Source: Flavobacterium sp. (GTDB lineage Bacteria; Bacteroidota; Bacteroidia; Flavobacteriales; Flavobacteriaceae). From it: a DNA stretch of 64,000 nt. The position numbers were made by a program, and so were the translations under genes. The DNA lies in the NCBI RefSeq assembly GCF_027533505.1, contig NZ_JAPZUB010000003.1:1-64000 (forward strand). The letters run 5' to 3'. Shown here piece after piece: positions 1-64,000 of the stretch (within the stretch, counting starts at the first letter, position 1; each line of letters begins with the position of its first letter). The notes under the pieces were generated by a model. That model worked only from the letters and a program-made list of their open reading frames with translations. It did not search any database and had not been told where the DNA came from.

Positions 1-117
1 AAAACCAAAAACACACAAACAACTTTCATTCAACTATATAAAATAAAACAAAAAAAAAAAAAAAATAATATATAAAAAAAAAAATTCAAACAATATTATG
101 AAACAAAAAACTTAAAA
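1..117. other. AT-rich, G-free leader region
   Basis: The first 99 bases of the + strand contain no G and are dominated by A, with long A runs. I find no ORF of useful length, no tRNA and no clear promoter on either strand. It is probably intergenic DNA downstream of a gene that lies before the window. From conserved Flavobacterium gene order I would expect cytochrome oxidase subunit genes there, but this is inference. Confidence 0.4.
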
Positions 118-118
118 A

Positions 119-156
119 AAAACCGACTCAAGTTGTGAGACGGCTAGTTTTTTTAT
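119..156 (+). terminator. Likely intrinsic terminator of an upstream gene
   Basis: CCGaCTCA and TGAGaCGG form a stem with one internal A/A mismatch around a short loop (agttg). It is flanked by an A run on the left and a T7 run on the right (after CTAG). The T run fits a rightward gene ending before the window. It would also insulate the ruvB promoter 20 bp downstream. Confidence 0.5.
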
Positions 157-172
157 TCCTCCAAACTTGAGC

Positions 173-180
173 TATATTTG
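173..180 (+). promoter_or_regulatory. ruvB promoter -7 element (TATATTTG)
   Basis: TATATTTG is an exact match to the Bacteroidota -7 consensus TAnnTTTG. Only four bases (tgct) separate it from the ruvB ATG at 185, so the transcript probably begins at or within a base or two of the start codon. Confidence 0.65.
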
Positions 181-184
181 TGCT

Positions 185-1207
185 ATGAACGAAAACTTAG
201 ATCCCACCAATAAGGGCTACAACCCCGAAGAAATTGACCTCGAAAAGAAGTTACGCCCCCTTTCGTTTGACGATTTTACGGGTCAAGAGCAAGTACTCGA
301 GAATTTAAAAGTTTTCGTTAAAGCCGCCAATCTTCGCGATGAAGCCCTCGATCATACCCTTTTTCACGGCCCTCCAGGATTGGGGAAAACGACCCTAGCC
401 AATATTCTTGCCAACGAATTGGGGGTGGGAATAAAAATTACTTCAGGCCCCGTTCTCGATAAACCTGGGGATCTTGCAGGTTTGCTCACGAATCTAGAGG
501 AACGCGATGTGCTTTTTATCGACGAGATTCATCGGCTCAGTCCCGTAGTCGAAGAATATTTGTATTCGGCGATGGAAGATTTTAAAATCGATATCATGAT
601 TGAAACCGGTCCCAATGCGCGCTCGGTACAAATCAATCTGAATCCTTTTACCCTCGTAGGGGCAACCACACGTAGCGGACTCCTTACAGCTCCCATGCGG
701 GCGCGTTTCGGAATTCAATCGCGTTTGCATTATTATAATACCGAACTCTTAACCACTATTGTGCAACGCAGTGCCACCATTCTCGGCGTACCCATTGCTA
801 TGGAAGCGGCTATCGAAATCGCAGGAAGAAGCCGAGGAACCCCCCGTATTGCCAATGCACTCTTACGCCGTGTTCGCGATTTTGCCCAAATCAAAGGCAA
901 TGGAAAAATCGATATTGAAATCGCACGCTATTCGCTTCAAGCGCTCCATGTCGATGCGCACGGTTTGGACGAAATGGATAATAAGATTCTCACCACAATT
1001 ATCGATAAGTTCAAAGGGGGTCCTGTGGGTCTCTCTACCTTGGCCACCGCCGTTTCCGAAAATGGTGAAACCATCGAAGAAGTTTACGAACCATTTTTAA
1101 TCCAAGAGGGATTCATCATTCGCACGCCGCGGGGTCGCGAAGTCACCGAAAAGGCCTATCGCCATTTGGGCAAAATTAAAGGAACGTCACAGGGCGAATT
1201 GTTTTAG
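185..1207 (+). CDS. ruvB: Holliday junction branch migration DNA helicase RuvB
   Basis: RuvB is the AAA+ motor that, docked on RuvA, drives branch migration of Holliday junctions before RuvC cleavage. The 340-residue protein has Walker A GPPGLGKT at about 62-69, Walker B DEIH at 113-116, the GATTRSG sensor and MRARFG arginine-finger region near 165-180, and a C-terminal winged-helix domain ending TPRGREVT. The track begins six codons earlier at a TTG that lies inside the promoter -7 box, so ATG at 185 is preferred; it gives the normal family start. ruvA lies 3.5 kb downstream, separated by queG and maeB, rather than in a ruvAB operon. Confidence 0.97.
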
Positions 1208-1318
1208 GGCATTCCCCCGAAAGCAACTCCCTGCGCCTATTCCCGTTTTCTCTCGGGGTCGGGCTTTCCGCAGTACGCGCCCTCCTCACGTCGGGCGGGT
1301 ACTTCGCTGCAATCCCTA
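1208..1318. repeat. GC-rich degenerate intergenic repeat, copy 1
   Basis: This 111-base gap is clearly richer in G+C than its surroundings, has no ORF and ends with CGCTGCAATCCCTAATGC. A second GC-rich gap before clpP ends with the similar GGGCTGCAATTCCCTAA. From memory, Flavobacterium genomes carry dispersed intergenic elements containing CGGGCTTTCCGC and ending GCTGCAATCCCTAACGC; this looks like a decayed member. It abuts the queG start codon. Confidence 0.5.
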
Positions 1319-1324
1319 ATGCAC

Positions 1325-2248
1325 ATGAACAACCAAAAACAACACTACAGTCAGTTTATAAAAGCCGAAGCCAAACGCCTTGGGTTTCTCTCTTGCGGTA
1401 TTGCCAAAGCCGGTTTTCTCGAAGCCGAAGCCCCTCGTTTGGAACGCTGGCTCCATAAAGGCTTTCACGGTGAAATGCAGTATATGGAAAACCATTTTGA
1501 TAAACGTCTAGATCCTAGGTTGCTTGTCGAGGATGCCAAAAGTGTCATTTCAGTGCTTCTCAATTATTTTCCCTCCGAAACGCAACAAGAGGATACGTAC
1601 AAGATTTCAAAATATGCCTACGGTAAAGACTATCATTACGTCATCAAAGACAAACTAAAAGCGCTTTTACACAGTATACAAACCGAAATCGGAGCCGTTA
1701 ACGGACGTGCCTTTGTCGATTCTGCTCCAGTCTTGGACAAAGCTTGGGCTGCCAAAAGTGGATTAGGATGGATCGGAAAAAACGCCAATCTTATTACCCA
1801 AAAAACGGGTTCTTATTATTTTGTAGCCGAACTCATCGTCGATCTTGAATTAGACTATGATCCGCCCACTACCGATCATTGTGGAACTTGCACCGCTTGT
1901 ATTGACGCTTGTCCCACCCAAGCTATCGTGGCTCCTTATGTGGTCGACGGCAGCAAGTGCATTTCGTATTTTACTATCGAACTCAAAAATCAATTGCCCG
2001 AAACCATGAAAGGCGCATGGAATGACTGGGTCTTCGGTTGTGATGTATGTCAAGAAGTGTGTCCTTGGAACCGTTTTGCAACGCCACATCAAGAACCCCA
2101 ATTTAATCCGCATCCCGATTTACTCTCTTTTTCCAAAAAGGATTGGGAAGAAATAACAGAAGATATTTTCAAAGAAGTTTTTCGCGATTCGGCAGTAAAA
2201 CGAACCCAATACCAAGGCTTAAAACGCAATATTGACTTCCTTAAATAA
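1325..2248 (+). CDS. queG: Epoxyqueuosine reductase QueG
   Basis: QueG is a cobalamin- and iron-sulfur-dependent reductase that converts epoxyqueuosine to queuosine in tRNA, the last step of queuosine synthesis. About 307 residues are present. Two ferredoxin-like cysteine clusters are visible, [12 protein letters not shown] near 187-198 and CDVCQEVCP near 240-248, together with the conserved GWIGKN segment. The track starts at ATG 1319, but that codon lies in the end of the GC-rich repeat, so the second ATG at 1325 ([10 protein letters not shown]) is more likely. No promoter was recognised in the gap, so it may be read with ruvB. Confidence 0.93.
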
Positions 2249-2283
2249 ATCCTTCATTTGTTTCACGATTCCACGGATACTTT

Positions 2284-2291
2284 TACCTTTG
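2284..2291 (+). promoter_or_regulatory. maeB promoter -7 element (TACCTTTG)
   Basis: TACCTTTG matches TAnnTTTG exactly and lies 21 bases before the maeB ATG at 2313. Two ATGs between them (2294, 2297) are out of frame with maeB. Confidence 0.55.
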
Positions 2292-2312
2292 TCATGATGC
2301 AAATTGTGAAAA

Positions 2313-4613
2313 ATGGATAATCAATCGAGTAAACGCCGTGCGGCACTTTTATACCATGCCAAACCCACTCCAGGCAAAATAAAAATTGTTCCTACCAAAA
2401 AATACGCCACGCAAAGAGATTTGTCCCTGGCCTATTCCCCGGGGGTTGCCGAACCTTGTTTGGAAATCGCCAAAGACGTTAATAACGTATATAAATACAC
2501 GTCCAAAGGGAACTTAGTAGCGGTAATTTCCAACGGAACGGCGGTCTTAGGTTTGGGCGATATCGGCCCCGAGGCTTCCAAACCCGTGATGGAAGGAAAG
2601 GCCTTGTTGTTTAAAATTTTCGCAGACATCGATGTGTTTGACATTGAGGTGGATACTAAAGATGTAGATGCTTTTATCGAAACGGTAAAAAACATTGCCC
2701 CCACTTTTGGAGGAATCAACTTAGAGGATATTAAAGCCCCCGAGTCGTTTGAAATTGAGCGCCGTTTGGTGGAAGAGCTCAACATTCCCGTAATGCATGA
2801 CGACCAACACGGAACAGCCATCATATCTTCAGCCGCTCTTTTGAATGCCCTTGAATTGGCAGGTAAAAAAGTCAATAAAGTAAAGATTGTCGTTTCGGGA
2901 GCAGGTTCAGCCGCCTTAGCTTGTGCCAATTTGTATGTGCTTTTGGGCGTTAAACCCGAAAACATCATCATGTTTGATAAAGACGGGGTGCTGCATAAAG
3001 ACCGCGCCGATCTATCCGACTTACAGCGTCGCTATACTACCGCCAAACCTGGAACAACTATGGCGCAAGCCCTCAAAAATGCGGATGTGTTTTTGGGTCT
3101 TTCTGCAGGAAATATCTTGACGCCTGAAATGCTATTGGCGATGGCCAAGAATCCCATCGTTTTTGCGATGGCCAACCCTGTACCTGAAATCGATTATAAT
3201 GTAGCGATTGCCACCCGAAAAGATATTATTATGGCTACGGGTCGCTCGGATCATCCCAACCAAGTGAATAATGTTTTGGGATTCCCGTATATTTTTCGTG
3301 GCGCCTTAGATGTTCGCGCCACCAAAATTAACGAAGCCATGAAAATGGCCGCCGTAAAAGCCTTGGCTTGCTTGGCCAAAGAATTAGTGCCCGAGCAGGT
3401 AAATATTGCCTACGGGGAAACAAAATTGGCATTCGGACGCGACTATATCATTCCGAAACCTTTTGACCCGCGCCTAATTTCACGCGTTGCCCCCGCCGTA
3501 GCCAAAGCCGCTATGGAGTCGGGAGTAGCACAACAACCGATTACCGATTGGGAACGCTATGAAGAGGAATTGATGGAACGTATGGGTTCGGATAATAAAA
3601 TGGTGCGATTGCTCATCAACCGCGCAAAAACCGACCCCAAACGCATTGTGTTTGCTGAAGCCGATCAATTGGATGTACTCAAAGCGGCTCAAATTGTCTA
3701 TGAGGAAGGGATAGGAAAACCTATTTTACTGGGTCGGAAAGAAGATATTCTAGAGTTGAAAGAGGAAATCGGTTTTGACGCCGACATTCCTATTTTTGAT
3801 CCCAAAACCAAAGAGGAAGACGAGCGTCGTATGCGGTATGCTGAAATCTTTTGGAAAGAACGTCAACGCCGCGGCATCTCTTTGCTGGATGCACAAAAAT
3901 GGATGCGCGAACGCAACTATTTTGCCGCCATGATGGTTAATGAAGGCGATGCTGATGCCATGGTTTCGGGGTACTCTCGAAGTTATCCCTCGGTGGTTCG
4001 CCCCTTAATGCAATTGATCGGAAAAGCGCCCGGGATTTCGTTGATTGCTACTACCAATATGATGATGACAAATAGGGGCCCCATGTTCTTATCAGACACA
4101 GCCATCAATCCAGACCCATCTGCCGATGATTTGGCCAAGATTGCTTTAATGACCGCCAAAACGGTTCGTATGTTTGGAATGGAACCCGTGATTGCCATGG
4201 TTTCGTTTTCCAATTTCGGCTCATCTACCCATGAAAGTGCGCAAAAAGTGCGTGATGCGGTTGCTTATTTGCATAAATACTATCCCGATTTGATTGTCGA
4301 TGGGGAGATTCAAACCGATTTTGCGTTGAATCCCGACATGTTGAAAGCGAAATTCCCATTTTCAAAATTGGCAGGCAAAAAAGTCAATACCATGATTTTT
4401 CCCAATCTAGAGTCGGCCAATATTACGTATAAATTACTGAAAGAACTTTACAAAGTTGATTCGGTAGGCCCCATTATGTTGGGGATGGACAAACCGGCAC
4501 ATATTTTTCAACTAGGGGCCAGCGTAGAGGAAATGGTAAATATGGCTGCTGTAGCGGTGGTTGATGCCCAAGAAAAACACAAACGGCTCCGCGATATGGT
4601 GATAAAAAAGTAA
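2313..4613 (+). CDS. maeB: NADP-dependent malic enzyme (malic enzyme-phosphotransacetylase-like fusion)
   Basis: Oxidative decarboxylation of malate to pyruvate with NADP. The 766-residue protein has the MaeB layout: an N-terminal malic enzyme domain (about 1-410; LAYSPGVAEPC, DIGPEASKPVMEGKA, DDQHGTAI, and a VVSGAGSAAL nucleotide-binding motif) followed by a phosphotransacetylase-like domain (about 425-760; MVSGYSRSY, LIATTNMMM, MIFPNLESAN). In characterised MaeB proteins the second domain is regulatory, binding acetyl-CoA or related metabolites, rather than catalytic. Size and domain order are normal. It has its own promoter and is followed by the ruvA promoter. Confidence 0.96.
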   Translation: MDNQSSKRRAALLYHAKPTPGKIKIVPTKKYATQRDLSLAYSPGVAEPCLEIAKDVNNVYKYTSKGNLVAVISNGTAVLGLGDIGPEASKPVMEGKALLFKIFADIDVFDIEVDTKDVDAFIETVKNIAPTFGGINLEDIKAPESFEIERRLVEELNIPVMHDDQHGTAIISSAALLNALELAGKKVNKVKIVVSGAGSAALACANLYVLLGVKPENIIMFDKDGVLHKDRADLSDLQRRYTTAKPGTTMAQALKNADVFLGLSAGNILTPEMLLAMAKNPIVFAMANPVPEIDYNVAIATRKDIIMATGRSDHPNQVNNVLGFPYIFRGALDVRATKINEAMKMAAVKALACLAKELVPEQVNIAYGETKLAFGRDYIIPKPFDPRLISRVAPAVAKAAMESGVAQQPITDWERYEEELMERMGSDNKMVRLLINRAKTDPKRIVFAEADQLDVLKAAQIVYEEGIGKPILLGRKEDILELKEEIGFDADIPIFDPKTKEEDERRMRYAEIFWKERQRRGISLLDAQKWMRERNYFAAMMVNEGDADAMVSGYSRSYPSVVRPLMQLIGKAPGISLIATTNMMMTNRGPMFLSDTAINPDPSADDLAKIALMTAKTVRMFGMEPVIAMVSFSNFGSSTHESAQKVRDAVAYLHKYYPDLIVDGEIQTDFALNPDMLKAKFPFSKLAGKKVNTMIFPNLESANITYKLLKELYKVDSVGPIMLGMDKPAHIFQLGASVEEMVNMAAVAVVDAQEKHKRLRDMVIKK

Positions 4614-4652
4614 GGTTCTTGTTTAGAAAAGTCCCTAATTGTTAATTTTTTC

Positions 4653-4660
4653 TATATTTG
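4653..4660 (+). promoter_or_regulatory. ruvA-sprA promoter -7 element (TATATTTG)
   Basis: Exact TAnnTTTG match 16 bases before the ruvA ATG at 4677. Because sprA begins three bases after ruvA stops, this promoter probably drives both. Confidence 0.6.
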
Positions 4661-4676
4661 GACATACGATTTTAAG

Positions 4677-5258
4677 ATGATAGCACATATTCACGGAAAA
4701 TTAGTTGAAAAAAATCCTACCGAAGTGGTGATTGATTGCCAAGGGGTAGGCTATCACATCCATATTTCGTTACACACCTATGCGTTGTTGCCGCAATCCG
4801 AGTCGGTGAAGTTATTTACCTACTTGCTCATCAAAGAGGATGCGCATCAACTGTTCGGGTTTATGGAAAAATCAGAGCGCGAGTTGTTTAAATTGTTGTT
4901 GTCCGTATCGGGAATCGGTGCTGGAATTGCGCGAACGATGCTCTCTTCATTAGATCCAAAACAAATTATTGCAGCCATCGGCAACGGTGATGTGGGAACT
5001 ATTCAATCCATCAAAGGTATTGGGGCCAAAACAGCCCAACGGGTAATCCTTGATTTGCGCGATAAAGTGTTAAAAATCCATGATATCGGGGAAGTTTCGC
5101 CCATTTCATACAATACAAATCGGGATGAGGCGTTATCTGCTTTGGAGGTTTTGGGCTTTGTTCGTAAGAATGCCGAAAAAGTAGTGGATAAAATCATGAA
5201 AGAACAGCCCGATGCCAACCTAGAAACCATAATCAAACAAGCATTAAAAAACCTATAA
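4677..5258 (+). CDS. ruvA: Holliday junction branch migration protein RuvA
   Basis: RuvA forms the tetramer that holds the Holliday junction and recruits RuvB. The 193-residue protein has the N-terminal OB-fold (MIAHIHGKLVEKNP), two helix-hairpin-helix motifs (LSVSGIGAGIARTML and IKGIGAKTAQRVI) near 72-125, and the C-terminal RuvB-contact domain (DEALSALEVLGF). Length is normal. sprA follows after a 3-base gap, which suggests co-transcription. The ruvA-sprA adjacency also occurs in Flavobacterium johnsoniae. Confidence 0.97.
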   Translation: MIAHIHGKLVEKNPTEVVIDCQGVGYHIHISLHTYALLPQSESVKLFTYLLIKEDAHQLFGFMEKSERELFKLLLSVSGIGAGIARTMLSSLDPKQIIAAIGNGDVGTIQSIKGIGAKTAQRVILDLRDKVLKIHDIGEVSPISYNTNRDEALSALEVLGFVRKNAEKVVDKIMKEQPDANLETIIKQALKNL

Positions 5259-5261
5259 CTG

Positions 5262-8200
5262 TTGAAAACAAACAGCCGGAATAAATCATTATTACGAATA
5301 CTTTGTTTTCTTTTTGTGTTTTTTGCCTTTTCAACACAGGCCCAAACAACAGAAGAGGAAGACGACGAAAAAGCGAGAGATACCATTAAAGGATACAACA
5401 CCGGAGCCATTAAATTAAATGACCCGAAAAGTGTTGTAGAAGCCTATACCTATGACCCTACCATAGATCGATACGTTTTGACCAAAACCTTTGAAGGGTT
5501 TAACATCAATTATCCGATGTTTTTAACCCCTAAAGAGTACGATGCCTTGGTATTACGGGAATCGATGCGGGCTTATTTTCAAAAGAAGTCCAATGCTGCT
5601 GAAGGAAAAGGAACAGAACAAGACAAGAAAGACTTGCTCCCGCGGTATTACGTAAATTCCAGCTTTTTTGAAACCCTTTTTGGAAGTAACACCATCGATA
5701 TCAAGCCCACTGGATCGGTAGAAGTTGATCTAGGGGTGCGTCATACCAAGCAAGATAACCCCGCTTTTTCACCGCGGAACCGTGCCACAACTACATTCGA
5801 TTTCAATCAGCGCATCAGTATGAGTTTGATGGGAAAAGTAGGAACGCGTTTAAATGTAAATGTCAATTACGACACCCAATCTACTTTTAATTTCCAGAAT
5901 TTAATCAAGTTGGAATACACGCCAACCGAAGACGATATCATTCAGAAGATTGAAGTCGGTAACGTTAGTATGCCTTTAAACAATACGCTAATTCGTGGAG
6001 CGCAGAGTTTGTTTGGGGTTCGTGCCCAACTGCAATTTGGAAGAACAACCGTAACAGGGGTGTTTTCAGAGCAAAAGTCGCAAACCCGAACCGTAACCTC
6101 ACAAGGAGGCGGGACGATTCAGAATTTTGAACTTTTCGCACAAGAATACGATAACGATCGTCACTTCTTCTTATCGCAATATTTCAAAAATCGCTACGAT
6201 TTTGCTTTACGAAATTATCCCTTTATTGACAGCCGGGTACAAATTACCCGTATTGAAGTTTGGGTAACCAACCGTCAAAACCGAATCAACACTACCAACA
6301 ACAACCAACGAAACGTAATCGCTTTACAAGATTTAGGGGAGTCTCGATTGACCGACACGTATAGCAATACGCCACTGAATGATAACCAAGTAGTGGCCGT
6401 CGATCCGATTGAAATCACCAATGGATTTTTTCTAACCCCAATTGATAGTCCTTCCGACAACTCCAACAACCGGTATGATCCCGCTTTAATTGGAACAACC
6501 GGATTGCTTAATCAAGGTATTCGTGAAATTTTTACTGCCGGCAATGGATTCAACAACGTAAATCCAGTAAACGAAGGGACCGATTATGCCAAGTTGGAAA
6601 ATGCACGAAAATTAAATCCCTCCGAGTATACTTTTCACCCCCAATTGGGATATATCTCTTTGCAACAACGCTTGGCCAATGACGAAGTTTTAGCCGTTGC
6701 TTTCCAGTATACCGTGGGTGGTCAAGTATATCAAGTAGGGGAGTTTGGAACCGATGGCGTTGAAGCAACGCAAGTTGATACCGGAGGAATTCCCGCGACA
6801 CAATCGTTGATCGTAAAAATGTTGAAAAGTACGCTAACGTTTGTCGATAAGCCGATTTGGGGCTTGATGATGAAAAATATTTATCAAATTCCCGGGGGGT
6901 TCCAGTTGCAAAAAGAGGATTTTAAATTCAATATTCTTTACACAGATCCTTCGCCTTTAAATTATATCGTAGAGGCTAGCCCCACAAGTCCACTGCCCAA
7001 CGACGTTCGCGAAACGCCTTTACTTCGCGTTTTCTCTATGGACCAATTGAATTTTGCCAACGACCCACAAACAGGCGGGGATGGTTTTTTTGATTTTGTT
7101 CCCGGACTTACCATTGACCAGCAAAACGGCCGAATTATTTTTACTAAAATCGAACCTTTTGGACGTTATTTATTTGAAAAATTACGAACTGCACCTGGGT
7201 CATCGGAAAACTATCTAGGCGACCCAACCTCTTTGGCAGATTTTAACCCCAACCAAGCGAAATACGTATTCCGAACTTTATATACAAGTACACAAGCCGC
7301 AGCGTTGCAAGACAGTGAAAAGAATAAATTTCAATTGCGCGGTCGATTTAAATCTTCGGGAGGAGAAGGGATTCCCATCGGAGCGTTCAACGTTCCGCAA
7401 GGATCGGTTATCGTTACGGCGGGAGGAAGACGTTTGGTTGAAGGGGTCGATTTTACCGTAAATTACCAAGCGGGACGTGTTCAAATTTTAGATCCCTCCC
7501 TACAAGCATCCAATACACCTATTGAAGTTTCGGTTGAGAACAATTCTGTCTTTGGCCAGCAAACACGTCGCTTTATGGGGATTAATGTTGAGCATAAATT
7601 TTCACCCAAAGCCTTAGTGGGCGCCACGTTTTTGAAAATGACGGAGCGTCCGTTCACCCAAAAATCCAATTACGGTCAGGAATCTGTTAACAACAGTATG
7701 TTTGGGTTGAACACGAGTTTGTCTTCGGAAGTTCCATTCTTAACTCGTTTAGTGAATAAATTGCCCAATGTGGACACGGATGTTCCTTCAAACGTGTCGT
7801 TCCGTGGGGAAGTTGCTTTCTTAAAGCCCGATGCGCCTATTGGTGACCGGTTTAATGGTGAATCGACTTTGTACGTAGACGATTTTGAAGGATCACAAAC
7901 CAATATTGATTTACGTTCCCCATTGTCGTGGTTTATAGCCTCTACACCAGAACGCCCTGCAACCGGAAATGTGGATTATCCTGATTTTAATGGAACACAA
8001 AATTCGATAGATTACGGATTTAAACGCGCCAAAATTGCATGGTATACCATTGATCCTGTATTTTACACGCAACGTCCTTCGGGTGTTTCCCAAGATGATT
8101 TATCGCTCAACAGCACGCGTCGTATTTTCAGTTCAGAGCTATTTCCGCAAACGGTTATCGCACAAGGACAATCGCAAGTGGTGAATACCTTGGATTTAAC

Positions 8201-11200
8201 CTATTTTCCTCAAGAACGCGGTCCCTATAATTTCAATCCAGCAGCGCAAGCAGATGGAACATTGCCTAATCCCGATACCAATTATGGGGGAATCATGCGA
8301 GCGTTGAATTCAACCAATTTTGAACAAACCAATGTCGAATATATCCAGTTTTGGATGATGGATCCCTATTTTGATCCGACCAATCCTGGGGCGGCTTCCG
8401 ATCCTTCTAATGTGGGTCAGATTTATTTCAACCTCGGTGAGATTTCTGAAGATATCCTCAAAGACGGGCGTAAGTTTTATGAAAATGGTTTAGGGCCTGG
8501 GCAAATTACCACCAGTAATTATTGGGGAAATATTCCGGCCTCGCAATCTTTGATTTATGCTTTTGATACTGATACGGCCAACCGTAATGTGCAAGACGTA
8601 GGATTGGATGGGCTTAGCGATAATGAAGAGGCGGCCAAGTTCCCTGGATTTGCCTCATTCCCCGATCCGGCGGCAGACAATTACAATTTTTATTTAAATG
8701 CCAATGGAGGTGTTTTGGATCGCTATAAAAATTACAATAACGTTCAAGCCAACTCTCCCGTAGATGTTACCGACACCAATCGAGGTTCGACCACTATTCC
8801 TGATGTAGAAGATGTCAATCGGGATAATACCATGAATACGATCAATGCGTATTATGAGTATAAAATTAATATCAGTCCAAGTGCGCTTTCAAATGTTGGA
8901 GCCAACTTTATTACAGATATTCGTGAAACACAGGTAACTGCTGCCAACGGAAATACAGTTCAAGCCCGTTGGATTCAGTTTAAAATACCCGTTACTGCAC
9001 CTGCCAATACCATTGGAAGTATTTCTGATTTCCGTTCTATTCGTTTCATGCGAATTTTCATGACCAAATTTAACCAACCAGTTACCATTCGTTTTGGGAC
9101 ATTGGATTTGGTTCGAGGCGAATGGCGACGTTTTGAAAACACTCTTGATCCTGTCGATACAGATGTCACTGATGATGGAACCAATTTTGAGGTTCAAGCC
9201 TTAAACGTTCAAGAAAACGGTTCGCGTAATCCTATTAATTACGTTACTCCTCCGGGTGTTCAGCTAGAACAGTTGATGCAAAACAACACCTTGATTCCTC
9301 AAAATGAACAATCGTTGGCATTACGCGCTAGTGGCTTAGGTTTGGAGCCTGGCGATGCTCGTGGGGTGTTTAAAAACGTCAGTGTCGACATGCGACAGTT
9401 CAAAAAAATCAAAATGTTCTTGCACGCTGAAGCGCTTCCTGACGAGCCAAGTTCAATTGAAGATAATGAGCTTGTGGGTTTCATTCGCTTTGGAAACGAT
9501 GCGTCAGAAAACTTTTATCAGATAGAACTTCCGTTAAAAAAATCGCAATTCAACGTTAATAATCCCGATGCGGTATGGCCCGAAGCCAACCAAATTGACG
9601 TATCGCTGAAGTTGTTGACCCAATTAAAAGTGTTGGCCTTGAGTCATATCTATACTTCGCCTGGAGAAATTTATTTTAAAAATGAAGATGAACTCGACAA
9701 TTCCTTGGTTGGCAAAGTCAATAAGGCCCGTTTGGGTATTCGAGGGAATCCTAATTTTGGTTTGATTCGGGTTTTAATGGTGGGAATTAAAAACAATACC
9801 CACATCCTGAACACTGTTGAACACCCACTCAATCCGAGAAGGATAAAGGGAGAGGCGTGGTTCAATGAGTTGCGTATTGCCGATATGGACAATAAAGGCG
9901 GTATGGCTGCTGTAGCCAATTTGGATGCGAATTTGGCCGACTTTGCAAATATTTCAGCGACTGGACGCATGAGCACCATTGGTTTTGGTTCGATTGATCA
10001 AGGTCCTAATGAACGTAGTCGTGAGGAGATATTGCAGTACAATATTGTGACCAATATGAGTTTGGGGAAATTGTTGCCCAAGAAATGGAACATGAATGTG
10101 CCTTTTAATTATTCTGTTGGGGAAGAGATTATTACACCTAAATACGATCCATTCTTCCAAGATATCGAGTTGCAACAATTGATTGACAACACTCAAGATG
10201 AGGCGCAAAAACGCAATTTCCGCAACCGAGCGATTGACTATACCAAGCGTAAAAGCATCAATTTTATTGGGGTTAAAAAAGACCGTGGAGAAAAACAAAA
10301 ACCACGTTTTTATGACATCGAAAACGTGACGGTTTCCTACTCGTACAATCAGGTGGATCGCAACAATTATGAGCTGGAAAACTTCCAAGATCAACAAGTA
10401 AATACCGCAGTGGATTATACGTTTGCCTTTCAAAACAAACCCGTGGAGCCTTTCAAAAAAGTAAAGGCTTTCCAAAAAAGCAGTTATTGGAAATTGTTGA
10501 GTGATTTTAACTTCAACTTTTTACCTTCTAATATTTCTTTTAGTACCAACATTAACCGTCAGTTGAATCGTCAGCAATTCCGCTTGGTTGATGTAGAAGG
10601 AGTAGGGTTGCAAACCTTATTTCAAAGAAATTATTTGTTCAATTACCAGTACGGATTCAATTACAATTTGACCAAGTCATTAAAGTTGAACTTTAATGCG
10701 ACGAGCAATAACTTGGTCCGTAATTTTATGGATGAGAATAATGTACCCGACAATACGTATACGCTTTGGACGGACTTTTGGAATCCGGGATTGCCGAATA
10801 CCCACAATCAACAGTTGACTATCAATTACGAAGTGCCGTTGAATAAAATTCCGTTCCTGGCCTTTATCAAACCAACGTATACATACAACGGTACATTCAC
10901 CTGGCAACGTTCTTCCATCGCATTATCTTCGTACACCGATGCCAATGGAGAGGTGTTTAATTTAGGGAATACCATTCAAAATTCTGGATCACACAAGTTG
11001 AATACGGCTTTCAATATGGATGCCTTGTATAAATACATTGGGTTAACCAAGACCAAAAAGAATACCAAGACCACGCAAACAGGTCCCCCAAAACCAGGGC
11101 AAAAAATTACAAACACCGCTGTAGCTCCACAATCGGAGCGCAGTCCTTTTGTAGAGGGGTTAATCGGTATTTTAACCAGTGTAAAAAATATTCAAATCAA

Positions 11201-12491
11201 TTACACCGAAAATCAAAGTACAGCCTTACCAGGATACACGCCGGGTCTCGGATTCTTTGGTTCGGCCAAGCCCTCTATGGCATTTGTGTTTGGGTTGCAA
11301 GACGATGTGCGTTTTGAAGCGGCCAAACGCGGCTGGTTGACCAATTTCCAGGATTTTAACCAAAATTATACTGAGGTTATCAACCGTACGTTGGACATGA
11401 CGGCTAATATTGATTTGTTCCCCGATTTTAAAATCGATTTGGCGGCCAATCGCACTTATGCCACGAATTATACAGAGCAATATGATGTAAGTCCCGATGG
11501 GACCTACAATTCAAGGTCGCCTTACAATACAGGGAACTTTGCGATTTCGACCAACATGATTACCACCTCGTTTATGCCTAGTGACGAGTTTGGTTCGGAA
11601 GCATTTAATCGATTCCGCGAAAACCGTTTTGTAATTGCGCATCGTTTGGCCGAAGATTATTATGGGAATACTACCTATCCGCTCGATGCAGAGGGGTACC
11701 CACAAGGATTTGGGAAAAACAGTCAGGATGTCTTATTGCCCGCTTTCTTGGCGGCCTATACAGGGCGTGATGTCAATAAAGTGTCAACGGGAATCTTTAG
11801 AGACATTCCCATTCCGGGTTGGAATATTAAGTACAACGGATTAATGCGGTATAAGTTTTTCAAAGATCGCTTCAAACGTTTCTCGATTCAGCACAACTAC
11901 AAAGCATCCTATACTATCAATGCCTTCCGTTCAAATTTAGACTATGTAGAAGGTGCCATAAACCCTGCCAATAACAATTTCTTCCAGCAAACGATTGTAG
12001 GAAATGTCAACTTGGTGGAACAATTTAGTCCGCTTTTCCGCATTGATTTTGAAACAAAAAGCTCCTTTAAGTTGTTGCTTGAAATGAAAAAAGACCGCGC
12101 CTTATCGTTCAGTTTTGACAACAATTTATTGACCGAGCAACAAGGTGTTGAGTATATTGTTGGAACAGGATTCCGTTTCAAAGACGTGATTATCTCTTCG
12201 CGTTTGGCCGATAATCCCACCGGAGTGATTAAGAGTGATATAAATGTGAAAATTGACTTCTCTTACCGTAACAACAAAACCATTGTGCGGTATTTAGATT
12301 ATAATAACAACCAGTTGGGAGGCGGTCAAGACTTATGGTCAGCCCGAGTTACTGCCGATTATTCGTTCAGTAAAAATTTAACGGCCATTTTCTTTTATGA
12401 TCATTCATTCTCTCAAGCCGTTATTTCAACTTCATTCCCGATAACCAATATTCGAACTGGATTTACGTTGCGTTATAACTTCGGAAATTAA
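5262..12491 (+). CDS. sprA: T9SS translocon / gliding motility protein SprA
   Basis: SprA is the very large outer-membrane beta-barrel that forms the protein-conducting channel of the type IX secretion system and is needed for gliding and surface protein export. At 2409 residues the length fits the family. The start is TTG, three bases after ruvA; the first residues form a signal peptide (RILCFLFVFFAFSTQAQ, cut near residue 28), and no nearby ATG gives one. The sequence is rich in alternating beta-strand segments and ends in an aromatic barrel strand (GFTLRYNFGN). The order ruvA-sprA-gcvH-vanZ-like matches F. johnsoniae. No frameshift or repeat expansion was seen. Many antisense ORFs in the track are shadows of this gene. 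Confidence 0.95.
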   Translation: MKTNSRNKSLLRILCFLFVFFAFSTQAQTTEEEDDEKARDTIKGYNTGAIKLNDPKSVVEAYTYDPTIDRYVLTKTFEGFNINYPMFLTPKEYDALVLRESMRAYFQKKSNAAEGKGTEQDKKDLLPRYYVNSSFFETLFGSNTIDIKPTGSVEVDLGVRHTKQDNPAFSPRNRATTTFDFNQRISMSLMGKVGTRLNVNVNYDTQSTFNFQNLIKLEYTPTEDDIIQKIEVGNVSMPLNNTLIRGAQSLFGVRAQLQFGRTTVTGVFSEQKSQTRTVTSQGGGTIQNFELFAQEYDNDRHFFLSQYFKNRYDFALRNYPFIDSRVQITRIEVWVTNRQNRINTTNNNQRNVIALQDLGESRLTDTYSNTPLNDNQVVAVDPIEITNGFFLTPIDSPSDNSNNRYDPALIGTTGLLNQGIREIFTAGNGFNNVNPVNEGTDYAKLENARKLNPSEYTFHPQLGYISLQQRLANDEVLAVAFQYTVGGQVYQVGEFGTDGVEATQVDTGGIPATQSLIVKMLKSTLTFVDKPIWGLMMKNIYQIPGGFQLQKEDFKFNILYTDPSPLNYIVEASPTSPLPNDVRETPLLRVFSMDQLNFANDPQTGGDGFFDFVPGLTIDQQNGRIIFTKIEPFGRYLFEKLRTAPGSSENYLGDPTSLADFNPNQAKYVFRTLYTSTQAAALQDSEKNKFQLRGRFKSSGGEGIPIGAFNVPQGSVIVTAGGRRLVEGVDFTVNYQAGRVQILDPSLQASNTPIEVSVENNSVFGQQTRRFMGINVEHKFSPKALVGATFLKMTERPFTQKSNYGQESVNNSMFGLNTSLSSEVPFLTRLVNKLPNVDTDVPSNVSFRGEVAFLKPDAPIGDRFNGESTLYVDDFEGSQTNIDLRSPLSWFIASTPERPATGNVDYPDFNGTQNSIDYGFKRAKIAWYTIDPVFYTQRPSGVSQDDLSLNSTRRIFSSELFPQTVIAQGQSQVVNTLDLTYFPQERGPYNFNPAAQADGTLPNPDTNYGGIMRALNSTNFEQTNVEYIQFWMMDPYFDPTNPGAASDPSNVGQIYFNLGEISEDILKDGRKFYENGLGPGQITTSNYWGNIPASQSLIYAFDTDTANRNVQDVGLDGLSDNEEAAKFPGFASFPDPAADNYNFYLNANGGVLDRYKNYNNVQANSPVDVTDTNRGSTTIPDVEDVNRDNTMNTINAYYEYKINISPSALSNVGANFITDIRETQVTAANGNTVQARWIQFKIPVTAPANTIGSISDFRSIRFMRIFMTKFNQPVTIRFGTLDLVRGEWRRFENTLDPVDTDVTDDGTNFEVQALNVQENGSRNPINYVTPPGVQLEQLMQNNTLIPQNEQSLALRASGLGLEPGDARGVFKNVSVDMRQFKKIKMFLHAEALPDEPSSIEDNELVGFIRFGNDASENFYQIELPLKKSQFNVNNPDAVWPEANQIDVSLKLLTQLKVLALSHIYTSPGEIYFKNEDELDNSLVGKVNKARLGIRGNPNFGLIRVLMVGIKNNTHILNTVEHPLNPRRIKGEAWFNELRIADMDNKGGMAAVANLDANLADFANISATGRMSTIGFGSIDQGPNERSREEILQYNIVTNMSLGKLLPKKWNMNVPFNYSVGEEIITPKYDPFFQDIELQQLIDNTQDEAQKRNFRNRAIDYTKRKSINFIGVKKDRGEKQKPRFYDIENVTVSYSYNQVDRNNYELENFQDQQVNTAVDYTFAFQNKPVEPFKKVKAFQKSSYWKLLSDFNFNFLPSNISFSTNINRQLNRQQFRLVDVEGVGLQTLFQRNYLFNYQYGFNYNLTKSLKLNFNATSNNLVRNFMDENNVPDNTYTLWTDFWNPGLPNTHNQQLTINYEVPLNKIPFLAFIKPTYTYNGTFTWQRSSIALSSYTDANGEVFNLGNTIQNSGSHKLNTAFNMDALYKYIGLTKTKKNTKTTQTGPPKPGQKITNTAVAPQSERSPFVEGLIGILTSVKNIQINYTENQSTALPGYTPGLGFFGSAKPSMAFVFGLQDDVRFEAAKRGWLTNFQDFNQNYTEVINRTLDMTANIDLFPDFKIDLAANRTYATNYTEQYDVSPDGTYNSRSPYNTGNFAISTNMITTSFMPSDEFGSEAFNRFRENRFVIAHRLAEDYYGNTTYPLDAEGYPQGFGKNSQDVLLPAFLAAYTGRDVNKVSTGIFRDIPIPGWNIKYNGLMRYKFFKDRFKRFSIQHNYKASYTINAFRSNLDYVEGAINPANNNFFQQTIVGNVNLVEQFSPLFRIDFETKSSFKLLLEMKKDRALSFSFDNNLLTEQQGVEYIVGTGFRFKDVIISSRLADNPTGVIKSDINVKIDFSYRNNKTIVRYLDYNNNQLGGGQDLWSARVTADYSFSKNLTAIFFYDHSFSQAVISTSFPITNIRTGFTLRYNFGN

Positions 12492-12537
12492 ACCAGTTGA
12501 AATGCAAAAAATCATTTTTCAATATCGGAATTAAGTG

Positions 12538-12545
12538 TACCTTTG
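12538..12545 (+). promoter_or_regulatory. gcvH promoter -7 element (TACCTTTG)
   Basis: Exact TAnnTTTG match 27 bases before the gcvH ATG at 12573, in the 81-base gap after sprA. It gives gcvH and the overlapping VanZ-family gene their own promoter. Confidence 0.55.
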
Positions 12546-12572
12546 AACGTGTATTTTTAAACCAACAAACGA

Positions 12573-12953
12573 ATGAATATTCCTTCTAATTTGAAGTATA
12601 CCAAAGACCACGAGTGGGTTTCTTTGGACGGCGATGTAGCCACCGTAGGCATTACCGATTTTGCGCAACGTGAATTGGGTGATATTGTTTATGTTGAAGT
12701 TGAAACACTCGATCAAACCCTCGCAAAAGACGAAGTTTTTGGTACCGTTGAAGCGGTAAAAACCGTTTCTGATTTATTTCTCCCATTGTCGGGTGAAATT
12801 ATTGAATTTAACGATGCTTTAGAGAGTACGCCAGAAACGGTAAATTCGGATCCTTATGGTGCCGGTTGGATGGTGAAAGTTAAAATTTCTGATGCCTCTG
12901 AGTGGGATCAATTGATGGATGCCGATGCCTACAAAGCGTTGATTGGAGCCTAA
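12573..12953 (+). CDS. gcvH: Glycine cleavage system H protein
   Basis: GcvH carries the lipoyl arm that shuttles the aminomethyl group between the P, T and L proteins of the glycine cleavage system. The 126-residue protein shows the family signature [12 protein letters not shown] with the lipoylated lysine at K63, and the N-terminal YTKDHEWV motif. The other glycine cleavage genes are not in the window. The stop codon overlaps the start of the downstream VanZ-family gene by 11 bases. Confidence 0.97.
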
Positions 12954-13296
12954 GATAACATATCGTTTATTACTAGCGCTTTGTTGGACCGCACTCATAA
13001 CGTGGTTAAGTTTGGGTTCAACAGGAAGTTTTGGACAAAGTATTCCAGTACCCCAAAAGGATAAAGTAGTTCACTTTTGTTTCTACTTGGGGTTTGTTTT
13101 TTGGTGGGGGAACTGTCTGCAAAGAAAGTCAAAACGAGTGCTGCTTTGGGTTTGGCTTGCCGCAGTAGGATATGGAATTTTGATGGAAGTTTGTCAATTC
13201 GTTTTCACACAAAATCGCTCAGCGGATTTTTGGGATGTGCTTGCCAATACCCTAGGGGCTAGCGTTGGATTATTGCTCTTTTCTCCAAAAAAATAG
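12943..13296 (+). CDS. VanZ-family membrane protein
   Basis: A 117-residue integral membrane protein with about four hydrophobic helices. The VanZ-like family signature is visible as [13 protein letters not shown] near 38-50 and [19 protein letters not shown] near 92-110. The cellular role of these short VanZ proteins is unknown; the name comes from a teicoplanin resistance gene and does not imply resistance here. The start is TTG inside the end of gcvH, giving [10 protein letters not shown]; no ATG lies nearby. The pair gcvH-vanZ is conserved in flavobacteria and looks translationally coupled. Confidence 0.85.
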
Positions 13297-13300
13297 TAAG

Positions 13301-13325
13301 CCACTCTTCGGGAGTGGTTTTTTTA
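13301..13325 (+). terminator. Intrinsic terminator after gcvH-vanZ
   Basis: CCACTC-ttcgg-GAGTGG is followed directly by seven T residues, just after the VanZ-family stop. It closes the gcvH transcript. Confidence 0.85.
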
Positions 13326-13356
13326 TGGAAATCAATGAAGCTGCCTTCATAATTTG

Positions 13357-13364
13357 TATTTTTG
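13357..13364 (+). promoter_or_regulatory. deoC promoter -7 element (TATTTTTG)
   Basis: Exact TAnnTTTG match 19 bases before the deoC ATG at 13384, placed between the upstream terminator and the gene. Confidence 0.5.
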
Positions 13365-13383
13365 ACCCTTATTGGTTATCGCT

Positions 13384-14127
13384 ATGCACATTCGACACTA
13401 TTTAGATGCTACCTACCTTAAATTGCCTGAGCAGGCCGGACTTTCCAAAGCCGACCATGAACAAGTGGTAAGAGCTTGTATTCAAGAAGCCATTGAGGAG
13501 GGTTTTAAGTTGGTGATGATTCGCCCCGATATGGTGTCCATGGCGCGAACGATGATTGATCAAGCAAAATCTTCGGTATTGGTGGGAACCGTGATTGGAT
13601 TTCCAGAGGGGACAGCTGATTTGGAAGCCAAATTGCAAGAGGCACAACAGGCGATTGAAGATGGAGCCGATGAGTTGGATTTTGTGTGTAATTATACCGC
13701 CTTCCAATCAGGAGATGTGGCCTTAGTGCGCAAAGAGATTGTGGCCGGAACGCAGTTGGCTTGGTCACACCACAAAACAGTCAAATGGATTATTGAAGTG
13801 GCTGCCCTGACGGATGCTGAAATCATTCAGTTGTCGGTGTGCATAAAAAATACTATTATAGCCCATTTTAAAGAAGAAGTCTTTGCTCATGTTTTTGTAA
13901 AATCTTCGACCGGTTTTTATGAAACAAAAGAAGGAAAGCCCAATGGCGCTTCACGTGCCGCAATATTGATGATGCTCGAAAATTGTGCACCACTTCCGGT
14001 TAAAGCCGCTGGAGGTGTGCGCACCTATGAGGAGGCCGTTGAAATGATAAAATTAGGTGTAAAACGAATCGGAACGTCGGCGGCAAAAACCATTGCGCAC
14101 GGCGGGACGACTGAAGCTGAATATTAA
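13384..14127 (+). CDS. deoC: Deoxyribose-phosphate aldolase
   Basis: Class I aldolase that splits 2-deoxyribose 5-phosphate into glyceraldehyde 3-phosphate and acetaldehyde during deoxynucleoside salvage. The 247-residue protein keeps the Schiff-base lysine in FVKSSTGF (K173) and the second active-site lysine in VKAAGGVRT (K207), plus GADELDFVCNY and VGTVIGFPEG. The track extends four codons upstream to a TTG; ATG at 13384 (MHIRHYLDAT) is the natural start. The remB-like gene starts two bases after the stop, so the two are probably co-transcribed. Confidence 0.95.
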   Translation: MHIRHYLDATYLKLPEQAGLSKADHEQVVRACIQEAIEEGFKLVMIRPDMVSMARTMIDQAKSSVLVGTVIGFPEGTADLEAKLQEAQQAIEDGADELDFVCNYTAFQSGDVALVRKEIVAGTQLAWSHHKTVKWIIEVAALTDAEIIQLSVCIKNTIIAHFKEEVFAHVFVKSSTGFYETKEGKPNGASRAAILMMLENCAPLPVKAAGGVRTYEEAVEMIKLGVKRIGTSAAKTIAHGGTTEAEY

Positions 14128-14129
14128 GT

Positions 14130-16211
14130 ATGAAACGATTACTTGTTTTTGTGTTTTTTTGGAGTGGGTTGCTAACCATTTGTGCGCAAGGATTGCAACA
14201 AACACCTCCTGTTTTTCCGAATTGTAAGTCGGTCAACGAGGCTGATGCACAAACTTGTTTTGATCAAGAATTACAGCGGTTTATTTACCGTGAGTTCAAC
14301 GTTAAGTCCAATTATCAGGGGACGGTAATTGTGGTTTTTGAAGTCGATCAATCGGGTAAATTCAAACCCTTGTATATTGATGCAGGAGATGCCGAAATCA
14401 CTGCCGAGTGTCGCCGTGTATTTGAAAAGTTACCCGTGATCCAACCCGCGGTCTATGGAGGGAAAGCTACCTATTCGAAATACACCATTCGTTTTGATGT
14501 CCCGTTGCAAAATCCAGACGATACGCCCAAAGTAGTAGCCAAACAGCAACAATCCCTAGCTGTACCGACTACATTTCAAAAGGAAACGCGTACCATGGAT
14601 TTAGATACAATGCAGTATCAAACGTTTACCAAACCCCAATACGATAGTAAACTTGCGATCCCTTTTTCCAATCGACTTTATGCTTCCTTTGATTGGGCAA
14701 TGAATCAAGTGGGGGCCAATGCCCATACGACTTCAAAACCTTTTACCTTCAAAGAAGTGTCGAAATATTACAATTTACGGGAAGCCCATCAACAATTGAT
14801 GAAGCCCAAATCGTCATGGTGGGGTAAAAAAATATGGAATGATGACTTGGTTGCCATTCAAGGCGATGATTATTGGTTTACATTGAATCCCGTGTTTGAT
14901 TTTCAGGTAGGAAGCGAAACCTCTGGCGCTACCGATTATACCTTTGTCAATACCCGCGGAGTGCAAATTCGAGGTGGGTTAGGTAAAGAAGTCAACTTTT
15001 CGGCCACTATTTTTGAAAGTCAAGGACGATTTGCCGATTATTTCAATCAATATGCTATTTCTTTGCGCCCATCCGGAGGAAATCCAGCGACCATCCCAGG
15101 GATAGGGATTGCCAAAGAATTTAAAACCGATGCTTTTGATTTTCCCATGGCGGAGGCGTATATCAATTATGCTCCTGGGAAGTTTGTTGAAATGCAATTG
15201 GGGCATGGCCGAAATTTTATTGGCGATGGGTACCGGTCATTATTGTTAACCGACGGGGTGAGTCCGTATCCTTATTTCAAAATCAATACCACTTTTTGGA
15301 AAATAAAATATACCAATCTTTACATGTGGATGAAAGACACCCGTCCTGAAGTAACGGTTGATGGAACGTATGCTACGAAATTTGTTGCCAGTCACTACTT
15401 GAGTTGGAACGTTAACCGACGCTTAAACATTGGCTTTTTTGAATCGGTAGTATGGGCCAATCAAAATGACCGTGGCTTTGACATGAATTTTGTCAATCCT
15501 ATTATTTTTTACCGAGCTGTTGAGTTTTCATCTTCTTCTCGTAGTGGAAATGCGCTTTTGGGGCTCACGGGGAAATACAAATTGAGTAATAGTGTAAATG
15601 CTTACGGGCAATTTTTGTTGGATGAATTTTCCTTGGGTGAAATTCGTGCTCAAAATCAGAGTTGGAAAAATAAATACGCCTATCAATTGGGCTTAAAATA
15701 TTACAATGCTTTCAATGTAGATAACTTAATGTTGCAGTTGGAATACAACTTTGTTCGTCCTTATGTTTATTCACATAGCAATGTGCTAACGAATTACGGG
15801 AATAGTAACCAAAGTTTAGGGCATCAATGGGGAGGTAATACCAAAGAGTTAATTGCTATCGGGCGGTATACGCATGGACGCTACTATGCTTCGGCCAAGT
15901 TGCATTATGGAATTCGTGGTTTGGATATAAACGGCTTGAATTACGGCGGTAATATTTATTTAAGTTACAATGACTTCCGTCCTACAGATACTGGAGTTGT
16001 GGTAGGACAAGGTAACGAAACGATGGTGTTTATTGCCGATTTGCAAGCGGGTTATGTAATCAACCCTACAACCAATTTAAAGCTGTTTGCCAATCTAATT
16101 TTTAGAAATTTTGATCCCGCCACGGTAACTGATACGGTTACGTCATCGGCTACGACATGGTTTTCGATTGGTGTTCGTACAGACATCTTTAACTGGTATT
16201 TTGATTACTAA
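14130..16211 (+). CDS. remB: RemB-like gliding motility / outer-membrane barrel protein
   Basis: A 693-residue protein with a signal peptide (LLVFVFFWSGLLTICAQ) and two regions. Residues about 30-130 resemble the C-terminal domain of TonB (TVIVVFEVDQSGKF, two cysteines). From about 170 onward there are barrel-like strands with GHGRNFIGDGYRSLLL, resembling Wzi-type capsule-assembly barrels. The position sprA-gcvH-vanZ-deoC-here matches where F. johnsoniae keeps remB, a gene linked to gliding, and that synteny is the main reason for the symbol. Molecular function is not established. It follows deoC by two bases. No frameshift or truncation was seen. Confidence 0.7.
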   Translation: MKRLLVFVFFWSGLLTICAQGLQQTPPVFPNCKSVNEADAQTCFDQELQRFIYREFNVKSNYQGTVIVVFEVDQSGKFKPLYIDAGDAEITAECRRVFEKLPVIQPAVYGGKATYSKYTIRFDVPLQNPDDTPKVVAKQQQSLAVPTTFQKETRTMDLDTMQYQTFTKPQYDSKLAIPFSNRLYASFDWAMNQVGANAHTTSKPFTFKEVSKYYNLREAHQQLMKPKSSWWGKKIWNDDLVAIQGDDYWFTLNPVFDFQVGSETSGATDYTFVNTRGVQIRGGLGKEVNFSATIFESQGRFADYFNQYAISLRPSGGNPATIPGIGIAKEFKTDAFDFPMAEAYINYAPGKFVEMQLGHGRNFIGDGYRSLLLTDGVSPYPYFKINTTFWKIKYTNLYMWMKDTRPEVTVDGTYATKFVASHYLSWNVNRRLNIGFFESVVWANQNDRGFDMNFVNPIIFYRAVEFSSSSRSGNALLGLTGKYKLSNSVNAYGQFLLDEFSLGEIRAQNQSWKNKYAYQLGLKYYNAFNVDNLMLQLEYNFVRPYVYSHSNVLTNYGNSNQSLGHQWGGNTKELIAIGRYTHGRYYASAKLHYGIRGLDINGLNYGGNIYLSYNDFRPTDTGVVVGQGNETMVFIADLQAGYVINPTTNLKLFANLIFRNFDPATVTDTVTSSATTWFSIGVRTDIFNWYFDY

Positions 16212-16263
16212 AATCTTCAAGAATATTTATGCTTTGTTTTTTGTCATTTCTTTTGGGATAGAC

Positions 16264-16271
16264 TACTTTTG
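16264..16271 (+). promoter_or_regulatory. cyoE promoter -7 element (TACTTTTG)
   Basis: Exact TAnnTTTG match, 10 bases before the TTG start of the heme O synthase gene at 16282, implying a very short leader for the oxidase operon. Confidence 0.55.
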
Positions 16272-16281
16272 CACGACTTAA

Positions 16282-17208
16282 TTGACATTTGTAAACAAAG
16301 TATCGTTGGACACGCATTCGACATCGTTGCACCCTTTAAAATTGTTTCGAGATTTTAAAGAAATCACTAAAGCGTGCTTAGCCGTGAGTGTCGTGTTTTC
16401 TTCCATTGCAGGTTATTTACTAGGCATCAGTGAGGCCCATCCGTTCAATTGGATGACTTTGTTGGTGTTAGCGGTAGGAGGGTATTGTATGGTTGGTGCT
16501 TCCAATGCGTTTAATCAAGTCATTGAAAAAGATTTAGATGCCTTGATGGACCGCACCAAAAACCGTCCCGTTGCATCAGGTCGTATGGCACCCAACACGG
16601 CCTTATTTGTAGCGAGCTCCCTTACCATCACGGGTTTGGTTTTGTTGTATATCATTAATCCTAAGTCGGCTATGTTTGGCGCGGTGTCCATTTTTTTATA
16701 CACCAGTGTCTATACCCCCTTAAAAGCCGTTACTCCCTTGGCCGTATTTGTTGGTGCATTTCCAGGTGCAATTCCTTTTATGTTGGGATGGGTTGCTGCT
16801 ACAAACCATTTTGGTATTGAAGCGGGGACCTTATTTTTAATTCAGTTTTTTTGGCAATTTCCCCACTTTTGGGCAATTGGTTGGTTCTTATTTGAAGATT
16901 ACAAGAAGGCCGGTTTCTTTATGTTGCCCACAGGGCAGCGGGATAACCGCACTGCCTTGCAAATTGTGTTGTATACATTTTGGTTGATTGTAGCTTCGGT
17001 ATTGCCTGCATTTGGGTATACGGGGCAGCTTTTTATTAGTCCCATTGCAACGGTTTTGGTCGTGTTGTTGGGGTTGTGGATGCTGTTTTATACGTTTCAA
17101 TTATACCGTTTGCGCACCCCAAAAGCAGCTCGTGTACTCATGTTGGTGAGTGTTGGGTATATTACATTATTACAAATCATTTACATCACGGATAAATTTC
17201 TACGTTAA
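16282..17208 (+). CDS. cyoE: Heme O synthase (protoheme IX farnesyltransferase)
   Basis: Inner-membrane UbiA-family prenyltransferase that adds a farnesyl group to heme B, giving heme O for the terminal oxidase. The 308-residue protein has the aspartate-rich motif NQVIEKDLDALMDRTKNRP near 75-93 and about nine membrane helices. TTG at 16282 is taken as start because it follows the promoter closely and gives a normal cytosolic N-terminus. The first subunit III gene begins two bases after the stop, so this is the head of an oxidase operon. The homologue is also called ctaB. Confidence 0.94.
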   Translation: MTFVNKVSLDTHSTSLHPLKLFRDFKEITKACLAVSVVFSSIAGYLLGISEAHPFNWMTLLVLAVGGYCMVGASNAFNQVIEKDLDALMDRTKNRPVASGRMAPNTALFVASSLTITGLVLLYIINPKSAMFGAVSIFLYTSVYTPLKAVTPLAVFVGAFPGAIPFMLGWVAATNHFGIEAGTLFLIQFFWQFPHFWAIGWFLFEDYKKAGFFMLPTGQRDNRTALQIVLYTFWLIVASVLPAFGYTGQLFISPIATVLVVLLGLWMLFYTFQLYRLRTPKAARVLMLVSVGYITLLQIIYITDKFLR

Positions 17209-17209
17209 T

Positions 17210-17785
17210 ATGACAGTACAAGAAGAACAAGCCCGCTCAGCGCGCTCCTATAAATTGTTGTTGATCTTCGGAATGATCAGCATCGTTATGCTTTTTGCCG
17301 GATTAACAAGCGCCATGGTGGTTAGTAAATCCCGCCCGGATTGGTTGACGAATTATCAAATTCCACAGGCCTTTACCATCAGCACAGTGCTCATTTTGTT
17401 GTGTAGTTTGACATTTCACTTGGCAAAACGCACCATTAAGCAAGACCAGCGTAGTAAAACTTCGCTATTTTTAGGGTTGACATTGGTTTTAGGACTGGGA
17501 TTTGTTTACTTCCAGTTTGAAGGGTTTGACGAGCTGTTTGCCGACCGTCTTTTTCCTACAGGGAAGTCAGGATCGGTCACGATTGCGTTCCTTTATATCT
17601 TGGTTTACGTACACTTAGCGCACCTGTTGGGAGGCATCTTATCATTGTTGCTAATTATTTATAATCATTTTAAACAAAAGTACACTGCTGCTCAATATCT
17701 TGGAATTGAGCTGGGTGCGATATACTGGCACTTTTTGGATGCTTTGTGGCTCTATTTATTTTTGTTTTTGTATTTCTTTAAATAA
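17210..17785 (+). CDS. Cytochrome c oxidase subunit III (short form)
   Basis: A heme-copper oxidase subunit III homologue of 191 residues with five membrane helices, ending in the typical YWHFLDALWLYLFLFLYF. The track begins 20 codons earlier inside cyoE; ATG at 17210, two bases after the cyoE stop, gives MTVQEEQARS and a normal hydrophilic N-terminus. It is the first of two tandem subunit III genes. Flavobacterial oxidases commonly keep this pair; the separate role of each is not known to me. Confidence 0.88.
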   Translation: MTVQEEQARSARSYKLLLIFGMISIVMLFAGLTSAMVVSKSRPDWLTNYQIPQAFTISTVLILLCSLTFHLAKRTIKQDQRSKTSLFLGLTLVLGLGFVYFQFEGFDELFADRLFPTGKSGSVTIAFLYILVYVHLAHLLGGILSLLLIIYNHFKQKYTAAQYLGIELGAIYWHFLDALWLYLFLFLYFFK

Positions 17786-17795
17786 GAAAAAAATG

Positions 17796-17803
17796 TAAAT
17801 TTG
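17796..17803 (+). promoter_or_regulatory. Internal promoter -7 element (TAAATTTG) before second subunit III gene
   Basis: Exact TAnnTTTG match in the 43-base gap between the two subunit III genes, 25 bases before ATG 17829. It could add transcription to the distal half of the oxidase operon. Confidence 0.4.
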
Positions 17804-17828
17804 GAAACTTTTTAACTATTACGTACTT

Positions 17829-18857
17829 ATGGGATCGACAGTTACTACAAACAATGGTGTAGCTAATGTTTGGAATGGCGGAGGCGCCGAGCCGTTAGGA
17901 GCGAGTTATGGAAAGATGATGATGTGGTTTTTCATCCTTTCCGATGCATTAACCTTCTCAGGATTCGTTGCGGCTTACGGTTTTTCAAGATTTAAATTTA
18001 TCGAAACTTGGCCAATTGCGGATGAGGTGTTCACCCACTTTCCGTTTATGCACGGTGTATCTATGCCGATGTATTATGTGGCCTTCATGACTTTCGTACT
18101 TATTTTTTCCTCTGTTACCATGGTTTTGGCTGTAGATGCTGGACACCAAATGAAACAAGGTAAAGTTGCCATTTACATGTTTTTAACGATTATCGGAGGT
18201 TTAATCTTCGTAGGGTCACAAGCTTGGGAATGGAAAAACTTCATCAAAGGAGAATACGGTGCTATTGAAACCAAAGGAGGAAGTATTTTACAGTTTGTGA
18301 ATGCTGAAGGAAAGCAAATTAAGTTAGCTGATTTTGCAGCTACTTTACCAGAAGAACGTGAGCAGCTAACGCGTAGTCGTGCTACCTGGTTTATGTCAGA
18401 ACCTTCTTTACCTACGTATTCTGTTAATGAAGTAATTGAAGGCTTCAAAAAGAATCCCGATATTTTGATCCGTACAGAAGTCATCTATTCGGAGGAAACG
18501 GCTAAGCATTCTATCGGAGCTCACCCTTCTTTAAACAAGATTAAACATAAAACTATTTTGACGCGTGAAGAGTCGTTAAGACGAATTAATGAGGCGAAAA
18601 TAGTTATTGAAGGGGCTAACTTACACCGCAATGAATACGGAAGTAAGTTATTTGCTGATTTCTTCTTCTTTATTACAGGTTTCCACGGTTTCCACGTATT
18701 TTCAGGAGTTGTCATCAACATCATTATTTTTATCAATGTGTTGTTGGGTACCTACGAGCGTAGAAGAACTTATGAAATGGTTGAAAAAGTTGGTTTATAC
18801 TGGCACTTTGTAGACTTAGTTTGGGTATTCGTATTTACCTTCTTCTATTTAGTATAA
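17829..18857 (+). CDS. Cytochrome c oxidase subunit III (long form with soluble insert)
   Basis: A 342-residue subunit III homologue. The membrane helices before about residue 135 and after about residue 275 align with the family (DALTFSGFVAAYG, FFFFITGFHGFHVFSGV, YWHFVDLVWVFVFTFFYLV). Between them lies a hydrophilic segment of about 130 residues rich in charged amino acids, absent from the short paralog just upstream. It probably faces one aqueous side of the membrane and may be a flavobacterial feature. The gene belongs to the oxidase operon and is followed 17 bases later by subunit IV. Confidence 0.9.
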   Translation: MGSTVTTNNGVANVWNGGGAEPLGASYGKMMMWFFILSDALTFSGFVAAYGFSRFKFIETWPIADEVFTHFPFMHGVSMPMYYVAFMTFVLIFSSVTMVLAVDAGHQMKQGKVAIYMFLTIIGGLIFVGSQAWEWKNFIKGEYGAIETKGGSILQFVNAEGKQIKLADFAATLPEEREQLTRSRATWFMSEPSLPTYSVNEVIEGFKKNPDILIRTEVIYSEETAKHSIGAHPSLNKIKHKTILTREESLRRINEAKIVIEGANLHRNEYGSKLFADFFFFITGFHGFHVFSGVVINIIIFINVLLGTYERRRTYEMVEKVGLYWHFVDLVWVFVFTFFYLV

Positions 18858-18874
18858 TTAATTAAAAGCGAATC

Positions 18875-19225
18875 ATGGCACACGAGCATACATCAAATAC
18901 AAAACGCATCTGGGTTGTTTTCGGTATTCTTTCCATTATTACTATTGTCGAAGTATGGTTAGGGATTGAAAAGCCAAAATCATTATTCCACTCGAACTTT
19001 TTATCCATGAATTTACTGAACTGGATTTTCATCATCCTAACGTTAGTGAAGGCATACTACATTGTGTGGGCTTTCATGCACATGGAAGGTGAAACAAAAG
19101 CTTTGCGAAGAGCCGTAGTTTGGACAGGTATTTTCTTAATTCTCTATTTAACATTCATTCTTCTAACTGAGGGATTCTATGTCTTCACCGTGTTTAGAGA
19201 TGCCACGATTAAATGGAATTTTTAA
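18875..19225 (+). CDS. Cytochrome c oxidase subunit IV family protein
   Basis: A small 116-residue inner-membrane protein with three helices, matching the prokaryotic cytochrome C oxidase subunit IV family (WVVFGILSIITIVEVWLG, LVKAYYIVWAFMHMEGETKALR). These subunits support assembly or stability of the oxidase and have no redox centre. It closes the structural-subunit part of the operon and is followed by a strong terminator. Confidence 0.88.
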   Translation: MAHEHTSNTKRIWVVFGILSIITIVEVWLGIEKPKSLFHSNFLSMNLLNWIFIILTLVKAYYIVWAFMHMEGETKALRRAVVWTGIFLILYLTFILLTEGFYVFTVFRDATIKWNF

Positions 19226-19245
19226 CAGCATATTAATTACAGTTG

Positions 19246-19273
19246 AAGGTACGCAATAGCGTACCTTTTTTTT
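19246..19273 (+). terminator. Intrinsic terminator after subunit IV, fused to the next promoter
   Basis: AAGGTACGC-aata-GCGTACCTT is a perfect 9-bp stem followed by a run of T. The end of the T run is also the beginning of the next -7 box (TAATTTTG, 19273-19280). Confidence 0.88.
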
Positions 19274-19280
19274 AATTTTG
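19273..19280 (+). promoter_or_regulatory. Promoter -7 element (TAATTTTG) of the SCO-like operon
   Basis: Exact TAnnTTTG match directly continuous with the preceding terminator T tract, 19 bases before ATG 19300. Confidence 0.55.
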
Positions 19281-19299
19281 TAAGCAACTTGTTTAGTTC

Positions 19300-19956
19300 A
19301 TGAAAAAGAATTTAGTGCTCTTCGTCCTTTTTGTTTTGCCCATCGTGGCTTACTTGTTCTTTGCCTCTGGCGTCAACAGCTTTGCGAAGTTACCTACTAT
19401 TACCCCTACTATTCCTGACCTTCAAGAATGGAAAACCACAGAAGGGAAATCAGTGACCTTAAACAATAAAATTACCATCTTAGGATTTATCGGTTATGAT
19501 GTCGAGCACCACAAAGGCGGTTTTTTTAATTTGTATGAAAAAATTTATGCCCGCAACAAAGAGTTTAAGGACTTCCAAATGGTGATGGTTTTTCCCGAAG
19601 GGACCGAGGCTGAAGTGACCAAGTTACAAACCAGTTTAAAGAAGTTAGGGCCTCAGGAAAATTGGTGGTTTGTTTTTGGCTCCCCCGAATCGATAAAAAG
19701 CTACTACAGCAAATTACAATTACAGGGCAGTCTCAATGAAAAATTAGGTACTCCCAACGTGTATATTGTAGATAAGAAGCGCAATTTGAGAGGACGAAAA
19801 GGGAAAAATAAAAAAGGGGAAGAGGAATACCAAGAGGGGTATAATACCTTTAAAGTATCCGACCTTTATAATAACATGATCGATGATGTGAAAGTCATTC
19901 TCGCAGAATACCGTTTAGCTCTTAAAAAGAATAACAAAGCCAATCGAAAAATCTAG
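19300..19956 (+). CDS. SCO-like thioredoxin-fold protein lacking the metal-binding cysteines
   Basis: A 218-residue protein with an N-terminal signal or anchor helix (LVLFVLFVLPIVAYLFF). I align it with the SCO protein encoded immediately downstream: NWWFVFGSPESI here matches NWHFLTGDKATI there, and YIVDKKRNLRGRKG matches ALIDKKGNIRCRRD. Where SCO has CPSIC, this protein has GYDVEHHKGG, so the two cysteines are missing; the conserved SCO histidine is also absent. It is therefore probably a cysteine-less paralog with a role in oxidase assembly that does not involve copper thiol chemistry. Function is unproven. SCO starts two bases after this gene ends. Confidence 0.8.
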   Translation: MKKNLVLFVLFVLPIVAYLFFASGVNSFAKLPTITPTIPDLQEWKTTEGKSVTLNNKITILGFIGYDVEHHKGGFFNLYEKIYARNKEFKDFQMVMVFPEGTEAEVTKLQTSLKKLGPQENWWFVFGSPESIKSYYSKLQLQGSLNEKLGTPNVYIVDKKRNLRGRKGKNKKGEEEYQEGYNTFKVSDLYNNMIDDVKVILAEYRLALKKNNKANRKI

Positions 19957-19957
19957 T

Positions 19958-20650
19958 ATGAAAAACAAATCGTATATCGGTATATCGTTTATTATCTTGA
20001 TTTTCGGGATAATTTTTATACCCAAAATCGTTGATCGCATTAAAAATGGACAAACCGTTCAAAATGACCGTATGAGTTTGTCCAATGAAATCAAAGATGA
20101 AGCAGCCAAAAAGACCTTGGTTGTGATGGGGCAAGTACCCCAATTTTCACTTACTAACCAAGACAATAAAAATATTACTCAGGATTCATACAAAGGAAAA
20201 GTCTACGTTTTAGAATTCTTTTTCGCTAGTTGTCCAAGTATTTGCCCAGTGATGAATAAAAATATGTTGAAATTACAACAGCAATTTGGTAAGAATCCCG
20301 ATTTTGCCATCGCTTCGATAACCATAGATCCTGAAAAAGATACTGCAGAAGTATTGAAAGAACATGCACAATCATTAGGGGTTACCATGAAAAATTGGCA
20401 TTTTCTAACGGGAGATAAAGCAACTATTTTTGATTTGTCCAATAAAGGGTTTAACATTTATGCTGGGGAATCCAAAGACAAAGTCAATGGCGGTTTTGAG
20501 CATTCTGGTTTGTTTGCATTGATCGATAAAAAAGGAAATATACGCTGCCGTCGCGATGCTCAAGGAAATCCGATTTTGTATTACGACGGTTTGGAAGCCC
20601 CTGGCATTAAAGCCATCAGTGAAGACATACAACGCTTATTAAATGAATAA
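19958..20650 (+). CDS. SCO1/SenC/PrrC family copper chaperone
   Basis: Membrane-anchored thioredoxin-fold protein that delivers copper to the CuA site of cytochrome c oxidase subunit II or reduces its cysteines. The 230-residue protein has an N-terminal anchor helix (residues 6-24), the CxxxC motif CPSIC (C92, C96) and the ligand histidine in FEHSGLF (H182). Length and motifs are normal. It is flanked by a cysteine-less paralog upstream and a DUF420 gene three bases downstream, consistent with an oxidase assembly module. Confidence 0.93.
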   Translation: MKNKSYIGISFIILIFGIIFIPKIVDRIKNGQTVQNDRMSLSNEIKDEAAKKTLVVMGQVPQFSLTNQDNKNITQDSYKGKVYVLEFFFASCPSICPVMNKNMLKLQQQFGKNPDFAIASITIDPEKDTAEVLKEHAQSLGVTMKNWHFLTGDKATIFDLSNKGFNIYAGESKDKVNGGFEHSGLFALIDKKGNIRCRRDAQGNPILYYDGLEAPGIKAISEDIQRLLNE

Positions 20651-20652
20651 TT

Positions 20653-21198
20653 ATGGACGTTAAACCTACATTAGAAACTAAATTTAAAACACCGATTATC
20701 GTTGTTTCTATTCTTATCCCGATTGTCGTCGCGGTATTGTTTTCTTTCAAGTTGAAGGACTTTGGAATCAATGTAGAACCGCTCTCTTTTTTACCGCCTA
20801 TTTATGCAGGAATCAATGCGGTTACAGCAGTATTGTTGGTATGGGCGGTGCTTGCAATAAAAAATGGAAATCGCAAAACACATGAGCGTTTGATGACTGC
20901 TGCGATTGCTTGCTCTGTCGTGTTTTTGGTGATGTATGTTGCCTATCATCTTACTTCCGAATCGACTAAGTTTGGCGGTGAAGGAGACATTCGCTATGTT
21001 TACTTCTTTATCTTGATAAGTCATATCGTTTTGTCGGTAGCGATCATTCCTTTGGTTTTATTTACCTATGTTCGCGCCTTATCGCAACAGTTTGACCGCC
21101 ACCGTAAATTGGCCAAAATCACTTTTCCGTTGTGGTTGTATGTAGCCGTGACGGGTGTTATTGTATATGTAATGATTGCACCGTATTATGCGCATTAA
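20653..21198 (+). CDS. DUF420 family membrane protein
   Basis: A 181-residue integral membrane protein with about five helices, typical of DUF420 (NGNRKTHERLMTAAI near 72-86, HRKLAKITFPLWLYVAVTGVIVY near 150-172). Members sit beside cytochrome oxidase and SCO genes in many bacteria, and a role in oxidase biogenesis has been proposed in related CtaM-like proteins. Conserved histidines in HERLM and near the C-terminus could bind metal or heme, which is inference. It overlaps the following small gene by 11 bases. Confidence 0.88.
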   Translation: MDVKPTLETKFKTPIIVVSILIPIVVAVLFSFKLKDFGINVEPLSFLPPIYAGINAVTAVLLVWAVLAIKNGNRKTHERLMTAAIACSVVFLVMYVAYHLTSESTKFGGEGDIRYVYFFILISHIVLSVAIIPLVLFTYVRALSQQFDRHRKLAKITFPLWLYVAVTGVIVYVMIAPYYAH

Positions 21199-21424
21199 TA
21201 ATCGTTTGTTTTTCGCACTTTTTCTGCTCCTTTCGACAACTCCGTCAGCCCAAGGACAGTGTGCCATGTGTCGAGCGTCTTTAGAAAGTTCAGGAAATGT
21301 GGTCAAAGCCGAAGCAGTCAATGACGGAATCGTTTACCTTATGGTGTTTCCGTATATTCTTGTGGCTGTAGTGGGCTATGTGGTATACAGTATGTTTCGT
21401 CGGAAAAAGGTCAAGACGACTTAA
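21188..21424 (+). CDS. Small CxxC single-span membrane protein
   Basis: A 78-residue protein with a signal peptide (NRLFFALFLLLSTTPSAQGQ), then CAMC (C25, C28), a short linker, and one membrane helix near 46-68 followed by a basic tail (RRKKVKTT). I do not recognise a named family. ATG 21188 is chosen over the upstream TTG in the track because it gives the standard signal peptide; it overlaps the end of the DUF420 gene. Position at the end of the SCO-DUF420 module suggests a role in copper or heme handling for the oxidase. It converges on the DUF4403 gene, and the two stop codons share one TTAA. Confidence 0.75.
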   Translation: MRINNRLFFALFLLLSTTPSAQGQCAMCRASLESSGNVVKAEAVNDGIVYLMVFPYILVAVVGYVVYSMFRRKKVKTT

Positions 21425-22809
21425 TCCATTCCGTCTACACGGACATTCATTTTTCCACTTCCATTAATGAAAGCAATGATAAAATCGTCCGTGAGTTCTA
21501 TTTTATCAAAGTCCAACTCCAAAATCGATCCATTCACAAACACGCCTTTCATGGGCGAATAGTTGTTTAGGTAAGTTAAAAGATTCTTTTTTCCCTCCTC
21601 CATGTTAGGCTGTATCGAGTAGCGGCATTGCGCTTGTATTTTGCGTAAAATGTATCCTTGCAACAACCAATTTGCAGTCTTGGTTAGAATCCCTTTCGTG
21701 TTTAACACATAGTCCATTTCTTCAAAGTAAATTTCTTTGGAAACCGCATCATATTTGGGTATCCCACTCAAATAAATGGTCCCGTTGAGACTGCCCGCTA
21801 AGTCCAATGCAATAATCATACGGCCATCTTTGCCCCATAATTCAACATTTTGAACTGTTATCACGCGTGAACCGGACTTAAATTCTTGCCCTTTAAAATT
21901 ACCTGTTATGATTTTTGAGGCATTGTCATAGGTTGTAATCGCGGCAATACTAACTACGGTTTTATCTCCCACCATTCGTGCCGATTTGAATCCGATGCTT
22001 TCACGGTCAATCCCTTTTTTGGGTTGCTGTCCCACCCAAGTCGTCATGCCGCATTTTAATCCCAGGTTCATGGTAATCTTGGTTTTGTCCAAAATAGCAT
22101 CGGTAACTTGAACTTCATTGGGTTGCAATTTAAACCAAGCTTGGTAAGTTTCACTAGTGAGGATAGGATTACTAAGGGTTTCTAATACATTTAGCACATA
22201 GGGTTTAAAATCACAGGATTTAGTAATGGCTTCATCGATTTTTTGGGCAATCTTTTTCTTAAACAACGATAAAGCAGGACTAATCAAATACGTTATCGGA
22301 ACCTTTTTACCAGCCACAGTCATCGTGGGACTCTCCTGCCACGCGATGTCCTCAATAATCGACTGGGTTCTTAGTTTCCAATTGGAGAGTTGCACTTGAC
22401 TGCTCAAGGTAATTACGCCGTTTAAATCAAATTCTTTGGTGTCATTTAATCCCAGAAAATCAGTGCCATACTTATAATTGACCCAAATCTTTAGGGGGAG
22501 CACCGATTTAATTTTCCCCTGATTTTCTTGCAAGCGAATAGGGGCTGTTTTCCAGATCTTCATTTGAATGTTGTCGTCTTGCAAATTAGGGTCTTCATAC
22601 ACCAATTCGGCAAGGGTTTTATTCAATTGCTTTTCAATTTCAGTAAGCGTAATCTCCAGCGGCATGCTCACCATCGAACTCGTTGTTTTGTAGGCAAAGT
22701 CGGGATTGTTGCTGCGAACGGGTTTTTCGGCCAAAATTTTTTGAGGACCCGAACATGAGGTGGTGATAAGACAGAGAACAAGCGGCAATACGAGGTAACG
22801 TAGTTTCAT
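21421..22809 (-). CDS. DUF4403 family lipoprotein
   Basis: A 462-residue predicted lipoprotein: the N-terminus LRYLVLPLVLCLITTSCSG has a lipobox ending at the cysteine. The body fits DUF4403, a Bacteroidota family of unknown function with repeated beta-rich halves. The track starts 21 codons earlier, but ATG at 22809 begins exactly at the signal peptide. A TTTG about 19 bases before TAATTTCG (one mismatch to TAnnTTTG) lies just upstream and could be its promoter, giving a very short leader. It is transcribed away from the TolC gene. Confidence 0.85.
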   Translation of the reverse strand: MKLRYLVLPLVLCLITTSCSGPQKILAEKPVRSNNPDFAYKTTSSMVSMPLEITLTEIEKQLNKTLAELVYEDPNLQDDNIQMKIWKTAPIRLQENQGKIKSVLPLKIWVNYKYGTDFLGLNDTKEFDLNGVITLSSQVQLSNWKLRTQSIIEDIAWQESPTMTVAGKKVPITYLISPALSLFKKKIAQKIDEAITKSCDFKPYVLNVLETLSNPILTSETYQAWFKLQPNEVQVTDAILDKTKITMNLGLKCGMTTWVGQQPKKGIDRESIGFKSARMVGDKTVVSIAAITTYDNASKIITGNFKGQEFKSGSRVITVQNVELWGKDGRMIIALDLAGSLNGTIYLSGIPKYDAVSKEIYFEEMDYVLNTKGILTKTANWLLQGYILRKIQAQCRYSIQPNMEEGKKNLLTYLNNYSPMKGVFVNGSILELDFDKIELTDDFIIAFINGSGKMNVRVDGMD

Positions 22810-22904
22810 GAAAAACGAAATTAATTTGGATGTGAATGTAACAAAAAAAGCGGAATGACGTCTGATAAGCAAACAAAATTGGATAGGAATTAAAGCAGTT
22901 CTTC

Positions 22905-22912
22905 TACTTTTG
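22905..22912 (+). promoter_or_regulatory. TolC operon promoter -7 element (TACTTTTG)
   Basis: Exact TAnnTTTG match 26 bases before ATG 22939, in the divergent gap with the DUF4403 gene. It probably drives tolC-like, hlyD-like and tsaB together. Confidence 0.5.
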
Positions 22913-22938
22913 CTGTTCCAAGAAATCTTCAGAGGTTT

Positions 22939-24381
22939 ATGAATAAATGGATTATAAAAACCGTGCTATGGGTGTTTTTGTGTAGCGCCTTTCAGGGGTG
23001 GGGACAAACCAAAACCTGGACGCTTCGTGAATGTGTTGATTATGCATTGAAAAATAATATTTCTATCAAACAATCAGAACTGGATTTGCAAAATGGACGT
23101 GTCGCTAAAAAAGATGCGATAGGTAATTTTTTACCTACCCTAAATGCCAGTGCCTCCCATTCGTGGAATATTGGTTTGAACCAAAATATCACCACGGGTT
23201 TGTTGGAAAATCAAACCATTCAGTTCACGTCTGCCGGACTTAATTCAAGTGTGGCGATTTACAACGGGTTACAAAATATGAATCAATTGAAGCGCGCCCG
23301 ATTAACCATTTTGGCCGCACAATATCAGTTGAATAAAATGCAGGACGATGTAGCGTTGAACGTTGCCAATTCGTATTTGCAAATTCTTTTTAATAAAGAA
23401 AATTTAAAAGTACAACAAGAGCAATTGGCCAATGATGAAAAACAGTTGCTTCGTGCAAGTGAAATGGTTAAATCGGGGATGATTCCACGTGGCGACTTAC
23501 TCGATGCAGAAGCTACAGTAGCAGCCGATCGCCAACGGGTAATTGCCGCACAAAACACGTTGTTTTTGTCCAAATTAAGTTTGGCGCAATTGCTGCAATT
23601 GGATGATTTTCGCAATTTTGATATTGCTGAGGCTAACTATGAGCCGTCGTTGAGTCCAACACTCTCAGAAAGTCCAGAAACGATTGTCAAAAAAGCTTTG
23701 GGAGAACGCGTGGAGTTGAAAATTGCACGTACCAATTTAGAGGCTGCCGAACGCGATTTGAAGATTTCCAAAGGGGCCTTGCAACCCAGCATCAACGGAT
23801 TTTATAGTTTCAGTACCCGTGCTTCCAATCAACGGCGTATTTCCAGTTTTATAGTCGACCCCAACAATCCTACTAATACCATCGGATTTGTTCCAAGTAC
23901 CGGCGAAGCGGTAGTGGCGCCTAATTTTATTCCCATTCAAGGAAATCCATTGCCCTATTTTGATCAGTTTAGTCAATTTAAAGGGAATAGTTTTGGGGTT
24001 CAAATGACGATTCCCATCTTAAATGGATTCCGGTCTTCCAATGCGGTGACACGGGCACGAATCGCTTTAGAACGCGCCCGAACCAATGAAAAACAAACTT
24101 CCCTCGATTTGGAGCGAACCGTTTATACAGCCATCACGGATGCCAAAGGAGCGCTACAAGCTTATGAATCGGCGCAAACGGCCCTGAATGCAAGAAAATT
24201 GGCCTTTGACTATGCAAAAGAGCGTTTTAATGTTGGACTTTCTAATAGTTTTGAGTTGAGTCAAGCGCAAACCTTGTACACCAATGCGCAATCGGATTTG
24301 GTACGTACGAAGTATGACTATATTTTTAAAGTTAAAGTTGTCGAATTTTATTTTGGAATTCCCATTGTGGAGAAATTATAA
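22939..24381 (+). CDS. TolC family outer membrane efflux protein
   Basis: A 480-residue outer-membrane channel of the TolC family, with a signal peptide ending WGWGQ-type (FQGWGQ), the conserved opening TWTLRECVDYALKNNISIKQSELD, and two long coiled-coil halves with GLSNSFELSQAQT near the end. It should form the trimeric exit duct for a tripartite efflux or secretion pump. The periplasmic adaptor gene follows after five bases; no inner-membrane pump gene is present next to them. Confidence 0.92.
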   Translation: MNKWIIKTVLWVFLCSAFQGWGQTKTWTLRECVDYALKNNISIKQSELDLQNGRVAKKDAIGNFLPTLNASASHSWNIGLNQNITTGLLENQTIQFTSAGLNSSVAIYNGLQNMNQLKRARLTILAAQYQLNKMQDDVALNVANSYLQILFNKENLKVQQEQLANDEKQLLRASEMVKSGMIPRGDLLDAEATVAADRQRVIAAQNTLFLSKLSLAQLLQLDDFRNFDIAEANYEPSLSPTLSESPETIVKKALGERVELKIARTNLEAAERDLKISKGALQPSINGFYSFSTRASNQRRISSFIVDPNNPTNTIGFVPSTGEAVVAPNFIPIQGNPLPYFDQFSQFKGNSFGVQMTIPILNGFRSSNAVTRARIALERARTNEKQTSLDLERTVYTAITDAKGALQAYESAQTALNARKLAFDYAKERFNVGLSNSFELSQAQTLYTNAQSDLVRTKYDYIFKVKVVEFYFGIPIVEKL

Positions 24382-24386
24382 CAATC

Positions 24387-25676
24387 ATGAGTAGAAAAAA
24401 AATCTTTTTATGGGGTGGTATTGTCTTAGGAGTAATCATCGTATTAATGGTGTTGTCTTCCAAAGGTGTTTTTGGTAGCCGTGAAGAATTGAAAGAAGTG
24501 GAAGTGGCCAAAGTAGATGAAATAACGATTATCGAAACGGTCTCGGCTACAGGAAAAATACAACCCGAAATTGAAGTGAAAGTATCTTCTCAAGTGTCAG
24601 GAGAAATTATTGCTTTACCCGTAAAAGAGGGGCAAATTGTGAAAAAAGGAGATTTGTTGGTCAAAATTAACCCCGACATTTATACCTCCGGGTTAAACCG
24701 CACCGTTTCCAATTATGCGGGAACCAAGGCGGGACTTTCACAAGCAGATGCTTCTTTTAAAGAGGCGCAAGCGAGTTATGAGCGCAGCAAATCATTGTTT
24801 GAAAAAGGAATCATTTCTCGTGCCGATTGGGACAAAGCGATTGCAGCCTTTGAAGTAGCCAAAGCCAACAAACAATCGGCGTATTACAACGTACAGAGTG
24901 CTAATGCCTCAGTCGTCGAAGCCAAGGATAACTTAGGCCGCACCACCATTTATGCACCCGCCGATGGTACAATTTCGGTACTCAATGTTGAGTTAGGAGA
25001 AAAGATTTTAGGAACCCAACAAATGGCTGGAACCGAATTGCTTCGCGTGGCCAATTTAAACAATATGGAGGTTGAAGTCGATGTGAATGAAAATGATATC
25101 GTAAAAGTCAATATCGGTGATGAGACCAATATCCAAGTCGATGCGTATTTGAAAAAAGAATTTAAAGGGGTAGTCACCAGTATATCAAACTCAGCCAGTA
25201 CCGGAACGACCGCCGATCAGGTGACCAATTTCAAAGTAAAAGTGCGAATTCTTAAAGAGTCGTATGAAGATTTACTAAAAGGGAAACCCGCAACGTATTC
25301 ACCTTTTCGCCCAGGAATGACAGCTACTGTTGATATCATTACCAAACGGAAAGAAAAAATCATAGGCGTACCGATCAGTGCTGTTGTGGTTAAATCAGAT
25401 ACACTGCCCAAATCTATACTAGATGTTCCCGAAGATGAGGAAGCCGCCAAAACAGAAAAAGTAAAATCGAAGTCGGATAAAAAACTAGAATGTGTTTTCG
25501 TAAAGGTCAAAGACAAAGCCCGAATCCGTGTGGTAAAAACGGGTATTCAAGACGATACCAATATCGAAATTCTTACGGGATTGAAAAAAGGCGATGAAGT
25601 CATTATCGGACCTTACAATACCGTCTCCAAGGACTTAAATTCGGGCGATAAAGTGAAACTTAAATCAAAAGTTTAA
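24387..25676 (+). CDS. HlyD/MacA-type periplasmic adaptor protein
   Basis: A 429-residue membrane-fusion protein with one N-terminal membrane helix (IFLWGGIVLGVIIVLMVLSS), a lipoyl/barrel-sandwich segment (GEIIALPVKEGQIVKKGDLLVKI and TIYAPADGTISVL), a coiled-coil hairpin between them, and C-terminal beta-barrel and membrane-proximal domains. It resembles MacA-type adaptors that partner with MacB ABC transporters. Here the next gene is tsaB, so the inner-membrane partner must be encoded elsewhere. A lysine-rich insert (TEKVKSKSDKK) sits near residue 365. Confidence 0.9.
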   Translation: MSRKKIFLWGGIVLGVIIVLMVLSSKGVFGSREELKEVEVAKVDEITIIETVSATGKIQPEIEVKVSSQVSGEIIALPVKEGQIVKKGDLLVKINPDIYTSGLNRTVSNYAGTKAGLSQADASFKEAQASYERSKSLFEKGIISRADWDKAIAAFEVAKANKQSAYYNVQSANASVVEAKDNLGRTTIYAPADGTISVLNVELGEKILGTQQMAGTELLRVANLNNMEVEVDVNENDIVKVNIGDETNIQVDAYLKKEFKGVVTSISNSASTGTTADQVTNFKVKVRILKESYEDLLKGKPATYSPFRPGMTATVDIITKRKEKIIGVPISAVVVKSDTLPKSILDVPEDEEAAKTEKVKSKSDKKLECVFVKVKDKARIRVVKTGIQDDTNIEILTGLKKGDEVIIGPYNTVSKDLNSGDKVKLKSKV

Positions 25677-25682
25677 TTCCTC

Positions 25683-26342
25683 ATGGCTTTATTGTTGTGT
25701 TTGGAAACGGCTACCCGAAATTGTTCAGTAGCCTTAGTCCGAGACGGTCAGGTAATCGCAGTACGAGAACATGCTGAAGAGGGCTATACCCATGCTGAAA
25801 AGCTCCATGTATTTATAGAAGATGTTCTTCAGGAGGCTGGGGTCTTGGCGTCCGAATTGAATGCCGTTGCGGTGAGTAAAGGCCCTGGATCGTATACCGG
25901 ACTTCGTATTGGTGTTTCGGCAGCCAAAGGATTGTGTTACGCCTTGCAAATTCCATTGATTAGCGTGTCTACGTTACAAATTCTCGCTCATGCGACTTCA
26001 GTAGATGAAGGTTATATCATTCCGCTTATCGATGCGCGTCGCATGGAGGTATATACAGCGGTTTTTGACGCGTATGGGAAACCGTTAAGTGCGGTAGAAG
26101 CGATGATTTTAAGTGAAACATCTTTTGAAGCATGGCCCGGGCCTTGTACGTTTGTAGGCGATTGTTTGCCCAAAGCCAAAACCGTACTTTCCCAGCCGCG
26201 TTTTCAATTTTTGGAAGCCATTACATTCCCCTCTGCGCAAACTATGGCTGAACTTGCAGCAACCCTTTACCAAGAAAAACAGTTCGAAGATGTGGCGTAT
26301 TTTGAGCCGTTTTACCTCAAAAACTTTATGGTAAATCCCTAA
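25683..26342 (+). CDS. tsaB: tRNA threonylcarbamoyladenosine biosynthesis protein TsaB
   Basis: TsaB is the non-catalytic partner of TsaD in forming the universal t6A37 modification of ANN-decoding tRNAs. The 219-residue protein has the ASKHA-type N-terminus (LLCLETATRNCSVAL) and the family motif KGPGSYTGLRIGVSAAKGL near 64-82. Length is normal. It starts six bases after the adaptor gene and converges on the mechanosensitive channel gene, with only three bases between the two stops. Confidence 0.94.
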   Translation: MALLLCLETATRNCSVALVRDGQVIAVREHAEEGYTHAEKLHVFIEDVLQEAGVLASELNAVAVSKGPGSYTGLRIGVSAAKGLCYALQIPLISVSTLQILAHATSVDEGYIIPLIDARRMEVYTAVFDAYGKPLSAVEAMILSETSFEAWPGPCTFVGDCLPKAKTVLSQPRFQFLEAITFPSAQTMAELAATLYQEKQFEDVAYFEPFYLKNFMVNP

Positions 26343-26345
26343 GCT

Positions 26346-27176
26346 CTAAGCTGGATTTTCACGAACGAAAGGCTGAATGGTAATGTTTTGCGCATCAAAA
26401 GCCGCTTTACATTGCTCAAGGATATCGGAACACACTTCCCCAAAATCATCATTTAGGGTCCAAGGACGAATTCCTAAGTGAATGGCACTATCCGATAAAT
26501 CTTTAACAATCACTTCTGGTGCAGGATCTTTAAGCACTTTTGGATGGTTTTGCATGACTTGTAAAACGGTTTCTTTGGCAGCTTTGATATTGGTTTCATA
26601 CGAAAGCGAAAAGACTAAGTCTGCTCTTCTTTTACCCGCAATCGAAAAATTGGTAATAATTCCGTTGGATAAAATTCCATTGGGAATCATTATAGTTTGG
26701 TTATTTCCCGAAATAAGTTTGGTAACGAATATTTGTATTTCGGTCACCATGCCACTTGCGCCCTGTGCTTCAATCACATCACCTACACGAAAAGGTTTAA
26801 AAAGAATGATCAGTACACCCCCGGCTAAATTGGCCAATGACCCTTGAAGAGACATTCCAATGGCTAAGCCTGCTGCCCCGAGAATGGCGACAAATGAGGT
26901 AGTTTCAATGCCAAGGCGGGAAATAAAGGTGACAAAAAGCAAGGCGCGCAGTCCCCACAAGAGGCAACTCGATAGAAACTCAGCCAACGTGACTTCCATT
27001 TCTTTTCGGGCCATGATTTTTTTGGCCAAACGGGTTATAAAACGAATTGCATAGAGTCCTAAAACCAATACAACTAATGACGAAACTAGGCGAGGGGCAT
27101 AGTCAATCAGCACGTTGTAAAATTCAATAGAGTAATCTTTTACAGATGAAACATAGAGTGCTCCCACTGTACGCAT
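26346..27176 (-). CDS. MscS-family small-conductance mechanosensitive channel
   Basis: A 276-residue MscS-type channel: three membrane helices (about 22-110), the pore helix signature AAGLAIGMSLQGSLANLAGGVLI near 100-122, then the beta domain (FRVGDVIEAQGASGMV) and the mixed alpha/beta C-terminal cage. It releases solutes under hypo-osmotic stress. It lies four bases downstream of the pseudouridine synthase gene on the same strand and is probably co-transcribed with it. Confidence 0.93.
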   Translation of the reverse strand: MRTVGALYVSSVKDYSIEFYNVLIDYAPRLVSSLVVLVLGLYAIRFITRLAKKIMARKEMEVTLAEFLSSCLLWGLRALLFVTFISRLGIETTSFVAILGAAGLAIGMSLQGSLANLAGGVLIILFKPFRVGDVIEAQGASGMVTEIQIFVTKLISGNNQTIMIPNGILSNGIITNFSIAGKRRADLVFSLSYETNIKAAKETVLQVMQNHPKVLKDPAPEVIVKDLSDSAIHLGIRPWTLNDDFGEVCSDILEQCKAAFDAQNITIQPFVRENPA

Positions 27177-27180
27177 AGTA

Positions 27181-28017
27181 TTAAATATTTTTAAGGTTGA
27201 TAATTTCCTGTTCGGTTAGCGGTCGGAAAAATCCACGGGGTAAGTTCTTTTTTGTTAATCCAGCAAACGAAACACGGTCTACTTTAAGCACATCATATTT
27301 TAAGGCTTCAAAAAGTGCACGCACTACTTTTACATTGGCAGTACGGAGTTGAATACCGATTTCCGTTTTGGGTTGGTTTTCTATGTAACTAATCTCATCC
27401 ACGTTCACGCGGTGGCCTTCCAAGGTAATTCCTTTAGCAATTGATTCCAAATCTTCATACTTCAGGTTACGGTCCAAACTTACTTGGTAGATCTTGGTGG
27501 CTTTGGGTTGAGGTTTTGAAAATTTTAGTATAATGTCACTGTCATTAGTCAACAGCAATAATCCTGTAGTGTTTTTATCCATGCGTCCCACAGGTTGTAA
27601 TTTGGCGCGGGAAACTCCTTTTAAAAGTTCCAAAACATTGCGAGAGTTTGCGCTATCATCGCCAGAGGTCGTGAAGTTTTTGGGTTTGTTGATGAGGTAA
27701 TATTCTTTTTTTTCTGGGCTAACTTCTGTGCCGTCAAAATTAACAATATCCCCTGGTTTGACTTTATACCCCATTTCAGTAATCACTTCCCCATTAACTT
27801 TCACATTACCCGAACGAATGTAAATGTCGGCATCTCTACGGGAGCAAATCCCAGAGTTGGCAATGTATCGGTTTAAGCGAATCTCATCGGGATTGCTTTT
27901 GGGAGCTGGTGCTGCTTTTTTGGGTGCAGCTGTTTTTCGTGGGGGTTTGGATTCCCGATTAAATTTTGAATTTGAGGTCGGTTTTTTACCAGAGCGGTTG
28001 GAATTCGAACGTTGCAT
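27181..28017 (-). CDS. RsuA/RluB/E/F-family rRNA pseudouridine synthase
   Basis: Catalyses formation of pseudouridine in ribosomal RNA. The 278-residue protein has a basic, low-complexity N-terminal tail (about 1-50, Lys/Pro/Ser rich), an S4 RNA-binding domain (IRLNRYIANSGICSRRDADIYI), and the catalytic domain with the aspartate in PVGRMDKNTTGLLLLTND. The exact rRNA target (RluB or RsuA-like) cannot be assigned from sequence alone. The track start TTG at 28035 falls in the promoter -7 box, so ATG 28017 is used. Confidence 0.92.
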   Translation of the reverse strand: MQRSNSNRSGKKPTSNSKFNRESKPPRKTAAPKKAAPAPKSNPDEIRLNRYIANSGICSRRDADIYIRSGNVKVNGEVITEMGYKVKPGDIVNFDGTEVSPEKKEYYLINKPKNFTTSGDDSANSRNVLELLKGVSRAKLQPVGRMDKNTTGLLLLTNDSDIILKFSKPQPKATKIYQVSLDRNLKYEDLESIAKGITLEGHRVNVDEISYIENQPKTEIGIQLRTANVKVVRALFEALKYDVLKVDRVSFAGLTKKNLPRGFFRPLTEQEIINLKNI

Positions 28018-28032
28018 GCACTTACTTTTTGG

Positions 28033-28040
28033 CAAAGATA
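28033..28040 (-). promoter_or_regulatory. Pseudouridine synthase promoter -7 element (TATCTTTG)
   Basis: On the minus strand TATCTTTG matches TAnnTTTG and ends 15 bases before ATG 28017. It overlaps the TTG start proposed by the ORF track, which argues against that start. Confidence 0.6.
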
Positions 28041-28069
28041 CTTCTTTTCCTGCGTTATAGGGATACGGA

Positions 28070-28849
28070 TTAAAAATCAGTGGGGATTACAGTGTATTTA
28101 TGGTCTAAAATAGCTTCGAGTACCTGTGGATCGGTATTGGTTAAAAAACGGTGTGAGGGTGGGGTAGTTGGTTTTCGTAAGCCTACAGTTTGTTCCAAAA
28201 CCCGTTGCGTTTGACGCGCTACAGCTTCTCCCGAGTCGATAATGGTGATGTGTGGGGGTAAAATCTTTAGAATTTGCGGAATTAAATAAGGGTAATGGCT
28301 ACATCCTAAAACCAAGTAGTCGATGTTGGCGGCTATCATCGGATGTAAATATTGGTGTAAAAGGGTTTCCATCGCAGGACTATCGATTTGACCGTTTTCT
28401 ATAAGTTCTACCAAACCGTGTCCAATTTGCTCCACAAAAACTACATCTTGGTACTGTTGCATGCTTTGGTGAAATAAAGCGCTGTTTAAGGTGCCTTGCG
28501 TAGCAAGAATTCCAATTTTATGGGTTTTTGAATGTAAGGCTGCGGGTTTAATGGCGGGTTCAATACCGATAAATGGAACGTTATAACTCGCGCGTAATTC
28601 CTGAATGGCGTTGGTGGTCGCAGTGTTGCAAGCGACGACAATGATTTTGCAATGGTGGTCCAATAAAAATTCGGTGTTTTTGCGACTCAAAGCGATGATT
28701 TCAGCTTTGGATTTCACGCCATAAGGAGCATTTTTACTATCGGCGAGGTAAAGTGTTTCTTCGTGCGGTAAAAGTTGGTGAATGGCTTTCCAAATGGATG
28801 TCCCGCCAATTCCCGAATCAAAAAGGCCGATAGGTTGATTATTCTCCAT
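28070..28849 (-). CDS. murI: Glutamate racemase
   Basis: Converts L-glutamate to D-glutamate for peptidoglycan. The 259-residue protein has the N-terminal IGLFDSGIGG, the first catalytic cysteine in VVACNTATTNA near 76-77 and the second in LGCSHYPYL near 187. ATG at 28849 is preferred over the upstream TTG, which is part of the promoter region. It lies downstream of the two skp genes but is separated from them by a terminator and has its own promoter. Confidence 0.96.
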   Translation of the reverse strand: MENNQPIGLFDSGIGGTSIWKAIHQLLPHEETLYLADSKNAPYGVKSKAEIIALSRKNTEFLLDHHCKIIVVACNTATTNAIQELRASYNVPFIGIEPAIKPAALHSKTHKIGILATQGTLNSALFHQSMQQYQDVVFVEQIGHGLVELIENGQIDSPAMETLLHQYLHPMIAANIDYLVLGCSHYPYLIPQILKILPPHITIIDSGEAVARQTQRVLEQTVGLRKPTTPPSHRFLTNTDPQVLEAILDHKYTVIPTDF

Positions 28850-28852
28850 ACA

Positions 28853-28860
28853 CAAAGGTA
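28853..28860 (-). promoter_or_regulatory. murI promoter -7 element (TACCTTTG) abutting the skp terminator
   Basis: Minus-strand TACCTTTG directly follows the T tract of the skp terminator and ends three bases before the murI ATG, implying an essentially leaderless murI mRNA. Confidence 0.6.
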
Positions 28861-28861
28861 T

Positions 28862-28891
28862 AAAAAAACCCGAAGGGTTAGCTTCGGGTTG
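28862..28891 (-). terminator. Intrinsic terminator after skp
   Basis: On the minus strand AACCCGAAG-ctaacc-CTTCGGGTT forms a 9-bp stem followed by seven T residues, 18 bases downstream of the skp stop. Confidence 0.88.
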
Positions 28892-28908
28892 TATTGTAGG
28901 GATTTCAA

Positions 28909-29409
28909 TTAAAATCCTAAGTCTTTTTTTACGTCAGCGGTAATGTCTGGACCGTCTGCCAACAATAAGCTAGATACATCCATAACATATTGGTACCCTT
29001 TTGCTTTTCCAACTTTAGAAATAGAGGCTTTAATTTTGTCTACCAATGGCTTCATTAATTCCCCTTCTTTCTTTTGCAAGTCGTTTTGAGCATTTTCTTG
29101 GAAATCGCTGATACGTTTTCCCATATCTTGCATCTCTTGTTGACGTGTTTGGTTAACCGCATCGGATACAGTAGCTACTTCTGCTTCATATTTTTTTGCT
29201 TTCGCTTGGTATTCCTCTACTAAAGTTTTGTATTCCTTACTGTAGTTTTCGCCCAATTTTTCCAATTGTTTACGGGCTTCGATCATAGCAGGCATTTTCG
29301 ACGTAATATCATTGACATCCACATGAGCGGTTTTGGCCTGTGCTTGAGCAGTTTGCATTCCTAATACAGCGACTACGGCTAAAAGGGCATTTTTGAATAG
29401 TTTCATCAT
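28909..29409 (-). CDS. OmpH/Skp family periplasmic chaperone (short)
   Basis: A 166-residue Skp-type chaperone with a signal peptide (ALLAVVAVLGMQTAQAQ). The body is a coiled-coil hairpin with many Lys/Glu/Gln and a terminal segment GYQYVMDVSSLLLADG typical of OmpH proteins. Skp holds unfolded outer-membrane proteins on their way to BamA, which is encoded two genes upstream. Second of two tandem paralogs; gap to the first is 30 bases. Confidence 0.93.
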   Translation of the reverse strand: MMKLFKNALLAVVAVLGMQTAQAQAKTAHVDVNDITSKMPAMIEARKQLEKLGENYSKEYKTLVEEYQAKAKKYEAEVATVSDAVNQTRQQEMQDMGKRISDFQENAQNDLQKKEGELMKPLVDKIKASISKVGKAKGYQYVMDVSSLLLADGPDITADVKKDLGF

Positions 29410-29439
29410 TTTTAATTTAATTTAGTGAACAATTTTATT

Positions 29440-30450
29440 TTAAGGTTTTGCAGTCTTCACACTGTCTCTCGCTTTTTTGGCGGCTTCACGTGCTTCTAAC
29501 TGTTGTTTGCGTTTTTCTTCGGCTGCTTTTTTACGCTCATCAATAATTTTTTTACGCTCTTCTAATGATTTGTTGCGTGCTTCATCGCGTTTTTCTTTTT
29601 CAGCGGCGGCAGCTTCTGTTTTTTCTTCTTTTTTCTGAGCGGCATTTGGGTCTTGAGCAGCCGTTGGTTTGGCTGTATCAGAAACTGTGCCAGTTTTTTT
29701 ATTGTTTTTTTCTTCTAGTTGTTGTTTGCGTTTTTCATCTGCTTCTTTTTTACGGGCTTCAGCGGCTGCTTTTTTATCTTCAATCAATTTTAGACGGGCA
29801 GCTTTACGCTCTTCCATTTGTTTCTGACGCTCCGTCATTTCAGGATTGTCAGCCATCATATCCTCTAATTTTTCTTTAGCTTCCTCTTCTTTAAGTTGCT
29901 TTTTGGACATTTGTTGGCGCCGTTCAGCACGGGTTAAAACACTAATGACGCGGTCGCTAAGGTCATGTTTTTTGGCTGCAAATAGCATTGTTAAGTCGGA
30001 AGATTTATCAAATACATAATCGTATTTTCGTGCTTCCGCCAAATCCTGCACGGCATTAAAAACTTGATCTTGGATGGGTTTTACCAAGGTGGCTTTTTGA
30101 ACGATTAAATCTCCGTTGGGCCCAAAACGCTTTTGTTGGTAATCGATTAACTCTTTTTCTTGAAAAGCAATTTCTTCCTCACGCTCTTCGATTAACTCTT
30201 TGGTCAATAAAACACGTTCCGTTTTTAGCGCTTCTTTAAGTTTGGCAATGTCATTTTTTTTGGTTTCAATTTCTTGCTTCCACTTTTCTGCTTTTTGTTC
30301 CAATTGATTTTTTGCTTCCGCATAAGAAGGAACTTTGTCCAGGATATATTCCATATCGATATAGCCCACTTTAATCCCACGGGATTGTGCTGTAATCAAT
30401 TGTGTGGCGGATAAAAGCACCCAAAAAAGAAGCGAAAACTGTTTTTTCAT
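29440..30450 (-). CDS. OmpH/Skp family chaperone with long charged helical extension
   Basis: A 336-residue Skp-family protein. Residues about 1-22 are a signal peptide; about 25-180 form the Skp domain (VGYIDMEYILDKVPSYAEAKNQLEQ, YDYVFDKSSDLTMLF). From about 185 to the end the sequence is almost only Lys, Glu, Ala, Arg and Gln and reads as a long single helix or coiled coil, about doubling the usual Skp length. ATG 30450 gives the regular signal peptide; a further ATG six codons upstream (30468) is also possible. Probably acts with BamA in outer-membrane protein delivery. Confidence 0.88.
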   Translation of the reverse strand: MKKQFSLLFWVLLSATQLITAQSRGIKVGYIDMEYILDKVPSYAEAKNQLEQKAEKWKQEIETKKNDIAKLKEALKTERVLLTKELIEEREEEIAFQEKELIDYQQKRFGPNGDLIVQKATLVKPIQDQVFNAVQDLAEARKYDYVFDKSSDLTMLFAAKKHDLSDRVISVLTRAERRQQMSKKQLKEEEAKEKLEDMMADNPEMTERQKQMEERKAARLKLIEDKKAAAEARKKEADEKRKQQLEEKNNKKTGTVSDTAKPTAAQDPNAAQKKEEKTEAAAAEKEKRDEARNKSLEERKKIIDERKKAAEEKRKQQLEAREAAKKARDSVKTAKP

Positions 30451-30476
30451 AACCGTTTGTGTTAGCATAGCCTAAG

Positions 30477-30484
30477 CAAATATA
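30477..30484 (-). promoter_or_regulatory. skp promoter -7 element (TATATTTG)
   Basis: Minus-strand TATATTTG is an exact TAnnTTTG match in the short gap after bamA, directly next to its stop codon. It could give the skp pair extra transcription independent of bamA. Confidence 0.55.
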
Positions 30485-33139
30485 CTAAAATTGTTGTCCA
30501 ATAATAAAATGGGTCTGCCACCCTCCTTTTTGTGTGGTTCCTGGAATAAAATCGAATCCTTGGGCAAAGTCAATTCCCAACAATCCAAAGGCAGGCATAA
30601 ACACACGAATACCGAAACCGGCTGACCGTTGTATAGCAAACGGATTAAAGCTTCTAAAATTGTTGAACGAGGCTCCTCCTTCTAAAAAAGTTAATGCATA
30701 AATGGAGGCAGCGGCTTTTAAAGTGATAGGATATCGTAACTCCAACGTGAATTTGTTATAGATACTTCCTCCTACATTTGAGGATAAGGATTGGTTGGGA
30801 TACCCGCGTAACTGAATAATTTCTCGGCCATCCAAAGCAAAGTTGGCCAAACCATCACCTCCCACAAAGAAACGTTCAAAAGGAACAACCCCGCGCTCTT
30901 GATTGTAAGCTCCCAAGAAACCAAATTCGGTTAAACTGCGCAACACCAAGTTACCTTGAAGTTTGGTATAGGCATCGGCTTTGAACTTAATTTTATAGTA
31001 TTCCAACCAGTTAAAACGCTTCTGGTCTACTTTGGCTTGATCCACATCGGCCTCTTGGAAGGTGTCGACCCGAGTGTATAGTCCTGTATTCGGATTTTGA
31101 GTAACGAAATCACCGACAGCAGGTAAAACATTTACATTAGGATCAGCCGTCATCGTGTTGGGGTCAAATCGTTTTTTGAATTCAGCTTGATTCGGAAGGT
31201 CGCCATAATCTACCCCGTTCCATAACGAATAGGGTGGAGAAAACTTGGCATTGATGCTAAATTCTGCCCCACGAATCGGGTAAATTGGGTTGATTGCTTT
31301 GTTGTTTCGGGTGAGACCCACACTGAATCCAAAGTTTCTAGAGGTACCATTACCAAATGTAAAAAGTCCTGTATTGTAATTGTTTAAGTTGTAATATTGG
31401 AAACTTAAATTGCCTGAGAGAATAAAAAAGTCATCGGGAATCGTAAGTCGTTTTGCCAAACCGATAGTTACCGAAGTGATGTCAAAACTACGCGAGCGGT
31501 CAATACTGTTAAACGACCCCGAGAAAAGGTATTGCTTACTTTGTGATACGGAGGCCGAGAAACTCACAGGTTTTTTTCCACCAAACCAAGGTTCAGAGAA
31601 CGAAAAACTATAGGTTCTAAAGAAGGTACTCGCTTGTAAACGTAAGGCTAATTTTTGTCCGTCACCCATGGGCAAGGGTTTGTAAGCCGATTTCTTGAAA
31701 ATATTGGCAATCGAAAAGTTGTTGAATGAAAGTCCTAGGGTTCCAATAAATCCACCGCCCCCATAACCTCCTTGGAGTTCAATCTGACTTGAGCCACGTT
31801 CGACCAAATTATATTCAATATCTACAGTGCCCGCTGTGGGGTCAACGTTTTTGAATTTTGGGTCGATGGCTTCTGGGTCAAAGAATCCCAATTGGCCAAT
31901 TTCACGCACAGTTCGAACCAAATCTTCTTTGCTGTATTTTTCTCCGGGTTTCGTTCGCAATTCACGATAGATGACTTTATCATTCGTTTTGTCGTTCCCC
32001 ACAACAGTGATTTTGTTAAAATACGCAATAGGTCCTTCGACAACGCGGATTTCAAAGTCAATGGAGTCTTTCTCCGTTTTTACCTCTACGGCATTGATCG
32101 TAGAAAAGAGGTATCCGTTGTTTTGGTATAAGTTGGTAATATCATCGCCATCGGGTTTACTTTTATCGGAAATGCGTTTTTCCAAGAGAACACCGTTATA
32201 CGTATCCCCTTTTTTGATGCCCAACATACCTGATAACGCTTGGTCAGAATAGACGGAATTTCCTAAAAACTTAATGTTTCCAAAATAATACTTTCGCCCT
32301 TCCTCTACTTTGATGTTCAAGGCTAGTTTTTGCTTTTTGGTATCCAACCACACCGAATCGGAGACTATACGCGCATCACGGTATCCCTTTTCTTTGTATT
32401 TTTCTACAATAGATACCAAATCTTCATTGAATTTACTGCGAATAAATTTAGAAGCTTTGAAAATACGGATTGGGTTTTGTTGTTTCGTGCCTTTCATGGC
32501 CTTTCGCAACTTTTTGTCTGAAAATTTTTCGTTTCCTTCAAAGGTGATGCGGTTGATTTTGATTTTATCTCCTTTGTCAATCCCCACAATCATATTCACT
32601 TGATTGACAGTAGAATCCACGGGAGAAGTCTTTACAGACACTTTGGCGTTAAAGTATCCTTCTTTTTTATACTTGTTTTCGAGGTAGTTACGTGTTGTTG
32701 TAATTAAGTTTTCGTTGACAATTTTCCCTTTTGTTAACGCATTTTCTTTGATTAAGTCCTCGATTTTATTTTTCTTAACCCCATTAATTCGCACGTCATT
32801 TAGTTTCGGTAGTTCTGTAATGTTCAACTCCAAATCGATGGTGTCGCCCCGAATTTCACTAGCATAAAAATCGATATCACTAAAAAGACCAAGTTTCCCT
32901 AATTTTTTAATGGCATTACTAATTTGTTCCCCGGGTACCGTAATTTCTTGTCCTTTCTCTAAACCGGCAAAGGTGACTACGGTGAGTTCATTGTAACTAA
33001 TTTTCCCGGTAACATTTACTTTTCCTAAAATGTATTTTTTTCCTTGGTCGAAAGGAATTCGTTCGGTGTTCTGTGCATTAAGGGCTTGAAACACTCCTAA
33101 TAGTAGGATAGCGGTCCATAATAAGTAGCTATTTTTCAT
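30485..33139 (-). CDS. bamA: Outer membrane protein assembly factor BamA
   Basis: Core of the BAM complex that folds beta-barrel proteins into the outer membrane. The trimmed protein is 884 residues: signal peptide (YLLWTAILLLGVFQALNAQ), about five POTRA repeats to near residue 475, then the 16-strand barrel ending FIIGQQF with the terminal phenylalanine. GGGFIGTLGLSFNNFS is at the barrel start. The track start at 33316 lies within uppS; ATG 33139, one base after the uppS stop, begins the signal peptide. Order uppS-bamA-skp-skp is typical for Bacteroidota. Confidence 0.95.
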   Translation of the reverse strand: MKNSYLLWTAILLLGVFQALNAQNTERIPFDQGKKYILGKVNVTGKISYNELTVVTFAGLEKGQEITVPGEQISNAIKKLGKLGLFSDIDFYASEIRGDTIDLELNITELPKLNDVRINGVKKNKIEDLIKENALTKGKIVNENLITTTRNYLENKYKKEGYFNAKVSVKTSPVDSTVNQVNMIVGIDKGDKIKINRITFEGNEKFSDKKLRKAMKGTKQQNPIRIFKASKFIRSKFNEDLVSIVEKYKEKGYRDARIVSDSVWLDTKKQKLALNIKVEEGRKYYFGNIKFLGNSVYSDQALSGMLGIKKGDTYNGVLLEKRISDKSKPDGDDITNLYQNNGYLFSTINAVEVKTEKDSIDFEIRVVEGPIAYFNKITVVGNDKTNDKVIYRELRTKPGEKYSKEDLVRTVREIGQLGFFDPEAIDPKFKNVDPTAGTVDIEYNLVERGSSQIELQGGYGGGGFIGTLGLSFNNFSIANIFKKSAYKPLPMGDGQKLALRLQASTFFRTYSFSFSEPWFGGKKPVSFSASVSQSKQYLFSGSFNSIDRSRSFDITSVTIGLAKRLTIPDDFFILSGNLSFQYYNLNNYNTGLFTFGNGTSRNFGFSVGLTRNNKAINPIYPIRGAEFSINAKFSPPYSLWNGVDYGDLPNQAEFKKRFDPNTMTADPNVNVLPAVGDFVTQNPNTGLYTRVDTFQEADVDQAKVDQKRFNWLEYYKIKFKADAYTKLQGNLVLRSLTEFGFLGAYNQERGVVPFERFFVGGDGLANFALDGREIIQLRGYPNQSLSSNVGGSIYNKFTLELRYPITLKAAASIYALTFLEGGASFNNFRSFNPFAIQRSAGFGIRVFMPAFGLLGIDFAQGFDFIPGTTQKGGWQTHFIIGQQF

Positions 33140-33140
33140 A

Positions 33141-33887
33141 TTAGGAAGGGTTAATCTGTTCGCTGGTTTTTCCAAATCTGCGTTCTCTTTTTTGATAATT
33201 GATAATGGCTTCATACAAATGCTCGTCCGTGAAGTCAGGCCACAATACATCGGTAAAAAACAACTCTGCGTAAGCAATTTGCCACAACAAGAAATTACTG
33301 ATTCTGTGCTCGCCACTGGTTCTAATTAATAAGTCAACATCGGGTAAATCATGGGTGTAAAGATGTTGATTAATAATGGATTCGTCAATAGCCTCAATTG
33401 AAATTATACTATTTTTAACTTTGTCGCTGATGTTTTTAACAACTTGAATTAATTCCTCTCGAGAGCCGTAACTTAGGGCTAAAGTGAGGGTCATATGGTT
33501 GTTGTTTTTGGTTTTATCCATCACTTCTAGTAACTCACTGCGCGTTCCTTTGGGCAGTAAATCAAGGCATCCGACCGCATTAAGTCGAATGTTGTTGGAT
33601 TGTAACGTTTTAAGTTCGGTTTTAAGCGATTTAACTAAAAGTTTCATTAACGTTTCTACTTCAATTTTGGGGCGGTTCCAATTTTCGGTTGAAAAAGCAT
33701 ACAACGTGAGGTTTTGTATCCCCAAGCGCGCGCAAGTTTCAACGGTAGTTTTAACCGATTTGGTGCCACGCTCATGGCCAAAAGTGCGCAACATACCTTG
33801 TTTTTTAGCCCATCTTCCGTTGCCGTCCATAATGATGGCAATGTGCTTGGGTAGATTATCGGTATTTACGTGTTGTAGTAAACTCAT
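33141..33887 (-). CDS. uppS: Isoprenyl transferase (undecaprenyl diphosphate synthase)
   Basis: Cis-prenyltransferase making the C55 lipid carrier for peptidoglycan and other envelope polymers. The 248-residue protein shows IAIIMDGNGRWAKK with catalytic D21, the SFSTENW-like segment YAFSTENWNRP, and DLLIRTSGEHRISNFLLWQ near the C-terminus. The TTG start in the track overlaps the DUF6089 gene; ATG 33887 is preferred. Gaps of two bases upstream and one base downstream indicate an operon with DUF6089 and bamA. Confidence 0.96.
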   Translation of the reverse strand: MSLLQHVNTDNLPKHIAIIMDGNGRWAKKQGMLRTFGHERGTKSVKTTVETCARLGIQNLTLYAFSTENWNRPKIEVETLMKLLVKSLKTELKTLQSNNIRLNAVGCLDLLPKGTRSELLEVMDKTKNNNHMTLTLALSYGSREELIQVVKNISDKVKNSIISIEAIDESIINQHLYTHDLPDVDLLIRTSGEHRISNFLLWQIAYAELFFTDVLWPDFTDEHLYEAIINYQKRERRFGKTSEQINPS

Positions 33888-33889
33888 AG

Positions 33890-34570
33890 TTAGTCTGCGC
33901 AAAAGCAGGGTTTATTTCCAAAGGTATAGGTTAGGGTTACTCCCGTAAACACATACCAATCATTACTTTCTAAATTGCCATAACGAAGTGCTGCATACCG
34001 GTTGTTTTTGGGTTGACTTCCATCGAGGTTGTCAGAAAACGTATAACGGGCACCCACTTCAAAGCCCAAAATCCAATGGTCAGCAATATTCGTTTTTATG
34101 CCCACGACCATCGGAATGGCAAGCGTTGAACTACTTTTATCAGTTCTAGTTTCACGATTCACAGTATACAATTCATCATAAAAGGTATACGTTAGTCCTG
34201 TGAATACATAGGGCGTAAATTGGCGGTCCATTTCATGCAGGTCGAACTCAAAAAAATTGAATTCCATTCCTACAGCCAATTCGCGTACTGAATTTTCAAA
34301 GCGATTTCCTCTTCGCTGTCGTCCAGGAACATCGGAGTCCAAATCGTTGGCGCTAATTTTTCCCCAATTGAATGCGAAGCGGTAGGAATGACGCGGACTT
34401 CTATTCCACTTATACAAAAACCCAAAAACGGGTTCGTTTGGATTGATGTAATTTGTTTTACCTACCTCTCCAATGTAATTTGCTCCTCCTGCAAACACGC
34501 CAATTTCATGAATTTGCGCTTGTAATCCAGAAAAAGTCAATACCAATAACGCGATATATATTCGTTTCAT
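33890..34570 (-). CDS. DUF6089 family outer-membrane barrel-like protein
   Basis: A 226-residue protein with a signal peptide (RIYIALLVLTFSGLQAQ) and beta-rich body (IHEIGVFAGGANYIGEVG, FTPYVFTGLTYTFYDELY, VFTGVTLTYTFG) that matches DUF6089, a Bacteroidota family of unknown function usually placed before uppS-bamA. It probably forms a small outer-membrane barrel. The track start TTG 34591 lies inside the promoter -7 box, so ATG 34570 is used. Confidence 0.85.
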   Translation of the reverse strand: MKRIYIALLVLTFSGLQAQIHEIGVFAGGANYIGEVGKTNYINPNEPVFGFLYKWNRSPRHSYRFAFNWGKISANDLDSDVPGRQRRGNRFENSVRELAVGMEFNFFEFDLHEMDRQFTPYVFTGLTYTFYDELYTVNRETRTDKSSSTLAIPMVVGIKTNIADHWILGFEVGARYTFSDNLDGSQPKNNRYAALRYGNLESNDWYVFTGVTLTYTFGNKPCFCAD

Positions 34571-34588
34571 CCAATGGAAAATAGCGTG

Positions 34589-34596
34589 CAAATATA
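34589..34596 (-). promoter_or_regulatory. Promoter -7 element (TATATTTG) of the DUF6089-uppS-bamA operon
   Basis: Exact TAnnTTTG match on the minus strand, 18 bases before ATG 34570. It overlaps the TTG proposed by the ORF track. Confidence 0.6.
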
Positions 34597-34653
34597 ATAA
34601 TTATCATTAGTAGATAAACATCCCTTTTGAATAATAAAAATTATATTTTACAC

Positions 34654-34700
34654 GGTTAAACCTTCTTTTTATAACTATTCACTGTTCGAAGGGTTTAACG
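34654..34700 (-). repeat. Imperfect inverted repeat after nadK
   Basis: GTTAAACCTTC (34655-34665) and GAAGGGTTTAAC (34688-34699) are near-perfect inverted arms differing by one C, with a 22-base loop. It lies between the nadK stop and the DUF6089 promoter. It may be a weak terminator for nadK or a protein-binding site; there is no strong T tract immediately after it. Confidence 0.4.
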
Positions 34701-34731
34701 GCAAAAAAAAGAGTGTAGTGTAATACAGGTG

Positions 34732-35616
34732 TTAATTTCGTTTATCCTCCCCCCAAAGGAGTTTGTTGCGTAAGGTTTTTAAAAAGCTTTCCTCTTGTAT
34801 TTCGACCATTTTAATCGTAAAATCATTTTTCCGTATGGTTAATACATGTTCTTTGGTCAGTGTAATCAAACGGGAATCTAAGGATACTAAAAATTGATCT
34901 TCCCTTCCTGAAACGCGCAAACGGATGGTGGTATGATCGGGAATAACTAAAGGTCGTGCATTGAGGTTGTGAGGCGCAATGGGAGTAATTACCCAGCATT
35001 TGGCATCGGGCGTTAGTACAGGACCTCCGCAACTCAACGAATATCCAGTGGTTCCCGTAGGTGTGGCCACAATGAGACCGTCGGCCCAATAGGAGGTAAG
35101 ATATTCATGGTCTAAATGGGTCTCAATGGTAATCATCGAAGTGGTGTCTTTACGGCTCATGGTCACCTCGTTCATGGCGAAATTGAGTGTGGGGATTATA
35201 CCTTCGTCAGGAGTGATTTGAAGTTCCAACAACGTCCGTTCAGAAATAGTATAGCGTCGTTCCAATACCAATTGTAAAAATGCGTTGATGTTTTCTTTTT
35301 GAACTTTAGCCAAAAATCCTAAACGACCCGCGTTAATCCCTAAAATAGGAATACCCAAATCACGAACAAAAGTAGCGGCACGCAAAATTGTTCCGTCGCC
35401 GCCGATACTAATCATTAAGTCAAATCCCGATTTTAAATCTTCATACGACGAAAATGTTTTATACGATTTTTTGAGCAATTCATGTTCGTATAAAATCGTC
35501 AGAAAATCGGCCTCGATCACTAAATCGACTTGGTTTTCATTTAGAAAAAGAAAAATATCACGAATGATAGGACGGGTATCGTTTTGGTAATACTGACCAA
35601 AGATGGCGATTCTCAT
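34732..35616 (-). CDS. nadK: NAD kinase
   Basis: Phosphorylates NAD to NADP using ATP or polyphosphate. The 294-residue protein has the GGDGT motif (LMISIGGDGTILRAA near 67-81), NAGRLGFLAKV, the NEVTMSRKD segment and the glycine-rich DGLIVATPTGTTGYSLSCGGP. Length is typical. It lies four bases downstream of the CBS-domain gene on the same strand. Confidence 0.96.
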   Translation of the reverse strand: MRIAIFGQYYQNDTRPIIRDIFLFLNENQVDLVIEADFLTILYEHELLKKSYKTFSSYEDLKSGFDLMISIGGDGTILRAATFVRDLGIPILGINAGRLGFLAKVQKENINAFLQLVLERRYTISERTLLELQITPDEGIIPTLNFAMNEVTMSRKDTTSMITIETHLDHEYLTSYWADGLIVATPTGTTGYSLSCGGPVLTPDAKCWVITPIAPHNLNARPLVIPDHTTIRLRVSGREDQFLVSLDSRLITLTKEHVLTIRKNDFTIKMVEIQEESFLKTLRNKLLWGEDKRN

Positions 35617-35620
35617 AAGA

Positions 35621-36283
35621 TTAGATGTTCAGAAAGCGATCCAAATATTCAGAACGTTCTTTCAAGTTATTCAAAAACATATCATCGTGATGTTCCGAAA
35701 CAATAGTATAATTGTAACGTCGGAACGTTTGAATAATGTCGTTCATGGGGCCAATGGCAATTTTGACGGTTATTTCCACTTGGTCTCCAGCCACATCTGA
35801 GATAAACGCCCCCAACATTTTGGCATTATTACTCTCTACAATTTGAGCGATCTGACTCATTGCATAGTCGTTTAAGCCTTTTTGAACTACAATAATTCCC
35901 CCTTGCTCTTTTAGAAAAGGCGTTTCATGGAAAAATTTGACAATATCCTCCAGCTCATAATACCCTAAATACTGATTGTTTTCATCGTCCAATACCGGTA
36001 CAATGTTCGTGTGATTTTTTGCAAATACCTCCAAAACATCCAACCACATCATACTTTTCCGTGCAAAAAATCCTTCCAAAACATAACGGTAGTCTGAAAG
36101 CGGCTTGTCCATGTCAAACGTTTCTACATCGTCGGCGGCGATACAGCCAATGTAGATGCCTTCTTGCAGCACAGGGAAATTGGAAAATGGAACTTCCAAA
36201 AAAAAGTCTTGCGCGTCAGCAACGGTTTGTAAACTGTCTAAGGCAGCATGATCGTTGGTGATGTAATCATTGATGGCAGTCAT
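35621..36283 (-). CDS. CBS-domain protein
   Basis: A 220-residue soluble protein. Residues about 1-130 hold two CBS motifs (FFLEVPFSNFPVLQEGIYIGCIAADD and NIVPVLDDENNQYLGYYELEDIV), which in other proteins bind adenine nucleotides. The C-terminal part (about 140-215; AKMLGAFISDVAGDQVEITVKI) resembles an ACT-like fold. Function is unknown. The steady link with nadK in Bacteroidota suggests nucleotide sensing, which is inference. It is divergent from pdxJ. Confidence 0.85.
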   Translation of the reverse strand: MTAINDYITNDHAALDSLQTVADAQDFFLEVPFSNFPVLQEGIYIGCIAADDVETFDMDKPLSDYRYVLEGFFARKSMMWLDVLEVFAKNHTNIVPVLDDENNQYLGYYELEDIVKFFHETPFLKEQGGIIVVQKGLNDYAMSQIAQIVESNNAKMLGAFISDVAGDQVEITVKIAIGPMNDIIQTFRRYNYTIVSEHHDDMFLNNLKERSEYLDRFLNI

Positions 36284-36345
36284 AGGGAAGGATATTTAAT
36301 GCAAAATAATCAATTTTTTCGTTCGGGTGTGCCGATTTTAACTTG

Positions 36346-36353
36346 TATTTTTG
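36346..36353 (+). promoter_or_regulatory. pdxJ promoter -7 element (TATTTTTG)
   Basis: Exact TAnnTTTG match 21 bases before ATG 36375, in the 91-base divergent gap with the CBS gene. Confidence 0.5.
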
Positions 36354-36374
36354 CATAATTAATCCACAAATACC

Positions 36375-37088
36375 ATGACAAAACTAAGTGTCAACATCAA
36401 TAAAATAGCCACGTTGCGTAATGCTCGAGGCGGAAATGTGCCCAATGTTGTTGAGGCAGCTGTCGCGATACAGCGTTTTGGTGCCCAAGGGATAACCATT
36501 CATCCAAGACCCGATGAACGGCATATTCGCTATCAAGATGCCCGTGATTTGCGCGGTGTAGTCACTACTGAATTTAATATCGAAGGAAATCCCCAGCATA
36601 ATTTTATCGATCTCGTTCTCGAATGCCGTCCCGAGCAAGTAACCCTGGTGCCCGATGCCGTTGGGGCAATTACTTCCTCAGCAGGTTGGGATACCGTGCG
36701 CCACCAATCGTATTTACAGGAGGTGATAGCTGTATTTAAGGCTCAGGGAATTCGAACTTCAATTTTTGTAGATCCCGATCTAAAAATGATTGAAGGGGCC
36801 AAAGCTACCGGCACCGATCGGATAGAGTTGTATACAGAGCACTTTGCCCAGCAATATGCTTTGGGAAATGAACACGCCATTACGCCCTATGCTGCTGCTG
36901 CGCAACGAGCGGTAGATTTAGACTTGGGCGTGAATGCAGGGCACGATTTAAGTTTGGAGAACATTCGGTTTTTTAAGCAAAATATCCCCGGACTTTTAGA
37001 GGTTTCCATTGGGCACGCCTTAATATCAGAAGCTTTGTATTTTGGTCTTGATAATGTAGTGAATATGTACCTTCAAAAATTGAAATAA
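36375..37088 (+). CDS. pdxJ: Pyridoxine 5'-phosphate synthase
   Basis: Condenses 1-deoxyxylulose 5-phosphate with 3-amino-2-oxopropyl phosphate to pyridoxine 5'-phosphate in the DXP-dependent vitamin B6 pathway. The 237-residue TIM-barrel shows LSVNINKIATLRNARGG at the N-terminus, GITIHPRPDERHI, VTLVPD and the phosphate-binding LEVSIGHALISEAL at the C-terminus. Length is normal. A 14-bp tandem repeat separates it from the hydrolase gene downstream. Confidence 0.96.
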   Translation: MTKLSVNINKIATLRNARGGNVPNVVEAAVAIQRFGAQGITIHPRPDERHIRYQDARDLRGVVTTEFNIEGNPQHNFIDLVLECRPEQVTLVPDAVGAITSSAGWDTVRHQSYLQEVIAVFKAQGIRTSIFVDPDLKMIEGAKATGTDRIELYTEHFAQQYALGNEHAITPYAAAAQRAVDLDLGVNAGHDLSLENIRFFKQNIPGLLEVSIGHALISEALYFGLDNVVNMYLQKLK

Positions 37089-37099
37089 AAACAATTTTC

Positions 37100-37160
37100 A
37101 ATTCATAACTCATAATTCATAACTCATAATTCATAACTCATAATTCATAACTCATAATTC
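37100..37160 (+). repeat. 14-bp tandem repeat, 4.4 copies
   Basis: The unit AATTCATAACTCAT occurs four times without a mismatch (37100-37155) followed by a partial AATTC. It fills the gap between pdxJ and the alpha/beta hydrolase gene, ending seven bases before the ATG, so copy number would change the distance between any upstream promoter and the gene. Confidence 0.93.
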
Positions 37161-37167
37161 TCAAAAC

Positions 37168-37932
37168 ATGTTGTTCTCTAGGATTGAAGGTGAAGGTAAG
37201 CCCTTACTTATTATTCATGGTTTCATGGGAATGTCAGACAATTGGAAGTCGTTTGCGCCTCAATATGCATCGCTGGGGTATCAAGTCCATTTGCTCGATT
37301 TACGAAACCATGGCAAAAGCTTCCACTCAGACGCGTTCAATTATGAAGTGATGATGCAAGATGTTGTAGCCTACGCCAACGAATATCAGTTGAATTCATT
37401 TGACATCATCGGACATTCTATGGGAGGAAAGGTAGCGATGTTGTTGGCGGTCCGTCATCCCGATCGGGTACGGAAATTAGTTGTTGCCGATATCGGACCC
37501 AAATATTACGCGCCGCATCATCACGATATTTTGGCCGGACTCAATGCTGTGGATTTTTCTATTCAACCCGACCGTGCCCAAGTAGAAGAAATGTTGTATC
37601 CCTACATTCCTGATTTTGGTACGCGCCAGTTTTTGATGAAAAACGTATATTGGAAAACACCCGGGCAGCTTGATTTTCGCTTTAATTTAAAAGTATTTAA
37701 CGAGCAAATCGAAGCAGTAGGCGCTGCTTTGCCCGAGCATACGGTTTTCAATAATCCTACCTTATTTTTACGGGGAGGAAATTCGCGCTATATCGTAGAT
37801 GCCGATTGGGAAGGCATTCAACGTCATTTTCCGCAAGCTGTATTAGACACAATTCCCGGCGTAGGGCATTGGCTTCATGCCGAAAATCCGAAATCGTTCT
37901 TTGAGATCACTGCACGATTTTTGCAAGAATAA
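37168..37932 (+). CDS. Alpha/beta fold hydrolase (YbfF-like esterase)
   Basis: A 254-residue alpha/beta hydrolase. The nucleophile elbow GHSMGGK near residue 92-98 carries the serine; the family HGFMGMSDNW oxyanion segment is near 18-27, and the catalytic histidine is in VGHWLHAENP near 233-242. The closest characterised relatives I can name are YbfF-type acyl esterases; the substrate is unknown. A tandem repeat lies directly upstream. Confidence 0.88.
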   Translation: MLFSRIEGEGKPLLIIHGFMGMSDNWKSFAPQYASLGYQVHLLDLRNHGKSFHSDAFNYEVMMQDVVAYANEYQLNSFDIIGHSMGGKVAMLLAVRHPDRVRKLVVADIGPKYYAPHHHDILAGLNAVDFSIQPDRAQVEEMLYPYIPDFGTRQFLMKNVYWKTPGQLDFRFNLKVFNEQIEAVGAALPEHTVFNNPTLFLRGGNSRYIVDADWEGIQRHFPQAVLDTIPGVGHWLHAENPKSFFEITARFLQE

Positions 37933-37950
37933 ATGGGTTCCTTAGGGCAT

Positions 37951-37982
37951 AAAAAAAGGCTTCCGTTGGGAAGCCTTTTCTA
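37951..37982. terminator. Bidirectional intrinsic terminator
   Basis: AAAAGGCTTCC-gttg-GGAAGCCTTTT is a perfect 11-bp stem with A and T runs on its flanks, between the convergent hydrolase gene and T9SS cargo gene. It should stop transcription from both sides. Confidence 0.9.
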
Positions 37983-37997
37983 TTTATCAAAACTGAA

Positions 37998-38891
37998 TTA
38001 GTTTTTGATTAATTTTTTTACAGCCAAACCTTCCGCAGAAGAAATGTTCAAGAAATAGACGCCTGCATTTAAATCACTCACATTTATAGATGTAGATGAT
38101 GTTGCATCAGCGTTGAAAGATTTCACAATTCTTCCATTGATGTCAGTAATCTCAACTTTGTCAATCAAAATAGCGTCGTCTGAAGAAATATTGACGATGC
38201 TGTTTGATGGATTTGGGTACAAATTGAATTTGTTAGCTAAGAACTCACTGTTTGATAATGTACCAGTTACAGTAATGTTGTCTAGGAACATTACATATTG
38301 GTCGTTTCCATCATTTTGGAAAGCAATACGGAAAGATGTTCCCGCTAAACTTGCTGGAAGTGGCACTTCTCTATAACTACCTGTATTCAACTCGTTGTTG
38401 ACATCAAGCAATAGCGTAGTAAAGTTTGCCACAGCATTACCTCCCGTTGGAGAAATCAAAACGCGGTAATCTTCCAAGAAATTGGCGCTACCTAAACTAA
38501 CTGCTGCCCAGTTAAGGCTTAATCCAGTTGTTCCAGCGGGTACAGTGATAAGAGGTGATACAAGCCAATCGTTAGCAACACCAACAGGTGTGTACCATGA
38601 GTTACTTGCAATAATGTTACCATCCATTCCTGTTGCGGCTGCTGGGTAACCTGGATAATCAGGATTAGCACCTTGAATGTCAGCAAGTGATAGTACTGTC
38701 CAAGCATTCTGAACAAGGAACGATAGCGGTTCACCATCGGTTCCGTCAGGTCCCACAGGAGTTCTGTTGTCAAGGTTGTAAAGAGTCCATCCACTAACCC
38801 CAGGTCCGTTACCATCCCAATTTTCTTGGAAAATTTGTGCTGATGCCATAGAACCAGCCAATAATGTTAAAGAAAGTAATAGTTTTTTCAT
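37998..38891 (-). CDS. Secreted adhesin-like protein with T9SS type A sorting domain
   Basis: A 297-residue exported protein. Signal peptide (LLLSLTLLAGSMASAQ), then a jelly-roll region of the cleaved-adhesin/choice-of-anchor J type (FQENWDGNGPGVSGWTLYN, NDWLVSPLITVPAG, MFLDNITVTG), then a C-terminal T9SS type A domain from about residue 225 (FNLYPNPSNSIVNIS, LNAGVYFLNISSAEG, VKKLIKN). The latter directs export through the SprA translocon and attachment to the surface. No catalytic residues are evident. ATG 38891 is chosen; a start two codons upstream is possible. Confidence 0.9.
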   Translation of the reverse strand: MKKLLLSLTLLAGSMASAQIFQENWDGNGPGVSGWTLYNLDNRTPVGPDGTDGEPLSFLVQNAWTVLSLADIQGANPDYPGYPAAATGMDGNIIASNSWYTPVGVANDWLVSPLITVPAGTTGLSLNWAAVSLGSANFLEDYRVLISPTGGNAVANFTTLLLDVNNELNTGSYREVPLPASLAGTSFRIAFQNDGNDQYVMFLDNITVTGTLSNSEFLANKFNLYPNPSNSIVNISSDDAILIDKVEITDINGRIVKSFNADATSSTSINVSDLNAGVYFLNISSAEGLAVKKLIKN

Positions 38892-38916
38892 GTACATAAA
38901 TTTATTAATTACAAAG

Positions 38917-38924
38917 CAAATCTA
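38917..38924 (-). promoter_or_regulatory. T9SS cargo gene promoter -7 element (TAGATTTG)
   Basis: Exact TAnnTTTG match on the minus strand, 25 bases before ATG 38891. Confidence 0.5.
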
Positions 38925-38986
38925 AGTAATTTTATTCTTTTACACAATTTTTTTACCTTTAAACCCAACAATTAAGTGTTAATGTT

Positions 38987-39335
38987 ATGAAGAAACTTCT
39001 TGTGCGTGTGTTAGTTACCGCTCTTTTGGTGATGATTATTCCTTACTTTTTTTAAAGGAATTGTGGTCGATGCCTTTACTACAGCCTTAACTGTAGCGCT
39101 AGTTTTAGGGGTGTTAAACCTTTTTGTAAAACCTATTTTCGTCCTTTTTACCTTACCTATTACCGTGTTTAGTCTAGGTTTATTTTTGCTCGTCATCAAC
39201 GGAATGATGATCATGCTTTGCGATTATTTTGTCGACGGTTTTGATGTCAAGAATATCGGTTGGGCCATGCTTTTTAGTGTGGTGCTTTCGCTCTCGCAGT
39301 CACTTGTTTACCGGTTGACTGAACTTAAAAAATAA
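38987..39335 (+). pseudogene. Frameshifted phage-holin-family-4 type small membrane protein
   Basis: The track shows only a 90-residue ORF starting at GTG 39063 (VDAFTTALTVALVLGVLNLFVKP). Immediately upstream, ATG 38987 opens a 22-codon frame reading MKKLLVRVLVTALLVMIIPYFF and then TAA. Together the two pieces make the usual about 115-residue, four-helix protein of the mycobacterial-type phage holin superfamily, a common chromosomal family unrelated to phage lysis here. They are out of register by one base at a run of seven T (39047-39053); six T would give a continuous frame (IPYFFKGIVVDAF). This is a real frameshift, a sequencing indel, or slippage-based expression. Confidence 0.8.
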
Positions 39336-39366
39336 GACTTTAAAAATCAATACCCTAAAACTTGGT

Positions 39367-39399
39367 CGGGTTGCAGAAAAATTATACTTTTGCAACCCG
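39367..39399. repeat. Palindrome over the tig promoter
   Basis: CGGGTTGCA (39367-39375) and TGCAACCCG (39391-39399) are perfect 9-bp inverted arms. The right arm overlaps the end of the -7 box TACTTTTG, so a bound protein or a structure here would compete with RNA polymerase. Confidence 0.6.
39385..39392 (+). promoter_or_regulatory. tig promoter -7 element (TACTTTTG)
   Basis: Exact TAnnTTTG match 37 bases before ATG 39430, within an inverted repeat. Confidence 0.55.
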
Positions 39400-39429
39400 A
39401 TTTTATATACTAAAAATTAGTTCAAACTC

Positions 39430-40764
39430 ATGAATATTACAAGAAATAATGTGGACGCTTTGAATGCAGTAGTGACTGTAGAAGTGAACAAAAGCGATTA
39501 TGCAGACAAAGTACAGGAAGTGTTAACCAACTACCGTAAAAATGCAAGCATCCCCGGATTCCGCAAAGGGGCTGTGCCCATGACGTTAATCCAAAAACAA
39601 TACGGAAAAGCAGTATTATTGGACGAAGTGAACAAATTGTTGCAAGAAAGTTTGAACAATTACTTGGTGGAAGAGAAATTAGACATCCTTGGAAACCCAC
39701 TTCCTAAAGTTACGGAAGATTTTAATTGGGATACTGACGATTTTAAATTCGAATTCGAATTGGGTCTTGCCCCTGAATTCTCCGTTGATTTAGGCGCTAA
39801 AACAAGCGTAGTAAAATATAATGTGATTGCCGACGAAACGATGCTAAACGCTCAAATCGCACGCATTCAAAAACAATACGGAAAGGTTATTGCCAAAGAT
39901 AAAGTTGAAGAAGGAAATGATGTCGCCGGTATTTTTGCCAACGTAGAGCGTGGCATCAACAACCGCACTACGCTTGATCTAGAAGATCTTGCCGACAAAA
40001 AAGCGGTAAAAGCAATTTTGGGTAAAAAAGTAGGCGACGTAGTGACCTTAAACACAAAAGGCTTGTTCAATGACGATCATAAATTAATGGATGTCCTCAA
40101 TATCGGTCACGATGACGTACACGGATTGGATGTCGAAGTGACCTTCACTATTGATGAAGTAATCGGATATGAGCCCGCTACCTTAGATCAAGAATTGTTT
40201 GATCGGTTGTTCGGACCCAAAGCAGTGACTTCTGTTGATGAGTTAAAAGCAAAAATCAAAGAAGATGCCGAGCGTCAATTCGCCCAACAAGCCGACCAAA
40301 AGTTCTTGAACGATGTGACGGAGTTCTTGGTAGAAGCTACAAAATTTGATTTGCCCGCTGAATTCTTAAAAAAATGGATTCAAACCACCGGCGAAAATCC
40401 AATCTCGGCCGAAGAAGCTGCTGCCGAATACGAACGCTCTGAAAAAGGATTGCGTTACCAATTAATCGAAAGTAAAATCATGAAGGACAACAACCTTCAA
40501 ATTACCTTCGACGAATTGAAAGACTACACCTCCGGTTTGATCAAACAACAAATGGCACAATTCGGTCAAATGGATCCCTCCGACGAGGATGTACAAGGCA
40601 TCGTAGCCCGCGTGATGTCCAATCAAGACGAAGTGCGCCGTTTGTCCGAACAAGTGATGAACCAAAAAATGTTGGATTTGTTCAAAACCAACGTGAAAGC
40701 CAAAACCAAAGAAGTGAACTACGAAGACTTCGTAAAAGCGATGTACGGCGAGTTGAAACACTAA
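39430..40764 (+). CDS. tig: Trigger factor (ribosome-associated chaperone)
   Basis: Ribosome-bound chaperone that receives nascent chains. The 444-residue protein has the ribosome-binding signature in PGFRKGAVPMTLIQKQYG near 40-57, a degenerate central peptidyl-prolyl isomerase-like region (about 150-240) and a long helical C-terminal chaperone domain. The PPIase part is poorly conserved compared with proteobacterial trigger factor, as is usual in Bacteroidota. It sits before clpP and clpX as in many bacteria but has its own terminator. Confidence 0.93.
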   Translation: MNITRNNVDALNAVVTVEVNKSDYADKVQEVLTNYRKNASIPGFRKGAVPMTLIQKQYGKAVLLDEVNKLLQESLNNYLVEEKLDILGNPLPKVTEDFNWDTDDFKFEFELGLAPEFSVDLGAKTSVVKYNVIADETMLNAQIARIQKQYGKVIAKDKVEEGNDVAGIFANVERGINNRTTLDLEDLADKKAVKAILGKKVGDVVTLNTKGLFNDDHKLMDVLNIGHDDVHGLDVEVTFTIDEVIGYEPATLDQELFDRLFGPKAVTSVDELKAKIKEDAERQFAQQADQKFLNDVTEFLVEATKFDLPAEFLKKWIQTTGENPISAEEAAAEYERSEKGLRYQLIESKIMKDNNLQITFDELKDYTSGLIKQQMAQFGQMDPSDEDVQGIVARVMSNQDEVRRLSEQVMNQKMLDLFKTNVKAKTKEVNYEDFVKAMYGELKH

Positions 40765-40779
40765 TTCAAATAATATTGC

Positions 40780-40787
40780 TATATTTG
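40780..40787 (+). promoter_or_regulatory. Orphan -7 element (TATATTTG) before a terminator
   Basis: Exact TAnnTTTG match 15 bases after the tig stop and directly abutting the terminator stem at 40788. A transcript from here would begin inside the hairpin. It may be fortuitous, or a promoter whose product is the distal clpP leader. Confidence 0.4.
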
Positions 40788-40823
40788 AGCGTCAAAGTCT
40801 CCTCGATTTTGACGCTTTTTTTA
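40788..40823 (+). terminator. Intrinsic terminator after tig
   Basis: AGCGTCAAA-gtctcctcga-TTTTGACGCT followed by seven T in total, giving a 9-bp stem with a 10-base loop. Confidence 0.85.
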
Positions 40824-40849
40824 AATACGTTCTTACCGTTTTTGGGCAG

Positions 40850-41000
40850 CATTTCCGGCTTTTGTTTCGGTACCGTCGTGCCACTCGGTTGTTGTTCGGC
40901 CCCTCAGGCGCTTCCTTCGGTCGCGCTGCTGTTCCCACAACAACACGACCGCCACTTCCGGTGACCTTCACGACAATCCGGGCTGCAATTCCCTAAAAAC
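40850..41000. repeat. GC-rich degenerate intergenic repeat, copy 2
   Basis: Most of the 328-base gap between tig and clpP is a GC-rich, non-coding stretch ending GGGCTGCAATTCCCTAA, similar to the end of the copy before queG (CGCTGCAATCCCTAA). The 62-codon ORF of the track here has no recognisable protein features. The rest of the gap (41001-41092) holds an AT-rich clpP leader; I see AACCTTTG at about 41030 as a weak, one-mismatch -7 candidate. Confidence 0.5.
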
Positions 41001-41092
41001 CGTCACTTTGGCATTTCTATGAAAAGCGGTACAACCTTTGTACTCCTTTTCGCATCTAGTAAAAAGAATATTAATTCATTTCATCACAACCT

Positions 41093-41749
41093 ATGAATTT
41101 CGGAAAAGAATTTAAAAAATTTGCGACGAAAAAGCACGGGGTCAACAGCCTTTACTACGACAAAATCGTAGCCGGTATGACACCCTATATTATTGAAGAA
41201 CGTCAATTAAACGTTTCGCAACTCGATGTGTTCTCCCGTTTGATGATGGACCGCATCATCTTTTTGGGCACAGGCGTTGACGATTATGTGGCCAACATTA
41301 TCCAAGCGCAATTGCTCTTCTTGGAAAGTGTTGATGCTTCCAAAGACATTCAAATCTATATCAATTCGCCCGGCGGAAGCGTGTATGCCGGTTTGGGAAT
41401 TTACGATACCATGCAATATGTCAAACCCGATGTAGCCACCATCTGTACCGGAATGGCCGCGTCTATGGGGGCCGTACTCTTGTGTGCCGGCGCCGAAGGG
41501 AAACGTTCAGCCTTACCCCACTCCCGTGTCATGATTCACCAACCTTCTGGTGGAGCACAAGGCGTAGCTACCGATATGGAAATCAACTTGAAAGAAATGT
41601 TGAAATTGAAAGACGAATTGTACCATATTATTGCCAATCACTCGGGACAATCGTTTGATAAAGTATACAAAGACTCCGAACGCGACTACTGGATGATTGC
41701 CGATGAGGCCAAAGAATACGGTATGATCGACGAAGTATTACGCAGATAA
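41093..41749 (+). CDS. clpP: ATP-dependent Clp protease proteolytic subunit
   Basis: Serine peptidase that forms the tetradecameric chamber of the Clp protease. The 218-residue protein has catalytic S124 in [11 protein letters not shown] and H149 in [11 protein letters not shown], with the [10 protein letters not shown] oxyanion region near 91-100. Length is normal. clpX follows after an 83-base gap that holds a short repeat, so they are likely in one transcript. Confidence 0.97.
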
Positions 41750-41776
41750 TTTTTAATAAGTCGCTAAGTAACCGAG

Positions 41777-41822
41777 TTTCTCAGCCTCATTCGCTCAGGT
41801 TCTCAGTTTCTCAGCTTCTCAG
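41777..41822 (+). repeat. 8-bp repeat NTTCTCAG between clpP and clpX
   Basis: NTTCTCAG occurs four times (41777-41784, 41799-41806, 41807-41814, 41815-41822), the last three directly in tandem, with a degenerate unit between the first two. It occupies the leader of clpX and ends 10 bases before its ATG. It resembles tandem CTCAG/CTAAG-type strings that I recall from flavobacterial intergenic regions. Confidence 0.75.
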
Positions 41823-41832
41823 CAGCTCAATT

Positions 41833-43062
41833 ATGGCTAAAGAAGTTTTAGAATGTTCTTTTTGCGGACGTAAAAAACCCGAAACAAACTTGTTGATTGC
41901 CGGTATTAGCGCACACATTTGTGACCGCTGTATCGAGCAAGCGCATGGCATTGTATTGGAAGAAATTCGTACAGGAGCAAGCGCCAAATCGGCCGCCGAC
42001 TTGGTATTGAAACACCCTAAAGAGATTCGTTCCTTTTTGGATCAATATGTCATTGGTCAGGAACAAACCAAAAAAGTACTTTCCGTAGCGGTGTACAACC
42101 ACTACAAACGGTTAATGCAACCCCACGCAGCCGATGAAGTTGAAATTGAAAAGTCAAACATCATCATGGTCGGCCAAACGGGTACCGGCAAAACCTTAGT
42201 GGCTAAAACCATTGCGCGTATGTTGGATGTGCCCTTAGCGATCGTCGATGCCACCGTATTGACAGAAGCCGGTTATGTGGGCGAAGACGTTGAAAGTATT
42301 CTTACGCGTTTGCTTCAAGCCGCCGATTATGATGTGGCCAAAGCCGAACGCGGGATTGTTTTCATTGACGAAATTGATAAAATTGCACGAAAAAGCGATA
42401 ACCCCTCCATTACCCGCGACGTGTCGGGTGAAGGGGTGCAGCAAGCCTTACTCAAATTGTTGGAAGGAACCGTGGTCAACGTTCCCCCAAAAGGCGGACG
42501 AAAACACCCCGACCAAAAATTTGTGGAGGTCAATACCCAAAACATCCTATTTATCGCGGGTGGTGCTTTCGATGGTATCGAACGCGTGATTTCAAAACGT
42601 TTAAATCGACAAGCCGTTGGGTACAGCAACCAAAAGAAGGAAGCAGTGGATAAGGATAATTTGTTGCAATACATTACCCCCAAAGACTTGAAAGATTTTG
42701 GTTTAATTCCCGAAATCATTGGTCGTTTACCTGTTTTAACCCACATGGATCCACTCGATAAAGCAACCTTACGGGCCATACTTACCGAACCCAAAAATGC
42801 CTTAATCAAGCAGTATGAAAAATTGTTTGCGATGGATCACGTAGCCTTAACGGTGACCCATGAAGCACTCGATTATATTGTTGAAAAAGCATTGGAGTAC
42901 AAATTGGGTGCCCGAGGATTGCGCTCGCTTTGCGAAGCCATTCTCACCGACGCTATGTACGAACTACCCGGCTCTGACGAACGAAATCTAGAGATAGACC
43001 AAGCCTATGCCGAGCATGCGTTGAATAAAAACTTACTGAAACGATTAGAAATTGCTTCTTAA
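41833..43062 (+). CDS. clpX: ATP-dependent Clp protease ATP-binding subunit ClpX
   Basis: AAA+ unfoldase that recognises substrates and feeds them to ClpP. The 409-residue protein has the N-terminal zinc-binding domain (C8, C11, C30, C33), Walker A GQTGTGKT at 114-121, Walker [10 protein letters not shown] near 176-184, and the ClpP-contact IGF-type loop in the RLPVLT-containing C-terminal half. Length is normal. Confidence 0.97.
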
Positions 43063-43067
43063 AACAC

Positions 43068-43096
43068 AAAAACCCGATCCACCGATCGGGTTTTTT
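43068..43096 (+). terminator. Intrinsic terminator after clpX
   Basis: AACCCGATC-cacc-GATCGGGTT with a following T run, six bases after the clpX stop. The A run before it may also serve the convergent outer-membrane gene. Confidence 0.9.
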
Positions 43097-43113
43097 ATGC
43101 ACTAACCTCAAAT

Positions 43114-45327
43114 TTATTTCAGTAAGCCGCCTCCAGCATTTACTTTCTCCGTTTGAATGTCGGTGTTTTCTTTCTGAAGTTTTAGATTACCAAAATTATA
43201 CGTCAACGAAATTCGGAATACGCGTGAGTCAATCTTCTCACGGAAACGCGTATCCAAATTTTCTCCAGCCACCAACGCGTTAATGTTATTTTGATTAAAC
43301 AAATCCATCGCATGGAGACCCACTTTTAGTTTTTTATCCATAAACTCCTTGTGGAAGGAAATATCAAATTGCTGAATGGGTTTGGTAATGCGGTAGATTT
43401 CCCAGTTCCCATTGCCCGGCAAAATGAAATAATTCATCACATTTTTGATGCCCCAAGGCAAAATAATTTGCGCCTGTGCCCCATAATTGAATAGCCCCTC
43501 GGTCCCGTAAGGCAGGGAAACTCCTCGTAATTCCGACTTGATATAGTTTACATTCACAAAAATGTAATTCATTTGATCCATGTTGTTCATGCGTTTTTGA
43601 AATTCTTCTTTTCCTTTAAAAAAATAATCCAACGGAATAGGAAAACTGGCAAAAGCACTGAAGGTTCTAAACTCCTCAAACTGACGGAACGTGGCATTGC
43701 TAATAGGCGTAGCGGCAGTAGGGTCTGCGCTGAAAACAAATAAATTATTGTCCTTACTAATTGTATAATTGGCCCCTAATTGTACAAATTGGAAGGCTGT
43801 AAATTTCAATTCAAAATTGTCCAAGAACGTTGGATTCAACAATGGATTTCCTTGCGAAGCATTGAATTGGTCAAAATTGGAACTGTTGTTGGGATTCAAT
43901 GAGAAATAATTCGGTTGGTTGATTTTTTTAGCATACGAGGCCGAAACATTCAATTGGTCCGTGAAGGCATAAAGCGCACTCAAATTGGGAAACAGATTTC
44001 GATTGGTGAACGTTACCTTTTGCGCTAAAGTGTTCGTCAAACGTTCAATATGAAAGTTTTCGTAGCGTAACCCAGCGGTCAGACTCAATTTTTTAAATTG
44101 TTGGCGCGCTTCTACATAAAAGGCCAAATTATCCTCGCGATAGTCGAAGGTGATCACATTGGGGGTTACACTATTTAAAAAGTAGTTTCCATCTTGAACC
44201 ACCGACAAATAATTGTATTTCCCTCCCGTAGAAAGGGTCAACTTCCATTTCGGAATAGGAAAGACAAAGTCGTATTTCAAATAATGATTGTCCAAGTGGA
44301 AAACCGAATTACTCGTATTGGTAAAGGTGTTTGACGATGCAAAATCAAAAGCAGAAGCCGACGATATGGGTTTTTGATCCAAGAAATTAGAATAAGCGGT
44401 AACATCAAAAGAAGAACCGATGGTGTCCAATTTTTGTTTAAACTGCAAACTCAACTCGTGATTGTAGCTCTTGTTTTTGGACAAGCCATTGTTGCGGTAA
44501 TCAATATTTTCACCCAACGTGCTGTTTTCAAAACGACTGCGTTCATTGGCGGCATTTACATTGTAATTGAATAACAAATTGGAACGCTCATTAAAACGGT
44601 AATTGGTGCCTCCCCGAAAGTAAAAGTTGCGGTAAATGTTGACCCCAAAATTTTCTTGATCCAAAAATTTATCAGGTGTAAAAGCAGTAAAGGTTTGGGT
44701 GATACGACGGCGATTTTCTCCCTCAATATAGTTGTAGCCCGTCATGGTTTGCCAACTCAATTTGCCGGATTTTCCATTGACCAATACTTGTGGACTTGGT
44801 TTTTGGTATTTGTTGAAGTTGTAATTGATGTTGATACTGGCATTGATTCCCGCTTTGCGCTTGGCATTGGTTACAATATTAATGATTGAACCACTTGCAT
44901 TGGCGTCATAAGAAGCGCCGGGATTGTAAATCAATTCTACTTTTTCAATGGCATTGGCGGGGAGTGAACTCAGGTAGTTTTGCAAATCGGTTCCCGCCAA
45001 TGAGGTGGGCGCTCCATCGATAAAAATACGAACACCACGACCGTTGAGCGAAATTTCGCCCGTAGGCGAAGTAATTACACCGGGTAATTTTTTGATCGCA
45101 TCCAAACTACTGCCGCTACTCACCATCGGGTTGTCTTTGATGGAAACCGTTGTTTTGTCGGATTCAACTTTTATGTATTTGCGCTTTTGTGCAATGGTTA
45201 CCTCATCAAGGGTAGTAACCTTGGTTTTGATCGAATCGTTGGCTTGGACTTTTTCTGGGTTGTTTGGTTCTTGCGCAAGGGCGCTTAAGCCTACCAATAG
45301 CAGTAGGGTCAAATAAGTTGATTTCAT
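43114..45327 (-). CDS. Outer-membrane beta-barrel / TonB-dependent receptor-like protein
   Basis: A 737-residue outer-membrane protein: signal peptide (TYLTLLLLVGLSALAQ), plug domain with TTLDEVTIAQKRKYIKVESDK, LDAIKKLPGVITSPTGEISLNGRGVRIFIDG and IEKVELIYNPGASYDANASGSIINI, then a long barrel ending SLTYNFGNLKLQKEN. It fits the OMP_b-brl_3 (outer membrane beta-barrel) type of TonB-dependent receptor. The N-terminal carboxypeptidase-like domain common in this group is missing. Ligand unknown. It is transcribed towards clpX. Confidence 0.88.
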   Translation of the reverse strand: MKSTYLTLLLLVGLSALAQEPNNPEKVQANDSIKTKVTTLDEVTIAQKRKYIKVESDKTTVSIKDNPMVSSGSSLDAIKKLPGVITSPTGEISLNGRGVRIFIDGAPTSLAGTDLQNYLSSLPANAIEKVELIYNPGASYDANASGSIINIVTNAKRKAGINASININYNFNKYQKPSPQVLVNGKSGKLSWQTMTGYNYIEGENRRRITQTFTAFTPDKFLDQENFGVNIYRNFYFRGGTNYRFNERSNLLFNYNVNAANERSRFENSTLGENIDYRNNGLSKNKSYNHELSLQFKQKLDTIGSSFDVTAYSNFLDQKPISSASAFDFASSNTFTNTSNSVFHLDNHYLKYDFVFPIPKWKLTLSTGGKYNYLSVVQDGNYFLNSVTPNVITFDYREDNLAFYVEARQQFKKLSLTAGLRYENFHIERLTNTLAQKVTFTNRNLFPNLSALYAFTDQLNVSASYAKKINQPNYFSLNPNNSSNFDQFNASQGNPLLNPTFLDNFELKFTAFQFVQLGANYTISKDNNLFVFSADPTAATPISNATFRQFEEFRTFSAFASFPIPLDYFFKGKEEFQKRMNNMDQMNYIFVNVNYIKSELRGVSLPYGTEGLFNYGAQAQIILPWGIKNVMNYFILPGNGNWEIYRITKPIQQFDISFHKEFMDKKLKVGLHAMDLFNQNNINALVAGENLDTRFREKIDSRVFRISLTYNFGNLKLQKENTDIQTEKVNAGGGLLK

Positions 45328-45401
45328 GATTGTGATTGATTGATGATTACACGTAAGACTCTCGTGTCGTACATTTGTTACATCTGAATCACAAAAAAAT
45401 G

Positions 45402-45539
45402 TTATCCTGGAAGTTTTGAATTTGGCGAATGCACCGGTTGAATGTCAATAGTGACACAACGACGGCCATAACATTTCATCCGTTTTGGGCCACACGCTAC
45501 AAAACTCAATGCCAAAAGGAATACTACGACTTTTCTCAT
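45402..45539 (-). CDS. 45-residue lipoprotein coupled to GH3 gene
   Basis: Too short for the ORF track. The minus strand encodes MRKVVVFLLALSFVACGPKR followed by a short tail with two more cysteines and a proline-rich end, 45 residues in all. Residues 1-15 are a signal peptide and C16 sits in a lipobox-like SFVAC, so it is probably lipidated. The ATG overlaps the GH3 stop as ATGA, which suggests translational coupling. I recognise no family; the remaining 29 residues are mostly polar and basic. The region 45328-45401 contains nothing else I can support. Confidence 0.65.
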   Translation of the reverse strand: MRKVVVFLLALSFVACGPKRMKCYGRRCVTIDIQPVHSPNSKLPG

Positions 45540-47065
45540 AAGAAATGGGGTGTTTGTTGTAACCCTAATAGTTGCTCCAAATAATCCCGTTGGTTGGATA
45601 AACGTGGAATTTTATTTTGTCCTCCCAATTTATTGCGCTCTTTCAGCCAATCGTAGAACAAGTTCTCTCGGGCGACATTCACTTTCAACGGGTTTAAGGT
45701 CATATTGTTGTAACGTTTGGCTTCGTAATCAGAATTCAACGATTGCAAGGTTTCGTCCAAAAGTTTGGCAAAGGCCTCCATCGACTCCGGTTTTTGGGCA
45801 AATTCGATCATCCATTCATGGGCGCCCTTTTCTTTACCTTGCATAAAAATAGGAGCCACGGTATAATCTTTAATTTCACATTGCAACTGTTTACAGGTTT
45901 CGGCCAAAGCGCGATCGGTATTTTCCACCATCAATTCTTCGCCAAATACATTGATAAAATGCTTCGTACGTCCCGAAACCCGAATTCGATAGGGATTTAG
46001 CGAAGTAAAGCGCACCGTATCGCCAATCATATAGCGCCATAAGCCTGAGTTGGTGGTGATGACCACAGCATAGTTTTTGTCGCATTCTACCTCGGCCAAC
46101 CGAACGATTTTTTGCTCTGAAGTACCAAAAGTGTCCATCGGAATGAATTCGTAAAAAATGCCGTAATCCAACATCAACAATAAATCACTCGAATAATTTT
46201 GATCTTGAATGGCGAAAAAGCCCTCGCTGGCATTATAAATTTCGTAATATTTGAATTCTGTCTTTGGAATGATTTTTTGGTATTGCTCACGGTAGGGTTC
46301 AAAACTAACCCCGCCATGAAAATAGACTTCCAAATTGGGCCAGAGCTCCAACAAATTAGTTTTCCCTTCTTCGTGCAACATACGGTTAATCAATACGAGC
46401 ATCCACGAGGGAACTCCAGCGAAACTCGTGACATTTTCATTTTTAGTTTCTTGAATAATGGCGGCCAATTTGGTTTCCCATTCACTCATCAATGAAGTTT
46501 TATTGCTCGGGGTGCTGCTAAACTCGGCCCAAAGCGGCATGTTTTCAATGAGTATCGCCGACAGGTCTCCAAAATACGTATTGTTGTTGGCATAGATTTG
46601 CGAACTGCCTCCAAGGCGTAAACTTTTTCCCAAAAACAAGCCCGAATCGGGGTTATTATGTAAGTACATCGCCAGTAAATCTTTGCTGCCTTTGTAATGA
46701 CAATCCTCCAAGGCTTCATTGCTCACCGGTATAAATTTACTTTTGGCATTGGTCGTTCCGCTCGATTTGGCAAACCACTTGATGGGAGAATGCCAAAAAA
46801 TATTTTGATACCCCCTGCGGGTTTCTTCAATGAGGGGTTCCAAATCTTCATAACTAGAGACGGGCACACGATCAATGAAGGTTTGGTAACTTTTGACCGA
46901 GGCGAAATCATATTTTTTACCAATCACCGTTTCCTCACAATTACGAATCAGGTTCAATAACAAATCTTCTTGAACTTCATTAGGGTATTTTAAAAACAAC
47001 TCAATTTGGTGAATGCGTTGTTTTAATACCCAAGAGGCGATGGAATTGATGATGGGAAATGGCAT
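45536..47065 (-). CDS. GH3 auxin-responsive promoter family protein
   Basis: A 509-residue member of the GH3 family, ANL-type adenylate-forming enzymes. In plants these conjugate amino acids to auxin or jasmonate; bacterial members have no assigned substrate. Visible motifs include AKSSGTTNAKSKFIP near 105-120 (phosphate-binding loop), YNASEGFFAIQ near 280-290, and YRIRVSGRTKHFINVFGEELMVENTD near 357-382. Length is typical. It is divergent from DUF2797, a pairing seen often in Bacteroidota, and ends in an ATGA overlap with a tiny lipoprotein gene. Confidence 0.9.
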   Translation of the reverse strand: MPFPIINSIASWVLKQRIHQIELFLKYPNEVQEDLLLNLIRNCEETVIGKKYDFASVKSYQTFIDRVPVSSYEDLEPLIEETRRGYQNIFWHSPIKWFAKSSGTTNAKSKFIPVSNEALEDCHYKGSKDLLAMYLHNNPDSGLFLGKSLRLGGSSQIYANNNTYFGDLSAILIENMPLWAEFSSTPSNKTSLMSEWETKLAAIIQETKNENVTSFAGVPSWMLVLINRMLHEEGKTNLLELWPNLEVYFHGGVSFEPYREQYQKIIPKTEFKYYEIYNASEGFFAIQDQNYSSDLLLMLDYGIFYEFIPMDTFGTSEQKIVRLAEVECDKNYAVVITTNSGLWRYMIGDTVRFTSLNPYRIRVSGRTKHFINVFGEELMVENTDRALAETCKQLQCEIKDYTVAPIFMQGKEKGAHEWMIEFAQKPESMEAFAKLLDETLQSLNSDYEAKRYNNMTLNPLKVNVARENLFYDWLKERNKLGGQNKIPRLSNQRDYLEQLLGLQQTPHFL

Positions 47066-47077
47066 AAAAATAATTTT

Positions 47078-47143
47078 AAATCATAAAGTTGTAGGGGAAT
47101 AAAAACAAATTCGTTTCAATCAAATCCCATAATTTTATGATTT
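47078..47143. repeat. 10-bp inverted repeat between GH3 and DUF2797 genes
   Basis: AAATCATAAA (47078-47087) and TTTATGATTT (47134-47143) are perfect inverted arms in the 207-base divergent gap. It could be a binding site for a regulator of either gene. The rest of the gap is AT-rich; the best promoter-like box is TATCTTTA near 47237-47244, one mismatch from consensus. Confidence 0.4.
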
Positions 47144-47272
47144 GTATAGCTAGTTAAAAGTACTAAAAAATGCCTTTACCCCAAAAGAAATGGTGAAAAA
47201 AAAGAAATTTTATTCCCTAAGCATAGTAGTTGTTTTATCTTTACACGATTATCCATTTCAATTTTTGAGGCA

Positions 47273-48067
47273 ATGTCTTACGAAGGTGTATTAACCAAAA
47301 TGCAAACCGAATTTCAAGCACCTATTCAATACTATTTGGTTTTTGAAAACAGTTTTTTACACATGAACCAACTTTTGGGGAAGCCGCTTGCCATACACCA
47401 TACGGGCTACCAATGTTTGCAATGTGGAAAAGCCAAGAAAATTTTTAGACAAGGGTTTTGTTACGATTGTTTTATGCAAAGTCCGTCGGCAGGCGATTGG
47501 ATTATGAAGCCCGAATTGAGTACCGCCCATTTGGATATTGAAGATCGGGATTTGGACTATGAAAAACGAATCCAATTACAACCCCACATCGTTTATTTGG
47601 CCCTTTCAAGTGATGTCAAAGTGGGGGTTACCCGAAAAACGCAAGTGCCTACACGCTGGATTGATCAAGGAGCGGTTCAAGCCTTGCCTATCGTAGAAGT
47701 GCCCAATCGGTATTTGGCAGGAATTACCGAAGTCGCGTTGAAACAGTATTTCGCCGACAAAACCAACTGGCAAAAGATGTTGAAAAATGAAGTGCCCACC
47801 GCCGATTTGCCTTACATGCTCACTACATTGGCAGAAAAACTCCCAGAGGAAGTGCGTCCTTATTTTGATCTAAATGCCAATAGCCTTTGGGAATTGCACT
47901 ATCCCGTACTGCAATACCCTTCCAAAGTAGTGAGTCTCAATTTGGACAAGTCGCCATTTTATGAAGGTAAACTAGTAGGAATTAAAGGGCAATATTTGCT
48001 TTTTGAAGATCAAACGGTGTTTAATGTACGCACCTATGAAGGCTATACGGTAAGTATTGAAGTATAA
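47273..48067 (+). CDS. DUF2797 protein (zinc ribbon plus probable GIY-YIG-like domain)
   Basis: A 264-residue protein assigned to DUF2797. Four cysteines (C48, C51, C63, C66; CLQCGKAKKIF, CYDCF) form a likely zinc ribbon. Residues about 104-166 read like a GIY-YIG or T5orf172 domain: IVYLALSSDVKVGVT (106-120; positions of the GIY and YIG strands), R128, GA at 133-134, then E153-V-A-L with F160 and N165-W166. Those are the positions of the catalytic arginine and glutamate of that superfamily. The typical tyrosines are only partly present. Function unknown; a nucleic-acid role is an inference. Confidence 0.8.
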   Translation: MSYEGVLTKMQTEFQAPIQYYLVFENSFLHMNQLLGKPLAIHHTGYQCLQCGKAKKIFRQGFCYDCFMQSPSAGDWIMKPELSTAHLDIEDRDLDYEKRIQLQPHIVYLALSSDVKVGVTRKTQVPTRWIDQGAVQALPIVEVPNRYLAGITEVALKQYFADKTNWQKMLKNEVPTADLPYMLTTLAEKLPEEVRPYFDLNANSLWELHYPVLQYPSKVVSLNLDKSPFYEGKLVGIKGQYLLFEDQTVFNVRTYEGYTVSIEV

Positions 48068-48068
48068 A

Positions 48069-48097
48069 AAAACGACCAAGGAGTACTTGGCCGTTGA
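48069..48097 (-). terminator. Intrinsic terminator (minus strand)
   Basis: On the minus strand AACGGCCAAG-tactc-CTTGGTCGTT forms a 10-bp stem (one G-U pair) followed by seven T residues. It ends the beta-barrel gene and may also affect DUF2797 from the other side. Confidence 0.8.
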
Positions 48098-48119
48098 ATT
48101 TATAAAAGTGATTCCCAAC

Positions 48120-48698
48120 TTAAAGGCGCACGACACATCCTAAGTTAAGACTTCCTGCAACATTTCGAACATCAAACCTTGGGTCTTTTGAAATATCTGT
48201 CATTCCAGAAAAAGCTTGATAGTCAATGAGTAATCCGGTGCGTTTGTTTAAGAAGATTTTGTATCCAATACCAAACGAAAGTCCGATTTGAGTCCCTTCA
48301 ACTAATTCTGAAATATCTTCACCATCGGCTTTCGCAGAGGTCAATACCCCGCCCGTCAATCCGAAGTTCAAATTCCAAGCCCGACTGGAACCAAAGTGCC
48401 AATTGGCATTCACTGGGATTTGTATATAATTTAATTTTTCATCAAAGCCTAAAACTTCAACCCCCATGGTTTGCGATTGCAATCCCGTTCGAATACTCCA
48501 GCGGTTGTTAAAATAAAAATCACCGAGCGCACCAAATTGAAAGGTGTTTAAGGTGTTTGTATTAGAAATATAGCCTGAGCTATATGTTGACGAATGATAC
48601 CCAATGTAAGGGGTAAGTTCAACATCACCGCGAACGCGTTTTTGGGCAGTGGCACACAAGCCTGTGGCGAGTACTGCAATAAGAATGATTTTTTTCAT
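48120..48698 (-). CDS. Small outer-membrane beta-barrel protein
   Basis: A 192-residue protein with a signal peptide (KIILIAVLATGLCATAQ) and eight or so amphipathic strands (VELTPYIGYHSS, WSIRTGLQSQTMGV, TGLLIDYQAFSG), ending SLNLGCVVRL. It belongs to the general porin-like/outer-membrane beta-barrel group (PorT/OmpW-like size). No specific function can be assigned. It follows the AsmA-like gene by 32 bases on the same strand. Confidence 0.8.
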   Translation of the reverse strand: MKKIILIAVLATGLCATAQKRVRGDVELTPYIGYHSSTYSSGYISNTNTLNTFQFGALGDFYFNNRWSIRTGLQSQTMGVEVLGFDEKLNYIQIPVNANWHFGSSRAWNLNFGLTGGVLTSAKADGEDISELVEGTQIGLSFGIGYKIFLNKRTGLLIDYQAFSGMTDISKDPRFDVRNVAGSLNLGCVVRL

Positions 48699-48730
48699 GG
48701 TAACGAATTAGAATTATTGCTGCGAAGATA

Positions 48731-51304
48731 CTATTTCTTTTTCCCCAACAAGCCTTTTAACAAATCTCCCGCTTTATTTTTTACCGCTTCTTTCGAAGAT
48801 GCCTTGGCCGTGTCGCCAGGTTTTGTATTTCGATCGATGATTCGTCCAATTTCGTTTTTCGTTTTGTCGACCAATTTATTCTTTTGCTGTTGCGCCAATC
48901 GGTTGGCGAGCGTGGTCGTGGCTGTCTTTAAGTCGGTGGTTACTCTTGGGTTATTAAAATTACCAGTAAGGGTAGCATTGATAGGAAGTGTGCCCAACGC
49001 ATTGATTTCTGCGGGAGATAGTTTTGCCAAAAGCGCATTGGCCTCGCGCCCTAAATATTTAGCGGGAACATCGAAAGTCAACCCATAGCGCATCGTTTGG
49101 TCAAAACCGTGTGAACCAGTGACGTTTACTTTGATATCTTGGTAATTAAGGTCAAAGGGTTTGAGGGTAACGCGGCCATTCTCAAAATGAAGGGCCGTTT
49201 TGAGGTTGTTCAGATTTAGTTTATTCAAATCAATGAATTTGAGCTGTCCATCCAGTGCTTGTAAGAGCTTAGAATTGTTCGAATTTACCGTAGTTGACAA
49301 CAATTGTCCCATCAAATCGCCGTTGAGACTTTTTAGGTCAGGGGTCATTTCGGTCGCGTTTAAGGATCCTTTCAGCTGTACAGAGGAATTGAATTTTCCA
49401 TTGATAACCCCAGCAATAGGAGCCACTTTTTTAAATAGTTCGAGTTGGGTAAAAGTTTGTGCAATATCGACTTGGTTCAGCCCCAAATCCATTGCAAAAG
49501 TAGGCACTTTCTTTTGGGTTGAAACATCGCCATTAAAGGTAATTTGCCCGCCGAAAATGTTTGTTTTTACATTCTCTAGCGTTACTTTTTGTTCTTTAAT
49601 AATTAATTTTCCAGCACAGTTTTTCAATGTTAAATTGTCATACAATACCGTGTTGGCTTTGGCCGTGAGTGTACAGTCTAAGAAGGCTGGAATTTTAAGC
49701 GGTTCTTTATTTTTTGAAGTTTCGCTTGGGGCCGCTTTTTCGGTAGTCATAAAATCACTCACGGCAATTTGATTGGAAGTCAGCGTAAAGTTGCCCTCCA
49801 AGTTCTGGTTGCGAAAGAGGTAGCCGTAAAAATTTTCCAATACGCCACTCACGCCCAAATCACTTTTTCCCGTTTTTGCTTTAAATTCTTTCAACACGAC
49901 GCGGCTCGGATTGAAGGCAACCCATACTTTACTGATGTCCATCGTTTTGCCACTTTCATCGGTATAGCGAAATCCAGTAAGGTCTATTTCCCCTGCGTTT
50001 TTGATACGCGCATAGTCACTTTGTTCCACAGCAGCCATATCAAATTCGGTGGTTACATCGGCTTTGATAATTCCCGACAAGGGTTTGTCAACGGCAATAG
50101 GGTAGGCTTTTGAAAAATTGGCCAAGTTGACAACGCCCTTTAATTGCGCATTCACTAAAGCGTTTTCAGCACAATTTTTAATGGTGGCTTTGGCCTCAAA
50201 TACATCTTGATCTACGGCAAACGACAAGCGATTGAGGTTGACATAGGTATCGTTGACTCGCCCCGTTTCATTCACAATTTTGGTATCTATATGAATGTTT
50301 TTAATCGCTTTGGGCAAATTGGGATATTGAAAGGAAGCATTGTTTGAGGCGATGGCCAATGAAAATCGAGGAATCGTTGTGTCGGTTAATTGTCCTTTGG
50401 CAAATCCGTTGACACTACATTGCCCCGTTGTTTTTACATTCTCGATATTACTTCGGTAGGCGGCAGGAATCAAACCCAAGAAATTTTTAAAGTCGGAAGT
50501 AGGCGTTTCAAACGTCAGGTCATATACTTGGGCTTTATCCAAGAGCTGAATAAACCCATTGAATTTTAGAGGTAAATCATTGATTTTGGCTTCGTTCTTT
50601 TTAAAGCTGTATTTGCTTTGTTTTAAATCCAACCCCAAAATAGCATCCAAGCGCACGGGAATGTTACGCATATAATTGATTTTATCCATTGAGAGTGAAA
50701 CCTTTGTTGCGGTATGGGTGTCTAAATCCAAAACGTCATTGCTAAAATCACCCACTCCGGTATGCTGAATGCTGTCGAGGACCACCTTCATGTTTGAGGC
50801 TTGATCGGTAAATCGGAAGCGGTAATTTTCAACTTCATACGAATTAATTTTGAAAGACAGCGGTTTGCTTTCCTTGGTAGATGCTTTTTCATCCGCTTTT
50901 TTCAACGCTATGTCATAGTTGCCGATACCCTCTTTGTTTACGATAACATTGATGAGGCCATTTTTGGTTGCAATCGCGTCTACTTGCATGGGTTCGGTTT
51001 CCTCATTGAACAATTCCATGACCGACAATTTCAAGGCTAGTTCTTCAAAAGCCACCAAGGTATCGCCTTCGAAAGGCGCTTTATTGATGATTGCCATTTT
51101 CTCGATACTTACCGTTGCTTTTGGGAAATTTCGAAAAAGACTTACCTCGGCATCGGCAAAAGACACCTTAGCATTGACACTTTCATTGAGTGCTTTTTCA
51201 ATACGGGCTTTGATTTGGTCCTTAAAAAAATAGGGGATAGCAAAAGCAGCTAAAAGGAGTACTCCCAAAGTGATTCCGGTAATTTTGGCGATTTTCTTCA
51301 ACAT
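48731..51304 (-). CDS. AsmA-family inner-membrane protein
   Basis: An 857-residue AsmA-like protein: one N-terminal membrane helix (ITGITLGVLLLAAFAIPYFF), then a very long repetitive beta region typical of AsmA/TamB-type (RBG) bridge proteins, with the conserved C-terminal half (LLQALDGQLKFIDLNKLNLNNLKT, NVTGSHGFDQTMRYGLTFDVPA). Such proteins are linked to lipid movement to the outer membrane. The C-terminal 80 residues are Lys-rich and coil-like (TKNEIGRIIDRNTK). The track begins nine codons upstream; ATG 51304 starts at the membrane helix. Confidence 0.88.
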   Translation of the reverse strand: MLKKIAKITGITLGVLLLAAFAIPYFFKDQIKARIEKALNESVNAKVSFADAEVSLFRNFPKATVSIEKMAIINKAPFEGDTLVAFEELALKLSVMELFNEETEPMQVDAIATKNGLINVIVNKEGIGNYDIALKKADEKASTKESKPLSFKINSYEVENYRFRFTDQASNMKVVLDSIQHTGVGDFSNDVLDLDTHTATKVSLSMDKINYMRNIPVRLDAILGLDLKQSKYSFKKNEAKINDLPLKFNGFIQLLDKAQVYDLTFETPTSDFKNFLGLIPAAYRSNIENVKTTGQCSVNGFAKGQLTDTTIPRFSLAIASNNASFQYPNLPKAIKNIHIDTKIVNETGRVNDTYVNLNRLSFAVDQDVFEAKATIKNCAENALVNAQLKGVVNLANFSKAYPIAVDKPLSGIIKADVTTEFDMAAVEQSDYARIKNAGEIDLTGFRYTDESGKTMDISKVWVAFNPSRVVLKEFKAKTGKSDLGVSGVLENFYGYLFRNQNLEGNFTLTSNQIAVSDFMTTEKAAPSETSKNKEPLKIPAFLDCTLTAKANTVLYDNLTLKNCAGKLIIKEQKVTLENVKTNIFGGQITFNGDVSTQKKVPTFAMDLGLNQVDIAQTFTQLELFKKVAPIAGVINGKFNSSVQLKGSLNATEMTPDLKSLNGDLMGQLLSTTVNSNNSKLLQALDGQLKFIDLNKLNLNNLKTALHFENGRVTLKPFDLNYQDIKVNVTGSHGFDQTMRYGLTFDVPAKYLGREANALLAKLSPAEINALGTLPINATLTGNFNNPRVTTDLKTATTTLANRLAQQQKNKLVDKTKNEIGRIIDRNTKPGDTAKASSKEAVKNKAGDLLKGLLGKKK

Positions 51305-51356
51305 AATAAAGGGTTTTAAAGAGCTTTGCAAAAAGCTTGCCTGAAACGAGATAGCA

Positions 51357-51364
51357 CAAAAATA
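51357..51364 (-). promoter_or_regulatory. AsmA-gene promoter -7 element (TATTTTTG)
   Basis: Exact TAnnTTTG match on the minus strand, 52 bases before ATG 51304 and just after the sppA terminator. Confidence 0.5.
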
Positions 51365-51403
51365 ATCTTTTCCAACGGAGTCTATCGTAAGGAAAATGCT
51401 AAA

Positions 51404-51437
51404 AAAAATAAAAAAACCGCCTGAAGTTAGGCGGTTT
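51404..51437 (-). terminator. Intrinsic terminator after sppA
   Basis: On the minus strand AAACCGCCT-aacttc-AGGCGGTTT is followed by a T-rich run. It lies six bases after the sppA stop. Confidence 0.9.
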
Positions 51438-51442
51438 GTAGC

Positions 51443-53200
51443 TTATTGAATTTCGAGTTCATAGGGAACACGTGCCATGACCCCTCGTTGACGAGCCAGC
51501 ACTTGGATGCGTTGGAATACAGCGTAATTTTCAGCTCCCATCGTTTCTTTCAATAGGGATTCCCGACTTTGAATGAGTCCCATTTCTTCAAAGAAGGCAA
51601 AAACTTCGCGCTCGTATTCAGGAAACTCTTGGGTGCGGTATGTTTTGATTTTAGCCAATTTAGCGGCTTCTGCCAAGGCTTCATCCATGCCGCCAATAGC
51701 ATCTACTAGGCCTATTTTGATCGCATCGGCTCCACTCCACACGCGACCTTGACCGATGGCGTCTACTTGAGCGGGGGTCAACTTTCGTCCCTCAGCGACT
51801 CGTTTGACAAAGGTAGCATAGACGCGTTCGACCCCTTCTTGCGTTACCGCGCGGAAGCTATCATCCATGGGGCGGAAGGGACTGTATCCGTTGGCTTGTG
51901 CATTGGTCTGTACTTGGTCAACCGTAAGGCCAATGCGTTGGCTCAATTCGGCAAAATTGGGAATCACCCCAAAAACGCCAATCGATCCCGTAATGGTAGT
52001 TTCTTCGGCAAAAATTTTATTTGCATTACAAGCAATGTAATATCCTCCCGAGGCGGCGTAATTCCCCATCGATACCACTACGGGTTTTACTTTTTTGGTG
52101 AGTTCAATTTCACGCCAAATCAAGTCCGAAGTTAAGGCATCCCCCCCAGGACTGTCCACGCGTAACACGATCGCTTTTACGTCCTCATCGCGACGGGCGG
52201 CACGGATAGCTCTTCGCATGGCACCGTCACCGATGATATTGACATCGCCTTCCCCCTCGGCAATTTCCCCTTGCGCATAAATCACCGCAATTTTATCGGA
52301 ACTTTCTAAATCCATCGCCGATGTCGCATTGGCTTCTGCATAATCCACAATCGATACGGTATTATAGCCTGTATCTTTTTCAACATCCAGTGCTTTACGA
52401 ATCACATCGTGGTAATGGTCCTCGTAAGTAATGCCATCAATTAATCGGCTGGCTTTAGCCATTTCGGGCGTTCGGGCTCCCAAATTGTTTGCGATGGCAT
52501 TCAACTGTTCAACAGAGAGTTTACGACTAGTACTAATGTCTTTCAACATTGACGTCCAAAGCGATTGAATCAATTGATTGGTTTGCTCTCGGTTGGCTTC
52601 ACTCATTTTTTCCTCCAAAAAGGGTTCCACGGCACTTTTGTATTTCCCGTGGCGAATGACTTCCATCTTCACTCCCGATTTTTCTTGCATGTTTTTAAAG
52701 AACATCACTTCAGCTGAAAGTCCTTTAAAGTCCAATTCTCCTACCGGATTGATATACACTTTATCGGCAACGGAGGCGAGGTAATAGTCTTTTTGCGAAT
52801 ACACGTCGGCATAGGCATAAACAAATTTCCCTGATTTTTTAAAATCGGTAAGGGCATCTCGCAACGCTTTGGTTTGCGCCATACCTAGGGCTGAATTGGA
52901 ATTGATAATCGAAATTCCTTTGATGTCCGTATCGCCTTTTGCATACGATAAGGCATGAATAATGTCCATCAATCCGTCATGGTTTTCGGTATATTGTCCG
53001 ATATCGGTAAAGTTGATTTTCCCAGCATAATCGAGGGAAACTTTGGATAAATCCAGTTCGATGACTGAATTGGACTCTACCGCAACGGTCTCTTCATCCC
53101 CTCCAAACACGGCGGCGATAATAATAAGACCGAAAAATGAAATCATAAAAAACAGAAACAGTCCCACTAAGGTGGCCAACACATTACTTAAAAATCGCAT
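51443..53200 (-). CDS. sppA: Signal peptide peptidase SppA (67K type)
   Basis: Membrane-anchored serine peptidase that degrades cleaved signal peptides. The 585-residue protein has an N-terminal membrane helix (about 7-32) and two tandem SppA domains. The catalytic Ser/Lys pair is visible: K188 in HGKYKSAVEPF in the first domain and S384 in SMGNYAASGGYYIAC in the second, with DSPGGDALTSDLIW near 349-362. Length fits the long form. Its leader is about 85 bases. Confidence 0.95.
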   Translation of the reverse strand: MRFLSNVLATLVGLFLFFMISFFGLIIIAAVFGGDEETVAVESNSVIELDLSKVSLDYAGKINFTDIGQYTENHDGLMDIIHALSYAKGDTDIKGISIINSNSALGMAQTKALRDALTDFKKSGKFVYAYADVYSQKDYYLASVADKVYINPVGELDFKGLSAEVMFFKNMQEKSGVKMEVIRHGKYKSAVEPFLEEKMSEANREQTNQLIQSLWTSMLKDISTSRKLSVEQLNAIANNLGARTPEMAKASRLIDGITYEDHYHDVIRKALDVEKDTGYNTVSIVDYAEANATSAMDLESSDKIAVIYAQGEIAEGEGDVNIIGDGAMRRAIRAARRDEDVKAIVLRVDSPGGDALTSDLIWREIELTKKVKPVVVSMGNYAASGGYYIACNANKIFAEETTITGSIGVFGVIPNFAELSQRIGLTVDQVQTNAQANGYSPFRPMDDSFRAVTQEGVERVYATFVKRVAEGRKLTPAQVDAIGQGRVWSGADAIKIGLVDAIGGMDEALAEAAKLAKIKTYRTQEFPEYEREVFAFFEEMGLIQSRESLLKETMGAENYAVFQRIQVLARQRGVMARVPYELEIQ

Positions 53201-53290
53201 AACTTTTTTTTCTAATTAGTTATCAAAACATTAAAAATGTTACGTTTTCTTTTTTAAAATTTTCTAAGAAATAGTTATCAACACTGCCCG

Positions 53291-53298
53291 CAAAAATA
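53291..53298 (-). promoter_or_regulatory. sppA promoter -7 element (TATTTTTG)
   Basis: Exact TAnnTTTG match on the minus strand, about 90 bases upstream of the sppA ATG, in the divergent gap with folK. Confidence 0.45.
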
Positions 53299-53334
53299 AG
53301 TTAATCTGAGCAACTTTTACTTATTTTGCGCTTC

Positions 53335-54471
53335 ATGAATGCACAACACACTATAGTAGTCGCTTTAGGAACCAATATGGGGAATAAACCCGAGAATTTG
53401 GTGCAATGTGTGGCGCAAATCCACCAAGAGATTGCCACCGTTGTTGCTGTTTCTTCGGTGTATGAAAGTGACTCGTGGGGATTTGAAAGTGCTTCGTTTC
53501 TCAATTGTGTGCTTGTGGTTCATTCGTACAAATCGCCCCAAAAATTATTAAAAGCATTTCAACGCTTGGAGCAAACGATGGGACGAAGAGTAAAATCAAC
53601 GTCGGAGTATCAAGACCGCATCATCGATATTGATATCATCAGTTACGATGAGGAGTGTTTCACTACAGAAACCTTGACCTTGCCCCATCCGCATCTGTCG
53701 GAACGGTTGTTTGTGTTGCGCCCTTTGCAGGAAGTACTCCCGTATTGGAAAGAGCCTCTCACGGGAACCTCGGTAAAGGCTTTACTTAGCGCTTGTGCCG
53801 ACAAGGGACGTTGTGAGCGTGTGGGTTCGATGCCTCAACCCTTAGCCAAAATCACCTTAGACAAGTTCAATTATATTGCCATCGAGGGGAATATCGGCGC
53901 TGGGAAAACTACGTTAGCTTCCAAAATTGCAGCGGACTTTAATGGGAAAACAGTCTATGAACGTTTTGCCGACAACCCGTTTTTACCCAAATTTTACAAA
54001 GATCAAAGCCGGTATGCTTTTCCGTTGGAAATGTCGTTTTTGGCCGATCGCTACCAACAAATTTCCGACGATCTCTCGCAATTCGATTTGTTTAAAGACT
54101 TTATCGTAGCGGATTACCACATATTCAAGTCGCTTATTTTTGCCAAGGTTACCTTAGCCGAAGATGAATATCGATTGTACAAAACGCTTTTTGATATCAT
54201 TTATAAGGAAATGCCCAAGCCCGATTTGTATATTTATTTGTATCAAAATACAGCGCGCTTGTTGGCCAATATTCGCAAAAGAGGTCGCAGTTATGAGCAA
54301 GAAATCCCCGCCGACTATTTGGAGCGAATCAACAGTGGGTACTTGGATTTTATCAAAACCCAACAAGGCCTTAATGTATTAGTCATCGATGTTTCTGAAT
54401 TGGATTTTGTAAAACATCAATCGGACTATGTTTTTATTCTCGATAAAATTCAGGAAAGTCTAGCGCTTTAA
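53335..54471 (+). CDS. folK: FolK-deoxynucleoside kinase fusion
   Basis: A 378-residue two-domain protein. Residues 1-160 are 6-hydroxymethyl-7,8-dihydropterin pyrophosphokinase (VALGTNMGNKPENL, SWGFES, QDRIIDIDIISYD, LPHPHLSERLFVLRPL), a folate-synthesis enzyme. Residues about 178-378 are a deoxynucleoside kinase with P-loop GNIGAGKT (185-192), ERFADNPFL and KRGRSYEQEIPADYL; this salvages deoxynucleosides. The fusion appears in related flavobacteria to my recollection. ATG 53335 is preferred over the TTG three codons upstream. Its 3' end overlaps the convergent T9SS cargo gene by 12 bases. Confidence 0.92.
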   Translation: MNAQHTIVVALGTNMGNKPENLVQCVAQIHQEIATVVAVSSVYESDSWGFESASFLNCVLVVHSYKSPQKLLKAFQRLEQTMGRRVKSTSEYQDRIIDIDIISYDEECFTTETLTLPHPHLSERLFVLRPLQEVLPYWKEPLTGTSVKALLSACADKGRCERVGSMPQPLAKITLDKFNYIAIEGNIGAGKTTLASKIAADFNGKTVYERFADNPFLPKFYKDQSRYAFPLEMSFLADRYQQISDDLSQFDLFKDFIVADYHIFKSLIFAKVTLAEDEYRLYKTLFDIIYKEMPKPDLYIYLYQNTARLLANIRKRGRSYEQEIPADYLERINSGYLDFIKTQQGLNVLVIDVSELDFVKHQSDYVFILDKIQESLAL

Positions 54472-56484
54472 ACTAAAATGGCCCAATTGAGGTGCAGCAG
54501 ATTCGTCGGCTTGAAAGCGAAACCAATAATCATCCGCAGGGGCCAACTGACCCATGAAAAGACCGTCCCAGCCCGGTGTATTGGCATCCAAGAGTTTTAG
54601 TATTCTTCCAAAACGGTCAAAAATAACAATTGAAGTTTGGGCATTCCATACAAGCCCTTTTGGCGTCCATTGATCGTTGATGCCATCGCCATTAGGGGTA
54701 AAAAAGGCACTAAAAAAGGTGGCATTAAAAGGATAAATTACCAATCCACAGCCGTGTACTTCTCGAACCGTTGCTACATAATTCCCACCCGTAGGTAAGG
54801 TAAAAAAGGGCGTGTCTTGAAAATTTAAGCCATCTATGCTGTATTCGTAATCGCCGGGATTGACGGTAAATAGGCTAACGTCCAAGCCATTCACCAATAC
54901 CGAAGCGATTTGAGGAATAGCGTATGTGTTGACAGTAAAGGTTTTGCTATCCGTGCACCCTTCAGGAGTCGTTACCGTAACGGTGTAGGTACCCGCTTGT
55001 GAAACCGTAATCGTATTGGTAGTACTCCCATTCGACCAAAGGTAGGTTCCGTTGGGAAAAGATACACTAAGGGTGCCCGATTGATTTTCACACCAGGCCA
55101 AGACTTCATCATTACCCAAGTCGGGACTCGGAAACAACGGTAGAACAATAGGAATTCGTCCGGAACGACAGCCATTGTTGTCGGCCTCTACATAATACAT
55201 CGCAGCTGCGGTTAAGGGTGGTGTGGTGAAAGTTGTACCCGTAGCCAAAGCAACTGAGGTGGTGGGATCGTCATACCAGCGAAGAATTCCAGCCGTGGTG
55301 GTGGCGCTCAAAAGTTGTGTATTTCCGGCACAAGCCGTAGTTGTTGGTCCAACCGTTACCACGGGAACATCACGTATTAAGGCAACCAAGGGCGTTCGTG
55401 GGGTGTTGGGACAATCGACCAAAGCGGCAAAATACACCGTAGTTGATGACAGAATTGGGGTGGTAAAAGACGGTCCCGAAGCAATTGGTGTTCCCCCAAC
55501 CGCACTCGTATACCAAGCAATCGGATTTCCTGAAGCAGTGACCGATAGGGTTACACTTCCGGGGCCACACGATTCACCTTCGGTGATGCTATTGATGTGT
55601 ACCATATATACCGAGGTACTTGTTGATAATTGCAGTATGGGGTCATTGGGCATCCCCCCAAACTCAACAATATACCCTTGCGGTTGGTAGGGGCCGCTGG
55701 ATTCTCCTGTATTGGATAAATCATTCCATGAACCTGGAATACCAACTCCTGGGGCAGTGATGTGGGCATAATCTTCATTTCCCATATTGTTGGGTTCCCC
55801 CGAATTCCAAAAGGAATACGTGAGTAAAGTACCCATTTCAGGGCCCGACATCCAGCGCCATTGACCTTCGGTTTGTTGGTCGCTTGCGCCAATCCAACCC
55901 GTGCCGGAAGCTTGATTTCCCGCAAAAGTTGCTTCCTCTGCTGAGGTAAGCGTAGCCAAATACCCTTGAAGGCCAAAATAATTGCTGGCCGCAGCCAACG
56001 TCAGGGCATCGCTCCAAGTAATGCCAACATTGGGTACAAAAAGGTAATAATGTCCCGTTGATGGAAGGTAATTGGCATCACCCACCGCTATGGCAAAGGT
56101 TCGTGTTCCTGTAGGGGCAGGGTGGTTACTTTGATACACAACCCCTAAAATGGCGGCTTGCAATTCGGCATAAGTAGGTTGGCTTGTAATTCCGGTGAGC
56201 GTGAGTTTTCCAGCGGCGGCATCCCATGAGCTGCTGATGTTTGGGTGAACTCCCGTGAGTAATAAAATATCTTGCCCTTGAACATAGCCTCCCGAAATTT
56301 GCACTGTCACTTGTTGGGTTCCCGTATCGTCGGGGTCGATAAAGGACATGGAGGTGGCAATAGGAAGGGCAGTACCGGGACAATACGCTTGATTGCCTGT
56401 CGCTTGCAAAATAGGGGCAACGTTGGAGGTCTGCGCCCCAAGGGTACAACTTAATAACAAAAAAAGTATGCGTAGGCGATTCAT
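54460..56484 (-). CDS. C-type-lectin-domain protein with T9SS type B sorting domain
   Basis: A 674-residue exported protein. Signal peptide (RILFLLLSCTLGAQ); a beta-rich N-terminal part; a C-type lectin-like domain at about 145-276 with EPN (230-232) and WND (253-255), the mannose-type sugar and calcium motif; two or more Ig-like repeats (GPGSVTLSV, TVGPTTTACAGN, LWSNGSTTNTITVSQAGTYTVTV); and a C-terminal T9SS type B domain (AFFTPNGDGINDQWTPKG, IVIFDRFGRILK, WDGLFMGQLAPADDYWF). It is probably a surface adhesin or gliding-associated protein exported through SprA. Confidence 0.88.
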   Translation of the reverse strand: MNRLRILFLLLSCTLGAQTSNVAPILQATGNQAYCPGTALPIATSMSFIDPDDTGTQQVTVQISGGYVQGQDILLLTGVHPNISSSWDAAAGKLTLTGITSQPTYAELQAAILGVVYQSNHPAPTGTRTFAIAVGDANYLPSTGHYYLFVPNVGITWSDALTLAAASNYFGLQGYLATLTSAEEATFAGNQASGTGWIGASDQQTEGQWRWMSGPEMGTLLTYSFWNSGEPNNMGNEDYAHITAPGVGIPGSWNDLSNTGESSGPYQPQGYIVEFGGMPNDPILQLSTSTSVYMVHINSITEGESCGPGSVTLSVTASGNPIAWYTSAVGGTPIASGPSFTTPILSSTTVYFAALVDCPNTPRTPLVALIRDVPVVTVGPTTTACAGNTQLLSATTTAGILRWYDDPTTSVALATGTTFTTPPLTAAAMYYVEADNNGCRSGRIPIVLPLFPSPDLGNDEVLAWCENQSGTLSVSFPNGTYLWSNGSTTNTITVSQAGTYTVTVTTPEGCTDSKTFTVNTYAIPQIASVLVNGLDVSLFTVNPGDYEYSIDGLNFQDTPFFTLPTGGNYVATVREVHGCGLVIYPFNATFFSAFFTPNGDGINDQWTPKGLVWNAQTSIVIFDRFGRILKLLDANTPGWDGLFMGQLAPADDYWFRFQADESAAPQLGHFSLKR

Positions 56485-56488
56485 ACAA

Positions 56489-57019
56489 TTATTGTTTCAT
56501 CTTTTGAAAAATATCCCAAACCACGATTCCGGCACTTACGGCAATGTTAAGGGAGTGTTTGGTACCCAATTGAGGAATTTCAATGCAACCCTCACATTGT
56601 TCGAGGGCTTTTTGTGAAACCCCGTACACTTCGTTTCCAAAAATTAGGGCAAGACGTTCGTTGGGTTTTGGGTGAAAGGTGTTCAAAAATGCAGCGCCTT
56701 CGACTTGTTCGATCGCATAAATTTTCCAGCCCTCTTGTTGGAGCTTTTCAATCGCGGTTCCCACTTCTTTGTGGTATTCCCATGCTACTGTCTCGGTAGC
56801 GCCCAAAGCTGTTTTTTGGATTTCTTTGTGTGGTGGGGTAGCCGTGATGCCACAGAGGTATATTTTTTCAATCAAAAAGGCATCCGCAGTTCTAAAAACG
56901 GAACCGATATTGTGGAGACTCCGAATGTCGTCAAGAATGAGAATTATAGGTGTTTTTACTGCCGATTTAAAGTCAGCTACCGTTTTTCGTTCAAGTTCGT
57001 TATTGGCTAATTTTCGCAT
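56489..57019 (-). CDS. SpoU/TrmH-family RNA 2'-O-methyltransferase
   Basis: A 176-residue SPOUT methyltransferase. The three SpoU motifs are clear: LHNIGSVFRTADAF near 35-48, LALIFGNEVYGVS near 127-139, and SLNIAVSAGIVVWDIF near 155-170, forming the knotted AdoMet site. It lacks an extra N-terminal RNA-binding domain. The exact target (tRNA or rRNA ribose) is unknown. It starts five bases after its -7 box and precedes the T9SS cargo gene by four bases. Confidence 0.92.
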   Translation of the reverse strand: MRKLANNELERKTVADFKSAVKTPIILILDDIRSLHNIGSVFRTADAFLIEKIYLCGITATPPHKEIQKTALGATETVAWEYHKEVGTAIEKLQQEGWKIYAIEQVEGAAFLNTFHPKPNERLALIFGNEVYGVSQKALEQCEGCIEIPQLGTKHSLNIAVSAGIVVWDIFQKMKQ

Positions 57020-57024
57020 AGTAC

Positions 57025-57032
57025 AAAAATAA
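57025..57032 (-). promoter_or_regulatory. RNA methyltransferase promoter -7 element (TATTTTTG) fused to a terminator
   Basis: Exact TAnnTTTG match on the minus strand whose first two bases abut or overlap the T tract of the DUF1573 terminator. It ends five bases before ATG 57019. Confidence 0.55.
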
Positions 57033-57057
57033 AAAAAGCCCCAATAAGGAGCTTTTA
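57031..57057 (-). terminator. Intrinsic terminator after the DUF1573 gene
   Basis: On the minus strand AAAAGCTCC-ttatt-GGGGCTTTT with a continuing T run. One G-U pair is in the stem. It overlaps the next promoter. Confidence 0.8.
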
Positions 57058-57075
57058 TCGTTTCACAAAGTATTA

Positions 57076-57543
57076 TTAACTTTTCACAGAGGCTGTTCCT
57101 TCGGGTTGTGGGGCTTGAAGTACATTTCCTTTAATGGTAAGTACTTTAATCTCATTGCCCACTGCATTAGAGCGCACGGTGACATTTTTGGTGAATTGAC
57201 CTACACGGTCGGTGGCATAACGAACCCCAATTACCCCGCGTTGTCCAGGTTGAATCGGATCTTTGGGGGTGGTTGGCACAGTACAACCGCAAGAGCCCTG
57301 CGCGCTTTCAATAACCAATGGCTTGTTGCCTGTGTTGACAAAAACAAATTCACGATTACCATCGGCATTGTGAGGAATCGTTCCGTAATCAATCGTTTCA
57401 TTCTCGAAAGTGATTTGCGGACCATCCACTTTTTGAGCCGGTTGTGCAGGTTGAGGTGTTGCCGGTTTTGCATTTGCGTTGGGTGTTTGGGCATGGGTCA
57501 CTCCCATAATCGACAATACAGCTACTAAAAGTATTTTTTTCAT
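57076..57543 (-). CDS. DUF1573 domain exported protein
   Basis: A 155-residue protein with a signal peptide (ILLVAVLSIMGVTHAQ), a short Pro/Ala/Gln-rich linker, then an Ig-like DUF1573 domain (FENETIDYGTIPHNADGNREFVFVN, GSCGCTVPTTPKDPIQPG, VTVRSNAVGNEIKVLTIKGNV). The CGC pair is a family feature. Members are common in Bacteroidota and of unknown function; the fold resembles ASPM-SPD-2-Hydin-type domains. Confidence 0.9.
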   Translation of the reverse strand: MKKILLVAVLSIMGVTHAQTPNANAKPATPQPAQPAQKVDGPQITFENETIDYGTIPHNADGNREFVFVNTGNKPLVIESAQGSCGCTVPTTPKDPIQPGQRGVIGVRYATDRVGQFTKNVTVRSNAVGNEIKVLTIKGNVLQAPQPEGTASVKS

Positions 57544-57653
57544 CGTACCATGAATTTAAATTAGACAAACAAAGCTAATAAAATTTCGGTAACCGCTTGT
57601 TTTTTATTCAAATTGTTCGGGGATTCTATCAGACGATTTCTGAAGAAAATAGC

Positions 57654-57661
57654 TATTTTCG
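57654..57661 (+). promoter_or_regulatory. mutS promoter -7-like element (TATTTTCG)
   Basis: One mismatch to TAnnTTTG, 28 bases before the GTG start of mutS. It is the best candidate in the 146-base gap after the divergent DUF1573 gene. Confidence 0.35.
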
Positions 57662-57689
57662 TAGTTCCTAATTTTTAAAAGAAAACTAA

Positions 57690-60290
57690 GTGGCTACAAA
57701 AGAGAAAAGTTTCAAAGAAACCCCTTTGATGAAACAATACAACGAAATCAAGTCCAAGTATCCGGACGCCTGTTTGTTGTTTCGTGTAGGCGATTTTTAT
57801 GAAACTTTTGGAGAGGATGCCCTACGTGCATCCAAAATATTGGGCATTATCTTAACCAAGCGTGGCAATGGCTCGGCTTCCGAAACGGCATTGGCTGGAT
57901 TTCCACATCATTCGCTTAATACGTATTTGCCCAAATTGGTAAAGGCCGGACTACGGGTGGCGATTTGCGACCAATTGGAAGATCCAAAAATGACCAAAAC
58001 CATCGTGAAGCGCGGGGTTACAGAGTTGGTTACTCCCGGAGTTGCTTTAAATGATGAAGTGTTGCAAGCGAAATCCAATAACTTTTTAGCAGCGATTCAT
58101 TTTGGAAAAAAAATTCACGGGATTGCTTTTTTAGATGTGTCTACGGGGGAGTTTCTCACAGCCCAAGGCAATGAAGAATATCTGGATAAACTGTTGCAAA
58201 ACTTTGCCCCGGCAGAGATTTTGGTGCCCAAATACCAGAAAAAAGAATTTTCAGAAACCTTTGGAGACCACCATACGACTTTTTTTCTTGAGGATTGGAT
58301 TTACAAAGCCGATTATGCGTTTGAAAAATTAACGACCCATTTTCAAACCAATTCGTTAAAAGGTTTTGGCATTGATGAGGTCACTGAAGGTGTAGTGGCT
58401 TCCGGAGCCATATTGTATTATTTATCTGAAACACAGCACCATAAATTACAACACATTACGCAAATCCAGCGCATAGCCGAGAGCGCCTATGTGTGGATGG
58501 ATCGCTTTACCATTCGGAATTTAGAACTATACCACAGTTACAATCCCAACGCAGTCACGCTCTTGGATGTTATTGACAAAACGATTTCTCCCATGGGGTC
58601 GCGTTTGTTAAAACGTTGGTTGGCTTTGCCGCTTAAAGAAATCACTAAAATTAGAGAACGACACCATGTGGTTGCCTATTTGCAAAGTCATCCCGATGTG
58701 ATGCAACAAATGCAACGACAAATTCGCTTAATTTCCGATTTAGAACGCTTGATTTCCAAAGTTGCAACAGGGCGAATTGGCCCAAAAGAGTTGGTAGCCT
58801 TGAAAGAATCGTTGGATGCGATTATTCCCATTAAAGATTGGGCGCTCGCTAGTTCGCAAGAAGCCGTTCGTGTTTTGGGCGATAGTTTGCATGCTTGCGA
58901 TGTGTTGCGCGAAAAAATTGCCACCACCTTACAATCCGAACCTCCCGTTTCTATCGCCAAGGGGAACGCCATTCGCACAGGAGTTCATGAAGAGTTGGAT
59001 GCCTTACGCACAATAGCGTATTCGGGTAAGGAATATTTGGAGGGGATTGAAAAGCGCGAATCAGAACGAACCGGGATTAGCTCTTTAAAAATTGCATTCA
59101 ATAATGTTTTCGGTTATTATATTGAAGTTCGAAACACCCACAAAGACAAAGTTCCCCAAGATTGGATTCGCAAGCAAACGTTGGTCAATGCCGAACGGTA
59201 CATTACTGAGGAGTTGAAAGAATACGAGACCAAGATATTGGGGGCAGAAGAAAAAATCCAACAAATTGAATCGCGCTTGTTTGAAGCATTGGTGAGTTGG
59301 GTAGGGAGTTATATTAAGCCCGTCCAAACGAATGCGCAGTTGATAGCTCAATTGGATTGTTTGTTGTCGTTTGCGCAAATGGCTGTGGAACACCATTATG
59401 TTTGTCCCGAATTGGACGACTCGTATGAATTGGAAATAGTCAATGGACGACATCCCGTAATTGAAAAGCAATTGCCTGCCGGAGTGCCTTATGTAGCCAA
59501 TGATGTTTATCTCGATCGAAACAATCAGCAGTTAATGATGATTACGGGTCCAAACATGTCGGGAAAATCGGCCATACTTCGGCAAACAGCACTGTTGGTA
59601 TTGTTGGCGCAAATGGGAAGTTTTGTGCCTGCAGAACGCTTACGCATGGGGGTAGTCGACAAGATTTTCACCCGTGTGGGCGCCAGTGACAATATCTCGA
59701 TGGGTGAATCTACCTTTATGGTCGAAATGAATGAAACGGCTTCTATTTTGAATAATATTTCGGAGCGGAGTTTGGTGCTTTTGGATGAAATTGGTCGCGG
59801 GACAAGTACCTACGATGGAATTTCGATTGCTTGGGCGATTGCCGAGTATTTACACGAACATCCTTCACGCCCCAAGACGCTATTTGCCACGCATTATCAT
59901 GAATTGAATGAAATGGGAGTGTCTTTTGAACGGATCAAGAATTACAATGTTTCGGTCAAAGAACTTAAAGATACGGTTTTATTCATGCGTAAATTGGTGG
60001 AAGGGGGAAGCGCCCATAGTTTTGGTATCCATGTGGCCAAAATGGCTGGAATGCCACAAACGGTAGTGCATAAAGCCCAAAAAATGTTGAAGAAATTAGA
60101 AAAGAAACATGCGTCAGAGGCATTGCTCGATAGGAAGTCGGAGGCCGACTTACAACTCAGTTTTTTCAATTTGGACGATCCATTATTGGAAGAAATACGC
60201 GAGGAAATTCAGCGGTTGGACATCAATACCTTAACTCCCGTCGAGGCATTAATGAAACTCAATGAAATTAAACGCATGCTTGGACAGTAA
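57690..60290 (+). CDS. mutS: DNA mismatch repair protein MutS
   Basis: Recognises mismatches and recruits MutL. The 866-residue protein has the mismatch-binding N-terminus ([13 protein letters not shown], with the Phe-x-Glu motif as FYE), the connector and lever domains, and the ATPase with Walker [10 protein letters not shown] near 620, the ST-rich GESTFMVEM and [12 protein letters not shown]. The start is GTG at 57690, giving [18 protein letters not shown]; no nearby ATG fits. Length is typical for MutS1. Confidence 0.97.
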
Positions 60291-60347
60291 CGACAGTTTG
60301 GTTATCAAGGTTTTACTGCGTAGGTCTAATTTTTTTCAAAAATTCCC

Positions 60348-60377
60348 TTGCAAAATACATTTAATGTGTTACATTTG
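60348..60377 (+). promoter_or_regulatory. tRNA operon promoter (TTG-N19-TACATTTG)
   Basis: TTG at 60348-60350 and TACATTTG at 60370-60377 are separated by 19 bases, the best full -33/-7 match in the window. It precedes tRNA-Gly by 43 bases. Confidence 0.75.
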
Positions 60378-60420
60378 CATCCGCAATCGCAGTTAAAGCG
60401 GTTGGTTCTAATGTTTATAG

Positions 60421-60493
60421 GCGAAAATAGCTCAGTTGGTAGAGCGCAACCTTGCCAAGGTTGAGGTCGCGGGTTCGAACCCCGTTTTTCGCT
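60421..60493 (+). tRNA. tRNA-Gly (anticodon GCC)
   Basis: A 73-base cloverleaf: acceptor GCGAAAA pairs with TTTTCGC; D-loop region TAGCTCAGTTGGTAGAGC; anticodon arm CAACC-TTGCCAA-GGTTG with anticodon GCC; T arm GCGGG-TTCGAAC-CCCGT. The CCA end is not encoded. Confidence 0.96.
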
Positions 60494-60505
60494 CAAAATA
60501 CCAAG

Positions 60506-60591
60506 GCTCGAGTGGTGGAATTGGTAGACACGCTGGACTTAAAATCCAGTGGGCAGTAATGTCCGTGCGGGTTCAAGTCCCGCCTTGAGTA
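60506..60591 (+). tRNA. tRNA-Leu (anticodon TAA)
   Basis: An 86-base class II tRNA with a long variable arm. Acceptor GCTCGAG pairs with CTTGAGT using two G-U pairs; anticodon arm CTGGA-CTTAAAA-TCCAG gives TAA; variable arm GTGGGCAGTAATGTCCGT; T arm GCGGG-TTCAAGT-CCCGC. It lies 12 bases after tRNA-Gly and shares its promoter. Confidence 0.95.
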
Positions 60592-60592
60592 C

Positions 60593-60624
60593 AAAAGCTC
60601 CTTACAATGTAGGGAGCTTTTTTT
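60593..60624 (+). terminator. Intrinsic terminator of the tRNA operon
   Basis: AAAAGCTCC...GGGAGCTTTT with a further T run, directly after tRNA-Leu. Confidence 0.85.
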
Positions 60625-60672
60625 ATGTCTTTACGGTAGGGAAGTCTCCTGATCTGAAAACTTATACAAAGC

Positions 60673-60702
60673 AAAAAAGTCCCGAACTCGGGACTTTTTT
60701 CT
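60673..60702. terminator. Bidirectional intrinsic terminator
   Basis: AAAAAAGTCCCGA-ac-TCGGGACTTTTTT is a perfect stem flanked by A and T runs, between the tRNAs and the leftward lipoprotein gene. Confidence 0.9.
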
Positions 60703-60722
60703 TAACTAGAACGAGGTTCTAA

Positions 60723-60938
60723 TTATTTTTTCTCAGCTGGAGCAGCTGTTTCAGCTTTAGCAGTTGTGTCAGCAGCAGTTGTGTCAGCAGCAGTTGTATC
60801 AGCAGCAGCAGTAGTGTCAGCAGCAGTTGTATCAACAGCAGTTGTGTCAGCAGCAGCAGCGTCAGTGTTTTCTGATTGTTTACAAGATACTACAGTCAAA
60901 GCAGCAATAACAGCCAAGCTTAAAAATACTTTTTTCAT
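60723..60938 (-). CDS. Small DTTA-repeat lipoprotein
   Basis: A 71-residue protein with a lipoprotein signal (VFLSLAVIAALTVVSC, C19) and a tail made of six DTTA units separated by one to two alanines or valine, ending in Lys/Glu/Ala. The tail has no predicted fold. D-T-T fits the D-(S/T)-(A/I/L/V/M/T) O-glycosylation sequon described in Bacteroidota, so the tail may be densely glycosylated; this is inference. The DNA repeat (about 15 bp) could change copy number. The plus-strand ORF at 60766-60996 is its shadow. Confidence 0.8.
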   Translation of the reverse strand: MKKVFLSLAVIAALTVVSCKQSENTDAAAADTTAVDTTAADTTAAADTTAADTTAADTTAKAETAAPAEKK

Positions 60939-60975
60939 CTTACTTAATTATAAAAGGTTAATTATTAATTCGGAG

Positions 60976-60983
60976 CAAAGATA
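60976..60983 (-). promoter_or_regulatory. Promoter -7 element (TATCTTTG) of the DTTA lipoprotein gene
   Basis: Exact TAnnTTTG match on the minus strand, 37 bases before ATG 60938. Confidence 0.55.
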
Positions 60984-61078
60984 TAAATTTTTTTAATCAG
61001 AAAAACAATTGTCTCCTTTTTTTTAAAAAATTCGCACTTTGGATTCCGCCATTTGATTATCAAACATCGTGCCAAAGT

Positions 61079-63250
61079 TTATTTTTTCGATTTTTTATTT
61101 TTTGTTTGCGGAGTGATGATTTTCAGCTCTTTAATGATGTTTTGTGCGTTGGCAAACTTGTCAATAATAAATAAGATGTACCGTGCATCCACCATAATGT
61201 TACGACAAATATCAGGTGAATAATAAATATCACTCATCGTTCCTTCCCAAACGCGATCAAAATTACACCCAATTAAATTCCCTTCTGCATCGAGCGCCGG
61301 ACTCCCCGAATTCCCGCCTGTAGTATGGTTGGTAGCAATAAACGCTACAGGCATTTTCCCTTGTTTATTCGCATAGGGTCCAAAATCCTTAGTATTGTAC
61401 AACGAAATTAATTTTTCGGGGACGTCAAATTCATAATCGCCAGGGATGTATTTTTCTATCACTCCATCCAGCGTGGTAAAGGGTTCGTAGTAAACGCCAT
61501 CACTCGGTTTGTAGCCTTTAATCTTTCCAAAAGTCACGCGTAAGGTGCTGTTGGCATCAGGGAATATGCGTGCTGATTTCGGACTCAATTCAACAATAGC
61601 CTTCATGTATTTACGTTGTGTCGCGGCAATTTTTGCATTCCACTCTTCCCATTTGGGAGCCACTAATTTTAAATAAGTATCCGTAATCGATTTGACCAAT
61701 TGGTACCCCTTATCTTGACGCATATTGGCCAAAATAGTAGCGGTGTCGCCCTCCAAAAGTTTTCGAAATCCTTCCAGAGTCGTTAGTGCTGAATGAGTAT
61801 AGATTTCATGGGTCAAGCTTTCTACGTTCATGTTTTCTAAAGCAGTAGGTAGAAACGCCTTTGGTACCCGTTGGGCATACAACGCGATTAATTGTTCGAA
61901 AACAGCTTTATCGAGTGGGGCATGATAATCTTTGTAAAAGGCATCGATTCCTTTGTACAACACATTTTTACGTTCGGTAAACGCTTGCTCGCCTTTGTTT
62001 TGATACAGTTGTTCCAATTGCACCAATTTATATCCCGTTTGAAGTAACTCGGTATTGCGCAACACCACTTCGGTAAATAAATCGCGGGCCAAGGCATAAT
62101 CACGGATTTCAGCGTAGTAGGTTTTAAAATCACTCAACAAATTTCCATATTCCTCCTGTTTTCCAGCTTTGATGATTTTTTCACTCAATTCTTTTTCAAA
62201 GGCCTCTTTGGCGGCAAGGGCATTCGATTTTTTCAAACCTTTGGTTTCTCCAATCCATTTCTTCCAATAGTTGGCAATACTCGAATTTTTGGAGGCATAT
62301 TGAATTTTAATCGCTTGATCTTTGCGCATAAAGTTGTTCTGAATTTTCAAAGCAGCATCTCGCACATCGATTTTGGCTGGATTTAAAGTGTTCATAATTT
62401 GTTCTACGGCAAACGAAGGTAAGTATTCCTGCGTGCGTCCGGGGTAGCCCATCACCATGGTAAAATCATTTTCACGAATCCCTTTTAAGGAAATAGGGAA
62501 AAAATGTTTGGGGGTGTACGGAATGTTCTCTGCCGCATAAGCCGCCGGACGATTGTTTTTGTCGGCATAAATGCGGAACAAAGAAAAATCGCCTGTATGC
62601 CGTGGCCAAACCCAGTTGTCGGTATCCGAACCAAATTTTCCAATGGCACTGGGTGGGGCTCCTACTAAGCGAATGTCTTTAAACGTTTCGGTTACAAAAC
62701 GAATGTACTGATTACCATCATAGAAGGGTTTAATCAAGTTTTCTTGCCAACTTTCTTTGGGTAAGTTCTTGGTTAATTCGGCTAGATTTTGTTGAATTTT
62801 TTTCTGTTTTTCCGTTTCATTGGTAATGTTTTCCGTACCGGCGAGTGCATTTAATGTCACATCCTCGATTCGCACCACAAACGTCACCACCATGTCGGGG
62901 TTGGGTAATTCCTCTTTTAAGCTGTAGGCCCAAAATCCATCACGAAGATAATCGTGCTCCACCGACGAATGATTTTGAATCGCATCAAAACCACAGTGAT
63001 GGTTGGTTAAAATGAGTCCTTGATTGGAAATCACTTCAGCGGTACATCCGCCATCAAATTGCGGAACGGCATCTTTTAAACTCGATTGATTGAGGGAGTA
63101 AATTTGTTCGGCGGTCAACTTGAGCCCCAAATTTTTCATTTCCGTTTCCCGGTCGCCTTTGAGTAAATGAGGCAACCACATTCCGCCCTGTTGAGCAAGG
63201 ACTTGAAAACTTAAAAAAAGTACAAAAAATAGAAATTTACATTTTTTCAT
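61079..63250 (-). CDS. dpp11: S46-family dipeptidyl-peptidase, DPP11 type
   Basis: A 723-residue periplasmic serine peptidase that removes dipeptides from peptide N-termini. It has a signal peptide (FLFFVLFLSFQVLAQ), the S46 opening GGMWLPHLL, catalytic H85 in LTNHHCG, and catalytic S648 in TGGNSGSPALD. R666 in NFDRVWEG lies 18 residues after the serine, the same spacing as S655 and R673 of Porphyromonas DPP11, where the arginine selects Asp/Glu at P1; DPP7 has glycine there. So acidic specificity is likely. It overlaps kdtA by 14 bases, suggesting one operon. Confidence 0.92.
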   Translation of the reverse strand: MKKCKFLFFVLFLSFQVLAQQGGMWLPHLLKGDRETEMKNLGLKLTAEQIYSLNQSSLKDAVPQFDGGCTAEVISNQGLILTNHHCGFDAIQNHSSVEHDYLRDGFWAYSLKEELPNPDMVVTFVVRIEDVTLNALAGTENITNETEKQKKIQQNLAELTKNLPKESWQENLIKPFYDGNQYIRFVTETFKDIRLVGAPPSAIGKFGSDTDNWVWPRHTGDFSLFRIYADKNNRPAAYAAENIPYTPKHFFPISLKGIRENDFTMVMGYPGRTQEYLPSFAVEQIMNTLNPAKIDVRDAALKIQNNFMRKDQAIKIQYASKNSSIANYWKKWIGETKGLKKSNALAAKEAFEKELSEKIIKAGKQEEYGNLLSDFKTYYAEIRDYALARDLFTEVVLRNTELLQTGYKLVQLEQLYQNKGEQAFTERKNVLYKGIDAFYKDYHAPLDKAVFEQLIALYAQRVPKAFLPTALENMNVESLTHEIYTHSALTTLEGFRKLLEGDTATILANMRQDKGYQLVKSITDTYLKLVAPKWEEWNAKIAATQRKYMKAIVELSPKSARIFPDANSTLRVTFGKIKGYKPSDGVYYEPFTTLDGVIEKYIPGDYEFDVPEKLISLYNTKDFGPYANKQGKMPVAFIATNHTTGGNSGSPALDAEGNLIGCNFDRVWEGTMSDIYYSPDICRNIMVDARYILFIIDKFANAQNIIKELKIITPQTKNKKSKK

Positions 63251-64000
63251 GCGTCAAAGTAGGTTTGTAATTAGTAGTAATATAGGAAACAATATGTTCG
63301 GTAGCTCCTGTGTTTTTTTGGACAAAGGTAGCGCAAAGGTTTCCTTTTTCTTCTCGTTCTATGGAATTCGCAACCCAAGTGTCGAGTATTGTTTTTAATT
63401 CCGATTCATTCGAAATACTTACGCATCCTCCCAAATGAACCAGCGCTGTGGCTTCAGCAAAATGATCGTAATGCGGTCCTACCACAATTGGAATACCAAA
63501 AGTAGCGGGTTCCAATACATTATGAACGCCCGGTTGACCAAATCCTCCACCCACATAGGCAATATCGGCATAGGCGTAAATTTTTGTGAGGAGTCCCACC
63601 GTATCCACAATCAAAATGGAATAATCCTGCAGGGACAAAGAATCGCGTTGCGAATACCGTACCGATGGACGCTTCAATTGCGCTTCAAAGGCATTCAGTT
63701 GTTCGGTTTTAATGTTGTGTGGTGCGAGGACAAACTTAAGGGTTTCAGGTGCTTCATTGATATAATGCGCCAGCAGTTCTTCATCTTTGGGCCAGGAACT
63801 ACCAATGACAATAGTAGTGGCGTCCTGAGTAAATAGGTCCATAAAATCAAGCGTATTCTCGCGTTGCAAAACGGCATTGACGCGATCAAAACGCGTGTCG
63901 CCTGAAACCGAAACCGCTTTTATTCCAATGGATTGTAGCAGGGTTTTGGAGAGGTCATTTTGAACAAAAAAGTGGGTAAATGTGTGTAAAGCTTTACGGT
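63237..64000 (-). CDS. kdtA: 3-deoxy-D-manno-octulosonic acid transferase (partial, C-terminal part)
   Basis: Adds Kdo to lipid A (GT30 family). The track ORF starts at a TTG at 63869, but the frame stays open to the window edge: upstream codons read FTHFFVQNDLSKTLL and SVSGDTRFDRVNAVL, the typical family sequence. About 254 C-terminal residues are present, including VIGSSWPKDEELL, YVGGGFGQPGVHNVLEPATFGIPIVVGPHYDHF (cited in parts as GGGFG and NVLEPA). The start codon and N-terminal half lie beyond base 64000. It overlaps the dipeptidyl-peptidase gene downstream. Confidence 0.92.
   Translation of the reverse strand, partial: RKALHTFTHFFVQNDLSKTLLQSIGIKAVSVSGDTRFDRVNAVLQRENTLDFMDLFTQDATTIVIGSSWPKDEELLAHYINEAPETLKFVLAPHNIKTEQLNAFEAQLKRPSVRYSQRDSLSLQDYSILIVDTVGLLTKIYAYADIAYVGGGFGQPGVHNVLEPATFGIPIVVGPHYDHFAEATALVHLGGCVSISNESELKTILDTWVANSIEREEKGNLCATFVQKNTGATEHIVSYITTNYKPTLTHEKM

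Follow-up and report, generated by a model that had tools for sequence, protein, structure and literature searches.

A cysteine-less SCO homologue encoded directly upstream of an intact SCO in the aa3 oxidase operon of Flavobacteriaceae

SCO proteins, together with PCuAC-type proteins, load the CuA site of COX2, and their copper motif is a CxxxC followed by a distal histidine (PMC9145763). The window analysed here, a stretch of 64,000 nucleotides from a Flavobacterium sp. (assembly GCF_027533505.1, contig NZ_JAPZUB010000003.1, positions 1 to 64,000), encodes in a cytochrome oxidase gene cluster a protein with SCO landmarks and no copper site, immediately followed by an intact SCO. What does such a protein do beside an intact copper chaperone, and from which SCO does it descend? 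The features concerned, all on the forward strand, are the following.

16282-17208 (+): CyoE/CtaB-type heme O synthase (UbiA family)
17150-17785 (+): cytochrome oxidase subunit III-like protein; the ORF start is probably downstream
17829-18857 (+): cytochrome oxidase subunit III, 342 aa, with an insertion
18875-19225 (+): cytochrome oxidase subunit IV (COX4_pro)
19300-19956 (+): Cys-less SCO-homologous protein, 218 aa, ATG start, membrane-anchored, predicted periplasmic
19303-19404 (+): its anchor (helix 2-22) and linker at the N-terminus, together aa 2-35, with the motif NSFxxLPT; the part with the highest conservation
19489-19530 (+): former SCO copper site, aa 64-77, reading IGYDVEHHKGGFFN against ASCPSICPVMNKN in SCO
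19828-19938 (+): its conserved C-terminal tail, aa 177-213, YQEGYNT...DDVKVILAEYRLALKKN
19958-20650 (+): intact SCO copper chaperone, 230 aa
20231-20245 (+): CPSIC (CxxxC, C92/C96) of the intact SCO
20501-20503 (+): copper-ligand histidine (H182) of the intact SCO
20653-21198 (+): DUF420 membrane protein, conserved operon member
21176-21424 (+): 82-aa membrane protein with a CAMC motif, conserved operon member

The product of the ORF at 19300-19956, whose closest named relative (98% identity) is found in Flavobacterium fontis, contains no cysteine. The first of its SCO landmarks reads NWWFVFGSPESI, against NWHFLTGDKATI in the downstream SCO, and the second DKKRNLRGR against DKKGNIRCR, while the CxxxC, the distal His and the Asp of DPxxDT of the SCO all lie opposite other residues in the alignment. 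A single helix (residues 2-22, with KK ahead of it) is predicted to anchor the protein, and no lipobox Cys was found at its N-terminus. The neighbouring SCO retains CPSIC and GGFEHSG and matches Pfam SCO1-SenC with an E-value of 1.7e-29. The preliminary description of this locus had reported the same landmarks, the same loss of CxxxC and copper-ligand His and the intact SCO alongside, all of which are borne out by the sequence and the alignments, but its gap of two bases between the genes is in fact a single base, the stop codon ending at 19956 and the ATG of the SCO starting at 19958.

The cluster runs in the order CyoE, COX3, COX3, COX4, Cys-less gene, SCO, DUF420 and small CxxC membrane protein. 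The last two (20653-21424) recur in the operon in most of the families examined. COX2, with the CuA ligands CNKICGSSHYNM, is present in the genome on another contig, next to a gene that we take to encode an alternative complex III subunit. Two more intact SCO-family proteins of distinct lineages are encoded in the same genome, G000 (C23:8898-9296 and C30:9067-9459; L002 and L003), which therefore has at least three CxxxC SCOs for copper delivery. Elsewhere in the window, a very long ORF of 2409 aa occupies positions 5262-12491 and presumably encodes a protein resembling the secretion and gliding protein SprA.

The Cys-less protein of the window scored above the cut-off of no family in Pfam or NCBIfam and matched no sequence in the PDB, and neither it nor the 51 family members reached the gathering score of PF02630. 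BLASTP against the downstream SCO gave an E-value of 0.002 with 26% identity over 99 aa. Comparing a profile of 51 Cys-less members with one of 47 adjacent SCOs (hhalign) gave an E-value of 2.2e-5 over 149 colinear columns, and the Cys-less family profile retrieves full-length, CxxxC-bearing SCOs from other Flavobacteriales families, so that a chance resemblance is ruled out. In-between forms were also found: in L194, a transitional Cys-less protein occupies the operon slot with an SCO after it, and in L195 such a protein, scoring weakly for AhpC-TSA and SCO1-SenC, is followed by the small CxxC gene and then by an SCO. The profile match, the retrieval of CxxxC SCOs and these transitional sequences together establish a common ancestry of the Cys-less protein and SCO. 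A thioredoxin/Sco-type fold is predicted as well. The AF2 model (pLDDT 85.6) matched thioredoxin-like PDB structures in Foldseek with E-values of 4e-6 to 1e-4, including the Sco entries 6n5u, 1on4 and 4wbj and the Sco-like 3me8, which rules out an unrelated fold; the model of the adjacent SCO matched the same PDB proteins more strongly. Matches of the Cys-less protein to G-proteins and CodY were at chance level.

The loss of the copper site is a property of the whole lineage. Neither CxxC nor CxxxC occurs in the Cys-less proteins of 80 named Flavobacterium loci, which carry 0-2 cysteines each within this genus, and among 25 loci across families the columns of C92 and C96 never hold Cys, while that of H182 holds G, S or A in 21 and His in one. 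CxxxC-bearing proteins, which the preliminary description had set against its own reading when found in this family, are its closest outgroup relatives, and none was found inside the lineage; the CxxxC of these relatives supports an SCO ancestry rather than refuting it. A substitute metal site was also rejected, as the invariant columns of the family contain no Cys, no His and no Met other than M1, and the family does not conserve the HH that the window protein has at positions 70-71. SCO copper chemistry is a task that the Cys-less protein, lacking the CxxxC and the distal His, would be unable to perform. The gene is nevertheless under strong purifying selection, with a dN/dS of about 0.02-0.1, as low as that of the SCO; together with its intactness across the family, this rules out a pseudogene or decay. 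Of the positions in anchor and tail, 34/72 are near-invariant, compared with 26/141 of those in the core (Fisher p 2e-5), and the adjacent SCO displays no comparable shift.

We detected the Cys-less gene in 244 of 251 Flavobacteriaceae genomes, covering 197 of 203 genera. A phylum-wide sample yielded no match to the family outside Flavobacteriaceae, and the wider order a few Cys-less/SCO pairs in other families (G045, G047 and G059). A CxxxC SCO lies immediately downstream, at gaps of a few bases, in all 80 named Flavobacterium loci: 75 were scored by an automatic rule and five by inspection. These five had first been scored as lacking a neighbouring SCO, and a CxxxC ORF was found immediately downstream in each of them, with an upstream in-frame start in four and only an internal start in L167. 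The 25 loci across families likewise have an intact SCO next to the Cys-less gene, L195 with its small gene in between. Wherever checked, the Cys-less gene thus has an SCO downstream. Three public MAGs labelled as Rhizobium sp., Bifidobacterium breve and Lentimicrobium sp. (L123, L149 and L176) carry contigs with Flavobacterium-type oxidase clusters and are probably misnamed or contaminated bins. Genome G746 carries an additional copy of the Cys-less gene (C14:8103-8747) that is broken by a TAA.

The seven Flavobacteriaceae genomes without the Cys-less gene all lack the canonical subunit III (COX3) of the operon as well: searches for it gave no match, or short matches of 29-38% identity that belong to other oxidases, compared with full-length matches of 68-77% in most genomes that have the gene. 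G233 is an in-between case, with subunit III in two pieces at 64-66%. An orphan SCO of the adjacent type persists without the Cys-less gene in G788 and in G040, from another family, where subunit III is absent too. Given that the oxidase operon is missing from all seven negatives and that the orphan SCO persists, the Cys-less gene follows the aa3 oxidase and not SCO as such, and an oxidase-specific role is favoured over that of a general regulator of SCO.

Considering that the protein has retained a conserved anchor and tail, sits next to SCO and occurs only where the oxidase exists, we propose, with a probability that we put just short of even, that it descends from the original SCO of the operon and acts, without copper, as a docking or assembly partner in the maturation of the aa3 oxidase. 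According to this proposal, a second, intact SCO would have taken the slot just downstream, and the original SCO would then have given up its copper site. The Cys-less protein would be tethered by its single N-terminal helix, its Sco/thioredoxin domain would face the periplasm, and anchor and tail may keep the maturation complex of SCO and COX2 (CuA) on the aa3 oxidase while the enzyme is being assembled. There it would position SCO, COX2 or both, possibly by binding them, and so contribute to CuA assembly, while the adjacent SCO would perform the thiol and copper chemistry. A bolder possibility, which we consider rather doubtful, is that one SCO has been divided between two obligate partners: the original would keep the docking functions of anchor and tail, and the neighbour the copper chemistry without the docking parts.

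The dependence on the oxidase would suit a structural subunit equally well. The protein might thus remain permanently in the aa3 oxidase, or in its supercomplex with alternative complex III, as an accessory subunit built on an exapted SCO domain; its strict dependence on the oxidase operon rather than on SCO, its conserved anchor and tail and the position of its gene directly after that of subunit IV all agree with this. The unbroken, tight adjacency to SCO described above is better accounted for by an assembly pair, however, and we regard a permanent subunit as unlikely. PDB chains hold no match to the Cys-less protein and no close relative of subunit III or IV of this oxidase either, so their silence says nothing about subunit status.

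The preliminary description saw in the protein a paralogue of the downstream SCO, acting as a pseudo-chaperone that would scaffold or regulate the insertion of copper. The homology to SCO, visible in profiles and predicted fold, stands, but descent from this particular SCO is probably wrong. The slot that follows COX4, and in most cases precedes DUF420, is occupied by a single intact SCO in several further families of Flavobacteriales (e.g. L183, L186 and L192), whereas Flavobacteriaceae and three other families have the Cys-less/SCO pair there. These single SCOs have retained CxxxC and His, unlike the Cys-less protein, and share with it the N-terminal anchor and linker and the C-terminal tail, the latter being absent from the adjacent SCO. 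A profile of their N-terminal part scored a median of 37 bits on Cys-less proteins against 2 on adjacent SCOs, and one of their tail 20 against 6. Since its anchor and tail are those of single operon SCOs, the Cys-less protein looks like the original SCO of the operon, stripped of its copper site. The full-length tree also groups it with the single SCOs (support 99/98), and the grouping recurs when long-branch rows are removed. This origin is likely rather than proven, because the bootstrap then falls to 28, the core-domain tree has too few columns to settle the placement and the AU test does not reject a union with the adjacent SCOs (p-AU 0.12). The alternative, in which the downstream SCO was duplicated in tandem and one copy, deprived of its copper site, came to regulate or scaffold that SCO as a pseudo-chaperone, would be consistent with this last result, with the adjacency and with the NWxF and DKKxNxR landmarks common to both proteins; set against the anchor and tail, the best trees and the persistence of SCO without the Cys-less gene after oxidase loss, it appears improbable. 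Operon SCOs of some Flavobacteriales families (L191:1569-2321 and L196:1441-2202, both on the reverse strand) carry near their C-terminus an inserted CxxC...CxxC segment (FVCKFCGDSSTKAKIACPSCRKEK) that looks like a small zinc ribbon inside SCO.

Least probable, and in our estimate a long shot, is that the protein has left copper assembly for another oxidase task, such as heme insertion, quality control or redox-stress sensing, as has been proposed for the plant homologue HCC2: invariant columns free of Cys, His and any Met but the start would fit, but the strict tie to SCO and oxidase genes argues against it, and to our knowledge the HCC2 gene has no genetic link of this sort with its intact partner.

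A copper-free docking or assembly partner would make the tasks of SCO besides copper carrying, such as docking, scaffolding and COX2 presentation, testable by gene removal in a tractable organism, such tools being available for the laboratory species Flavobacterium johnsoniae (PMC8552683), and it offers a functional hypothesis for a protein to which neither Pfam nor NCBIfam assigns a family, in a bacterial family of major ecological importance. Compared with the SCO1/SenC family (PF02630; BsSco/YpmQ, ScoI and human SCO1), the Cys-less protein has the same thioredoxin-like fold, as far as the model indicates, and the same single N-terminal anchor, is likewise encoded in an oxidase gene neighbourhood and aligns colinearly at the profile level. 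It differs in lacking CxxxC, the ligand His and DPxxDT, in falling below Pfam detection and in what it conserves, which is the tail and anchor instead of the copper site. Because these defining features fail, it should not be filed as an SCO copper chaperone but rather as a Cys-less, SCO-derived lineage. Our literature search, from which subscription journals were mostly missing, turned up no account of a bacterial lineage of this kind that is linked to an operon, and the parts consulted of a copper survey of Flavobacteriaceae give CxxxC SCOs and make no mention of a Cys-less one (PMC11213822).

Cys-less SCO homologues are already known in plants, and the protein described here would be a copper-free SCO of bacteria, encoded in an operon and present family-wide. 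Arabidopsis HCC2 is an SCO homologue without CxxxC and His that exists alongside an intact SCO and is conserved within its clade (PMC3971200), and in lacking these residues while an intact SCO is present in the same organism it resembles the protein described here. HCC2, however, is a plant mitochondrial protein with five Cys, encoded by an unlinked gene, and COX does not depend on it, whereas the bacterial protein has next to no Cys, is encoded in an operon and occurs together with the oxidase. We assume that the two arose independently, and the kinship of the Cys-less protein with the single SCOs of Flavobacteriales speaks for such a separate origin.

Follow-up and report, generated by a model that had tools for sequence, protein, structure and literature searches.

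The window, i.e. the whole 64,000-nucleotide stretch of Flavobacterium sp. DNA analyzed here, contains an intact open reading frame at positions 47273-48067 (+ strand) that encodes a protein of 264 amino acids. The gene product was assigned to DUF2797 (PF10977) by a Pfam profile match covering residues 36-260 (E = 6.3e-91, 304.7 bits versus a cut-off of 25); it is a full-length, ordinary member of this family that shows no difference from it. The gene is present as a single copy in its Flavobacterium sp. genome. The features of the gene and of its divergent neighbor are as follows.

45536..47065, - strand: GH3-family gene, divergent neighbor, given for context only (PF03321, E = 4e-61; 207 bp between the start codons)
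47273..48067, + strand: DUF2797 gene (open reading frame and PF10977 match, 264 amino acids)
47273..47410, + strand: N-terminal β segment, residues 1-46 (AlphaFold2, pLDDT 94-98)
47411..47473, + strand: C4 zinc ribbon or knuckle, residues 47-67, with C48, C51, C63, and C66 (sequence)
47483..47581, + strand: linker, residues 71-103, here without a second Cys cluster (alignment)
47582..47782, + strand: predicted GIY-YIG/T5orf172-like domain, residues 104-170 (hhalign to T5orf172, model topology, lowest-entropy segment)
47594..47596, + strand: Y108, Tyr of the 'GIY' half-motif (invariant in 32/32 members, aligned with the T5orf172 Tyr)
47618..47620, + strand: K116, at the position of the YIG Tyr (invariant in 32/32; Lys in 30/30 T5orf172 sequences)
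47654..47656, + strand: R128, predicted catalytic Arg in the first helix (invariant in 32/32 and 74/74, aligned with the invariant T5orf172 Arg)
47666..47668, + strand: Q132, position R+4 (invariant in 32/32; Gln at R+4 in 7/30 T5orf172 sequences)
47729..47731, + strand: E153, predicted metal-binding Glu in the second helix (invariant in 32/32 and 74/74, aligned with the T5orf172 Glu)
47957..48061, + strand: C-terminal β segment, residues 229-263 (GIKGQYL...VFNVR; model strands 229-238, 241-244, 248-251, and 258-263)

Of 297 genomes sampled from the phylum Bacteroidota, 40 contain DUF2797, among them every one of the 37 from the window's order (31 from the window's family, six from a second family); no genome of this order was among the listed genomes without a match, a listing sorted by kinship. 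In a wider sampling drawn from plasmid records, relatives were identified on plasmid or chromid records of Gammaproteobacteria, a cyanobacterium, haloarchaea, and Actinomycetota, and the genome of Haloferax volcanii, used as a control, also contained a member. No DUF2797 relative was detected in the viral contigs scanned with six queries. DUF2797 is also carried by two records named 'Acinetobacter phage', of which the one examined looks bacterial rather than phage. CAKLQH020000018.1 (L037), labeled 'Acinetobacter phage MD-2021a', has the DUF2797 gene amid porin, HIT, and ABC-transporter genes and thus appears to be a bacterial contig.

In the DUF2797 layout, a GIY-YIG/T5orf172-like active-site pattern is flanked by a zinc-binding knuckle and a small β domain. 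The C4 zinc ribbon proposed in the first-pass annotation is present in the sequence as C48-x2-C51 and C63-x2-C66. Profile searches with the ribbon gave weak matches to uS14-type zinc knuckles only (ribosomal uS14/eL37, E = 0.14-0.9). The ligand C66 (47468-47470) gives way to an acidic residue, Asp or Glu, in six of the 74 flavobacterial members, and one Bacteroidota member (L217) has lost three of the four zinc Cys residues, with C48 alone left and all nuclease-type invariant residues kept. The confidence of the structural model is lowest at residues 71-100 (pLDDT 66-76), which largely correspond to the linker. In most members outside the Flavobacteriia, a second Cys cluster (e.g. CDMC.....C.....C.........C) directly precedes the nuclease-like domain (examples are L031, L032, L034-L038, L181, and L184); it is missing from Flavobacteriia, Streptomyces, and Salinibaculum and partly kept in the Bacteroidota member L216. 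This cluster may possibly form another zinc or an Fe-S site.

Conservation was evaluated in 74 flavobacterial members (64-80% identity) and in a set of 32 diverse members from Bacteroidota, Gammaproteobacteria, cyanobacteria, Actinomycetota, and haloarchaea, with identities down to approximately 17%. All elements of the pattern described earlier for the window protein were present at the claimed residues (IV107Y108, K116VG118VT, R128, QGA, E153-V-A-L, F160, and N165W166). As a family trait, the pattern held in part: R128 and E153 were invariant in all 74 flavobacterial and 32 diverse members, whereas NW is not family-wide and F160 varies in the alignment. Invariant in 32/32 diverse members were C48, H105, Y108, K116, V117, G118, R128, Q132, G133, A134, A137, and E153; judged from the alignment, this is the predicted GIY-YIG set plus C48, H105, QGA, and A137. 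Sequence entropy was lowest in residues 104-170 (0.40 bits), compared with 0.66 bits in the ribbon and about 0.9-1.0 bits in the β segments. This minimum, the invariant columns, and the less constrained ribbon of L217 place the selected core in the GIY-YIG-like domain. A motif expression matched 81 of the 1,236 open reading frames in the window and 80 related loci (about 1 Mb), all of them DUF2797; shuffling the window protein 20,000 times produced no match. Since the family was already known when the expression was drawn up, these figures measure specificity, not discovery. N165 (E+12) is present in 21/32 members. It would coincide with N88 of UvrC if the UvrC glutamate is E76, a correspondence that is only suggestive.

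For the profile comparison, DUF2797 residues 95-180 were aligned by hhalign with 30 T5orf172 domains from Bacteroidota genomes, giving a probability of 86.3% and a score of 33.2. Using the 32 members with another master sequence, values of 75.3% and 29.5 were obtained; a set reduced to the query and the archaeal and actinobacterial members reached 87.7%, and one lacking these archaeal and actinobacterial sequences 52%. In control comparisons, 400 column shuffles stayed at scores ≤21.9 and probabilities ≤22%, reversed profiles gave 0.1%, and nine unrelated families gave ≤0.5%, whereas T5orf172 versus PF01541 as positive control gave 96%. In the unforced alignment, Y108, K116, G118, R128, and E153 each met a T5orf172 column in which the same residue is conserved; among 300 shuffles, such coincidences numbered zero in 186, one in 107, two in six, and three in one. 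The profile comparison called for in the first-pass annotation recovered T5orf172 with a probability of 75-88%, and all four catalytic positions lined up. The domain part following the hairpin, taken alone, scored 11.2, which is within the range of shuffles (average 7.2, maximum 14.5), so the hairpin carries most of the T5orf172 score. The direct comparison of DUF2797 with the PF01541 profile was not significant (1.2%), and the link to GIY-YIG therefore runs through T5orf172. An hmmscan of 23 DUF2797 members revealed no GIY-YIG family, T5orf172 and MUG113 included, even at E = 10, and scans against PHROGs, PADLOC, and NCBIfam gave nothing meaningful.

An AlphaFold2 model calculated from a shallow alignment (the window protein and 73 relatives) had a pLDDT of 91.3 and a pTM of 0.86. 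It comprises strands 105-111 and 115-121, helix 127-131, strand 136-143, and helix 146-157, and this modeled ββαβα succession at 105-157 is the order of elements of the GIY-YIG fold; judged by this order, the model gave no sign of a fold devoid of the GIY-YIG sheet, which had been named earlier as evidence against the assignment. Y108 and K116-V-G are located in the β hairpin (105-111, 115-121), with Lys instead of Tyr at the YIG position, R128 lies in the first helix after the hairpin, and E153 in the helix that follows the third strand. In a Foldseek search of the whole model against the viral structures of BFVD, a phage GIY-YIG nuclease ranked first (E = 0.018) and the eleventh match was named GIY-YIG endonuclease; no match in this search was significant (all E ≥0.018). 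No GIY-YIG structure was among the best 50 PDB matches of either the whole or the domain-only model. The latter was weak (pLDDT 75), and its PDB matches were unrelated proteins, mostly superoxide dismutases.

DUF2797 shares with T5orf172 (PF10544) and MUG113 (PF13455) the signature VY...K(I/V)G.T with Lys at the YIG Tyr, an Arg about 10-12 residues after this Lys, and a helix Glu 24-33 residues after the Arg; Gln at R+4 occurs in DUF2797 and in some T5orf172/MUG113 sequences. The distance from K to R is 12 in DUF2797 (14 in one member) and 10-12 in T5orf172. The spacing of R and E, previously said to match the nuclease superfamily, is close to that of T5orf172 (24-25 versus 26-33 in 30 sequences) but shorter than in some classical GIY-YIG enzymes such as Hpy188I (65). 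Unlike T5orf172, DUF2797 has an invariant H105, QGA..A, a zinc ribbon, and β segments at both ends, and it was absent from the viral contigs scanned, whereas many described T5orf172 proteins stem from phages or homing elements. The LH and (E)FF/WF motifs, which follow the Glu in T5orf172 as ALH and (E)(F/W)F, do not occur in DUF2797; it is therefore probably a sister family to T5orf172 in the GIY-YIG superfamily and not T5orf172 itself. With GIY-YIG PF01541 (URI/UvrC/homing endonuclease type) it has the superfamily motif order in common, at a direct profile match of only 1.2%. The predicted site of R.Hpy188I (Y63, K73, R84, Y88, E149; PMC2630997) parallels Y108, K116, R128, Q132, and E153 of DUF2797, a likeness by residue order only; both have Lys at the YIG Tyr (K73 in Hpy188I), and they differ in the R-to-E distance (65 versus 25) and at R+4 (Tyr88 versus Gln). 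DNA cleavage by the T5orf172 enzyme Odn/Gp88 is abolished in its E180A form (PMC8263062), so the nearest relatives of DUF2797 include real nucleases.

The profile match, the invariant R128 and E153, and the model topology support the GIY-YIG reading of DUF2797, and residues 104-170 very probably adopt a GIY-YIG/T5orf172-type fold. From these data we infer catalysis, metal use, and residue roles: DUF2797 is likely an active nuclease (probability approximately 0.65). Residues 104-170 would make up the nuclease fold, in which Y108 and K116, the latter replacing the YIG tyrosine, may activate water or help proton transfer, R128 would hold the scissile phosphate, and E153 would bind one divalent metal. 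Q132 may take the place of the Tyr or His of other members, and the zinc ribbon together with the N- and C-terminal β segments probably contacts nucleic acid or a partner. A housekeeping role in DNA (or RNA) processing is favored, as the genome holds one copy of the gene, each sampled genome of the order has it, and no relative was detected in the viral contigs scanned. A wider reading is offered tentatively: in DUF2797, bacteria and archaea may share an ancient, chromosomally encoded GIY-YIG nuclease that has an active-site variant of its own (Gln at R+4, Lys at the YIG position, and His next to the Tyr of GIY) and would serve an undescribed DNA/RNA maintenance step, with the second Cys cluster outside Flavobacteriia as a conceivable regulatory metal or Fe-S site. 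The GIY-YIG assignment of DUF2797 was not found in the papers searched and may already stand in a database; a 2006 survey of the superfamily placed COG1833 and COG3680 in it as uncharacterized families, and DUF2797 was unmentioned. A family present in at least five phyla thus gains a concrete nuclease hypothesis with the named residues Y108, K116, R128, and E153, and a conserved chromosomal relative of T5orf172 would suggest that this fold also has a role in the cell itself.

A protein with the same fold could instead lack nuclease activity and use the pocket to bind, but not hydrolyze, a nucleic acid (for instance in translation or RNA metabolism) or some other ligand. The invariant residues H105, Q132-G-A, and A137 outside the known catalytic set, the weak resemblance of the ribbon to ribosomal zinc knuckles, and the conserved, single-copy chromosomal gene, which sets DUF2797 apart from most described T5orf172 genes, would fit such a function. 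However, binding need not demand four catalytic positions that are invariant across bacteria and archaea, and Lys at the YIG Tyr occurs in Hpy188I (PMC2630997) and T5orf172 sequences as well; we consider pure binding rather unlikely. Less probable still is convergence, in which a 'VY...KVG.T' β hairpin would have arisen within an unrelated α/β fold. The dominant contribution of the hairpin to the profile score, the Foldseek and PDB results, and the missing PF01541 match are in line with it, but the downstream R and E are in register at similar spacing and in the same order of secondary structure elements, the scores of shuffled and unrelated profiles remain far below, and a GIY-YIG protein heads the viral structure ranking.

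The location 'beside GH3', also part of the first-pass annotation, applies to the lineage of the window: a GH3 gene is divergent and adjacent in 108/109 loci (80/80 genome-contig loci and 28/29 further loci from the window's family). This association and the zinc ribbon of DUF2797 had been noted before (PMC9425974). A joint function of the two proteins in small-molecule conjugation, which would make the nucleic-acid reading misleading, could be derived from it. However, no GH3 gene was detected in the roughly 3 kb around DUF2797 in nine more distant Bacteroidota, nor in the annotated gammaproteobacterial, cyanobacterial, archaeal, and actinobacterial neighborhoods, where the neighbors differ. 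The GH3 link is lineage-bound synteny, and a joint conjugation function is very improbable. The nuclease reading receives no pathway from the context either, as the neighbors vary, comprising pepN and rhomboid genes in Pseudomonas, QueE/FolE and thymidylate kinase genes in Streptomyces, and a Piwi protein gene in Halocatena.

DUF2797 has been linked to rhomboid and M1 peptidase (PMC12804078), and the order rhomboid-DUF1315-DUF2797-pepN on a Pseudomonas plasmid fits this link; it was not counted as evidence for a protease role of DUF2797. On two Streptomyces plasmids (L182 and L183), the DUF2797 gene is part of a conserved run with QueE, FolE, thymidylate kinase, methyltransferase, and NUDIX genes, which suggests a connection to modified nucleotide metabolism. 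On the Halocatena plasmid (L034), the Piwi-domain gene follows DUF2797 on the same strand. Elsewhere in the window (53326-54471), one open reading frame fuses an HPPK domain (folate biosynthesis) with a deoxynucleoside kinase domain.
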